The notes under the pieces: model-generated
Seen by the model: the letters and a program-made list of their open reading frames with translations, nothing else
Databases searched by the model: none
What the model was told of the DNA's origin: nothing
Program-made: the position numbers and the translations under genes
Shown: positions 1 to 39,567 of the stretch, one piece after another
Numbering within the stretch: the stretch's first letter is position 1
Layout of the letters: every line of letters begins with the position of its first letter
Assembly (NCBI GenBank): GCA_947305655.1
Contig: CAMZEA010000005.1
Span: 1 to 39,567, forward strand
DNA: 39,567 nucleotides
Direction: 5' to 3'
From: an uncultured Candidatus Saccharibacteria bacterium
GTDB lineage: Bacteria > Patescibacteriota > Saccharimonadia > Saccharimonadales > Saccharimonadaceae

Positions 1-359
1 ACCTCGGTCATTGCCGGCTCGCTGCGCGGCTTAATGATTACGAGCCAAATTATGTAAATAATCGTGAGGAGAGCGTGCCAAACGGTAAAGCTATTAGTGC
101 CTGCAAGAAAAATTAGCATGGCGATATTGACGCCAACGATAAAATCGACGAGGTTACTCTTAATATTCGCCCACCAATAGCGTGGCCGCACTGCAATAAC
201 ACGCCACTTCGAAAGAAGCACTAGCACGAGACCAAAGGCATAACTACCGCTAATCAGAATCGAAGCAGTCGTCGCGACGGCGAGAGCGATGTTGAGTACA
301 ATATGAAGAAGCGAACTAAGTTTGTTGCGCCCTTTGCGAAGCAAAATATAATCTGCCAT
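1..359 (-). CDS. Partial hypothetical integral membrane protein (C-terminus outside the window)
   Basis: An open frame runs from an ATG at 359 leftwards off the window edge without a stop, giving 119 codons. The start reads MADYILLRKGRNKLSSLL. Two or three long hydrophobic stretches follow, including one near residues 20-50 and another around 80-110, separated by a basic/aromatic loop containing RPRYWWANIK. I do not recognise the family. An extended -10 box (TGCTAAAAT, minus strand, hexamer 374-369) lies 9 nt before the ATG, and there is no Shine-Dalgarno sequence, so the mRNA would have a leader of about 3 nt. It is divergent from lepB, and the two -10 boxes are about 20 bp apart. That the frame is coding is likely, because the stretch is fully open and has protein-like composition. 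No function is proposed. Confidence 0.72.
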   Translation of the reverse strand, partial: MADYILLRKGRNKLSSLLHIVLNIALAVATTASILISGSYAFGLVLVLLSKWRVIAVRPRYWWANIKSNLVDFIVGVNIAMLIFLAGTNSFTVWHALLTIIYIIWLVIIKPRSEPAMTE

Positions 360-391
360 AACACATATATTTTAGCACATCACTGTTCTTA

Positions 392-400
392 TGTTAAAAT
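392..400 (+). promoter_or_regulatory. Extended -10 promoter of lepB (leaderless start)
   Basis: TGTTAAAAT lies with its hexamer at 395-400, and exactly 6 nt separate it from the ATG at 407. By the usual -10 to +1 geometry the A of the start codon would be the first transcribed base. GAGG at 401-404 is too close to the ATG to serve as a ribosome site. Confidence 0.6.
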
Positions 401-406
401 GAGGTA

Positions 407-1048
407 ATGGAACAAAAACCAACTTTTGGGCAAAAATATCCAGCGCTAAAAGATATCTTGAGCTTCCTGGTTTTTGCTGGCGCAGTAGCGCTTGGCACAT
501 TCGTGCTCAATACTTTTGTTTTTCGTAGTTATAACGTTATCGGCGGCAGTATGGAGAATACTCTTCAGTCTGGCGACCGCGTGATTGTAAACCGCGTGCC
601 GGTCTCGCTCGCCCATCTTGCCGAACAAGAATATATCCCGGAACGCGGCCAGGTCATCGTGTTCGCAAATGGAGGCAATACGTCCACGACGAATTGCGAG
701 GCGCTAAGCGAAGTGGCCGATCAGTATATCATCAAGCGCGTAATCGCCTTCCCCGGCGAGCGCGTCAAAGTCGAGAACGGCGTTCTTACCGTCTACAACG
801 ATGAAAATCCGGGCGGTTTTCATCCGGACGAGACCACGCGCAAATCCGACACGGATGGCCCAAAAGAACATACTTCCGGCACCGTTGACGTGATTGTCCC
901 AGAAGGCGAGCTCTTCGTCTCCGGCGATAACCGCGAAGGCTCTCATTCTTACGATTCTCGTAACGGCCTTGGTACAATTCCGCTTTGTCGCGTGATTGGC
1001 CCAGCAGTCATGCGCATCTTCCCGTTCACAGAGATGCGATTCTTCTAG
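407..1048 (+). CDS. lepB: Signal peptidase I
   Basis: Type I signal peptidase (family S26) that removes signal peptides from Sec-exported proteins at the membrane. The 213-residue protein has one N-terminal membrane anchor (about residues 17-40). It then shows the catalytic serine in GGSMENTL (Ser48), the general-base lysine in IIKRVIAFPGE (Lys110), and the later conserved box SGDNREGSHSYDSR before the C-terminal hydrophobic end. The usual SMxPT motif is SMENT here, a mild variant. The length fits the short bacterial form. The ATG at 407 sits 6 nt after an extended -10 box, so translation is probably leaderless. Likely substrates in this window are the two large surface proteins with signal peptides. 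It is convergent with dnaK, with a shared hairpin terminator between them. Confidence 0.95.
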   Translation: MEQKPTFGQKYPALKDILSFLVFAGAVALGTFVLNTFVFRSYNVIGGSMENTLQSGDRVIVNRVPVSLAHLAEQEYIPERGQVIVFANGGNTSTTNCEALSEVADQYIIKRVIAFPGERVKVENGVLTVYNDENPGGFHPDETTRKSDTDGPKEHTSGTVDVIVPEGELFVSGDNREGSHSYDSRNGLGTIPLCRVIGPAVMRIFPFTEMRFF

Positions 1049-1055
1049 AACAACA

Positions 1056-1089
1056 AAAAAGTGCGAGCTCTTCAAAGCTCGCACTTTTT
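1056..1089. terminator. Bidirectional intrinsic terminator between lepB and dnaK
   Basis: A perfect inverted repeat has arms 1056-1069 and 1076-1089 (core GTGCGAGCT/AGCTCGCAC), a 6-nt loop, and A and T runs at the outer ends. It can therefore stop transcripts arriving from lepB (+) and from dnaK (-). Confidence 0.9.
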
Positions 1090-1102
1090 AATAGCCGCAC
1101 TA

Positions 1103-2980
1103 TTATTTGTCGACAACTTCGCCCTCAACGGTGCCGTCGTCTTCTTTTTTATCGTCAGACTTTTTGTCGTCAGCAGCCTGCTGGTACATCTTGGCGCCAA
1201 TCGGCATAGTCTTGTCGTTGAGCTCCTTGGTTGCAGCTTCGAGCGCATCCTTATCTTCGGACTTGCCTTCGAGCACATCCTTGGCTTCCTTAACGGCATT
1301 CTTGATAGTTTCTTTGTCTTCGTCGGAAATCTTATCCTTAAACTCATCGAGCATTTTTTCCGATCTGTAAATCGTGTTTTCAAGGATATTCTTGGCTTCG
1401 ATGGATTCTTTCTTCTTCTTATCTTCTTCGGCATGAGCCTCGGCATCGCGCTGAGCCTTTTCAATATCTTCCTTGCTCATGTTGCCAGAGTTCTGGATAG
1501 TGATGCTCTGCTCTTTGCCGGTACCCTTATCCTTTGCAGTAACGTTCAAGATGCCGTTAGCATCGAGGTTGAAGGTAACTTCAATCTGAGGAATGCCGCG
1601 TGGGGCCGGTGCGATGCCGTCAAGAATGAAGCGGCCGAGAGATTTGTTATCGGCAGCCATCTCGCGCTCGCCCTGAAGGACGTGAATTTCGACCTGCGGC
1701 TGATTATCGCTTGCGGTCGAGAAGATCTGGGATTTGCTAGTAGGAATCGTGGTGTTGCGATCGATGAGTGGGGTGCGGACGCCGCCCATGGTTTCGATAC
1801 CGAGGGTAAGCGGTGTGACATCGAGAAGGAGAACATCCTTCACGTCACCGGCAAGCACGCCGCCCTGGATAGCAGCACCGACAGCAACGACCTCGTCTGG
1901 GTTAACGCCCTGCATTGGGTCCTTGCCGAAGAATTTCTTCACGCGTTCGACGACAGCTGGCATGCGGGTCATACCACCGACCATAACGACTTCGGAAATA
2001 TCACTTGGCTTGAGATCGGCATCCTTTAAGGCGCGTTCGACTGGACCATCGAGCTGAGCGAGAAGCGGTTCGACGAGCTCTTCGAGCTTAGCGCGAGTAA
2101 GGGTTAGTTCGAGGTGCTTTGGACCATCGGCATCAGCAGTAATGTATGGAAGGTTGATTTCAATTTCCGTAGCGGAGCTGAGCTCTTTCTTTGCCTTCTC
2201 AGCCTCGTCCTTGATGCGCTGCATAGCGGCCGCATCCTTGCGGAGATCAATATTATTTTCCTTCGCAAATTCGCTAAGGATGTAATCGACAATCTTGTTA
2301 TCGAAATCTTCGCCACCAAGGTGAGTATCGCCGTTAGTGGATTTTACTTCGAAGACACCGTCACCGAGTTCGAGGACGGAAACATCGAAAGTACCGCCAC
2401 CAAGGTCAAAGACGACAATCTTCTGATCTTCGTTCTTTTCAAGACCGTAAGCGAGAGCGGCTGCGGTAGGCTCGTTGATAATACGGCGAACTTCGAGACC
2501 AGCAATCTTACCAGCATCCTTAGTTGCCTGGCGCTGAGAATCATCGAAGTAAGCTGGGACAGTAATAATAGCTTCGGTGACGGTTTCGCCAAGAAAGGCC
2601 TCTGCGTCTGCCTTGATCTTGCTGAGAATCATAGCGGAGACTTCCTCTGGGGTATATTCTTTGCCGCCGAATTCAACTGCGACGCCCGTGCCCTTCTTTA
2701 CGATCTTGTATGGAGCGTTTTTCTTGTCGTTCTGGACTTCTTTGTCATCGAACTTGCGGCCAATGAGACGCTTAATGCCATAAATCGTGTTTTCCGGGTT
2801 AGTAACGCGCTGGCGCTGCGCCACCTTACCGACGAGACGGTCACCCTTCTTCGTGATAGCAACAACCGAAGGGGTCGTGCGATCGCCTTCGCTATTCGTG
2901 ATAACTTCTGGTTTGCCTGCGACCATGTAGGCGAATGCCGAGTTGGTCGTACCGAGGTCAATACCGATAATTTTGCTCAT
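1103..2980 (-). CDS. dnaK: Chaperone DnaK (Hsp70)
   Basis: ATP-dependent Hsp70 chaperone of the cytoplasm that works with DnaJ and GrpE; neither of these is in the window. The 625-residue protein starts [18 protein letters not shown], the phosphate-1 motif of the actin-like ATPase. It continues with the phosphate-2 motif [16 protein letters not shown] near residue 190 and [14 protein letters not shown]. The substrate-binding beta domain contains [15 protein letters not shown] charged helical lid follows, and the end is acidic (EGEVVDK). The length is normal for bacteria. A strong AGGAGG sits just before the ATG at 2980. The upstream region has two CIRCE operators, so HrcA repression and heat induction are expected. 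It stands alone rather than in the common grpE-dnaK-dnaJ cluster. Confidence 0.98.
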
Positions 2981-3010
2981 TTTATCCTCCTGAGATAATT
3001 TCTTTGTCGT

Positions 3011-3037
3011 TTAGCACTCACGGTGGGTTAGTGCTAA
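3011..3037 (-). promoter_or_regulatory. CIRCE operator 1 (HrcA site), downstream of the dnaK start site
   Basis: TTAGCACTC, 9 nt, then TAGTGCTAA: this matches the CIRCE consensus with one mismatch in the right arm. It lies just downstream of the predicted dnaK transcription start (about 3042), inside the 5' leader. Confidence 0.9.
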
Positions 3038-3048
3038 TTCTTAAGACC

Positions 3049-3077
3049 ATTGTAGTCCATTAGCACTCTACTGTCAA
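3049..3077 (-). promoter_or_regulatory. dnaK promoter
   Basis: On the minus strand TTGACA (3077-3072) and TACAAT (3054-3049) are separated by exactly 17 nt, which is a good housekeeping-sigma promoter. The -35 box lies in the 9-nt spacer of CIRCE 2, so repressor binding would cover it. Confidence 0.85.
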
Positions 3078-3086
3078 GAGTGCTAA
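3060..3086 (-). promoter_or_regulatory. CIRCE operator 2 (HrcA site), overlapping the dnaK -35 box
   Basis: A perfect TTAGCACTC-N9-GAGTGCTAA palindrome. Together with the site at 3011-3037 it brackets the promoter. An HrcA repressor must therefore be encoded elsewhere in the genome. Confidence 0.95.
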
Positions 3087-3109
3087 TACAGGGGTAGAAA
3101 TGAGATTTT

Positions 3110-3697
3110 TTAGTTTTTTTCGAGCATTTTGACGAAGCTAGGCGTCGTCATGAGTACCGCGCCAATAATCGAGCCAGCGGCCGCGGCAAGTAAGTCATAC
3201 ATTGTATCGTCCACACCGACGGAAACGAGCTGCTGCATGTGCTGCCCAAGAAACTTGTCGCAACAAAACTCGAAGCATTCCCAGCCGACTGCGATTAGCA
3301 TACAGAGCGAGACGATGAAAAGAATCTTAAAGCCACGCGGGTTCTTCGTGTCTTTGAAATAGACGAGCGCGTAATACCCGACCAGCGCCGAAAGAACACC
3401 GGAGCCGAAATGGACGGCCTTGTCAAAATACGGTGCGGTCTTGTACCAGTCAAGGCAGATGCCGAGGTCGAGTGAAATGAAGAGGAAGACATAATAGATA
3501 ATCTGAATTTTGAACGAGATGTGGCTCTTGTATACTCTTTCGACAATTGCCGGCAAGAAAGGTAAAGCTAGACCGGCAAGTACGCCGCCCCATTTGTTGT
3601 AATTCGGATCAGTTATGATTCTAACTAGGAAGAAGATTGCGAGACCAACGAAAGCGGCACGCAAGAAATATATAATCGCTCGTTCGATTTTGTTCAT
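3110..3697 (-). CDS. Multi-pass membrane protein resembling the DUF2238/YjdF family
   Basis: 195 residues with about five hydrophobic segments: near 10-27, 38-52, 66-82, 95-113, 125-143 and again 168-185. Conserved-looking polar residues sit at membrane edges in DKAVHFGSG, GWECFEFCCDK and DDTMYDLLAA. This pattern of His, Glu and Asp residues within helices is reminiscent of the DUF2238/YjdF integral membrane family; this is a resemblance by eye, not a search result. The function of that family is unknown. The ATG at 3697 lies exactly 6 nt after a TATAAT box (3709-3704), again pointing to a leaderless mRNA. It is a separate transcript from the phosphoketolase genes upstream, although the gap is only 21 bp. 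Confidence 0.8.
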   Translation of the reverse strand: MNKIERAIIYFLRAAFVGLAIFFLVRIITDPNYNKWGGVLAGLALPFLPAIVERVYKSHISFKIQIIYYVFLFISLDLGICLDWYKTAPYFDKAVHFGSGVLSALVGYYALVYFKDTKNPRGFKILFIVSLCMLIAVGWECFEFCCDKFLGQHMQQLVSVGVDDTMYDLLAAAAGSIIGAVLMTTPSFVKMLEKN

Positions 3698-3718
3698 AGC
3701 TTAATTATACCTGAAAAA

Positions 3719-4888
3719 CTACGCTTGGTCGAGGCTGGTCAAACTGGCATGGAAGGCGTTTTCGGCAAGGATGTCGCGATATCTCTCGACGTGCTCGTAG
3801 TGACCGGTGCGCTCAAGAATATCAGCAGCAAGATCATAACGCGAGCAATCGTTGCGTGCGAGTTCGTCCAGTGGCGAGGTAGTCGAGCCTTCGTCGTTAT
3901 AGCCATGAAGCGAGACACGTTTCATGTCGGTATAGCGAGAGAGGATTCCGCGCATCGTTTCGGTGTAGCCGTGGAAGTTGAAAACAATTGGCTTGTCGAG
4001 CGTGAAATAATCGTCGAAGTCACGCGGTTTGAGCTTGTTCGTAGTCGTGCCGATGGCGCCGTAAGACAAGGCCGCAACGTTCACGAAGCGAACTTTGAGT
4101 TCTGGAACGTCTTTCTTGGCAAGTTCGATTGCGGCGAGCGCCTCGCGGGTCGGGATGTCGCCAGCGGCTGCCACGATAATATCCGGATCATCATCGGAAG
4201 CGAATTGGAAGATTGAGCAGCCCTGCTCGAGCTGGAAGCGAGCGTGGTTAATATCAATCCAACGCGGCAAATCAATCTTGTTGAAAGTCGTGAGGTTTAC
4301 GACATTTTTGGAATTCTTCATATATTCCCAAACTGCATGGGCAGCGATGTCGTCAACCGGGAAGAAACAGTTTACGAGATTGCTCGGCTTCGCAAGAAGA
4401 TTAGAAATGAGCGCTGGGTTTTGATGCGTAAAACCGTTATGGTCTTGGCGCTGCCAGCAGGAAGTCGAGAGAAGGTTCACCGCGCTGACGTCGCGGCGCC
4501 ATTCGACCTGCTTGCTCTGAGATAAAAACTTAAGGTGCTGGTCAAGCTGCGAGGAAATAATCGGAAAGAATGATTCATAAGAAGTCATGCAACCAGAGCC
4601 GCCGGTCAGTACATGCCCGGACAGCACGGCAAAGAGCGTGTTTTCCGAAAGCATTTCAATGACGCGGCCATTAGCAGCAAGATGCAGGTCCCACGGCTTC
4701 ATTTCAAGAGCCCATGCGCGGTCGCTTGCATCAAACACTTCCTCCATCTTGTTGGAAGTAGTTTCGTCTGGCGAGAAGAAATAGAAGTCCTTATTCTGAT
4801 AGAGCTCTTCGCGTACGCATTCCCCGAATGCGTCAGCAATTGAATGCTCTTCTTTTCCAGGCTCGTTAATCGTTATGGGCAAATTCAT
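3719..4888 (-). CDS. Phosphoketolase, C-terminal half (split gene)
   Basis: 389 residues covering the pyrimidine-binding and C-terminal domains of xylulose-5-phosphate/fructose-6-phosphate phosphoketolase, which cleaves ketose phosphates to acetyl phosphate plus an aldose phosphate using thiamine diphosphate. Family signatures are SPDETTSN (Glu42), MTSYESF (Glu105, the residue expected to activate the cofactor) and WQRQDHNGFTHQNP (Gln148, His150, His155). I chose the ATG at 4888 because AAGGAG lies 7 nt upstream and the frame upstream of it is low-complexity non-family sequence. The gene overlaps the end of the N-terminal half by 23 nt in another frame. Normal phosphoketolases are one chain of about 790-830 residues; the two halves here total 702. 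The split falls in the interdomain linker, and no catalytic motif is lost. Confidence 0.93.
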   Translation of the reverse strand: MNLPITINEPGKEEHSIADAFGECVREELYQNKDFYFFSPDETTSNKMEEVFDASDRAWALEMKPWDLHLAANGRVIEMLSENTLFAVLSGHVLTGGSGCMTSYESFFPIISSQLDQHLKFLSQSKQVEWRRDVSAVNLLSTSCWQRQDHNGFTHQNPALISNLLAKPSNLVNCFFPVDDIAAHAVWEYMKNSKNVVNLTTFNKIDLPRWIDINHARFQLEQGCSIFQFASDDDPDIIVAAAGDIPTREALAAIELAKKDVPELKVRFVNVAALSYGAIGTTTNKLKPRDFDDYFTLDKPIVFNFHGYTETMRGILSRYTDMKRVSLHGYNDEGSTTSPLDELARNDCSRYDLAADILERTGHYEHVERYRDILAENAFHASLTSLDQA

Positions 4889-5807
4889 GGAATAACTCCT
4901 TAAAATGATAGCTTCTGAGCCAATCTTCAAGCAATTCAAGCTGATGCCGATCGGTCTTCGCCTTCGGAAGTGGCACTTGGTGCGAAGCGTAATTTCCCTC
5001 AAGCTTGACGCCGTCCAATTCCTTCGGGCAGCCAAAACCCTTCGGTGTCTTCATAATGATAAAGCTGTGCGGATTGAGATTTTTTAAAACAGACTGGAAT
5101 TCGTCGATATCGAGGCCATTCACGACGACTGGATCGAAGCCAAAACCGCGGAACATCTGCAGAAGTTCGCGCTCGCTACTGCGTCCATAGACCGTCGGAG
5201 CAGATATTTTGTAGCCGTTTAGGTGAAGAATCGGAAGGACCCGACCGTTTTCATTGGTCGCGAGTAAGCGATGGAGATTTAGGCTGGCAAGCGCCGTAGC
5301 AGTCTCGAGTTCGCCATCGCCAATCAGCACGGCGATAAACTTGTCCGGTTTACCCAGCGCGGCACCGTAAGCTGCGGCAAGCGCATAGCCGAGTTCACCG
5401 CCTTCGGTAATAACGCCGGGCGTCATTGGACTAGCGTGCGACGGAAAGCCGTATGGCCAGGAAAAACGACGACACAGGAATTCTAAACCGCGCTTGTCCG
5501 GCGTGGCTTCCGGGCACACATCGTGCAAGTCGCCATCATAGTAAAGATTGGCCTGCAATGCCGGGAAACCGTGGCCAGGACCAAGGATGAACTGCATATC
5601 CGGAAAAACAGCTTTGAGGTTGGCGTAGGCGCGGTTAATACCCGGGCAAGAGCCCCAGTGGCCGAGAAGACGCGGCTTCACGTCGGTTGGATCGAGTGGG
5701 GTTTCGAGCAGAAAATTGTCCTGCAAAAATATCTGCGCGACCGCTAAATAATCACAAAAAGCGATGCGTTTTTTAATCCGAGAGACATCGATGCCCGACC
5801 CGTTCAT
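4866..5807 (-). CDS. Phosphoketolase, N-terminal half (split gene)
   Basis: 313 residues covering the diphosphate-binding domain of phosphoketolase. Signature residues are all present: GHWGSCPG (His50), GPGHGFPA (His79), FPSHASPMTPG (His124), GGELGYAL (Gly140), the cofactor motif IGDGELET (163-170), LHLNGYKI, and SHQVPL (His276). The GHWG and HQVPL motifs separate it from transketolase. The frame stops cleanly after FKELFHEFAHND, just where full-length homologues enter the linker to the second domain. The ATG at 5807 lies 7 nt after TGCTAAAAT, so the start is probably near-leaderless, whereas the second half has its own Shine-Dalgarno sequence. The product acetyl phosphate could feed the phosphotransacetylase encoded at 15234-16004. 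The protein presumably works only as a complex with the C-terminal half. Confidence 0.93.
   Translation of the reverse strand: MNGSGIDVSRIKKRIAFCDYLAVAQIFLQDNFLLETPLDPTDVKPRLLGHWGSCPGINRAYANLKAVFPDMQFILGPGHGFPALQANLYYDGDLHDVCPEATPDKRGLEFLCRRFSWPYGFPSHASPMTPGVITEGGELGYALAAAYGAALGKPDKFIAVLIGDGELETATALASLNLHRLLATNENGRVLPILHLNGYKISAPTVYGRSSERELLQMFRGFGFDPVVVNGLDIDEFQSVLKNLNPHSFIIMKTPKGFGCPKELDGVKLEGNYASHQVPLPKAKTDRHQLELLEDWLRSYHFKELFHEFAHND
4896..4901 (-). promoter_or_regulatory. Ribosome binding site of the phosphoketolase C-terminal half
   Basis: AAGGAG on the minus strand, 7 nt before the ATG at 4888 and inside the end of the upstream half-gene. It shows that the second half has its own initiation signal, with coupling to termination of the first half. 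Confidence 0.85.
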
Positions 5808-5832
5808 GCTTTATATTTTAGCATAAGCGAGA

Positions 5833-6663
5833 CTATAAATCGACATGCAATAGATAGTGTATGAGAGTTTCTTTTATAATCTTGTTCGATTTGGTCGCCT
5901 TGGTGCCGACGATATCGTGACCGCCAAAGGTTTCGGTTAAGTGAAAATACTTGTTGCTCTTCGCAATGGCCCTGAGGTTTGCGCCAATAACGAGCGGGTC
6001 GAGGCGACCGTGGATGACTTCCATCGGAATCTTGAGGTCACGAGCGAGCGCGTAGTTGTCTTTGTTTAAGATGATTTTATCCATCGTCTCATGAAAAGCC
6101 TGGGTATTAAAACTGCGTTTTTCGAAGCCACTCATCGAATCGACAATGCTAGCGAGCACGCCAATTGCCTTGTCGTCCGTATGATTGCGAAGGCCCGTAA
6201 ACAGCGAGTCGTAAATTTTGTCCTTAATGCCGGCAGTCTCTCTCGCGCGAATAATTGGCGGCGAAATGAGCACGAGCTGGTCAACAAGCAATTCGCCGTT
6301 TGCGACATAGTCCATCGCAATAAGGCATCCCATCGAGTGGCCGCAGATAATGATCGGCGTGTTGACTTTGAGCTTCTTCAGCGTCCGCGTGATGGTCTTG
6401 CGGTAGGAGGCGTAATCATAGCCGAACCATTTCGGTTTCTCGGATTTGCCGAAGCCAATTAGGTCGAATGCGATGAAGCGGATTTTCTTCAAGTCGCGAT
6501 CTTTTGTAAGCACCGGCAAAGTATTTTTCCAACCAGCACAGCTAGCGGCGATGCCGTGGATAAAGACGATTGTCAGTTCCGGTTTTTCACTGCCACAAGA
6601 ATCACGGCATACCCGCATCGTGAGCGGGATTTTTAGCAACCGATGAACGAACCAATCGTACAT
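5833..6663 (-). CDS. Alpha/beta hydrolase
   Basis: 276 residues with a typical alpha/beta-hydrolase layout. There is an oxyanion strand with VFIHGIAAS (about 33-41), then FDLIGFGKSEKP (67-77), the nucleophile elbow ICGHSMGCL (Ser110), the acid in IHGRLDPL (Asp222) and the histidine in FGGHDIVG (His249). All three catalytic residues are in order. The substrate cannot be told from sequence; esterase or lipase-like activity is the broad expectation. There is no signal peptide, so it is probably cytoplasmic. Its ATG overlaps the stop of the DHH phosphoesterase gene in a TAATG arrangement at 6661-6665, so the two are co-transcribed and translationally coupled. Confidence 0.9.
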   Translation of the reverse strand: MYDWFVHRLLKIPLTMRVCRDSCGSEKPELTIVFIHGIAASCAGWKNTLPVLTKDRDLKKIRFIAFDLIGFGKSEKPKWFGYDYASYRKTITRTLKKLKVNTPIIICGHSMGCLIAMDYVANGELLVDQLVLISPPIIRARETAGIKDKIYDSLFTGLRNHTDDKAIGVLASIVDSMSGFEKRSFNTQAFHETMDKIILNKDNYALARDLKIPMEVIHGRLDPLVIGANLRAIAKSNKYFHLTETFGGHDIVGTKATKSNKIIKETLIHYLLHVDL

Positions 6664-7634
6664 TAGTGAATGTCCAGCAATTTCATCGTCGCTTCAATCA
6701 GCTCAGGCAACACAGTATTATAGTCTTCATAAATGCGGAAGCCGGCAGCATATTGGTGACCGCCACCGCCAAAATATCCAGCGAGCTGGTCGGCGATTGG
6801 TTTGCTCGAGCGGATTTTGCCGGTGAGCTTGCCATCCGGGTATGTCTTGATCGCGACGGCAATTTCGACACCTTCTACTAGGCGAAGTTCCTCGAGAATG
6901 AGGACGTTCGGATTATATTCGTCGGAGTATTCCTGGATATCATCAAAAGGAATAAGCACGGTCGCAAGACGACCATCGAGATGGTATTCGACGCGCTTAA
7001 TAAGATCAGCCTTATAATCAAGAATTCGCGGAGATTTCTTCGAAAAATCGCGGCGACGTTCTTCCATCTCAGCGATTTTCGCGCCGAAATCGATGAGCTC
7101 GGCCGCGGTACGGAAGTCGGTTGCGCTAGTCGTCTGCGAAGTAAGCCCCAAAGTGTCCGAAAGGATGCCATAGAGCAAATCTTCGGCGCACTGGGCGTCA
7201 ATGGTGATATTTTGGTCTTTAAAAATCTTGTAAAGCAAGACGCAGCAGCTCGATTCGGTCTCAAAAATACTCTGATATGGGAAGTCAAGATCTGCTTCGG
7301 TTTCGTGGTGGTCAATTACAAAAACTGGTGCTTCGTAGAGGCAATTCTTGATCACTGGGTCGTCGAGGAGCTTCGAGAGCAAAATTGAACTCGCCGTGTC
7401 GACAATGATGAACGCGTCGGCCCTATAAGGAAACTCGTTCGTTACCCTATCCCAGCCGGCAAAATAGCGCATATATTTCGGGATATCAACTGGACAATAT
7501 AGCGTAACTTCCTCGTTCTGGAGAGCTTCCTCGAGAGCCAAAGCGGCACCCAAAGAATCACCGTCAGGATTTTCGGCCTGAATCACGCAAATATGTTTTT
7601 TATCTTTAATAAACTCTGAAAACTGATTGTACAT
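6663..7634 (-). CDS. DHH/DHHA1 family phosphoesterase (NrnA-like oligoribonuclease/pAp phosphatase)
   Basis: 323 residues with the DHH domain followed by DHHA1. Metal motifs are NPDGDSLGA (Asp24, Asp26), FIIVDTAS (Asp79), VIDHHETEAD (108-110) and GILSDTLGL. The C-terminal substrate loop is FGGGGHQYAAGF, the GGGH motif of the family. Family members degrade nanoRNA, pAp or cyclic dinucleotide products. One oddity is that the position four residues before the first metal Asp is normally His (HxxPDxD) but is Ala20 here (QAENPDGD), so metal binding or substrate range may differ. The ATG at 7634 is 7 nt after TGCTAAAAT, so it is near-leaderless. It is the first gene of a two-gene operon with the alpha/beta hydrolase. 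Confidence 0.92.
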   Translation of the reverse strand: MYNQFSEFIKDKKHICVIQAENPDGDSLGAALALEEALQNEEVTLYCPVDIPKYMRYFAGWDRVTNEFPYRADAFIIVDTASSILLSKLLDDPVIKNCLYEAPVFVIDHHETEADLDFPYQSIFETESSCCVLLYKIFKDQNITIDAQCAEDLLYGILSDTLGLTSQTTSATDFRTAAELIDFGAKIAEMEERRRDFSKKSPRILDYKADLIKRVEYHLDGRLATVLIPFDDIQEYSDEYNPNVLILEELRLVEGVEIAVAIKTYPDGKLTGKIRSSKPIADQLAGYFGGGGHQYAAGFRIYEDYNTVLPELIEATMKLLDIH

Positions 7635-7652
7635 CAGTTATATTTTAGCATA

Positions 7653-7895
7653 TTAATAGCTAATCTGGCTGCTGCTCACCTTTTGGAGCATCTCCGCTAA
7701 TGAGTAGCTATAATGGCGGCGTAGATATATGTCGTCAAAATATGGCGACGTTATTTTTGTTCCAAATTTTTTGCCGAAAGCATACTCCGTACTATAGGCA
7801 TAGTTCACCATCTCTATCTGGTAGCGCTCCATATTGAACTCGAACTCAATATGGCGGCCACTAGACAGTAGCTGCCTCAAAGTTCCCTCTGACAT
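7653..7895 (-). CDS. Small hypothetical protein (80 residues)
   Basis: An 80-residue orphan starting MSEGTLRQLLSSGRHIEFEF, rich in Tyr and charged residues, with no membrane segment or known motif. The start at 7895 is preferred over a GTG at 7907 because GTGAGGT lies 5-6 nt upstream. An extended -10 box (TGCTATACT, hexamer 7928-7923) would give a leader of about 21 nt. It is divergent from tRNA-Trp, and the two promoters are back to back. Its start resembles a regulator of compact size, but I cannot assign a function. Coding status is supported by the promoter, ribosome site and clean frame. Confidence 0.65.
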   Translation of the reverse strand: MSEGTLRQLLSSGRHIEFEFNMERYQIEMVNYAYSTEYAFGKKFGTKITSPYFDDIYLRRHYSYSLAEMLQKVSSSQISY

Positions 7896-7941
7896 TTTTA
7901 ACCTCACACTTTTATTACCCCTAGTATAGCACAGCTTATAT

Positions 7942-7949
7942 GATATAAT
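7942..7949 (+). promoter_or_regulatory. Promoter (-10) of tRNA-Trp
   Basis: TGATATAAT with the hexamer at 7944-7949 predicts transcription from about 7956, four bases before the mature tRNA 5' end. Confidence 0.65.
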
Positions 7950-7959
7950 CAGAAATGCT

Positions 7960-8035
7960 AGGGGCGTAGCTCAGTTGGTAGAGCACTGGTCTCCAAAACC
8001 AGGTGTCGCGAGTTCGAGTCTTGCCGCCCCTGCCA
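7960..8035 (+). tRNA. tRNA-Trp (anticodon CCA), CCA end encoded
   Basis: The acceptor stem AGGGGCG (7960-7966) pairs perfectly with CGCCCCT (8025-8031), followed by discriminator G and an encoded CCA (8033-8035). The anticodon stem CTGGT/ACCAG encloses the loop CTCCAAA with anticodon CCA at 7993-7995. The T arm has GCGAG-TTCGAGT-CTTGC. Only one Trp codon family is read, consistent with TGA serving as a stop in the genes around it. Confidence 0.97.
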
Positions 8036-8041
8036 GACACT

Positions 8042-8069
8042 CAACTTTCTTCTTGGAAGAAGAAAGTTG
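8042..8069. repeat. Perfect inverted repeat just after tRNA-Trp
   Basis: Two 13-nt arms, CAACTTTCTTCTT and AAGAAGAAAGTTG, are separated by GG. The RNA hairpin would be long but is not followed by a T run, so it is a possible tRNA 3' processing or transcript-end structure rather than a classical terminator. Confidence 0.6.
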
Positions 8070-8094
8070 CTAAAGAAGAACTTATTACGAAAAA

Positions 8095-8126
8095 GAAGTT
8101 AGGCGCATGTCCTAACTTCATTTTTT
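8095..8126 (+). terminator. Intrinsic terminator downstream of tRNA-Trp
   Basis: The stem GAAGTTAGG (8095-8103) pairs with CCTAACTTC (8111-8119) around a 7-nt loop, then A and six T. It is the most likely end of the tRNA transcript. Confidence 0.75.
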
Positions 8127-8200
8127 GATGATTGAAGGCACATGTCCTGAAATCTTTTTTGATTATTGGAGGCGCATGCCCTAACTTCTTTTTATTTTTT
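8101..8200. repeat. Three degenerate tandem repeats, period 34-35 bp
   Basis: Units start at 8101, 8136 and 8170 with AGGCGCATGTCC, AGGCACATGTCC and AGGCGCATGCCC. Each is followed by a CTAACTTC-like block and a T-rich tract. The third unit runs into the end of the minus-strand gene at 8192. Spacing and divergence do not fit a CRISPR array. Duplication of a terminator-like segment is the simplest reading. Confidence 0.7.
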
Positions 8201-8725
8201 GTAGAGTTCGACGTTGTAGAGCTTGCCGTCCATCATCGTAATGTCGATGCCATAGTGGTTGTCGGCGTAAGTCAGGTAGCGGTAGTGGCCGAAGTTTGTG
8301 ATGCGCGTATAGCCAAAGTACGTGGCAAAATCAGAGATCGTGGCCAGCGGATAACCGCGATATTTTAGAGAAATATTGTCAAAGCCAGCGCCGTCGGTAG
8401 TCGTGAAAAAGCCCAGGCGATTGATTTTACCCTCAGTATCAAGAGAAAACAAAATGTCGTTCCACGAATAGCTATAATTCGAGTCGACAATTATGTTGTT
8501 GCGGATTTCGCGTTCGGGTTCCTCGCCGAGAAAAAGCCCGTTCATGCTGATTTTTGAATAATCTACCTCCGCATCGAGCACATTATTGCGACGAGCGCGG
8601 TTGCCGAGCACTACAATCGCATCGAGAACAACGAGTAAAACGAGAAAAAATATGGCGGCAAGCCAAAACAGGCGCATGCGGCGGCGCATTGGTTCGTAAG
8701 AGCGACGCATTTTTCGTTTTGCCAT
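8192..8725 (-). CDS. Hypothetical membrane-anchored protein
   Basis: 177 residues. A basic N-terminus (KRKMRRSYEPMRRRMR) precedes one strong membrane helix at about 19-42. A soluble, probably extracytoplasmic domain of about 130 residues follows, rich in aromatic and beta-type sequence, with GLFLGEEPEREIRNN, GFFTTTDGAG and a Tyr-rich end. I do not recognise the fold or family. The start at 8725 has GGGAAGG 4-5 nt upstream, and an extended -10 box (TGCTATAAT, hexamer 8754-8749) gives a leader of about 17 nt. It is divergent from the candidate RNA gene at 8817. A short palindrome, ATAGCAC-TT-GTGCTAT at 8752-8767, lies between the two promoters and could be an operator, though one arm is the promoter itself. 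Confidence 0.75.
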   Translation of the reverse strand: MAKRKMRRSYEPMRRRMRLFWLAAIFFLVLLVVLDAIVVLGNRARRNNVLDAEVDYSKISMNGLFLGEEPEREIRNNIIVDSNYSYSWNDILFSLDTEGKINRLGFFTTTDGAGFDNISLKYRGYPLATISDFATYFGYTRITNFGHYRYLTYADNHYGIDITMMDGKLYNVELYKK

Positions 8726-8781
8726 TACCTTCCCTTTTAGTTATAAAAATTATAGCACTTGTGCTATTTTCAGGTAAATTA

Positions 8782-8810
8782 TTGACAAATTTGTCGAAGT
8801 GTGCTATAAT
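8782..8810 (+). promoter_or_regulatory. Full-consensus promoter of the candidate RNA gene
   Basis: TTGACA (8782-8787), a 17-nt spacer and TATAAT (8805-8810), with TGC before the -10 as well. Both hexamers are perfect. It is the strongest promoter in the window by eye, with a predicted start at 8817. Confidence 0.88.
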
Positions 8811-9005
8811 TCACATAAGCATGTTCTCATGCTTGGTTTTTGGGCTGTTCCCCAGTGAAATATGCCCCTTAGTGGCGGGACTCCCAGAACCAAAGACCAG
8901 CCGACCGTAGGTCGGAGTTCCTAACGGAGACGGAAGGATAGAGAGCGCCCCTAATGTGCGACCAATCCTGAAACAACACGGTATAATAAAAGTGAGGTTA
9001 TGAAA

Positions 9006-9041
9006 AGGAACAGGGGGGGTCATGGTGCGTTCCTCCCCCTT
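9006..9041 (+). other. Possible H-type pseudoknot or switchable pairing
   Basis: AGGAAC (9006-9011) can pair with GTTCCT (9029-9034), and AGGGGG (9012-9017) with CCCCCT (9035-9040). The order 1-2-1'-2' makes them interlocked: either a pseudoknot or two mutually exclusive helices. Confidence 0.45.
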
Positions 9042-9115
9042 ACGACAACTATTCTTCCACAAAAGTCTCAACACAATTAACGTCGACTACCTCCAAGAAG
9101 CCGACAAAAACTCTT

Positions 9116-9150
9116 GGCCTCAAGACACGTATGTGTCGCGAGGCCTCTTT
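9116..9150 (+). terminator. Intrinsic terminator ending the candidate RNA
   Basis: GGCCTC (9116-9121) pairs with GAGGCC (9140-9145), and the inner helix GACAC-GTAT-GTGTC continues it. A T-rich tract, TCTTTTATT, follows. Confidence 0.85.
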
Positions 9151-9152
9151 TA

Positions 9153-9181
9153 TTGACTTTTTATCTTAAAATCCTTACGAT
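9153..9181 (+). promoter_or_regulatory. Probable promoter of the ABC exporter operon
   Basis: TTGACT (9153-9158), 17 nt, TACGAT (9176-9181). It starts right after the terminator and would give a transcript beginning about 2 nt before the ATG at 9190. No Shine-Dalgarno sequence is present, which agrees with a leaderless start. Confidence 0.55.
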
Positions 9182-9189
9182 TATATAGT

Positions 9190-10947
9190 ATGTTCCGTAT
9201 TTTCCGAAACTTTACCAAGAGAGATTGTCTTTTTTTGTCGGGCGGCATTTTGCTAGTAGCCGCACAAGTCGGCCTAGAACTTAAGATGCCAGACTACATG
9301 TCCGAGATAACGCGACTAGTCGAGACCCCGGGCAGTGACATTCGCGACATTTTAATGAATGGTGGCTGGATGTTGCTCTGCGCGCTCGGCGCATTCTTTG
9401 CTACCATCTTCGCTGGCTACTGTTTTGCACGCGCGAGCGCAAGTTTGTCGATGAATGTGCGCAAAAAACTCTTCGACAAGGTCGAAGATCTCAGCATGAA
9501 CGAGGTGAAGAAATTCTCGACGAGCAGCCTTATCACGCGCACGACTAACGATATTACGCAGATTCAAATGTTCGTAGCAATGGGCGCACAGATGTTGGTG
9601 CGCGCACCACTCACGGCGATTTGGGCGATTACTAAAATTGCCGGCAAGAGCTGGCAGTGGAGCACCGTGACGGCAATCGCAGTCGTAATCTTGCTTTCTG
9701 TAATGATTTCTGTTCTCTCGGTCGTAATTCCGCGTTTCAAAATTGTCCAAAAATTGACGGATAGAATTAATGGTGTTACGCGCGAGCATCTCACTGGCAT
9801 CCGCGTGGTGCGTGCGTTCAATGCCGATAGATACCAAGAGCAGAAATTTGACAAGGTTAACCACGATCTCACCCATACGCATCTCTTTAATGAGCGCATG
9901 CTATCACTGCTTTCGCCGACGATGTATCTCGTCATGAACGGCGTAACGCTCGCGATTTATGTTACCGGCGCGTATATCATTGCGAACGCCGCAATGCCGG
10001 ACAGGCTCGGAATTTTTTCTGACATGGTCGTGTTCTCGACTTATGCCGTGCATGTGATTTTTAGTTTCCTGATGGTAACGATGGTTTTGATGTTGATGCC
10101 GCGCGCGCAAGTTTCGGCCGGCCGCATTAATGAAGTAATGAAAGAAAAAATCACGATCAAGGACGGCAACTTTAACGACGAAACAGCCGAAAAAGGCACC
10201 GTGGAATTTCGCAATGTGTCATTCAAATATCCGGACGCCGAGGAATATCTACTCCGCGACATATCGTTCCGTGCCGAAAAGGGCGAGACGGTTGCGTTCG
10301 TCGGCTCGACCGGTTCCGGCAAAACGACGCTCATCAATCTCATCCCGCGTTTTTATGACGCGACGAGTGGCGAGGTCTTCGTCGACGGCGTGAATGTCCG
10401 CGATTACAAACAGGAAGCGCTCCATAACCGTATCGCGTATGTGCCGCAAAAGGCCGTGATGTTCGACGCGAGTGTTTCGCAAAATGTGGCTTATGGCGAC
10501 AATGGCCGCGGCAAGACGAGCGAGGCCGCAGTGAAGAAAGCAATCAAAATCGCGCAGGCCCAGCACTTCGTCGAGAAGATGCCAGAAAAATATGACGCGC
10601 ATATTGCGCAGGGCGGTACGAATATTTCGGGCGGTCAGAAACAGCGCCTCGCCATCGCGCGTGCAATTGCCCGCGATCCAGAAATCTTCATTTTCGACGA
10701 TAGCTTCTCTGCCCTCGATTTCAAAACCGACGCGGCGCTCCGCCACGAATTAAAACAACAGACCGGCGGCGCAACAAATCTCATCGTCGCGCAGCGCATT
10801 GGTACCATTATGCATGCCGACAAAATTCTCGTGCTCGATGAAGGTAAATGCGTTGGCATGGGCACGCACCAAGAGCTCATGAAGAATTGTCCGGTCTACC
10901 AGCAAATCGCATTGTCGCAGCTGACAGAAAAGGAGCTCAATGTTTAA
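9190..10947 (+). CDS. ABC exporter subunit with degenerate ATP site (YheI/BmrC-like)
   Basis: 585 residues: a six-helix exporter membrane domain (about 15-310) fused to an ATPase domain (about 330-580). The Walker A motif is GSTGSGKTT (372-380) and the signature ISGGQ is intact (479-483). The Walker B is FIFDD, with Asp504 where the catalytic Glu should be, and the H-loop His is replaced by Gln535 (VAQR). It is therefore the partner that carries the degenerate nucleotide site, as in heterodimeric exporters such as BmrCD or LmrCD. Those pump lipophilic drugs or lipids; the substrate here is unknown. Its stop overlaps the start of the next gene by 8 nt (ATGTTTAA), giving tight coupling. The start at 9190 has no ribosome site and is probably leaderless. 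Confidence 0.95.
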   Translation: MFRIFRNFTKRDCLFLSGGILLVAAQVGLELKMPDYMSEITRLVETPGSDIRDILMNGGWMLLCALGAFFATIFAGYCFARASASLSMNVRKKLFDKVEDLSMNEVKKFSTSSLITRTTNDITQIQMFVAMGAQMLVRAPLTAIWAITKIAGKSWQWSTVTAIAVVILLSVMISVLSVVIPRFKIVQKLTDRINGVTREHLTGIRVVRAFNADRYQEQKFDKVNHDLTHTHLFNERMLSLLSPTMYLVMNGVTLAIYVTGAYIIANAAMPDRLGIFSDMVVFSTYAVHVIFSFLMVTMVLMLMPRAQVSAGRINEVMKEKITIKDGNFNDETAEKGTVEFRNVSFKYPDAEEYLLRDISFRAEKGETVAFVGSTGSGKTTLINLIPRFYDATSGEVFVDGVNVRDYKQEALHNRIAYVPQKAVMFDASVSQNVAYGDNGRGKTSEAAVKKAIKIAQAQHFVEKMPEKYDAHIAQGGTNISGGQKQRLAIARAIARDPEIFIFDDSFSALDFKTDAALRHELKQQTGGATNLIVAQRIGTIMHADKILVLDEGKCVGMGTHQELMKNCPVYQQIALSQLTEKELNV

Positions 10948-12727
10948 CGGCGGCAAGAAAAACCAACCAATGGAAAAGAGCAAGAATTTTGGCGCCGCAG
11001 CTAGAAGACTTTTCCGCGAACTCCGTGGCGCAAAAATCCTCGTGATTCTCGCGATCATTTTCTCGGTCGGCGGTTCCGTGCTCACGATTCTCGCACCAAA
11101 CAAAATCGCGACTTTGACAGACGAAATCAGCAAGGGCTTGTTCGGCCCGATCGACATTAATGCGGTGTGGGCGGCGGCTATTTTCATGATTTTGCTCTAT
11201 GGCGGCGCTGGCCTATTCGAGCTCGCCGAAGGCCTCACGATGGCGCAGGCCTCGAACGGTTTTGCGAAGGAGCTCAGAAAACGCATTTCGCGCAAAATCA
11301 ATCGCCTGCCGCTCAAATTCTTTGACAAAAACCAGACCGGCGATATTCTCTCGCGCGTCACGAACGATATCGATACGATTGCGCAGAGTCTCGACAACTC
11401 GCTCGCAACCTTGACGAGCGAGAGTTCGATTATGATCGGCGTTATCATCATGATGTTTATTACGAACTGGACGATGGCGCTCGTCGCGGTGGGAGCTAGC
11501 ATTCTCGGCTTCGTTGGCGTCGGCGCGATTCTAGGCAAGTCGCAGAAATATTTTGGCATGCGCCAAAAAGAACTCGGCAAGCTCAATGCGCACATCGAAG
11601 AAATATACTCCGGCCTCCTCGTCGTCAAAGCCTACAACGGCAAGGCGGAAAGTGACAAGAAATTTGACCGCCTAAATAAGCGTGTTTATACGGCAAACTT
11701 GCGCAGCCAATTTTTGTCCGGCATCATGCCGCCAATTATGATCTTCATCGGCAACCTCGGCTACGTTGCAGTCTGCGTCACGGGCGCATTGCTCGTCGCA
11801 AACAATGCAATCACGTTCGGCACAATTATGGCGTTCGTTATCTACGTCAGGCTCTTCACTTCCCCACTTTCGCGCGTAGCTCAATCGATGGCGAGTTTGC
11901 AAGCCGCGGCGGCGGCAAGCGACCGCGTATTTGACTTTTTGGACGAAGACGAGATGAGCGACCAGAAGGCTATCGAAACGCGCATCGACAAAAACAAAAT
12001 CCGCGGAGACATTGAATTCGATCACGTGCGCTTCGGCTACGATCCAGACAAGACAATCATCAACGACTTTTCGGCCGAGGCAAAAGCAGGACAAAAAATC
12101 GCAATTGTGGGTCCGACCGGCGCCGGCAAAACTACAATGGTCAATCTCCTCATGAAGTTCTATGAATTACAGGACGGCGACATTCGCATCGATGGCGTTT
12201 CGACGCGCCGCATGACACGCGAAGATGTCCACTCGCTCTTCACAATGGTGCTTCAGGATACTTGGATGTTCGCCGGAACGCTTCGCGACAATATTGTTTA
12301 TAACCGCACAGGCGTGAGCGATGAAGAAATTATGAAGATCATGAAGACCGTCGGCCTCGAACATTTTGTGAAGACCTTGCCAAAAGGCTTATCAAGCGAA
12401 ATCAGTGAAAGCGATTCAATTTCGGCTGGCCAAAAACAGCTCATCACGATTGCGCGCGGCATGGTCGAAGATGCACCGTTCCTCATTCTTGACGAGGCAA
12501 CTTCGAACGTCGATACGCGCACGGAGGAACTCGTACAGAAGGCGATGGACAAGCTCATGCAGGGCCGCACATCATTCATTATCGCGCACCGTCTCTCTAC
12601 AATTCGTAATGCTGATTTAATTCTCGTGATGAACGAAGGCGACATTGTTGAATCCGGCACACATGACGAGCTCATGAAGCAAAAAGGATTCTACGCGGAG
12701 CTTTATAATTCGCAATTTTCTCTGTAA
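10940..12727 (+). CDS. ABC exporter subunit with intact catalytic site (YheH/BmrD-like)
   Basis: 595 residues with the same layout: membrane domain (about 25-330) and ATPase domain (about 355-592). Walker A is GPTGAGKTT (391-399), Walker B is LILDEA with catalytic Glu519, and the H-loop is IIAHRLST (His550). The signature is altered to ISAGQ (494-498). This is the mirror of its partner. The catalytic site is formed by this Walker A/B with the partner's intact signature, while this altered signature faces the partner's degenerate Walker B. That reciprocity is strong evidence for a real heterodimer. The N-terminal 20 residues are basic and lie before the first helix. No accessory gene such as a substrate peptide is adjacent. 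Confidence 0.95.
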   Translation: MFNGGKKNQPMEKSKNFGAAARRLFRELRGAKILVILAIIFSVGGSVLTILAPNKIATLTDEISKGLFGPIDINAVWAAAIFMILLYGGAGLFELAEGLTMAQASNGFAKELRKRISRKINRLPLKFFDKNQTGDILSRVTNDIDTIAQSLDNSLATLTSESSIMIGVIIMMFITNWTMALVAVGASILGFVGVGAILGKSQKYFGMRQKELGKLNAHIEEIYSGLLVVKAYNGKAESDKKFDRLNKRVYTANLRSQFLSGIMPPIMIFIGNLGYVAVCVTGALLVANNAITFGTIMAFVIYVRLFTSPLSRVAQSMASLQAAAAASDRVFDFLDEDEMSDQKAIETRIDKNKIRGDIEFDHVRFGYDPDKTIINDFSAEAKAGQKIAIVGPTGAGKTTMVNLLMKFYELQDGDIRIDGVSTRRMTREDVHSLFTMVLQDTWMFAGTLRDNIVYNRTGVSDEEIMKIMKTVGLEHFVKTLPKGLSSEISESDSISAGQKQLITIARGMVEDAPFLILDEATSNVDTRTEELVQKAMDKLMQGRTSFIIAHRLSTIRNADLILVMNEGDIVESGTHDELMKQKGFYAELYNSQFSL

Positions 12728-12742
12728 AAACCATTCCGCTAG

Positions 12743-12751
12743 TGCTATAAT
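12743..12751 (+). promoter_or_regulatory. Extended -10 promoter of the GT4 gene
   Basis: TGCTATAAT with its hexamer at 12746-12751, 9 nt before the ATG at 12761, predicts a leader of only about 3 nt. AAGGA near the ATG would be at or before the RNA 5' end. Confidence 0.65.
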
Positions 12752-12760
12752 ATTAAGGAC

Positions 12761-13981
12761 ATGAAAATTTTGATGCTGGGTTGGGAGCTGCCCCCACATA
12801 ACAGCGGTGGATTAGGCGTAGCTTGTCTGAATCTTTCAAAATCCTTGTCCAAAATGGGTGCGGATATTGATTTTGTCGTCCCATACGAAGCCGAGCATCA
12901 CTTGGAATACATGAATGTTTTGTCCGCTTGCGAAATCGATCCGCTCATTCGCTATGGCGGCGCCTATGAATCAAAAGAAATTGAAACGAAGAAATTCCAT
13001 CAGGCAAAAACCCAGCAGAATTTATCGATTCGCGATATCCAAAAAAGCTACTGCGAGTTTGTAAACAAGTATCTCATGGATCATAAGCCGGAAGTCGTGC
13101 ATGCGCATGACTGGCTGACTTACGAAGCTGGTATTCTCGCAAAAAAGCACTTCGGCATTCCACTCGTCGCACATGTCCACGCGACCGAATTCGATCGTGG
13201 CGGTCCAGACGGCGGCAATCCGCTCATTCGCCAAATCGAATACGAAGGTCTCGTTTGGGCAGATAAAATTATCGCGGTGAGCCATGCGACGAAGGACATG
13301 ATTGTTGCGCATTACGGAATTCCGGCAGATAAAATCGAAGTCGCCTACAATGGCTTCGACGTGCCAGACGATGACAGCTACCGTTTCGACGGTTCGAGCT
13401 ACCAATATCTCGAAAACTTGAAGAAAAAAGGCTATACGATTGTTTCGACGGTTGGTCGTTTCACTTTGCAGAAAGGTCTCTTCCATCTCATGCGTGCAGC
13501 CGCGCGCGCAATTAGTATTCATCCAAAAATGGTCTTTCTTTTCGCTGGTGACGGCGAGCAAAAAGAGCAGCTCATGCGTATGAGCGCAGATCTCGGTATT
13601 GCGAAGAACGTGATTTTCACCGGCTTCATTCGCGGCAAGCAGCTACGCGATATTTATAGTATTTCCGACATCTTTGTTATGTCTTCCGTTTCGGAGCCAT
13701 TCGGCCTCACGGCGCTCGAAGCCGCACACCACGGCAATGCGCTCATCGTCACAAAGCAATCTGGTGTCGGCGAAGTACTCAATTCGATTGTCCGTTACGA
13801 TTTCTGGGACGAAGACAAGCTTGCAAGCGCATTAGTAAACATTGCGGAAAGCCCTGCTCTCGAGGATTCCTTACGAGACGGCATCAAACACGAATACGCG
13901 CGCATCTCTTGGGATGATGTTGCAGAAAAGTGCGTCGAAGTGTATGATGAAGTAAGGAAACATAAGAGGAATTTATTCTAA
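12761..13981 (+). CDS. GT4 family glycosyltransferase (glycogen/starch-synthase-like)
   Basis: 406 residues with two Rossmann-type domains of the GT-B fold. The start, MKILMLGWELPPHNSGGLGV, has the glycine-rich acceptor loop typical of glycogen-synthase-like GT4 enzymes. HAHDWLTYEAGIL lies at about 118-130, then TVGRFTLQKGL at about 228, and the nucleotide-sugar EX7E motif is SEPFGLTALEA near residue 310. Enzymes of this group transfer glucose from ADP- or UDP-glucose, and in several CPR and archaeal genomes they sit beside GH57 enzymes. The GH57 gene follows 35 bp downstream on the same strand, so an alpha-glucan role is inferred. A cell-envelope glycan role cannot be excluded. Confidence 0.9.
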   Translation: MKILMLGWELPPHNSGGLGVACLNLSKSLSKMGADIDFVVPYEAEHHLEYMNVLSACEIDPLIRYGGAYESKEIETKKFHQAKTQQNLSIRDIQKSYCEFVNKYLMDHKPEVVHAHDWLTYEAGILAKKHFGIPLVAHVHATEFDRGGPDGGNPLIRQIEYEGLVWADKIIAVSHATKDMIVAHYGIPADKIEVAYNGFDVPDDDSYRFDGSSYQYLENLKKKGYTIVSTVGRFTLQKGLFHLMRAAARAISIHPKMVFLFAGDGEQKEQLMRMSADLGIAKNVIFTGFIRGKQLRDIYSISDIFVMSSVSEPFGLTALEAAHHGNALIVTKQSGVGEVLNSIVRYDFWDEDKLASALVNIAESPALEDSLRDGIKHEYARISWDDVAEKCVEVYDEVRKHKRNLF

Positions 13982-14016
13982 TTCTTCTTTAAACAAAGAG
14001 AGGTATTTTCAGTTTA

Positions 14017-15231
14017 ATGCGGTCTATTGTCCTGTATTTGCATATGCACCAACCGTGGCGCCTGAAGCACTACAATATTTTTTCCGTGGACCACGATCAT
14101 GATTACTGGACCGAGAAAGATTGGTATGCTGGCACGAATAACGAGCGCATCTTCAAGAAGGTCGCCGACAAATCGTACCGTCCGATGCTAGCCTTGCTCG
14201 AAAAATGCATTAAGAAACACCCTGGATTTAAGTTCTCGCTTTCAATCACCGGCACTTTTCTAGACCAGGCCGAAAAGTGGGCACCAGACGTCATCGAGGC
14301 GCTTCAGAAGCTCACAAAAACTGGCCGCGTCGAGATTGTCGCCGAAACCTATTATCACTCGCTCGCGTTCTTCTATGACCGCGAGGAATTCGAGGCTCAG
14401 GTCAAGCAGCACCAAGATCGCATCCATAAACTCTTCGGCGTAAAGTCGCAAGTTTATCGCAACACGGAGCTTTCATACAATAACGACCTCGCAAAATGGG
14501 CAGAAGGTTTTGGCTTCAAAGGTATTCTTGCGGAGGGTTGGGACAAGATTCTCGAATGGCGCAGCCCGAACTTCGTTTATCGTCCGAGCGGCTGCAAAAA
14601 GCTAAAACTCCTCATGAAAAATTATCGTCTTTCCGACGACATCGCATTCCGTTTTTCCGATAAGCATTGGAAAGAATGGCCGCTCACGGTCGATAAATAT
14701 ATGAAGTGGGTTGAAACCGATACTCTGCGCGGTCCGCTCATCAATCTCTTTATGGACTTTGAGACTTTCGGTGAAAATATTTGGGAAGACACTGGCATTT
14801 TTAAATTCTTCGAATGCCTCGTCGGCGAGTGGAGCAAGGATCAAGACAACAATTTCATGACCGTTTCTGAGGCCTGTGATAGTGCAGAACCGACAGCGGA
14901 GATTTCGATGCCATGGACGGTGACTTGGGCAGATACTGAACGCGATTTGTCGGCATGGCTCGGCAACTCAATGCAGCACGAAGCGATGAAGGCACTCTAT
15001 GAGCTAAAGCCGGAAGTTTTGAGCACTGGCGACCGCAAACTCATTGAAGATTGGCGCAGACTCCAGACCTCCGACCACCCATATTATATGTGCACAAAAT
15101 ATTTTAATGACGGCGACGTGCACGCTTATTTCTCGCCATACGATTCGCCATACGACGCATTCTTGTACTTCATGAATTCCCTGCGCGATATTCGCGGACG
15201 CCTTGACGGCATTACAAGAACAAAGAAATAG
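14017..15231 (+). CDS. Glycoside hydrolase family 57 (alpha-amylase/glucanotransferase type)
   Basis: 404 residues forming a GH57 catalytic barrel. The first conserved region is LHMHQPWR (His9-Pro13), followed by IVAETYYHSL near 108. The nucleophile motif is YRNTELSYNN (Glu151) and the acid/base motif is LFMDFETFGE (Asp247). Both catalytic residues are present. Family members hydrolyse or transfer alpha-1,4-glucan. There is no signal peptide, so it acts inside the cell. It probably shares a transcript with the GT4 gene. The ribosome site is unclear, since GAGAGG lies 13 nt before the ATG, farther than usual. Its stop is only 2 bp from the stop of the opposing pta gene, with no terminator between them. 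Confidence 0.93.
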   Translation: MRSIVLYLHMHQPWRLKHYNIFSVDHDHDYWTEKDWYAGTNNERIFKKVADKSYRPMLALLEKCIKKHPGFKFSLSITGTFLDQAEKWAPDVIEALQKLTKTGRVEIVAETYYHSLAFFYDREEFEAQVKQHQDRIHKLFGVKSQVYRNTELSYNNDLAKWAEGFGFKGILAEGWDKILEWRSPNFVYRPSGCKKLKLLMKNYRLSDDIAFRFSDKHWKEWPLTVDKYMKWVETDTLRGPLINLFMDFETFGENIWEDTGIFKFFECLVGEWSKDQDNNFMTVSEACDSAEPTAEISMPWTVTWADTERDLSAWLGNSMQHEAMKALYELKPEVLSTGDRKLIEDWRRLQTSDHPYYMCTKYFNDGDVHAYFSPYDSPYDAFLYFMNSLRDIRGRLDGITRTKK

Positions 15232-15233
15232 TT

Positions 15234-16004
15234 TTACGCAATTTTTGCTAAGCACTCTGCAGTCAAAACAATATCTTCGACGGTCGAACCGCGCGAAAGG
15301 TCGGAAACTGGTTTGTTGAAGCCGAGAAGGATTGGGCCGGCAATATGAGCGCCCGCGAATTGCTCGAGAGACTTGGCGAGGATATTGCCAGCATTGATGT
15401 CTGGAACGATGAGGACGTTGGCCTGGCCAGCGACTGGAGAACCACCATGCGCGGCAGATTTCTTTTCGCCGATACGGGCGTTCACGGCGGCATCGAGCTG
15501 CATTTCGCCATCAACAACGATGTCCGGGCGCTTAGCGCGGATGCTGCCTAACGCTTCGTGGATTTTGTCGAGCGATGGGTCGTTCGTGCCAGAGCCGAAG
15601 GTCGAGAAGCTCAACATTGCAACACGCGGTTCGTCGTCAAGAATCTTGACAGCCGCATCATTTACGAGCTCGATAATTTCAGCGAGCTGAACGGCAGACG
15701 GATTCTTGCAGGTCGCGCAATCGGAAAGAATATAGCGGCGGCCATCCGGCAAATACGCAACGCAAATACTCGTAAAAACGTGGAAGCCATCGAGCGTACC
15801 GAAAACTTCACGAACGCCAAGAATCACATCGCGCGTCGAGAAATCGACGCCAGCAATTAATGCGTCGGCTTGACCGTCTTGGACTTTTTGCGCAGCAGCA
15901 ACGACGTCGCTCGCTTCCAGAATCGGCTCGACGGTGCCGGCTAGTTTTGCGACAGCAGCCTGGATATACTCATTGTTGGCTTCAGGAAAAATAATCTTCT
16001 TCAT
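15234..16004 (-). CDS. pta: Phosphate acetyl/butyryltransferase family protein, unusually short (probable phosphotransacetylase)
   Basis: 256 residues matching the phosphotransacetylase domain, which interconverts acetyl phosphate and acetyl-CoA. Signatures are DALIAGVDFSTRD, VAMLSFSTFGSG, PDIVVDGEMQLDAAV, SPVAGQANVLIVPDINAGNI and GFNKPVSDLSRGSTVEDI. The usual enzyme has about 320-335 residues. Here the first roughly 80 residues of the substrate-free lobe are missing between FPEANNEYIQ and the DALIAG strand. The start at 16004 is chosen because TATAAT (16016-16011) lies exactly 6 nt upstream and the longer frame adds non-family sequence. It could complete the phosphoketolase route by turning acetyl phosphate into acetyl-CoA. 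Activity of the short form is not proven by sequence. Confidence 0.88.
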   Translation of the reverse strand: MKKIIFPEANNEYIQAAVAKLAGTVEPILEASDVVAAAQKVQDGQADALIAGVDFSTRDVILGVREVFGTLDGFHVFTSICVAYLPDGRRYILSDCATCKNPSAVQLAEIIELVNDAAVKILDDEPRVAMLSFSTFGSGTNDPSLDKIHEALGSIRAKRPDIVVDGEMQLDAAVNARIGEKKSAAHGGSPVAGQANVLIVPDINAGNILAKSLEQFAGAHIAGPILLGFNKPVSDLSRGSTVEDIVLTAECLAKIA

Positions 16005-16011
16005 ACTCTTA

Positions 16012-16719
16012 TTATATACTGCGAATGGCCGTAATGAGTTCGCTAGTATTAAGACCCTTCGAGAAGTCGAGGCCGAGCGATTCAAATTTTTCCGCGTAGC
16101 GTTCTTTTAGGCCATTAAGTTCCCCGATTTTATCATCAAAGACAGAGTCCGGACAAACCGCAATGCAGGTCGCGGCGGTGTCAATAATTTCGCGAGCGTC
16201 CTTTGCAAAATCGCCAATAACTGCGCGAATATCCTTGAAGTCTTCGAGCTCGATTTCTTCGAGTGCAAGGCCGAGATCCTCGAGCGTATGTGAAACACGA
16301 TAGAAACTAGCAGCATCGACTTCCGCAGAACTTAGATTGTGAAGCTCGGACGCGACAGCAGTAAGCGCAGCACGAAGTTCGAGCAATGTGTCGATTTTCT
16401 CGGAATTATTATGTAAGGCGCCGCGATAAGATTCGAGCGACTGCAGAATGTCGGTGCGATGATTCTTCATATAGTCATTCTGACGGTATTCACTCAAGGT
16501 CTGATCAAGACGAGTAGTGCCCTCAGCATAGAGCGCCTTGTTGCCGCTCGCGAATGATGCAGAAATTAGACCAAGCTCGACTGAAATAGTTTCCGATTGC
16601 TCGCGCGCTCTAATATAGTCGTGATGGTCTTTTGCAAAGAACAACAAGAAGACTTCTGTGCCGGCCAAAATGAGCGCAACAGTAAAGGCAATAGTAGCTA
16701 TGATACGCTGGCGTCTCAT
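16012..16719 (-). CDS. Hypothetical membrane-anchored helical protein coupled to the acyltransferase
   Basis: 235 residues. The start, MRRQRIIATIAFTVALILAG, is one membrane anchor with a short basic cytoplasmic end. The rest (about 30-235) is rich in heptad-like helices and probably lies outside the membrane as an alpha-helical bundle, like many sensor or scaffold ectodomains. There is no recognised family. The start at 16719 is chosen because its ATG overlaps the stop of the acyltransferase gene (ATGA) and GGGGGTG precedes it by 4 nt. The longer frame upstream lies inside the acyltransferase. Coupling suggests it assists or regulates cell-wall acyl modification. Two cysteines, in CIAVCPDS, could form a disulfide. 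Confidence 0.75.
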   Translation of the reverse strand: MRRQRIIATIAFTVALILAGTEVFLLFFAKDHHDYIRAREQSETISVELGLISASFASGNKALYAEGTTRLDQTLSEYRQNDYMKNHRTDILQSLESYRGALHNNSEKIDTLLELRAALTAVASELHNLSSAEVDAASFYRVSHTLEDLGLALEEIELEDFKDIRAVIGDFAKDAREIIDTAATCIAVCPDSVFDDKIGELNGLKERYAEKFESLGLDFSKGLNTSELITAIRSI

Positions 16720-18566
16720 TTGCGCACCCCCTTCAGCACATTGCTCAGCATATTGGCGTAAGTCGTACGACCTTCGGGGTTGAGATGAATATGGTCGGCA
16801 TACATAAGTGACCAATTATTGTGCGCGATTGACCACCAGTCGGCGAGATATACATTTTGATGCGAATCAGCAAAAGCCTTGAGGGCCGCATTTTGTTTTT
16901 CGCGTGGCTGGAGCGGACCAGCATAGGCCGTGATAAGCACAAAGTCATGATCATTCCCTGCGACGTTAACGATGTCGCGGAGAGTCAGTTCCGTAATATT
17001 ACGCTCATTAGTAGCAAGACTGATCACGATGGTTTTGGCGAGGTGCCCACTTGCGGCGTAGCCGGCAATGAGGCCAGTAGCAGTCTCGATGCCGCGCGAT
17101 TCTTTAGCATCCACATAAGACTTCGAGATGGTCGATTCGATGGCAGCTTTGGCGCCCAAAGTCACCGAATCGCCGATTACGAGAACGTCCGCGTCATTTG
17201 CAGAAGTAACCGTAACGACGGAATTTGGATCGACTTCTGATTGCGTAGATTTTGCGAGTTCAAGTTTATTCGACAGAGTCTTTGTTGTTTGTTCAAGAAG
17301 CTGCGAAGCTTTGAGATAGTCGGCATTTTTCGAAGCGGTCGAAATGACTTTTTCGGTCTGCTGGTCAGCATTCTGACTCAACTGTTCAGCGATGCTAGAA
17401 ACGCGCGGCGCGCGGATAAGCGTGACAGTCGAAGTCGCAACGAGCGCAACCGCAATTGCGACATAGGCAATGCGCGCCGCGAGCGGCTGCTTGATGAATT
17501 TGCGACGAAGATTTTTGATGCGCAAAACATTATAGATAATCGAAGCGAGCACAATGCTTAGGCTAATATTGATGATTACATAACCCCACTCTTCTGTGTC
17601 CGCCGGAAGTAGCTGTGGCAATAAAATATATAGCGGCCAATGAAAAAGATATATCCCATAGGCGAGATTACCGGTACTTTCAATGATGCGGATAAGATTA
17701 TTAGTTTTATGGCGCTCGCGGATGTTGCGCTGAAGTTTAATGACACAGGCAATAATAATCAAGGTAAGAATCGTAACCGCATGGAAGCCAAACATGAATG
17801 TGAGCGGATTATCATAATGCAAGAAGAATGCGAGCACAAGAATGGCGCCGAGACTCGCGAACATTGCAATCGCGGCGAGACGTTTGGTTGTGCGTGGCGG
17901 ACGCGGGAAAAGTTGACTAAAGACCGCAAAGGCCGCGCCAAAACAGAACGCCGTCATATGCGAATCGAGTGCAAAATATGCGCGGTCTGGCATACCAAAA
18001 ATGCCACCATAGAAGAACATGAGAACCCAAGAAATGATGCCGAGCACAATCATCGAGACGCCAAAAGTTTTTAGCGCATTTTTGCGATTCTTAATGAGTG
18101 CGAGGAAGAGCTTCATGATGAGCGGAACGATGAGATAGAATTGGAAAATTAGCGCGAGAAACCAAGTGTGTTCGAAAACATTTGGAAGGTACGTATTTTC
18201 ATATGCCCCACCCGAAAAAAGCTCAAAGAAATTCGTCGTGAAAGTTAGGGCGCCGAGCGTATTCGTGCGCGCGCCGGTCAAAATATCCAGATTAACCATG
18301 AGCCCGAGCGCAAGCGTTAAAAGGACACAAAAAATAAGGGTCGGGTACAAACGTTTCAAACGCCCAAGAATAAAACTGCCGTACTTAAAACCGCCGTCGG
18401 CCAGAACATTTTGGACAAGTTTGCCCGCAATCAAAAAGCCGGACAAGCAAAAGAATATTTCGACCGCTACAAAACCACCTGGAAGAATGTTTCGGAAAAG
18501 ATGGTAGGCAACGATTAACGCAATCGCGAAAAATCTTAACGAATTGATGCCTACCAACTTCTTCAT
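16716..18566 (-). CDS. Acyltransferase-3 fused to an SGNH domain (OatA-like O-acetyltransferase)
   Basis: 616 residues. The first about 350 form the multi-helix acyltransferase-3 domain, beginning MKKLVGINSLRFFAIALIVAYH with the conserved His and the FFCLSGFLI motif. After one more membrane helix and a linker comes an SGNH hydrolase-like domain at about 455-616. It carries VIGDSVTLG (Ser467), SLATNERN (Asn520) and ADHIHLNPEG (Asp591, His594). This architecture moves acetyl groups across the membrane and attaches them to wall polymers, as in OatA, where the target is peptidoglycan muramic acid. The target here could also be teichoic acid or surface glycan. TGCTATCAT lies 8 nt before the ATG, so the mRNA is near-leaderless. 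It overlaps the downstream helical protein gene. Confidence 0.93.
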   Translation of the reverse strand: MKKLVGINSLRFFAIALIVAYHLFRNILPGGFVAVEIFFCLSGFLIAGKLVQNVLADGGFKYGSFILGRLKRLYPTLIFCVLLTLALGLMVNLDILTGARTNTLGALTFTTNFFELFSGGAYENTYLPNVFEHTWFLALIFQFYLIVPLIMKLFLALIKNRKNALKTFGVSMIVLGIISWVLMFFYGGIFGMPDRAYFALDSHMTAFCFGAAFAVFSQLFPRPPRTTKRLAAIAMFASLGAILVLAFFLHYDNPLTFMFGFHAVTILTLIIIACVIKLQRNIRERHKTNNLIRIIESTGNLAYGIYLFHWPLYILLPQLLPADTEEWGYVIINISLSIVLASIIYNVLRIKNLRRKFIKQPLAARIAYVAIAVALVATSTVTLIRAPRVSSIAEQLSQNADQQTEKVISTASKNADYLKASQLLEQTTKTLSNKLELAKSTQSEVDPNSVVTVTSANDADVLVIGDSVTLGAKAAIESTISKSYVDAKESRGIETATGLIAGYAASGHLAKTIVISLATNERNITELTLRDIVNVAGNDHDFVLITAYAGPLQPREKQNAALKAFADSHQNVYLADWWSIAHNNWSLMYADHIHLNPEGRTTYANMLSNVLKGVRK

Positions 18567-18622
18567 ATATTTTTATGATAGCAAGATTAATAACAGATTA
18601 AAAACTTGAGCGTTTTCAGAAT

Positions 18623-18630
18623 GATACAAT
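18623..18630 (+). promoter_or_regulatory. Extended -10 promoter of the exonuclease I gene (leaderless)
   Basis: TGATACAAT with its hexamer at 18625-18630 and exactly 6 nt to the ATG at 18637. The A of the start codon is the predicted first base. Confidence 0.65.
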
Positions 18631-18636
18631 AGTTTT

Positions 18637-19989
18637 ATGGAACAGTCATTTTTCTTTTATGACCTAGAAACTTCGGGGCTTAGCCCGCGCGTGGACCGCA
18701 TTATGCAGTTTGCCGGCCAGCGCACAAACATGAATCTCGAGCCGATTGGTGAGCCGGTAAATTTGCTTATCAAACTCGCCGACGATACCCTGCCGAGCCC
18801 ATATGCGATTATGGTGACCGGCATCACGCCACAAAGCACGCAGCTCGATGGCCTAACCGAGGCTGAGTTTTGCAAGTATGTGCTCGAAGAAATTTTCACG
18901 CCCGGCACGATTGCGGTTGGCTACAACTCGGTACGCTTCGACGACGAGCACATGCGCTACTGCTTCTGGCGCAATTTCCGCGACCCATACGAATGGCAAT
19001 GGAAGGATGAACGCAGTAAATGGGATTTGCTCGATGTCGTGCGCATGACTCGTGCACTCCGTCCAGAAGGAATTAACTGGCCGGTAACTGAGGAAGGTAA
19101 GGCTACGAACCGTCTCGAACTTATCACAAAAATAAATGGCATTTCGCACGAGAACGCACATGACGCGCTCGCGGACGTAAATGCGCTCATCGATGTCACG
19201 CGCCTCATCCGCGACAAGCAACCTTCGCTTTATGACTACCTACTAAAAATGCGTAGCAAGAAAGCCGTCCAGCAACTCGTAAACCTCGATAAGCCAGCGC
19301 CATTCGTTTATAGCTGCGGCCAATATTCAAGCACGCATAATAAGACTTCGGTCGCATATCCGATTGCTCCCGCAAAGAATGGCAACGTGCTCGTTTTCGA
19401 TTTGCGCATTAATCTTGACGAATTGTTAGCCGAAGAAGAGCCGAAATTCTTCCCGACCGTGAAGGAATTAAAATATAACCACTGTCCAGCCGTAGCGCCA
19501 CTCGGCGTACTTAGCCAAGGCGATGGTTGGGAGAAAATTGGGCTTACCGAAGAAGTCGTCAAAAAGAATCTTGATTCCCTTCTCGCGCATCCGGATTTCA
19601 TCGAACGCATGCGTAGCGAGAATGAGGCAAAAACTGAATTCCCGGAAGCGGCCGACAGTGAAAGCGCGCTCTATGATGGCTTCCTCGATACGCAAGACAA
19701 AACAAAATGTCTCGCCGTTGCTCGCGCAACCGCAAATCAACTAGCCGACTTCCACCCAGATTTCGTCGACTCACGTCTACCGGATTTGCTGCTACATTAT
19801 AAGGCCCGCAACTTCGCGAATTCCCTTTCCGAATCCGAGAGTAAACAGTGGGAAGAATACCGCGCCGCACGCATCAAGGCGCATGCTAACGATTATATCC
19901 GCGCCATTCAGGAACTCGCAGAAGCCGGGAAAGATCCATACTTGCTCGAAGAATTACAGCTCTGGTATCAATCGCTTTTGCCATATTAA
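18637..19989 (+). CDS. sbcB: Exodeoxyribonuclease I
   Basis: 450 residues matching the 3'-5' single-strand exonuclease SbcB/ExoI, which acts in recombination and repair. The N-terminal DEDDh nuclease core has FFYDLETSGLSP (Asp9, Glu11), VRFDDEHMRYCFW (Asp102/103) and NAHDALADVNALI (His175, Asp180). The ExoI-specific middle and C-terminal regions follow, including KKAVQQLVNL, HCPAVAPLGVL and LPDLLLHYKARNF. The length is close to that of the E. coli enzyme (about 475). There is no ribosome site, and the start sits 6 nt after an extended -10. It is convergent with the large surface protein gene, with a shared terminator. Confidence 0.95.
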   Translation: MEQSFFFYDLETSGLSPRVDRIMQFAGQRTNMNLEPIGEPVNLLIKLADDTLPSPYAIMVTGITPQSTQLDGLTEAEFCKYVLEEIFTPGTIAVGYNSVRFDDEHMRYCFWRNFRDPYEWQWKDERSKWDLLDVVRMTRALRPEGINWPVTEEGKATNRLELITKINGISHENAHDALADVNALIDVTRLIRDKQPSLYDYLLKMRSKKAVQQLVNLDKPAPFVYSCGQYSSTHNKTSVAYPIAPAKNGNVLVFDLRINLDELLAEEEPKFFPTVKELKYNHCPAVAPLGVLSQGDGWEKIGLTEEVVKKNLDSLLAHPDFIERMRSENEAKTEFPEAADSESALYDGFLDTQDKTKCLAVARATANQLADFHPDFVDSRLPDLLLHYKARNFANSLSESESKQWEEYRAARIKAHANDYIRAIQELAEAGKDPYLLEELQLWYQSLLPY

Positions 19990-20018
19990 AAAGAACCGGT
20001 CCTATCCGGTTCTTTTTG
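19990..20018. terminator. Bidirectional terminator between sbcB and the LRR surface protein
   Basis: AAAGAACCGG (19990-19999) and CCGGTTCTTT (20006-20015) pair perfectly around a 6-nt loop, with T runs on the plus strand and A runs before the stem. Confidence 0.9.
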
Positions 20019-20026
20019 TTACCCGA

Positions 20027-23000
20027 CTAACGACGTTTGCGCACTAGGAAGAACAGCGTGCCAGCAGCAGCTACGGCACCGGAGAGAACGGTAACGAACT
20101 TCACAATCTCATCGCCAGTCTTTGGCGTATCTGGGGTCGGGGTAGGAGCTGGAGTTGGTTCCGGTTCTGGCTCTGGTTCCGGCTCCGGTTCCGGTTCTGG
20201 TTCCGGCTCTGGGGTTGGCACGAAGTCGCGAGGATCAACATTGGTATTCGCAAGGTAAGCGGTATACTTGTCTGTGTGCTTGAGGTCGACCGTTAGAACT
20301 GCTGGGTCATCGTCAGCTGGGCGAATGAGGTAAGCAAGGTTAGCGAAGTTCTGGTTTGTGAGGTCTAGCTCAGCTACTGGTACTGGAGTATCCCAGACTG
20401 TACCGAAGGCTTCGTTCTCAGCTATAGTTTCAGCCATATGCTCGAAGTTGAGGCCTTTGCCAGCTCTTGAATAGGCATTGCCGTCAAACTCTTGCCAACT
20501 GTCAGATTCGAGGATAATACCATCGCGGCGCATTGCGTAGACGATGAGATCGGATTTATCGAAATCGGTATCGTCGTCAGTGAGCAGTACGGTTGGATGG
20601 TTGCTAGTTAAGTAAAGAACCTCATCGAGTGGGTAGAAGGTACCATCAAAGTCTGCACGTTGCTCGGAAGCGGCATAGGCTTCGGTCCTAGCCGTAGAGT
20701 AAGCATAGATATCCGTGCCTTCTGGGATAGTAGGACCAACTACAGCGCGAGTGACTCCACGGGTTGGTTGAGTATAGCCATCAAGGCTCTGGTCCTGAAT
20801 GATGGTATCGCCCCAGATGAAGATGCGCTTTAGGTTGTTGTCGCGAGCAAAGGCTGCATTCTTGATGTCCGTAATCTTGTAGTCTACCTGAGCTTCTTCA
20901 AGGAGTTCATCGTTGTAGAAGGTGAACTCTGGGATAGTGGCGCCACTGAAGTTGCGAGGGACCGTAACCTTCTTGAGCTTTGGCATATTAGCGAAGCTAT
21001 GGCCTGCCGAAGCATCGAACTTCGCTGCCGTGAGGTCGAACTTAGTCGAGGAATCGCCGAGTTCAGTGAAGCCGGTGCCTTCGAAGGCATTAGGCTTAAC
21101 GGCAATGGTCTTGTTCTTGGAGCCAGCAGAGAAGAGGAAGGTGTCTAGCTTAGCATCGCCGGTGAAGGCCTTCTCGCCAATTACTGCGAGATCTGAGTCG
21201 CCGGTTGCGTCAACCTTAGTGAGATTATCGCAACCCTCGAATGCGGCATAGGAAATACCAACGAGATTCTTCAATACTACTTCGTCCATTGGCATGCTCC
21301 AGAATTCCTGCTGGAATGGTAGGGTTGGATTCTCGGCATAGGCTGGGAGAGTAGAAGATTCGATGACGAGCTTGTCTAGGTCTGCATTCCAGAAGATCTG
21401 GTGGACGAGCTGGTCTTCAGTATCGTCGTAGGTAAGAGCAGGCTTAATGGTGACAGTATTGTAATGGACGTCGCGGCTACCGGCGTTGAAGGCGGATTTA
21501 CCGATGTAGGTGACAGTTGAAGGGACAGTAATGTCGTCGGCAATGTCTGCTTCGTAGAAGGCAGCTTCGTTAATGGACTTTACGCCTTCTGGGAGACCGT
21601 TTACGATCGTGCCAGTTGCGCCCTGGAAGGCTGCGCGCTCAATCGTCTTGGTGGAGCTTGGAATTTCGAACTCGCCTTCAATAGTTGCATCGTGGAAGGC
21701 ACCTTCGTTCACGACCTTGAGGCCGCCAGGAAGAATGAGCGTACCGATATGCGAGTTAGCAAAGGCATATGGCTGCTCTGTGATTTTAGTCCAGCTTGTA
21801 GCACTCATATCTACAACGCCGAAGGTTAGGCCGGAGAAGAAACCGGTAGTACCATCAATTTCTGTCACGTTCTTGTCGGTGAAGACAAGGGCGCCATATT
21901 CGTCGCCGGCCTCAATCTGGCCGGAGCAGTTTACATCCCGCCAACCATAGCCAGATACGAAGACTCGGTCTTCGCAGGTCCCATACATTTCCGTCTTATT
22001 GAAGACTGTATAGAATGTTTCTACTGTTGGGGTTGCGCCGCTCCCCTGCGAATCAGGGATGAAGTTTTGATCGAGAACCCTCCATGTCGGGTAAAGCCCC
22101 TCTGTGTAATCAATCAATGATTGAGGGAAGCTATCATATGTCGCTGGTCCAGCATAAGGCGCAGATGCAATTCTTGCCCAGTCGGCATCAATTGTAATAT
22201 CGCGTAAGGTTGGAATCTGAGCGAAGGTTCCTGGGCGCAAGAATTCAAGGGTGTCAGGGATATAGACGTCTACGAGGCGTGTGCCGCGGAAGGCCTCATA
22301 GCCTAAGCGCTTGAGGTTTGGAGAGTGTAGGCTCGCAGTCAAATTCTTGTCCCCCCAGAAGGCACGGTCGCCGATATATTCGAGACCCTCAGGCAAGTCT
22401 TTGATGGTTATACCATCGCCGCAGTTGCGATACTGGGAAGCATTACAGAAGAATGCTCCATCACCGATAACTTTGAGCGTGCTCGGCAAGACTACCTCCT
22501 CCTCAATTAATGCATCAGTGAACGCCATCGCGCCAATTGTTTCGACGCCACTCGGGAGCGTGAGCTTGCCGATTTGGCCGTGGTGGAAGATGAATGGAGA
22601 GATGGCCTTCCACGGCGTGGCGCCGAAGTCTACTTCGCTGGCGTTTACCTGACCAAAGTAATGACCGGTTGGGCCAGACATGCTAATATCTTCGCCGTAA
22701 CCTTCTCCGCTAGTATTGATGATGCCACTATAGCGGTAGCCGTTGGCTGCCTGAACATATGGCGCCGTAACTGCTTTTTCAGTGAAGGTAATTTTGCCAT
22801 AACGTTGACGGTAGCCCATGGATGAGATATTCGAGTAATTAAGCCCCCATTCTTCTTTCTTTTCCTCAGAAGGATCCCACCTAGTTACGCCTTCGCCGCC
22901 GAATTGGGCGATAAACTTTTTATATGTATTCCCTTCACCCGAACCAATCTTAGACCAGTTTTCGTCGTCAACTAAAACTTTACCGGCAAGAATTAGGTTA

Positions 23001-25204
23001 TCTGGGTTAAAGAAGTCGAGATCGAAAGTGACATCCCTGATGCCCGGGCATTCGTGGAATACGTACCAGCCCATGTACTCGAGCTTATCGTAGAGGTGAA
23101 TGTTTCTGACGAGAGTTGAGGTGAATGCGTCGTCGCCGAGGAATTTGAGGTTCGGGAAATCCACATCAATTTCGAGCGTGTACATTTTATTGAAGGCGCC
23201 TTGGCCAATGTATTCAATATTCCTTGGGATGGTAACCTCCATGCCAGGATACCAGGCGGAGCCGAAGGCGATAATTCCGATGCCCTTGAGAGAGTCTGGA
23301 AGCGAAATTTTTTCGATTCTTCTAGCGCGTGTCGACGAACAATTGATGTCATCTCTATCGCAATAGGCTAGTGGCGAAGAGAACCGGAAGCCCCATTCGT
23401 CCGAGTTGCCAGTAAGGTCGATGAAAGCCGAACCGCCGATGTACTCATAGCCGTCGCCGACGATAATTCTCTTAATATTATAGAAGTTGGCGAAGTAAAG
23501 CGGGGCGATAACGTTTTTCTTTTCATCTGGTTTTGCCCAGCGCTTTTCTGGCTCAGTCGCCTGCTTGCCGCAGTTATAGCCGCCCGAATAACTGTACATA
23601 AAGGCCCAATAGTTCGCGTTGCTACTAACGGAACCAGCACCGCAAGAAGTTCGCATTATCTCCTCCTCGTGGTAGTTCATGTCTTTATCGTAATGGTAGA
23701 CATAGTCGTCCATCGTGAGGTGAGTAGCACTAACCTGTTCGTCTGCCGCGTAAGGCGCGATAATATTCAACTCTTCAACAGAATTCTCTGGCTCGCCCTC
23801 TTTGGCGGATTCATGCGAATTGCCGAGGACCTCGAATAGAGGATGGGTCGTGCCGCTCGTCAATGTATCATAAGCGACAGTGATTTTCTTCATGTTGCCG
23901 TTGCCCTTGAAGACTTCGACCTGGAGATAGTTGATGGATTTCGGGAGGTATAGTTCGATAATGTCGTTGTTCCTAAATGCGCGGTAATCGAGGCGCTCGA
24001 CGCCAGTGAGGTCAATCTCTCCTAGACGTGCGTCCTCGAATGCGCGGGCGCCAATGATCTTGATGCCGTTGGCGCCAAAATCGAAACTCGTGAGGTTAGT
24101 GCCCGCGAAGGTGTCGGGAGCAATCGAATTCGCATTACCGCCATAGGAAACGCTTTGGATATTGGTGCAATCTTTAAAGAGGCCGGCACCGGTGTTATTT
24201 GTGTTAATCGTAATATTTTCGATGTTCGTGTTCTGGAAGATGAAACTGCCGGCGAATACATCGCTGGAGATAGAGATTGAAGTATTTGCTGCGTTTAGGG
24301 TCGAATCTTTGAAGGCATTCCAGCCAATGTAGTTGAAGTTTTCTTCGGAGAAATTCGTGAGCTTTAGCTTATAGCCGCCAAATGCAGAGCCGCTAGTAAG
24401 GCCCGTTGTAAATTGAAAATCCCTAGTGTCTTGAGGCGCAATGAAACACTGGTCGCTAGGGTATGTCGGGTTGCTATTGGGGAACCCGTTAGACCGGGCT
24501 ACGACGCAACCTGTAGCCGCTAAAGCCTCTTCTCTTGTTAGGGTAAAGGATTTCTTTTCGGCGTCTGTTTTTTCTTCCCAACCAGGAATAATCCCTTCCG
24601 CGTTTTCTATCCATCGCCCTTGGCTGCCAGTATTGCAGTTCCAATAGCCGTTACTCGAGAGACTAGCGTGACAGTCTGGCACCCAAATGTTCAGGCCAAT
24701 ATCGTTGCCGATGACCATATTTGGGCCAAAGACGAGTTCGGTTTCTACCTCGGGGTCAATGATTGGTTTTACGCCGAGAATTTGGATTTTTGAGGTGTTG
24801 CTCATGTCGAGTTTGGTCGTGGTTACGGTTGGTTCGCGATAAGAGACAGCCGGGTAGGCGCTTTGTTGGTATTCGCGGTTTCCGTTTTTTAGGAAGTAGG
24901 TGTCGAGGTTTGCGTCGAGCGTGACGCCGGCTGCCGTCACGAGAGATTTGACGGTGTCAAAAGAAGGGACTACGACTGTGGTCGCGGAAGGGGTCTTGTC
25001 AAAAAACTTAATGGAGAGTTTCTGCGGCTCATCGCCGTCCGCATCTTCGAAAACGTATTCCCATCTCGTGTCGTTGGCGTCAGTGATAACGCCGGCGCTA
25101 GCCGCGAAGGCGGAATTATTAATAATTACTGAAAATATTGCGCTTAACCCAAGAGCGCAAAAAGCAACAAAGACCCTTTTGTTGCATGTTTTTATCTTGG
25201 ACAT
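20027..25204 (-). CDS. Giant BspA-type leucine-rich-repeat surface protein with sortase-like C-terminus
   Basis: 1725 residues. The N-terminal signal peptide (about 1-34) ends in NSAFAA. Most of the chain is LRR_5/BspA-type repeats with units such as IGARAFEDARL, LEYIGDRAFWG and YIGKSAFNAG, broken by cysteine-containing island segments. Residues about 1450-1670 are non-repeat. A proline-glutamate tract follows, then TPKTGDE, a hydrophobic helix and the basic end RKRR. That tail is the layout of a cell-wall sorting signal, with TPKTG in place of LPxTG. Proteins of this type act as adhesins. Role in host-cell contact is inferred. GGGAGAGG precedes the ATG at 25204, so this gene uses a ribosome site, and an extended -10-like TGCTTTACT lies about 38 nt upstream. 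No sortase gene is in the window. Confidence 0.92.
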   Translation of the reverse strand: MSKIKTCNKRVFVAFCALGLSAIFSVIINNSAFAASAGVITDANDTRWEYVFEDADGDEPQKLSIKFFDKTPSATTVVVPSFDTVKSLVTAAGVTLDANLDTYFLKNGNREYQQSAYPAVSYREPTVTTTKLDMSNTSKIQILGVKPIIDPEVETELVFGPNMVIGNDIGLNIWVPDCHASLSSNGYWNCNTGSQGRWIENAEGIIPGWEEKTDAEKKSFTLTREEALAATGCVVARSNGFPNSNPTYPSDQCFIAPQDTRDFQFTTGLTSGSAFGGYKLKLTNFSEENFNYIGWNAFKDSTLNAANTSISISSDVFAGSFIFQNTNIENITINTNNTGAGLFKDCTNIQSVSYGGNANSIAPDTFAGTNLTSFDFGANGIKIIGARAFEDARLGEIDLTGVERLDYRAFRNNDIIELYLPKSINYLQVEVFKGNGNMKKITVAYDTLTSGTTHPLFEVLGNSHESAKEGEPENSVEELNIIAPYAADEQVSATHLTMDDYVYHYDKDMNYHEEEIMRTSCGAGSVSSNANYWAFMYSYSGGYNCGKQATEPEKRWAKPDEKKNVIAPLYFANFYNIKRIIVGDGYEYIGGSAFIDLTGNSDEWGFRFSSPLAYCDRDDINCSSTRARRIEKISLPDSLKGIGIIAFGSAWYPGMEVTIPRNIEYIGQGAFNKMYTLEIDVDFPNLKFLGDDAFTSTLVRNIHLYDKLEYMGWYVFHECPGIRDVTFDLDFFNPDNLILAGKVLVDDENWSKIGSGEGNTYKKFIAQFGGEGVTRWDPSEEKKEEWGLNYSNISSMGYRQRYGKITFTEKAVTAPYVQAANGYRYSGIINTSGEGYGEDISMSGPTGHYFGQVNASEVDFGATPWKAISPFIFHHGQIGKLTLPSGVETIGAMAFTDALIEEEVVLPSTLKVIGDGAFFCNASQYRNCGDGITIKDLPEGLEYIGDRAFWGDKNLTASLHSPNLKRLGYEAFRGTRLVDVYIPDTLEFLRPGTFAQIPTLRDITIDADWARIASAPYAGPATYDSFPQSLIDYTEGLYPTWRVLDQNFIPDSQGSGATPTVETFYTVFNKTEMYGTCEDRVFVSGYGWRDVNCSGQIEAGDEYGALVFTDKNVTEIDGTTGFFSGLTFGVVDMSATSWTKITEQPYAFANSHIGTLILPGGLKVVNEGAFHDATIEGEFEIPSSTKTIERAAFQGATGTIVNGLPEGVKSINEAAFYEADIADDITVPSTVTYIGKSAFNAGSRDVHYNTVTIKPALTYDDTEDQLVHQIFWNADLDKLVIESSTLPAYAENPTLPFQQEFWSMPMDEVVLKNLVGISYAAFEGCDNLTKVDATGDSDLAVIGEKAFTGDAKLDTFLFSAGSKNKTIAVKPNAFEGTGFTELGDSSTKFDLTAAKFDASAGHSFANMPKLKKVTVPRNFSGATIPEFTFYNDELLEEAQVDYKITDIKNAAFARDNNLKRIFIWGDTIIQDQSLDGYTQPTRGVTRAVVGPTIPEGTDIYAYSTARTEAYAASEQRADFDGTFYPLDEVLYLTSNHPTVLLTDDDTDFDKSDLIVYAMRRDGIILESDSWQEFDGNAYSRAGKGLNFEHMAETIAENEAFGTVWDTPVPVAELDLTNQNFANLAYLIRPADDDPAVLTVDLKHTDKYTAYLANTNVDPRDFVPTPEPEPEPEPEPEPEPEPEPTPAPTPTPDTPKTGDEIVKFVTVLSGAVAAAGTLFFLVRKRR
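20157..20213. repeat. Pro-Glu tandem repeat tract in the wall-spanning region of the LRR protein
   Basis: A hexamer-like DNA repeat (GGTTCC/GGTTCT/GGCTCC variants on the plus strand) encodes alternating Pro and Glu, at least nine pairs. Such tracts span the wall and are prone to length changes by slippage. Confidence 0.85.
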
Positions 25205-25282
25205 GACCTCTCCCTTTTTGTCTGTGTTTTGACCCTTTTTTCTAGTAAAGCATAAGCTTTAATAAAATTCAAGCCATTTAAA

Positions 25283-25306
25283 AAGGCCGACCTTTCGATC
25301 GACCTT
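25283..25306 (-). terminator. Intrinsic terminator after the 201-residue membrane protein
   Basis: On the minus strand AAGGTCGAT pairs with GTCGGCCTT, with a G-U pair, and a T run (25284-25279) follows. It separates this gene from the LRR protein downstream. Confidence 0.75.
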
Positions 25307-25317
25307 CTTAAAATGGA

Positions 25318-25923
25318 TCACCTCCTCGCTAAACGCATTGAGCGTCTTATTTTTACTTGAATCTTATCAACGATACTTGCGATCGATGATATGATGCAGT
25401 AAAAAATCGAGTAAATGCCTCGCTGGCTCTGAACTCTGACAATATATCCATGCTCTTTGCAGGATGCCTGGATAGACATTGTTGTCGAAAGTGTCCCGAA
25501 CCAAATTAGTGCAAGCATCATCGCCACAGTAACTAATATGACGACAACGATGGCTCCATTTGCTAGGATCATCGACATCTCGTCATTCTTTCCGAGGTAG
25601 AGACCCCTGATTGCGTTATAAATATAACGCGAGTAACGATCGATGAATGCCCTTCCAAACATAGTCGTTGTTATAGCAACGTATAAGATGCTATAGAATG
25701 TGTTCGGTATGTAGATTGCCAACGTTTCATTAGTCGGCAAATCTCCGCAAGTATTCTTATCGCCATAACCAGATGATCTCTGGTAATAATTCGCAACATG
25801 CGAGCGCATGACACGAAACCTCTTCGATGTCTTCCTGGGCATCAATCTTGTACCTAAGATACCAATAATGGATGCTCCGAGAAGAAAAACGAACCAAGCT
25901 GCAAGCAAAACTACTGAATTCAT
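25318..25923 (-). CDS. Hypothetical membrane protein (orphan)
   Basis: 201 residues. I chose the ATG at 25923 because AGGGGGG lies 6 nt upstream; a longer frame to 25959 has no signal. Hydrophobic segments are near 3-25, 75-95 and 128-155, and a fourth amphipathic stretch lies near 180. A polar region between helices 1 and 2 has two cysteine-bearing patches. The end is strongly basic (KIRRSMRLARR). No family is recognised. By eye it uses more ATA, AGA and TAT codons than its neighbours, which hints at a different origin, but composition was not computed. A near-consensus promoter with a 55-nt leader and a terminator make it an independent transcript. Confidence 0.75.
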   Translation of the reverse strand: MNSVVLLAAWFVFLLGASIIGILGTRLMPRKTSKRFRVMRSHVANYYQRSSGYGDKNTCGDLPTNETLAIYIPNTFYSILYVAITTTMFGRAFIDRYSRYIYNAIRGLYLGKNDEMSMILANGAIVVVILVTVAMMLALIWFGTLSTTMSIQASCKEHGYIVRVQSQRGIYSIFYCIISSIASIVDKIQVKIRRSMRLARR

Positions 25924-25985
25924 AAGCGACCCCCCTTTAAGGTGATTTTTTAGGTTCAAGCGTCAGTACTGACACTCACGCTTCC

Positions 25986-26014
25986 ATTATATCACAAAAT
26001 GGTCAAAAAGTCAA
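25986..26014 (-). promoter_or_regulatory. Near-consensus promoter of the 201-residue membrane protein
   Basis: On the minus strand TTGACT (26014-26009), 17 nt, TATAAT (25991-25986), with TG one base before the -10. The leader (about 25979-25924) can form a hairpin between AAGCGT and ACGCTT. Confidence 0.8.
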
Positions 26015-26046
26015 TATATGCTTATGGTTGAAACAGGGGTAGGACC

Positions 26047-26074
26047 AAAAAGCGCCCCCTGTTCGGAGGCGCCT
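26047..26074 (-). terminator. Intrinsic terminator after the FKBP gene
   Basis: On the minus strand GCGCCTCC pairs with GGGGGCGC around a short loop, and TTTTTGG follows. It is about 15 nt past the FKBP stop. A second T run lies on the plus strand, but no plus-strand gene reads into it. Confidence 0.8.
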
Positions 26075-26088
26075 TTTTTGCCGCTAGA

Positions 26089-26826
26089 TTATTGCTGGGC
26101 TCTTAGAGATTGACCCATGAATTCCTGATAGAGTGTTTCGAGTTCGTCGGAGACCTCGAGGGCCTCTGGCTTTTCGACTAGCATGACGACAAATTTGAGC
26201 GGAGAATCGGCCGGAATATCGTTCTGCTCCTGAGAGCCATAGCCGAGGAGAGATGGAATCGTGATCTCGCGCACGCCGCCGATACGCATACCTTCAATAC
26301 CTTCGAGCCAACCCTGGATCATTTTGGTCGAACCAGCGAGCGGATCATTCAATGCGGTTGGATCGTTTTTGCTATTGAAAGAAGAGTCAAAGATTGTTTC
26401 GTCAGAGAGCCAGCCAATATAATAGGCGGCATAGTCGGTATCGTAGCTCGCAATTTCTTCTTCTTTTTCATCGGCATAGGTGTATTTGATTTCACGGCCC
26501 TGACCTACGACGAGGTCGCGAGTCTCGAGCGACGTAACGGCGGCGGCATTATATGCCTTCACTTCGCCACGATAGCTCTTGAACTGCTCAAAATACTGGT
26601 CCGAAAGCTTCGACGCGCGGTCCGATTTGCGGCTCTGATAATCGTTATATAGCTCGGCGAACCTGTTCATACGGCTGGTTGCGTTTTCGGACTGAGTTTC
26701 GCTGTTTTTGAAGTTAAGCACAATCCCGACATAGAGCGCGAATGTACTAAAAAGCATAAAGATAGCAATCGCGATTATTATAATGCGCTGCTTTGGTGAC
26801 GTTTTTCTGTCTTCGTTTACAATCAT
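26089..26826 (-). CDS. FKBP-type peptidyl-prolyl isomerase, membrane-anchored
   Basis: 245 residues. One N-terminal membrane helix (about 15-36) anchors a helical stalk rich in charged residues (about 38-100). The FKBP domain (about 105-240) follows. Domain signatures are YYIGWLSDETIFDSSFN, the conserved IQGWLEGIEGMRIGGVREITIPSLLGYG, and FVVMLVEKP at the end. This catalyses proline isomerisation of exported proteins outside the membrane. The orientation is inferred from the positive residues before the helix. GGAGGT sits 4 nt before the ATG. It may help fold the long, repeat-rich surface proteins encoded on both sides, but this is only a suggestion from context. Confidence 0.93.
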   Translation of the reverse strand: MIVNEDRKTSPKQRIIIIAIAIFMLFSTFALYVGIVLNFKNSETQSENATSRMNRFAELYNDYQSRKSDRASKLSDQYFEQFKSYRGEVKAYNAAAVTSLETRDLVVGQGREIKYTYADEKEEEIASYDTDYAAYYIGWLSDETIFDSSFNSKNDPTALNDPLAGSTKMIQGWLEGIEGMRIGGVREITIPSLLGYGSQEQNDIPADSPLKFVVMLVEKPEALEVSDELETLYQEFMGQSLRAQQ

Positions 26827-26848
26827 TTTACCTCCGTTATCGCCACCC

Positions 26849-29272
26849 TTATTTGATAGATTCCAATGTATCCATTATATCTTGAATTTCGCTTTTTTCC
26901 AGGGTTTTGTCCGGGTGGGCGAACTCGAGATGGAAGCTAACATTTTTCGTGTCGGCGCCATCTGCTTGATAAATGGAAACTGGGCTAAGTTTATAAATGT
27001 AGTCTTTTAGCGCATCGCGAATTTTGGCCTCGAGCTCAGCGTAGGCGGTGTCGCCAGCGACCGTGAGGGTCAAATCGCGAGAAACCGACGGGTAGTTGCT
27101 AAGGCGGAAAGTTTTCGCCGCGGCGCCACGCGCAAGGGCGAGGAGCGCTGTGAGGTCAAGCTCAAAGGCAGCCACGCCGCGCGGAAGCTTGAAGCTCTTC
27201 GCGACCGAGCCCTTAATTTCGCCAAGATAGCCGATGGTCATATTGCCAGCGACAATCGAAGCAGAGCGCTTTGGCTCGTAATAACTATTGGTTGCGCTAT
27301 TCGTGAACTTGCCTAGCTCGTACTTTGCGCCAAGAACCTCGAGAAGATTTTCGAGATATTTCTTTGCGAGATAGTAGTTGCTCTGCTCTTTGCCATCAAC
27401 GAAGACAAAGCCGAGCTGAGGGAGCCCCTGCGGCGTCTTGTCGTCGTCGAAGCCGAGATTCTTTGGATAGACCTGGTTCATTTCGTAGAGCGCGAAGCGT
27501 CCATAGCCAGCGCGAAGGTTGCCGTAGCTCTTGTCGAGAAGGCTGGGGATGATGCTCTGGCGGACATACTGAAGGTCCGGCGAGATGGAATTGACAATTT
27601 TGTAGGCGTTTTCTGGCTTTTGACCAACCTTTGCCATGAGGCCGCCGTGCACGAAGCTATACGTCAAAACTTCGTTGGCGCCGCGAGCGGAAAGGATGTT
27701 GCGAATCTGCGTCTTCAAAGCGAAAAGCGAGTTCGGATCAGCCGTCGCATGAAGCGGAAGGACCGGTTTGATGCTATCGAAGCCAGAGAGACGACCAACT
27801 TCCTCGATGATGTCCTCGGCAATATGAATATCGGTGCGCCAGAACGGGGCGACAACACTAATCTTGTCGCCATCAAGCTCAACGCCGAATTCAACGTTTT
27901 CGAGCAAAGTCTTGACTTGCTTGTCGGTGAAGTCGGTGCCGAGAAGGCCATTGATTTGACCGAGCGTGAGGTCGACGACGATTGGTTCCGGAGCTTCTTT
28001 CTGAGTGTCGAAGGCTGCGAGTGGCTTGAAGTAGGCCTGAAGGTCGCGAGCGCAACGCAAAGCGACCGGCAAAGTCTGGCCGGCTGGCTGGCCCTTCGTG
28101 AAGCGGGTGATCGCCTCGGAGAAAATGCCATGCGCCATCTGAGTCTTGCGAAGATTGTAGAGACTGAAGGTTGCGGACTCGAGAATAATGCGCTTCGTAT
28201 TTTCATCAATAGCAGTATTAGCACCGCCCATTGCGCCAGCGAGCGCAACTGGAACATCGTTACTCGTAATGACAATGTCGTCTGGGGTCATTTCGACCGT
28301 GGTGCCGTCGAGAAGTTCGAGCTTTTCGCCCTTCTTTGCGGCGCGGACAATAATCTTTGGCGAGTCGGTACCACCAACAGCGACGAACTTGTCGTAGTCA
28401 AAGGCGTGAAGCGGCTGACCATAAGTCAACATGCAAAGATTCGTGGCGTCAACGACTGGATCGATTGGGCGCATGCCGGCACGAGCAAGAAGCGTAGCGC
28501 CAGTCGAAATAGTCTTCGGATATTCGGCGCCGGTCGATTCGAGCACGAGTGCCGTGTAGCGCGGGCAGAGTTTTTCGTCGATTGCGATGTCGAGCTTGAC
28601 GTTCTTGTCGTTTTCGAAATCTTGCTTAGCGTCAAGATACCATTCAGGCGAAGTAAACTTCTGACCAAGAATGCCCGCGACTTCGCGGCGGAAGCCGAGA
28701 ATACCGAAGGTATCTGGGCGATGCGTGAGGGATTTGTTCTCAATGTCGAGAATCTTGTCTTTGAGATTGAAGATATCTGCGAAGGCCTTTCCTGGCTCAG
28801 CAACGGAGCTATCGAGCTCAATAATGCCAGTATGGTCATCGCCAAGATCGACTTCGTCAGCGCCAGCCATCATGCCGTAGCTGTCGTACTTGCCGAGCAT
28901 CTTGCGCGTGCCAATCTTGAATGGTTCGTCGGTACCGAAAGTACTCGGGACGATTGCGCCTGGAGCAACCCAAGCGGCAAACATGCCTTCGTGAACATTT
29001 GGCGCGCCGCACATAACCTGGACGTAGCCGTCAGAGTCGCGCTCGACATCTTCAGCAACGCCGCCATCGTCAATCTTGCAGAGACTGAGATGAGTGTCTG
29101 GAATCTTTTCGCAGTATTTCACCTGGACGGCGTAAACTTTGTCATATTTATGAGTGTTATCGATAACGCCCTCAACCTCAACGAGGCGAGCGCCAATAAG
29201 CTTGACGAGCTCTTCGTCGCTAATCGTGATTTTATCGAGGCCTTGTTTTAGCCAATTGAGAGATACTAGCAT
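26849..29272 (-). CDS. pheT: Phenylalanine--tRNA ligase beta subunit
   Basis: 807 residues, the normal size. Domain order fits PheT: an N-terminal region starting MLVSLNWLKQGLD, an EMAP/tRNA-binding-like domain (about 40-150), the B3/B4 editing domain containing NKSLTHRPD and GQPLHAFDYDK, and the B5 DNA-binding fold (about 400-470). These are followed by the catalytic-like core and a C-terminal anticodon-recognition FDX-ACB domain with RLSNYPSVSRDLTLTV. It forms an (alpha-beta)2 complex with PheS that charges tRNA-Phe. Its ATG overlaps the pheS stop by 7 nt (ATGCTAG), so translation is coupled. The stop is 22 bp before the FKBP start, which has its own ribosome site. Confidence 0.97.
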   Translation of the reverse strand: MLVSLNWLKQGLDKITISDEELVKLIGARLVEVEGVIDNTHKYDKVYAVQVKYCEKIPDTHLSLCKIDDGGVAEDVERDSDGYVQVMCGAPNVHEGMFAAWVAPGAIVPSTFGTDEPFKIGTRKMLGKYDSYGMMAGADEVDLGDDHTGIIELDSSVAEPGKAFADIFNLKDKILDIENKSLTHRPDTFGILGFRREVAGILGQKFTSPEWYLDAKQDFENDKNVKLDIAIDEKLCPRYTALVLESTGAEYPKTISTGATLLARAGMRPIDPVVDATNLCMLTYGQPLHAFDYDKFVAVGGTDSPKIIVRAAKKGEKLELLDGTTVEMTPDDIVITSNDVPVALAGAMGGANTAIDENTKRIILESATFSLYNLRKTQMAHGIFSEAITRFTKGQPAGQTLPVALRCARDLQAYFKPLAAFDTQKEAPEPIVVDLTLGQINGLLGTDFTDKQVKTLLENVEFGVELDGDKISVVAPFWRTDIHIAEDIIEEVGRLSGFDSIKPVLPLHATADPNSLFALKTQIRNILSARGANEVLTYSFVHGGLMAKVGQKPENAYKIVNSISPDLQYVRQSIIPSLLDKSYGNLRAGYGRFALYEMNQVYPKNLGFDDDKTPQGLPQLGFVFVDGKEQSNYYLAKKYLENLLEVLGAKYELGKFTNSATNSYYEPKRSASIVAGNMTIGYLGEIKGSVAKSFKLPRGVAAFELDLTALLALARGAAAKTFRLSNYPSVSRDLTLTVAGDTAYAELEAKIRDALKDYIYKLSPVSIYQADGADTKNVSFHLEFAHPDKTLEKSEIQDIMDTLESIK

Positions 29273-30228
29273 GCGAACTCCTTTAGAAAATCCAGTTTTG
29301 CAGATTCGAGATAGCGAATGTCGTTTAGCTGGTAGCGAAGCATGATGAGGCGATCAATACCGCCGCCCCATGCGAAGCCTTGATACTTGGTCGGGTCGAT
29401 GCCGGCAGCCTTCAAGACGTTCGGATGGATCATGCCGCAACCGAGCATTTCGAGCCAACCGTCGCCCTTGCCACCGAGGGAGGCAGGTTTTTCGATGAGG
29501 AACTCGAGGCTTGGTTCGGTGAATGGGAAGTAACCCGGCTGAGTCTTAATGTTTAACTTCTGGCCGTAGTATTTTTCGAAGAATTCGCGCAAGATTGCGA
29601 GCATGTTGCCGAGCGTGCAGTCTTCGGAAACATAAACGCCTTCACACTGATAGAAAGTGTGCTCGTGGGTAGCGTCGATATCTTCGTTACGATAAACGCG
29701 GCCCGGAACAGCGACGGCGATAGCCTTGCCCTCTTTGAGCTTGTGGGCATTCGCCTTCAAAACGCGATTTTGCATCGTGCTGGTGTGAGCTGGTGGAATA
29801 AAGCCTTCTTCAGTGCGGAAGGTATCGTAACCATCACGTGCAGGGTGGCCCTTCGCAAAGTTGAGACTATCAAACATATGATATTCGTCATCAAGCTGAA
29901 CAGATTCGGCAATATCAAAACCCATGCTCTGATAAATCGCAATCACGCGATCGAGCTCGGTCATAAGCGGATGTTTGCTACCAAAATCAGCGGTCAAAAA
30001 CTCCGGCATCTGTCCGTTAATATCACATGGCGCGCTAATATCGAGTGGCGCGACATCTTCCTGTTCGGCAGCGGCCTCGGCGGCTGCGATTTCGGCGTTT
30101 AGTTGCTGTTTTTTGAGATTAATTTTTTTGCCAAAATCTGCACGTTGGTCGGCCGGCAGGTCCTTGATTTTCGCATATTCAGCACCAAGTGCCTTTAGCT
30201 CATTCTTTAGTTCCTGTAATGTGGCCAT
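29266..30228 (-). CDS. pheS: Phenylalanine--tRNA ligase alpha subunit
   Basis: 320 residues. An N-terminal coiled-coil (about 1-50), which contacts tRNA, precedes the class II synthetase core. Class II motif 2 is seen as YRNEDIDATHEHTFYQCEG and motif 3 as GFAWGGGIDRLIMLRY. FTEPSLEF and GCGMIHPNVL are typical of PheS. The length is near the short end of the family (about 330-350). The start at 30228 has no ribosome site; TGGTAGAAT lies 9 nt upstream, giving a leader of about 3 nt. It leads the pheS-pheT operon. Confidence 0.97.
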   Translation of the reverse strand: MATLQELKNELKALGAEYAKIKDLPADQRADFGKKINLKKQQLNAEIAAAEAAAEQEDVAPLDISAPCDINGQMPEFLTADFGSKHPLMTELDRVIAIYQSMGFDIAESVQLDDEYHMFDSLNFAKGHPARDGYDTFRTEEGFIPPAHTSTMQNRVLKANAHKLKEGKAIAVAVPGRVYRNEDIDATHEHTFYQCEGVYVSEDCTLGNMLAILREFFEKYYGQKLNIKTQPGYFPFTEPSLEFLIEKPASLGGKGDGWLEMLGCGMIHPNVLKAAGIDPTKYQGFAWGGGIDRLIMLRYQLNDIRYLESAKLDFLKEFAC

Positions 30229-30259
30229 AATAGATATATTCTACCATATTATCAGAGAT

Positions 30260-30290
30260 AAAAAAACGCCCGCGGCTAATTTTGCGGGCG
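30260..30290 (-). terminator. Intrinsic terminator after the 75-residue membrane protein
   Basis: CGCCCGC (30290-30284, minus strand) and GCGGGCG (30273-30267) pair around a 10-nt loop, with seven T following. It lies directly before the pheS promoter. Confidence 0.85.
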
Positions 30291-30302
30291 AATTCCATAG
30301 CC

Positions 30303-30530
30303 TTAGTGAATCACGAAAATGATGACGAGCGAAATCGCGGCGAGCGCGACGAGAATGAACCAGAACCAGCTGAAGCGATTAGTTTTTTGCATGTTCTTCA
30401 AATATTCGGACTGCTCGACAAAATCTGGGTCATCGCGCTGCGAGGTTTTCTCGGCGCGCTCACGCAAATCCGAACTAATGCGCTCGCCTAGTTTGCTACG
30501 TTCTTCGTCTTTCTCTACTAAAATCCCCAC
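30303..30530 (-). CDS. Small tail-anchored membrane protein
   Basis: 75 residues. A charged, soluble N-terminal part (about 1-50) is rich in Glu, Arg and Lys. One C-terminal membrane helix (about 54-74) makes it look tail-anchored with its N-terminus in the cytoplasm. The start codon is GTG at 30530, with AAGGAGG 4 nt upstream. No family is recognised. Coding status is supported by the strong ribosome site and the following terminator. It is divergent from the vWA surface protein gene, whose -10 box is about 25 bp away. Confidence 0.8.
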   Translation of the reverse strand: MGILVEKDEERSKLGERISSDLRERAEKTSQRDDPDFVEQSEYLKNMQKTNRFSWFWFILVALAAISLVIIFVIH

Positions 30531-30552
30531 GATTCCTCCTTAATTACCGTAT

Positions 30553-30558
30553 TAGTAT
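30553..30558 (+). promoter_or_regulatory. Possible -10 box of the vWA surface protein gene
   Basis: TAGTAT lies 7 nt before the ATG at 30566, giving the same leaderless spacing seen elsewhere. An alternative TATAAA (about 30648) lies inside the frame. Confidence 0.4.
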
Positions 30559-30565
30559 AGCACAA

Positions 30566-33500
30566 ATGGACTTGCATTTTTACCGAATAATTCTTATACT
30601 TATCTCAAGTGTAGAGGTCAAAACAAAAAACTGCGAAGAAAGATTTGCTATAAAGAGGTTAAAACAGCAGCGTAATTTTTCCTCATGCGTGAAGAGACTC
30701 GCTCTTTGCGGGGTTTTTGCTGTCTTTGCAGCAGGAGCATATTCGCTCGTTTCCTTCTTCGCCTCGGCGCTTGCCGACCCAATCCGCAGCGTCGATATTA
30801 CCTCTCAGAATAAGAGCTTCGAAAGCTACGAATCCGGCGCCTGGAAAGTCACGAAGAGTGCGAAATGGATTGCAAAAGGCAAGGCTCGCATTACCTTGAC
30901 GATCGACTCCATTGCAAAAGACGACGAACGCCCGAAGGATATTCTTCTCGTTCTAGACAACTCCGGTTCCATGCTTGGGCGCCGCCTCGAACAGGCCAAG
31001 CAGGATATTACTAGCCTCGTGACCACTCTTATGACCGAGCGAGATGCGCGCTTCGGCCTCATTACTTTTAATTCGACTTCCACTCTAGTCCACAATCTTA
31101 CCGACGACCGCCAAGCAATTGTCGATAGCATCAACAACCTCGGCGTTTATGGCCAGACCAATTACTATGAAGCTATCCTCAACATGGAGCAGATTTTTGC
31201 AAACTATGACTTCACCGAGGGGCGCCGCCCAATTGTGCTGTTTATGACGGACGGCGAGCCGACCGTCGACGCGCCGCTTCAGATTTCTGAGTATCAGCTA
31301 TTCAAGACGCTTTACCCGGACGTTTCAGTGCGCGGTATTCAGTACGAGATGGGTGACGAAATACGTCAACGCGTAAAGGATATTTCCGACCTACAATGGC
31401 GCGCAGAGATGGACGACCTCAACGACACGCTATGGCGTGCAATCTCGGAGGACTCATTCCTATACGATACTTTCAGGGTCGAAGATTATATCGACGATAC
31501 GTATTACACGATTGATTCGGCAGCCTCGATAAAAGCTTCGCTCGGCTCCTATTCCCTGACCTATGACGGAACGACGCCGAAGGTTACTTGGGATCTCAAT
31601 GGCCTATACCGGAGCGGCACAAAAGAGGCGCTATCGATTGACGTCAATATTCGCGACCAGTATTATGCAGACGACGATGGCCGCTATCCGACCAACAAAC
31701 ATATAGACGTCCGGTCTTCGATTTATGACACGCCAGACGAAAATATTTCGAGCACCAAGACGCCGATTTTGAAGCTAAAATACACTGTTACGAAGAATAA
31801 TAACGTGCCGGATTCGAGCTGCCAGGCGCACGAATCGACGGAAAAATACATCGTCTTTGACCCGGTTGACATGGACTATGAAACCGGCGAATGGTGCAAT
31901 AGTTATTACACGAATGGTTGGGATTTAGGCAACGAAGAAATTATCCGCATGGGCTCCGATTATTTCTTGATGCCCGAAGAGGATGTCGATCTCAAGGCAG
32001 TTTGGCGAAAAGTAACCATCGATAAGTCGATGGATGGCGAGGTCTACACTACGCCAACGGCATTCCTGGAACGAGGCGAGGTCATGAATGTGCGTATAAA
32101 GAATTTGGTTCCGGGCGCGAATGCGACAAGCCACTACCTCGACCACGACACGACCATCAAGGCGTTTAAGCGCGCAACCACGAAGCCAGACGACTTCGAT
32201 ACAAGAAACAAGGTCGAAATCAGCCGCGACGCGTCGCCATTCCCGATTTATGCCTACCTCGGCAACGATGGCGAAACCGTATATTATTGGTCGGATGCGG
32301 AAGTTATCTACCTCTATCCAAATTCGCGCAGTATGTTCGAGTCCTATGACGTGCTCGAAGATATTTCCGGCTTATCAGAGTTCAATGCCACGTCGGCAAC
32401 AACAATGGGCTGGATGTTCAAGCACTGCCACAACCTCAGTGACCTTTCGCCAATTAGCGACTGGGACGTCACGAATGTCTACGAAATGGCCGGTATGTTC
32501 GATGATGCCACTTCGCTCACGGACGTCGACGCATTGGCGGACTGGAGAACACCAATTCTTAACGACGTCGAGTCAATGTTTAACGGTACATCAAACCTCA
32601 CTTCGATTGCCGGATTGCTCGATTGGGGCGTAACTGAGATTACTTCAATCGGAGACCTCTTGAGAGACGCAGTGAAGCTGACCACTCTTCATGGTCTCGA
32701 AAACTGGGGAGTATCAAATGTCACGAATGCGAACAACGCATTCTGGGGCTGCCATACTCTAACCGACATCACGGCCCTAACCGACTGGGTAACGACGAGC
32801 TTTGACAGGATGGAGTACATGTTCAAGGATAATTACGCGCTCGTTAATATTAATCCGTTAACCGGGTGGACGGTAGATAACGTAAAGTCCTTCGAGGGCG
32901 TATTCTCGTTTGCCCAATCCATTACAAATCTCGATGCCCTCGCGGACTGGAACGTCAGCAACGGCGAGAACTTCGCGGCAATGTTTGATCATACCCATTC
33001 CCTCATAGATATTTCGGGCCTGGCGGATTGGCGGCCGACGAACGCGCAAACAATGTTCGGCATGTTCTACGACGCACAATCGCTAACTAGCGCGAGCGGC
33101 CTCAAGGATTGGGATATCGATAATGTTACAGTCCTATCCGATTTCTTTAGAGATTGTTTCTCGCTCACGGATATCGCGGATCTCGCCGGCTGGGCCGACA
33201 ATCTTGAGAGCGTCGAAGCAATCGGCTCGTTCTTCTCCGACGATAAAGAACTAGTTAATATCTCAGCGCTTACCGACTGGGTAATGCCAAATGTTGCCGA
33301 CATGAGTGCAGTCTTCCGCGGAACGAAGAAGATTGCAGACTATAACCCAATTTCTGGCTGGAATACCAGCAAGGTAACAGATATGGAGGCGATGTTCGGC
33401 TGGTCGAATATGAGCGACTTGAACGCCATCCGAAACTGGGATGTTTCGAAGGTCGAAACTATGAAGTTCCTCTTCCACAACTGTCCACAGATTACGACTC

Positions 33501-33943
33501 TTGAGCCAATCGAAAATTGGAACGTCGTAAGCCTCAAAGATATTAACGGCATCTTCCGCTATCTCGAAAACGTAACTACGCTCGAACCAATGAGAGCTTG
33601 GGGAGCGAAACTCAGCAATCATCTCATCGATACACAGTACGCTTTCGAAGGTATGACGAGCGTGACCGACATTTCTCCGTTCTCGACCTGGGACGTCTCG
33701 AACGTAACGAGCCTAGCTGGCATGTTTGGCGGCATCCATATGACCAATCTATCCGCACTCTCCGGTTGGAATGTCAGCAATGTCACAGACTTCAGCAATA
33801 TGTTCCAGTATTGTAAGTTCCTCACTACCGCTCTCGACATCGAGAGTTGGGCACCAATGATCCAAGACCAGGCCAACTTCGAGGAAATGTTCCTAGAAGT
33901 GCCTCTAGATCGCAGTCTCCTCCCATCTTGGTACGAAGAATAA
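30566..33943 (+). CDS. vWA-domain surface protein with DUF285 (BspA-like) repeats
   Basis: 1125 residues from the first ATG. The hydrophobic export segment is at about 45-72, with a likely cleavage after ASALA. A von Willebrand factor A domain (about 130-300) carries an intact metal site: DNSGSM (DxSxS), GQTNYYEA and FMTDGEP. A beta-rich region follows (about 300-590). From about 600 to 1110 come roughly fifteen DUF285-type repeats with units like NVTSLAGMFGG and ISGWNTSKVTDMEAMF. It probably binds a partner through the vWA metal site. No C-terminal sorting signal or membrane helix is seen, as it ends in LPSWYEE. The true start may be the GTG that begins KRLALCGVF, which would give a normal signal peptide. 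The ATG at 30566 gives a 45-residue basic lead. Confidence 0.88.
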   Translation: MDLHFYRIILILISSVEVKTKNCEERFAIKRLKQQRNFSSCVKRLALCGVFAVFAAGAYSLVSFFASALADPIRSVDITSQNKSFESYESGAWKVTKSAKWIAKGKARITLTIDSIAKDDERPKDILLVLDNSGSMLGRRLEQAKQDITSLVTTLMTERDARFGLITFNSTSTLVHNLTDDRQAIVDSINNLGVYGQTNYYEAILNMEQIFANYDFTEGRRPIVLFMTDGEPTVDAPLQISEYQLFKTLYPDVSVRGIQYEMGDEIRQRVKDISDLQWRAEMDDLNDTLWRAISEDSFLYDTFRVEDYIDDTYYTIDSAASIKASLGSYSLTYDGTTPKVTWDLNGLYRSGTKEALSIDVNIRDQYYADDDGRYPTNKHIDVRSSIYDTPDENISSTKTPILKLKYTVTKNNNVPDSSCQAHESTEKYIVFDPVDMDYETGEWCNSYYTNGWDLGNEEIIRMGSDYFLMPEEDVDLKAVWRKVTIDKSMDGEVYTTPTAFLERGEVMNVRIKNLVPGANATSHYLDHDTTIKAFKRATTKPDDFDTRNKVEISRDASPFPIYAYLGNDGETVYYWSDAEVIYLYPNSRSMFESYDVLEDISGLSEFNATSATTMGWMFKHCHNLSDLSPISDWDVTNVYEMAGMFDDATSLTDVDALADWRTPILNDVESMFNGTSNLTSIAGLLDWGVTEITSIGDLLRDAVKLTTLHGLENWGVSNVTNANNAFWGCHTLTDITALTDWVTTSFDRMEYMFKDNYALVNINPLTGWTVDNVKSFEGVFSFAQSITNLDALADWNVSNGENFAAMFDHTHSLIDISGLADWRPTNAQTMFGMFYDAQSLTSASGLKDWDIDNVTVLSDFFRDCFSLTDIADLAGWADNLESVEAIGSFFSDDKELVNISALTDWVMPNVADMSAVFRGTKKIADYNPISGWNTSKVTDMEAMFGWSNMSDLNAIRNWDVSKVETMKFLFHNCPQITTLEPIENWNVVSLKDINGIFRYLENVTTLEPMRAWGAKLSNHLIDTQYAFEGMTSVTDISPFSTWDVSNVTSLAGMFGGIHMTNLSALSGWNVSNVTDFSNMFQYCKFLTTALDIESWAPMIQDQANFEEMFLEVPLDRSLLPSWYEE

Positions 33944-33967
33944 GCACTATCTGTTTCTCCAGAGTAT

Positions 33968-33975
33968 GCTATAAT
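33968..33975 (+). promoter_or_regulatory. Extended -10 promoter of the aquaporin-family gene
   Basis: TGCTATAAT with its hexamer at 33970-33975 predicts a leader of about 22 nt. That leader carries a strong AAAGGAGG (33992-33999) before the ATG at 34004. Confidence 0.7.
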
Positions 33976-34003
33976 AGATGCATATACTTTAAAAGGAGGT
34001 GTA

Positions 34004-35026
34004 ATGGCTACAACTAAAGCCAAGTCGACCAAGAAGCCTGCTGCCAAGAAGATTGCAGCAAAGAAGCCGGCTCCAAAGTCGAAAACTACAGCCAAGGCCG
34101 CGAAAGTTGCTCCAAAGGCAGCCGCAGTCAAGGCGACAAAGGTGGGCGCAGTAAAAACCAAGATCGTCTCCGAGAAATCTACGACCGGGAAGAAGAATCC
34201 AGTCAAAGAGTTCTTTGCTCGTAAGGGCGATCCAAACGAAAACATTCTAACAATTTTCAAAGATACCAAGATTATTGGCGCTTTGATTGGCGAAATCATC
34301 GGTACGGGCCTCGTTACCGCCGTTGCTTTGACGCTCGGCCTAACTAACCCGCTCTATTTGGTTTTCTCTTATATCGGCATCACGGCTGCGGTCTTCGCAC
34401 TTTCCGGTGCCCATATTAACCCAATCATTACCGCCGGTATGATGGCTAGCCGTCGCGTTTCAGCGATTCGCGGTGTGCTCTACATCATCGCACAGCTCCT
34501 CGGCGCATGGCTTGGCTTCATGATTATCAATGCGTTCTATAATGCCGGCATCGCAAGCGGCAATATTACCGCAGAGACCATGATGCTTCCAACGCTAACG
34601 TCCGCCGATAGCCTAAACGCTACTACGGAAGGGTTTAGCTTCTTCTGGGCAATTACGCTGGTTGAGTTCATCGGCGCAATCATCATCGCGTTCTTCTTTG
34701 CACGCGCGCTCGAGTTTAAGCGTGGCGCCTTTACTTTCGCAGCTGTTGTTGCGGGCGGCATTTTCTTTGCGTTCTTGTTCGCATATCTTATTGCCGCTAA
34801 ATTCCTCGGCATTAATCCAGATGCAACGCCAATCAACATCATGAACCCAGCAGCCGCATTCATGTACGGCCTGCTCCCATCGAACGCCGAAGGCTTTGAC
34901 GCGCTCATGGGTCAGCTCTGGCCAATGTTGACTACCTACGTCATCTTCCCAGTGCTTGGTGGCGTACTTGGCTTCTATCTTTCCGACTTTGCAAACAAGC
35001 TCAGCGGCAAAGAGCTCAAAGCCTAA
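34004..35026 (+). CDS. MIP/aquaporin-family channel with a Lys/Ala-rich N-terminal tail
   Basis: 340 residues. The first about 70 are a histone H1-like tail of Lys, Ala and Pro. The membrane domain (about 85-338) has six helices in the MIP pattern, with two half-helix loops: SGAHINPIITAG and INIMNPAAAF. The first loop has NPI instead of NPA. The second keeps NPA, but the next residue is Ala where most members have the selectivity-filter Arg. MIP channels pass water or small neutral solutes; the altered filter suggests a wider or different pore. A strong AAAGGAGG precedes the ATG. The tail would lie in the cytoplasm if the topology is standard, and it could contact DNA, RNA or acidic lipids. 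Confidence 0.88.
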   Translation: MATTKAKSTKKPAAKKIAAKKPAPKSKTTAKAAKVAPKAAAVKATKVGAVKTKIVSEKSTTGKKNPVKEFFARKGDPNENILTIFKDTKIIGALIGEIIGTGLVTAVALTLGLTNPLYLVFSYIGITAAVFALSGAHINPIITAGMMASRRVSAIRGVLYIIAQLLGAWLGFMIINAFYNAGIASGNITAETMMLPTLTSADSLNATTEGFSFFWAITLVEFIGAIIIAFFFARALEFKRGAFTFAAVVAGGIFFAFLFAYLIAAKFLGINPDATPINIMNPAAAFMYGLLPSNAEGFDALMGQLWPMLTTYVIFPVLGGVLGFYLSDFANKLSGKELKA

Positions 35027-35046
35027 AAACCGTTCAAAAGATTCGA

Positions 35047-35076
35047 AAATACCGATCTTCCGAGGTCGGTATTTTT
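35047..35076 (+). terminator. Intrinsic terminator after the aquaporin-family gene
   Basis: AATACCGA (35048-35055) and TCGGTATT (35066-35073) pair, with a T run after. Confidence 0.85.
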
Positions 35077-35117
35077 GCTACCCCACCCCTGTCCGATTTG
35101 ACTATCTCGCTTATGTA

Positions 35118-35126
35118 TGCTATAAT
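35118..35126 (+). promoter_or_regulatory. Extended -10 promoter of the 44-residue protein
   Basis: TGCTATAAT with its hexamer at 35121-35126, giving a leader of about 38 nt with AAAGGAGG before the start at 35171. Confidence 0.7.
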
Positions 35127-35170
35127 TAGAAGATGGTCTTCAATACTTGGGGAAAGGAGGTATAAAAGAC

Positions 35171-35305
35171 ATGCACGACGACAGTGACGTTTATCGGAGT
35201 AAAAAACACAAACGCCGCAATAGAATGGCTAGAAGGTTATATCTAGCCACAGCCGTGCTGCTCGCGCTTGAAATCGTAGCCCTTACGATTTCTTATCTTG
35301 CATAG
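35171..35305 (+). CDS. Small single-helix membrane protein (44 residues)
   Basis: A short frame from ATG 35171 to TAG 35303-35305. The N-terminal half is polar and very basic (MHDDSDVYRSKKHKRRNRMA). The C-terminal half (about 24-44) is a membrane helix, LYLATAVLLALEIVALTISY. Coding status is supported by its own extended -10 promoter, a strong AAAGGAGG 10 nt upstream, and a terminator after the stop. I do not know its function. Small proteins of this type often modulate a membrane complex, and none can be named here. Confidence 0.7.
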   Translation: MHDDSDVYRSKKHKRRNRMARRLYLATAVLLALEIVALTISYLA

Positions 35306-35332
35306 GGTTGCGATTCAGCTTTGGGCAAAATG

Positions 35333-35360
35333 CCCCGCCGGGTTCCCCGGCGGGGTTAAA
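35333..35360. terminator. GC-rich terminator between the small membrane protein and the M16 peptidase
   Basis: CCCCGCCGG (35333-35341) and CCGGCGGGG (35347-35355) pair perfectly around a 5-nt loop. T-rich sequence follows on the plus strand and a shorter T run on the minus strand. Confidence 0.85.
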
Positions 35361-35362
35361 TT

Positions 35363-36640
35363 TTATACCGTTCCGAGGATGCGATTCCAGAGTTCGTCGA
35401 GTTCGGCCTTATTGATAGTGCCGACGGTCGCGAGACCAGAGATGCCGGATTGCATGAAGAGGCGCGCGAGCTGGACGATAGAGCTCTTGTCGATGTTCTC
35501 AACCATCTTAACCGCATCAGACATCGGCTCGTAGCGGCCGGTCGTAATATAGTCTTTGAGATAGTAATTACTGATTTGCTCGGCAGTCTGAGCGAGCATT
35601 TGTTGGCGTCCGAGCGCATAGCTCTTTGCGGCAGCAATGTCGGCCTCGCTAATGTCGCCATTAATCACCTTGCCGAGCTCGACTGCAATGAGGTCAAAGA
35701 GGTCGGTGGCATTTTCGGAGTTCACTTCCCCGTCGAAATCCCAAGTACTGGACCAGCGATCCGATTCGGTCTGCGAGCCCATGCCGTAAACAATGCCACG
35801 CTTTCGGGCCTTGCCAAAAATTTTACTGCTCATCGTGCCGTTCAGGATGTGGTTGAGGCAGCCCATAGCGTACTGCTCCGATGGCTCGAGTGGGCGATTT
35901 AGGACAAACGAAAAGCCAAAGCACATGTTGCTGGCATCTTTGCGACGAATAACAACCGGGTCGGTAGCTTGATAATCAGAATGCGGGATTTCAAATTTCT
36001 CGCCTGGCTTCAAATCCCAGTTTTCGAGCATATTAATAATCTTGCGCTTGCGGCCGTGGAGATTGCCGGTAATGATGAACTGCATATTATTCGCGGTATG
36101 AGTACGATGATGGTGGTCGCGAATGTCTTTTAGCTCGATGCCGCTTATTGTCTTGAGGCGCTCGCCGTAAGTCAGAACATTCTCGCCCAGCGATTGTTGA
36201 AGCTTCGGCCAAATCAGGCGCGAATAATCGTTCTGGTAGCCGGTAAGCTCAGAGCGAACATTGCCTTTTTCTGAGGCTAGCTCTTCCTCGCAGAAGCGAG
36301 GCTTTGCGACGGCAAGTTCCTGAAGGCCCAAAATGCGCTCCCATTCGAAGTCGGCGCATTCAGTCTCGTAACAAATGAAATAGTCAGAAGTCCAGGCATT
36401 GTGATAGGCGCCATTTTTCGTAAACTCAGCTTCATAAGCCTGTTCGTCGCGGTACTCGGCGTTGCGACCGAAGGCCATATGCTCCATGAGGTGGGCGACT
36501 TCATAAATCTCAGGATTCTTTACGAAGCGATTGCCGGCACGGAAAATAATCCGGATGTTGAGAACCGGCGATTCCGGCGCATCAATCAAAAGCCCCCGCC
36601 CACCAGATTTGAGCTTAACTTCTTCTACTACGTGCTTCAA
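35363..36640 (-). CDS. M16 family zinc metallopeptidase
   Basis: 425 residues matching the M16 (pitrilysin/processing peptidase) family. The inverted zinc motif is EVAHLMEHMAFG (His50, Glu53, His54), with the third ligand expected in CEEELASEKGNVRSEL further on. N- and C-terminal halves follow the usual repeat fold, and the C-terminal part includes the region around RKRGIVYGMGSQ that is typical of the second half. The start codon is TTG at 36640, placed directly after the SecA stop codon (TAA then TTG), with AAAAGGT upstream inside secA. It therefore depends on secA transcription. The protein has no signal peptide. A role in degrading peptides, such as signal peptides left from export, is suggested only by its position. 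Confidence 0.9.
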   Translation of the reverse strand: MKHVVEEVKLKSGGRGLLIDAPESPVLNIRIIFRAGNRFVKNPEIYEVAHLMEHMAFGRNAEYRDEQAYEAEFTKNGAYHNAWTSDYFICYETECADFEWERILGLQELAVAKPRFCEEELASEKGNVRSELTGYQNDYSRLIWPKLQQSLGENVLTYGERLKTISGIELKDIRDHHHRTHTANNMQFIITGNLHGRKRKIINMLENWDLKPGEKFEIPHSDYQATDPVVIRRKDASNMCFGFSFVLNRPLEPSEQYAMGCLNHILNGTMSSKIFGKARKRGIVYGMGSQTESDRWSSTWDFDGEVNSENATDLFDLIAVELGKVINGDISEADIAAAKSYALGRQQMLAQTAEQISNYYLKDYITTGRYEPMSDAVKMVENIDKSSIVQLARLFMQSGISGLATVGTINKAELDELWNRILGTV

Positions 36641-39538
36641 TTATCTACGACCTTTTTTCTTGTTCTGGCGAGCTTGCTTTTTGGATTTTCTAGCGGCGTT
36701 GCGTTTAGCATTGCGGTTGGCGTTAGAACCAGAGCCTTTTTTGCTATTGCCGACATTACTTTGGTGCTCGGCAGCTTTACCTACGCCGTGTTCATCTTTC
36801 GTAAATTCATCGTCCATATTCTTGACGCCACCAGAAATTTCGTTGACGCCTTTTTCGGTAGCGCCTTCGGCCATCTTGGTAAGCTCAGTGTCATACTTGT
36901 CATCGGAAACTTCGGCAACTTCTTGCAAGCGGAGCGAGAGGAGAATCTTCATCACTTCCTCGCGGAGTGCGCGCTGGAGACCATCGAAGAGCTTCTGGGA
37001 TTCAGAGCGATACTCGACAAGCGGATCACGCTGGCCGACGCTGCGCCAATGAATACCCTCGCGGAGATGCTGCATATTTTCGAGGTGCTGCATCCAGAGC
37101 GTATCGAGAACATTAAGGTAAACTTCACGCTCAATCTTGCGCATAGTATCTTCGCCAAATTCGAGCTCTTTGTCGCGGTACATCTCTTCGATTGCGGCGA
37201 CGGCAAGCTTATTGCGGTCTTTTTCGCGGCGCATGAGGCCAATGGATTCGATGAGATCGTCGTCGAGATCAAAGACGGCTTTGAAATTTTCGACAAACTT
37301 CTTGTTCACGCGAGAGCTGAACTGAACAAGCTCGGCAATTTCGTCTTTGTAGAGGCGAGTAATCTCTGGGCGAATGTTGTCGCCATCGAGAATCTTGCGA
37401 CGCATCGTGTAGACGACCTTGCGGTGACGGTTAATGACGTTATCGTACTGGACGACGTTCTTGCGGGAGTCGAAGTTGAAGCCTTCGATGCGTTTCTGAG
37501 CAGACTCCAAGGTCTTACTTACCATGCGGTTCCTAAGTGGCATATCGTCATCGACGCCGAGGCGCTTCATAATCATAGAGATACGATCGCCTTGGAAGAT
37601 GCGCATGAGGTCGTCTTCGCAAGATACAAAGAACTGGGTAGTACCTGGATCGCCCTGGCGGCCACCACGACCACGGAGCTGGTTATCGACGCGGCGAGAA
37701 TCATGACGAGCGGTGCCAATCACAGCGAGACCGCCGAGTTCAACAACGCCCTTGCCAAGTTTAATATCGGTACCACGACCTGCCATGTTGGTCGCGAGGG
37801 TGACTGCGCCCTTTTCGCCAGCCTTGGCAATAATCGCAGCCTCACGCTCGTTGTTCTTTGCGTTCAAAATCTCAAACGGGATGCCTTCCTTTTCAAGGTA
37901 GGCAGCAATGCGTTCGTTGTTGGCGATAGAATCAGAGCCAACGAGCACTGGCTGGCCCTTTTTGTGGAAGTACTTAATTTCATCAGCAATCGCTTTAAGC
38001 TTCGCAGCTTCGGTGCGGTAAATCAAGTCGTCCTTGTCGACGCGAATGATCGGCTTGTTTGGCGGAATTTGAATTACGTCGAGTGCGTAAATCTGCTGGA
38101 ATTCCTCTGCCTCAGTGAACGCCGTACCGGTCATACCGGAAAGCTTATTGTAGAGACGGAAGAAATTCTGGAAGGAAATCGTCGCGAGGGTCGTAGATTC
38201 TTCGCGAACCTGGACGCCTTCCTTGGCCTCAATAGCCTGGTGAAGACCTTCGTTGTAGCGGCGACCGTGCATGAGACGGCCGGTATGTTCATCGACGATC
38301 ATAACTTCGCCGGAGTTCGTAACGACGTAATCCTTGTCACGCTTAAAGAGAGTCTCTGCGCGGAGAGCCTGCTCGAGGTGATAGACAATACGTGTATTCT
38401 CGGTGCTGTAGAGAGTTTCTACGCCAAGAATCTTCTGAACTTTATCGACGCCAGCGTCAGTGAGGGAAACCGTGCGACGTTTTTCGTCTACAATATAATC
38501 TTCATCAGCGAGCTGAGCGCAAACCTTAGCGAACTGATAGTAGCTCTCTGGGTTGTCCGCAGCTGGCGCGGAAATAATAAGTGGGGTACGAGCCTCATCG
38601 ATCAAGATTGAGTCGACCTCATCGACGATCGCGAAGTTGAGTTCGCGCTGGCGGAGATACTCAGCGTCCTTCACCATGTTATCGCGGAGATAATCGAAGC
38701 CGAATTCATTGTTCGTACCGTAGGTAATATCGCAAAGATATGCTTCCTTGCGGGTGCATGGCTCGAGATGGCGCATGCGCGGATCATCGTGATCCTCATT
38801 TTCATAAGCCTTGTTGTAGCGGAAGCTTGCTTCGTTGACGATAACACCGACAGATAGGCCGAGGAAGTCATAGAGTTCGCCCATCCAGCCAGCGTCGCGC
38901 TGAGCAAGATAATCGTTAACGGTCACAATGTGGACACCGCGTCCAGTCAAAGCATTAAGATATGCCGGTAAAGTAGCAACGAGAGTTTTACCTTCACCAG
39001 TTTTCATTTCGGCAACGTTGCCTTCATGGAGCACAATACCGCCGATGAGCTGAACGTCGAATGGACGGAGCTTCAAAACGCGGTCGCTTGCCTCGCGAAC
39101 GAGCGCAAATGCCTCTGGCAAAATCTGATCGAGCACCTTATTGTCGGCAGCAATGCGAGCCTTTTTGTCGATTTTCTTTGGAGCTTTTTTGTCGTCTTTT
39201 TTCGCCTTTTTGCCCTTAACTTTCTCTACGGCTTTTTCGGCCTGAGCCTGCTTGTTGAGCTTGTCGAAACGAGCTTTTAGTTTTTCGGTCTGAGCGGCAA
39301 GTTCTTTCTTGTCCATCTTGGCGTATTTTGGCCCGAGCTTATTAATCTCATCGACGCGCTTTTTCAAACGATGAAGAGTTTTCTTCTGTGCATCACCAAA
39401 AATATGCTGCAAAACTTTGGTCGTTGCGGTTTTATCGGCAAGTTTGTCGGTAGGTTTTTTGTCTTTAGGAGCCTTTTTGACTTTTGGAGCCTTGGCTACT
39501 TTTTCCACCCTTTTCTTATCTGACTTCCTCTCTTTCAT
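36641..39538 (-). CDS. secA: Preprotein translocase ATPase SecA
   Basis: 965 residues: the Sec motor that pushes unfolded proteins through SecYEG. Walker A is in AEMKTGEGKTLVATLP (GEGKT at 181-185), the DEAD-type box is VDEVDSILIDEARTPLIIS, and the preprotein cross-linking and second ATPase domains follow, with MTGTAFTEAEEF and TNMAGRGTDI. Compared with E. coli SecA, the N-terminus is longer by about 70-80 residues. A Lys-rich extension (1-40) and a Lys-rich insert (about 95-130) account for this. The C-terminus is a basic tail (KKQARQNKKKGRR) and lacks the zinc-binding SEC-C motif. TGGTATACT lies 6 nt before the ATG at 39538, so translation is probably leaderless. The M16 gene follows without a gap. 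Confidence 0.97.
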   Translation of the reverse strand: MKERKSDKKRVEKVAKAPKVKKAPKDKKPTDKLADKTATTKVLQHIFGDAQKKTLHRLKKRVDEINKLGPKYAKMDKKELAAQTEKLKARFDKLNKQAQAEKAVEKVKGKKAKKDDKKAPKKIDKKARIAADNKVLDQILPEAFALVREASDRVLKLRPFDVQLIGGIVLHEGNVAEMKTGEGKTLVATLPAYLNALTGRGVHIVTVNDYLAQRDAGWMGELYDFLGLSVGVIVNEASFRYNKAYENEDHDDPRMRHLEPCTRKEAYLCDITYGTNNEFGFDYLRDNMVKDAEYLRQRELNFAIVDEVDSILIDEARTPLIISAPAADNPESYYQFAKVCAQLADEDYIVDEKRRTVSLTDAGVDKVQKILGVETLYSTENTRIVYHLEQALRAETLFKRDKDYVVTNSGEVMIVDEHTGRLMHGRRYNEGLHQAIEAKEGVQVREESTTLATISFQNFFRLYNKLSGMTGTAFTEAEEFQQIYALDVIQIPPNKPIIRVDKDDLIYRTEAAKLKAIADEIKYFHKKGQPVLVGSDSIANNERIAAYLEKEGIPFEILNAKNNEREAAIIAKAGEKGAVTLATNMAGRGTDIKLGKGVVELGGLAVIGTARHDSRRVDNQLRGRGGRQGDPGTTQFFVSCEDDLMRIFQGDRISMIMKRLGVDDDMPLRNRMVSKTLESAQKRIEGFNFDSRKNVVQYDNVINRHRKVVYTMRRKILDGDNIRPEITRLYKDEIAELVQFSSRVNKKFVENFKAVFDLDDDLIESIGLMRREKDRNKLAVAAIEEMYRDKELEFGEDTMRKIEREVYLNVLDTLWMQHLENMQHLREGIHWRSVGQRDPLVEYRSESQKLFDGLQRALREEVMKILLSLRLQEVAEVSDDKYDTELTKMAEGATEKGVNEISGGVKNMDDEFTKDEHGVGKAAEHQSNVGNSKKGSGSNANRNAKRNAARKSKKQARQNKKKGRR

Positions 39539-39544
39539 TGTTCC

Positions 39545-39553
39545 AGTATACCA
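39545..39553 (-). promoter_or_regulatory. Extended -10 promoter of secA (leaderless)
   Basis: TGGTATACT on the minus strand with its hexamer at 39550-39545 and exactly 6 nt to the ATG at 39538. Confidence 0.65.
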
Positions 39554-39567
39554 CAGCCTACTTCTTC

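Follow-up and report, generated by a model that had tools for sequence, protein, structure and literature searches.

We suggest that positions 8817 to 9151 (plus strand) of the window, by which is meant the whole 39,567-nucleotide stretch of Candidatus Saccharibacteria DNA that was analysed, encode a member of a new, fast-evolving, multicopy family of structured RNAs that pair with Shine-Dalgarno (SD) sites. Taken as a whole this statement has slightly more chance of failing than of holding, and it is put forward as the most likely of the readings that can be offered. What can be read directly in the DNA is a promoter-terminator unit, a fold shared with homologues, covariation in three helices, the occurrence of such units in arrays, their linkage to an exporter, a promoter belonging to that exporter and an enrichment of anti-SD sequences.

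The unit opens with a promoter at 8782..8810 (plus strand), in which TTGACA (8782-8787) and TATAAT (8805-8810) are separated by a 17-nt spacer with a TG before the -10 box; the boxes match consensus at 12 of 12 positions, and shuffles of the promoter region contained a mean of 0.6 promoter-like sites. It closes with an intrinsic terminator (9116..9151, plus strand) that can be recognised in the sequence, GGCCTC (9116-9121) and GAGGCC (9140-9145) enclosing GACAC/GTGTC ahead of a T-rich tract, and its CGTATGT loop is conserved in the homologue alignment. The minimum free energy (MFE) of the predicted RNA is -108.5 kcal/mol compared with -91.1 +/- 5.2 kcal/mol for shuffles (z -3.36), none of 100 shuffles folding as low. 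On the strength of this score, of the folds of its homologues and of the lack of an Rfam match, it is very likely that 8817-9151 is a real structured non-coding RNA, for which there are no transcript data.

A sequence-only reading of this region had proposed an undescribed structured RNA of about 336 nt with a perfect TTGACA-17-TATAAT promoter, a hairpin at the predicted +1 and a strong terminator hairpin at its 3' end. All of these held, the first hairpin being formed by AAGCATG (8817-8823) and CATGCTT (8828-8834). Its side remark that strong promoters are rare in this genome failed, as the source genome (795 kb in 38 contigs, its nearest relatives being Saccharibacteria MAGs from sheep, horse and other samples) has 53 TTGAC-17/18-TATAAT promoters, that of the window RNA included, and a reversed control has none. 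It is not the strength of the window promoter that is unusual but the long non-coding stretch downstream of it. Among the 29 of these 53 promoters that were characterised, it lies furthest from the next ORF start, at 379 nt, the second longest distance being 215 nt.

An Rfam 15 scan of the window RNA returned nothing at the gathering cut-off, only chance matches at E 5 and no convincing match at E<=10, and twelve related loci yielded nothing credible except tRNA. The claim that no known family is represented survived this comparison, and the RNA matched none of the models for RNase P RNA, tmRNA and signal recognition particle (SRP) RNA. The genome's RNase P RNA (RF00010; C13:5360-5702, 242.7 bits) and tmRNA (RF00023; C13:9069-9439, 81.9 bits) are located elsewhere, and SRP RNA (RF00169) found no match in the window or in the whole genome, which in principle does not exclude a very divergent SRP RNA.

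Homologous RNAs, about 64% identical, are present at the same location in two related Saccharibacteria, G043 and G037. BLASTN against 150 relatives matched only the first 47 nt of the RNA, in two close species in which the adjoining exporter is 94-95% identical; with relaxed scoring, most of the RNA could be matched in one of the two, at about 64% identity. Common to the homologues, when these are read by position, are GGTTTTTGGGC, a CCCCU loop, GTTCC, GAGGT..TATGA, GGAAC..GGGGG, GTCTCA and the CGTATGT of the terminator loop. Independent MFE folds of the three homologues agree on P1, P2/P3, P4, P9, P10, the terminator and a central domain closed by P5 or P6. In an arm-swap test, each 5' arm was paired either with its own 3' arm or with that of another species, and own arms summed to -260 kcal/mol compared with -185 to -221 kcal/mol for mispaired ones. 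The margins were clear for P4 and P6 and smaller for P3, and there was no discrimination among these three homologues for P2, P5, P9, P10 or P11. RNAalifold saw only 3 pairs changed on both sides because the sequence-only MAFFT alignment on which it was run misplaces the arms; this misplacement, and the restriction to three close homologues, is also why no covariance model was built. We consider it likely that P3, P4 and P6 covary, the evidence of three close homologues being good but not final proof. The regions upstream of the same exporter thus share a fold with compensatory changes, so that the RNA passed the test of homologues and covariation that the sequence-only reading had proposed, and its description as an undescribed structured RNA is supported on this count as well as by the absence of an Rfam match.

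All helices of the window RNA are on the plus strand. P1 (8817..8834) is a hairpin at the predicted +1 whose GCATG/CATGC is invariant across the three homologues. It is followed by the extended hairpin P2/P3 (8835..8891), which carries the conserved CCCCU loop and is found in the MFE fold of all three; the P3 arms pair better on average with their own partner than with a swapped one. P4 (8901..8906/8910..8915) pairs CCGACC with GGTCGG and is replaced by CTGAC/GTCAG and AAATCGCC/GGCGATTT in the homologues, its cognate arms giving -8.0 to -12.2 kcal/mol against a swapped mean of -4.3 kcal/mol. The large central domain (8927..9069) is closed by P5, GAGAC/GTCTC (8927-8931/9065-9069), which is nearly invariant and therefore uninformative on covariation, and by P6, in which GGAAGGATAG (8932-8941) pairs with CTATTCTTCC (9049-9058). 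The arms of P6 in the three homologues are GGAAGGATAG:CTATTCTTCC, GAAAGAGTTG:CAACTCTTC and GAATGAACGG:CCGTTCTC, with cognate energies of -9.9 to -14.5 kcal/mol against a swapped mean of -5.2 kcal/mol. P9 (9012..9040, arms 9012-9019/9032-9040), a hairpin of GGGGGG:CCUCCCCC, is retained in the three homologues mostly by one-sided changes. P10 (9082..9105), GTCGAC/GCCGAC, presents in its loop UACCUCC (9088-9094), a match to the 16S tail.

Two of the pairings drawn by eye in the sequence-only reading are real and gained homologue support, that at 8835-8898 as P2/P3 and CCGACC/GGTCGG as P4. Its AGGAT/ATCCT pairing is less likely, the position of AGGAT in the homologues falling within the longer covarying helix P6. 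The letters of its interlocked pair at 9006-9041 are present (GGAAC..GTTCC, GGGGG..CCCCC), but comparison favours a plain P9 hairpin, and the pseudoknot was rejected, since a loop of only about 1 nt would have to separate its two 3' arms. It is possible that GGAAC is left free for pairing with GTTCC at 8917-8921, a pairing which is invariant and hence untested.

That reading had overlooked the tandem array found in relatives, the separate promoter of the exporter and the anti-SD stretch on most units. In both G043 and G037 the homologue heads a tandem series of promoter-RNA-terminator units, with three more units behind it in G043 and four more in G037, which makes 4-5 in all, and the added units have promoters of the form TTGNNN-16-TATAAT close behind the U-tract of the preceding terminator. 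Such units, from one to five per locus, immediately precede the same TM287/288-type ABC exporter in at least 23 loci of the genus; many relatives have 2-5 of them and the window has one. The gene beyond the array varies (tRNA-Trp plus a small gene, a coiled-coil gene or an ATPase-like gene), and some members of the genus are without units. In eight other genera the gap ahead of the exporter is 1-114 nt, and the arrays therefore seem to be genus-specific. The units, delimited by hand in the relatives on the basis of promoter and terminator, are about 160-370 nt long and hardly align, yet in most of them there is a 5' hairpin part, and a long helix encloses a central domain. When the 5' and 3' parts of 38 units were separated, they paired better with the partner from their own RNA than with those of other RNAs, to a degree reached by 0 of 20000 permutations.

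The exporter is heterodimeric and TM287/288-like according to Pfam and a PDB sequence search, and is encoded by two plus-strand genes at 9190-10947 and 10940-12727. A separate promoter, TTGACT-17-TACGAT (9153..9181, plus strand), lies 8 nt before its ATG, an arrangement that would give a leaderless message. Promoter-like sites between the last terminator and the exporter ATG score a mean of 14.48 over the 23 loci compared with 11.76 +/- 0.24 in shuffles, and in 13 of the 23 no more than 11 nt separate the end of the -10 box from the ATG, from which leaderless exporter messages can be inferred. It is likely, although inferred from sequence alone, that the exporter has its own promoter beyond the last terminator. 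This promoter, together with the repeated promoters of the units, favours separate transcripts over a leader, and in the absence of transcript data the units are best regarded as probable stand-alone RNAs. Leaderless starts appear to be common in the source genome, where 96 of 700 ORFs have a good promoter with a -10 box ending 5-11 nt before the ATG compared with 1 of 700 in a control placed inside coding sequence. Outside the genus, the closest relatives of the exporter are in Firmicutes MAGs (L048-L112), at about 65% identity and often behind a MarR regulator, and the exporters of other Saccharibacteria genera are more distant, at 40-52% identity; horizontal transfer of the exporter is possible. 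In another subclade (L017 and related loci) the RNA units give way to a 42-codon frame, about 330-190 nt ahead of the exporter and preceded by a strong SD, which would encode an acidic-tailed membrane peptide with a single span.

The most enriched 6- and 7-mers of 33 units include, at the top, CTCCTT, TCCTTT, ACCTCC, CTCCTTT and TCCTTTC. The 16S rRNA of the genus ends in GGATTACCTCCTTTCT, and the enriched k-mers are therefore parts of the anti-SD tail. CTCCTT is present in 15 of the 33 units (2.2 expected) and CTCCTTT in 11 (0.6 expected), and 61% of the units contain ACCTCC, CTCCTT or TCCTTTC compared with 13% of dinucleotide shuffles, leaving 39% without a match of the type counted. The motif was identified post hoc. 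Five further units, looked at after its discovery, all carried it, against 14% in shuffles; three of these share a subfamily with one discovery unit and so the five are not fully independent. The reverse complement, a true SD, occurs in only 3% of the 33 units and in none of the further five. In the window RNA, the UACCUCC of the P10 loop is a 7-nt match to GGATTACCTCCTTTCTA of the genus 16S tail and has a predicted unpaired probability of 0.75. Anti-SD segments are in general predicted to be less paired than the RNA average (unpaired 0.60 vs 0.43), a comparison not controlled for the unpaired tendency of CU-rich sequence, and several CU-rich segments of the window RNA, the anti-SD among them, favour translation starts over coding controls, all of them weakly. 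Since several of the enriched k-mers occur in the 16S trailer, the units were aligned to 16S leader and trailer; an origin in the rRNA operon was rejected, there being no similarity to the leader (18.9 vs 18.7 +/- 0.4) and a trailer signal that is mainly the anti-SD itself. As a separate observation, the 16S 3' tail of the genus, as seen in L211 and L212 (G025 and G042), is GGATTACCTCC rather than the usual GGATCACCTCC, and a hairpin and T-run lie about 200 nt past the 16S in both genomes, where 16S may possibly be transcribed apart from 23S.

In the explanation that we favour, the units would be stand-alone RNAs that occur, in one Saccharibacteria genus, as arrays of 1-5 copies, each with its promoter and terminator, just ahead of a heterodimeric ABC exporter. 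In each, a 5' hairpin part would be joined to a large central domain held together by a long closing helix, and the majority would expose a short anti-SD stretch (ACCUCC/CUCCUUU). The RNA would be transcribed and abundant, and its exposed stretch would pair in trans with the SD sites of mRNAs; this pairing would lower SD-led initiation, and leaderless messages, including that of the source genome's own exporter, would escape. Transcription, abundance, action in trans and the pairing mechanism are all inferred, and neither expression nor mechanism has been tested. No specific conserved target was found. Antisense control of the exporter start was also considered and rejected, cognate pairing being no better than non-cognate in most windows; a few p values near 0.02-0.04 among nine tests are unconvincing and not clearly above chance. 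It should also be noted that SD pairing alone would leave unexplained why the units are so closely tied to the exporter and why 300 nt of structure should be needed. A bolder reading, that abundant anti-SD RNAs restrain SD-led mRNAs while leaderless ones stay translated, so separating two modes of translation, is unlikely; judged by promoter position, about one in seven genes of the source genome, that of the window exporter included, is leaderless.

Among known systems, the units resemble most in possible mode of action, and by analogy only, the LhrC1-5 sRNAs of Listeria monocytogenes (PMC4132741) and other UCCC-motif sRNAs (RsaE, RNAIII, SprD, FsrA), which are likewise non-coding RNAs with CU-rich, SD-complementary motifs in loops or single strands and are multicopy, as are the units in many relatives but not in the window, which has one. 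For LhrC, binding to a target mRNA and impeded translation of it have been shown by experiment (PMC4132741). An accessible motif of this type is present in the units, as UACCUCC in the P10 loop and as a family-wide excess. However, the units are longer (about 160-370 nt, as against about 111-114 nt for LhrC) and very divergent where the copies of LhrC are almost identical, and they are bound to a single exporter locus. Neither by sequence nor through Rfam was a relation to LhrC or other UCCC-motif sRNAs found, and the units are not assigned to any such family. OLE, ROOL, GOLLD and raiA are long RNAs with an elaborate conserved fold and their own transcription unit, and have no assigned enzyme activity. 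The units are like them in long elaborate fold and own transcription unit, but differ in lacking an Rfam match, in their much faster sequence turnover, in the anti-SD motif and in the exporter linkage.

The rival that best survives is a cis-acting attenuator or riboswitch-like leader, in which termination at 9116-9151 would depend on conditions, read-through into the exporter being allowed by a ligand or by ribosome stalling on a short leader frame (ATG 9000). This remains possible. The units stay immediately upstream of the exporter while the gene beyond them changes, the Firmicutes relatives of the exporter often have their MarR regulator at that place, and a GAGGT..ATG frame of 25-26 codons is present in two of the three close homologues. 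The exporter is moreover of the BmrCD/TM287-288 class, and because of this shared class a bmrCD-type attenuator is a serious rival: BmrCD of Bacillus subtilis is under ribosome-mediated attenuation, its bmrB leader likewise placing a promoter, a structured transcript and an intrinsic terminator ahead of a heterodimeric multidrug ABC exporter (PMC4191407). Against this, and unlike bmrB, the Saccharibacteria exporter has a promoter of its own after the terminator (a point resting on sequence only), there are up to five copies of the unit, each with a promoter and terminator, and the leader frame is not conserved, having 26, 25 and only 2 codons in the three homologues, the last in G037. An SD-preceded frame of at least 10 codons is found in only 5 of 33 units, and the sole alternative pairing that would disrupt the terminator, CCAAGA:TCTTGG, is by eye not kept in the homologues.

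It is unlikely that the RNAs are decoys of the 16S 3' end, mimicking the tail and titrating a protein that binds it, such as Era or another 30S assembly or initiation factor. In support, the match extends past the SD core in G043_3 (ATTA-CTCCTTTCTA--AA-GATAAGAT) and in G037_5 (ACCTCCTTTCTAAAGA), and GATTACC and CTCCTTTC motifs occur in the first units of several loci. The extended match is, however, limited to few units, the lack of 16S leader similarity indicates that they are not derived from the rRNA operon, and no protein partner has been identified. A structural or scaffold RNA of unknown role, like OLE, ROOL or GOLLD, in which the anti-SD is incidental, is also improbable; large size, an elaborate conserved architecture and extreme sequence turnover with helices retained speak for it, but anti-SD k-mers are the top enrichment among all 6- and 7-mers of the 33 units and the complementary SD is nearly absent. 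A gene for a small exported peptide or small protein is very unlikely: the exporter adjoins the region and short frames occur by chance, but frames are not conserved between close homologues whereas paired arms are, there is no clear retention of the 87-aa frame on the minus strand, where the homologues stay free of stop codons for at most 50 and 77 aa, and of the best SD-ATG frame (9000, 26 aa) only 2 codons are left in one homologue, in agreement with the sequence-only reading that no long protein frame fills the region.

Little is known of regulatory RNA in Saccharibacteria, and no work on it was found in the literature searched. The units would constitute a large structured RNA family of this group, with tandem copies, very fast sequence change and a kept fold, and would combine a fixed linkage to a drug exporter with a displayed copy of the sequence by which the ribosome finds mRNA. 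Such a display suggests an unrecognised RNA-based control of protein making, and if the anti-SD reading of the family is true, it can be tested whether the RNA lets the cell favour leaderless over SD-led translation.

A search for paralogues elsewhere in the genome, which looked for promoter-terminator pairs where long ORFs are absent and covered 784,656 of 794,827 bases, gave two other non-coding candidates, neither of which can be aligned to the window RNA. One (G000:C13:19069-19471, plus strand) has no long frame, no Rfam match and almost no sequence conservation within the genus. The other (G000:C1:37743-38254, minus strand; L145:17743-18254) is a non-coding promoter-terminator unit of about 300 nt, also without an Rfam match. 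As RF00169 finds nothing in the genome, it is possible that this second unit is a very divergent SRP RNA, or else some other housekeeping RNA. It is matched in 43 of 45 genomes of the genus, mostly at 77-99% identity, its 3' half is matched in many other genera of the family, and an anti-SD match, GTATTACCTCC, is present in all full-length copies viewed.
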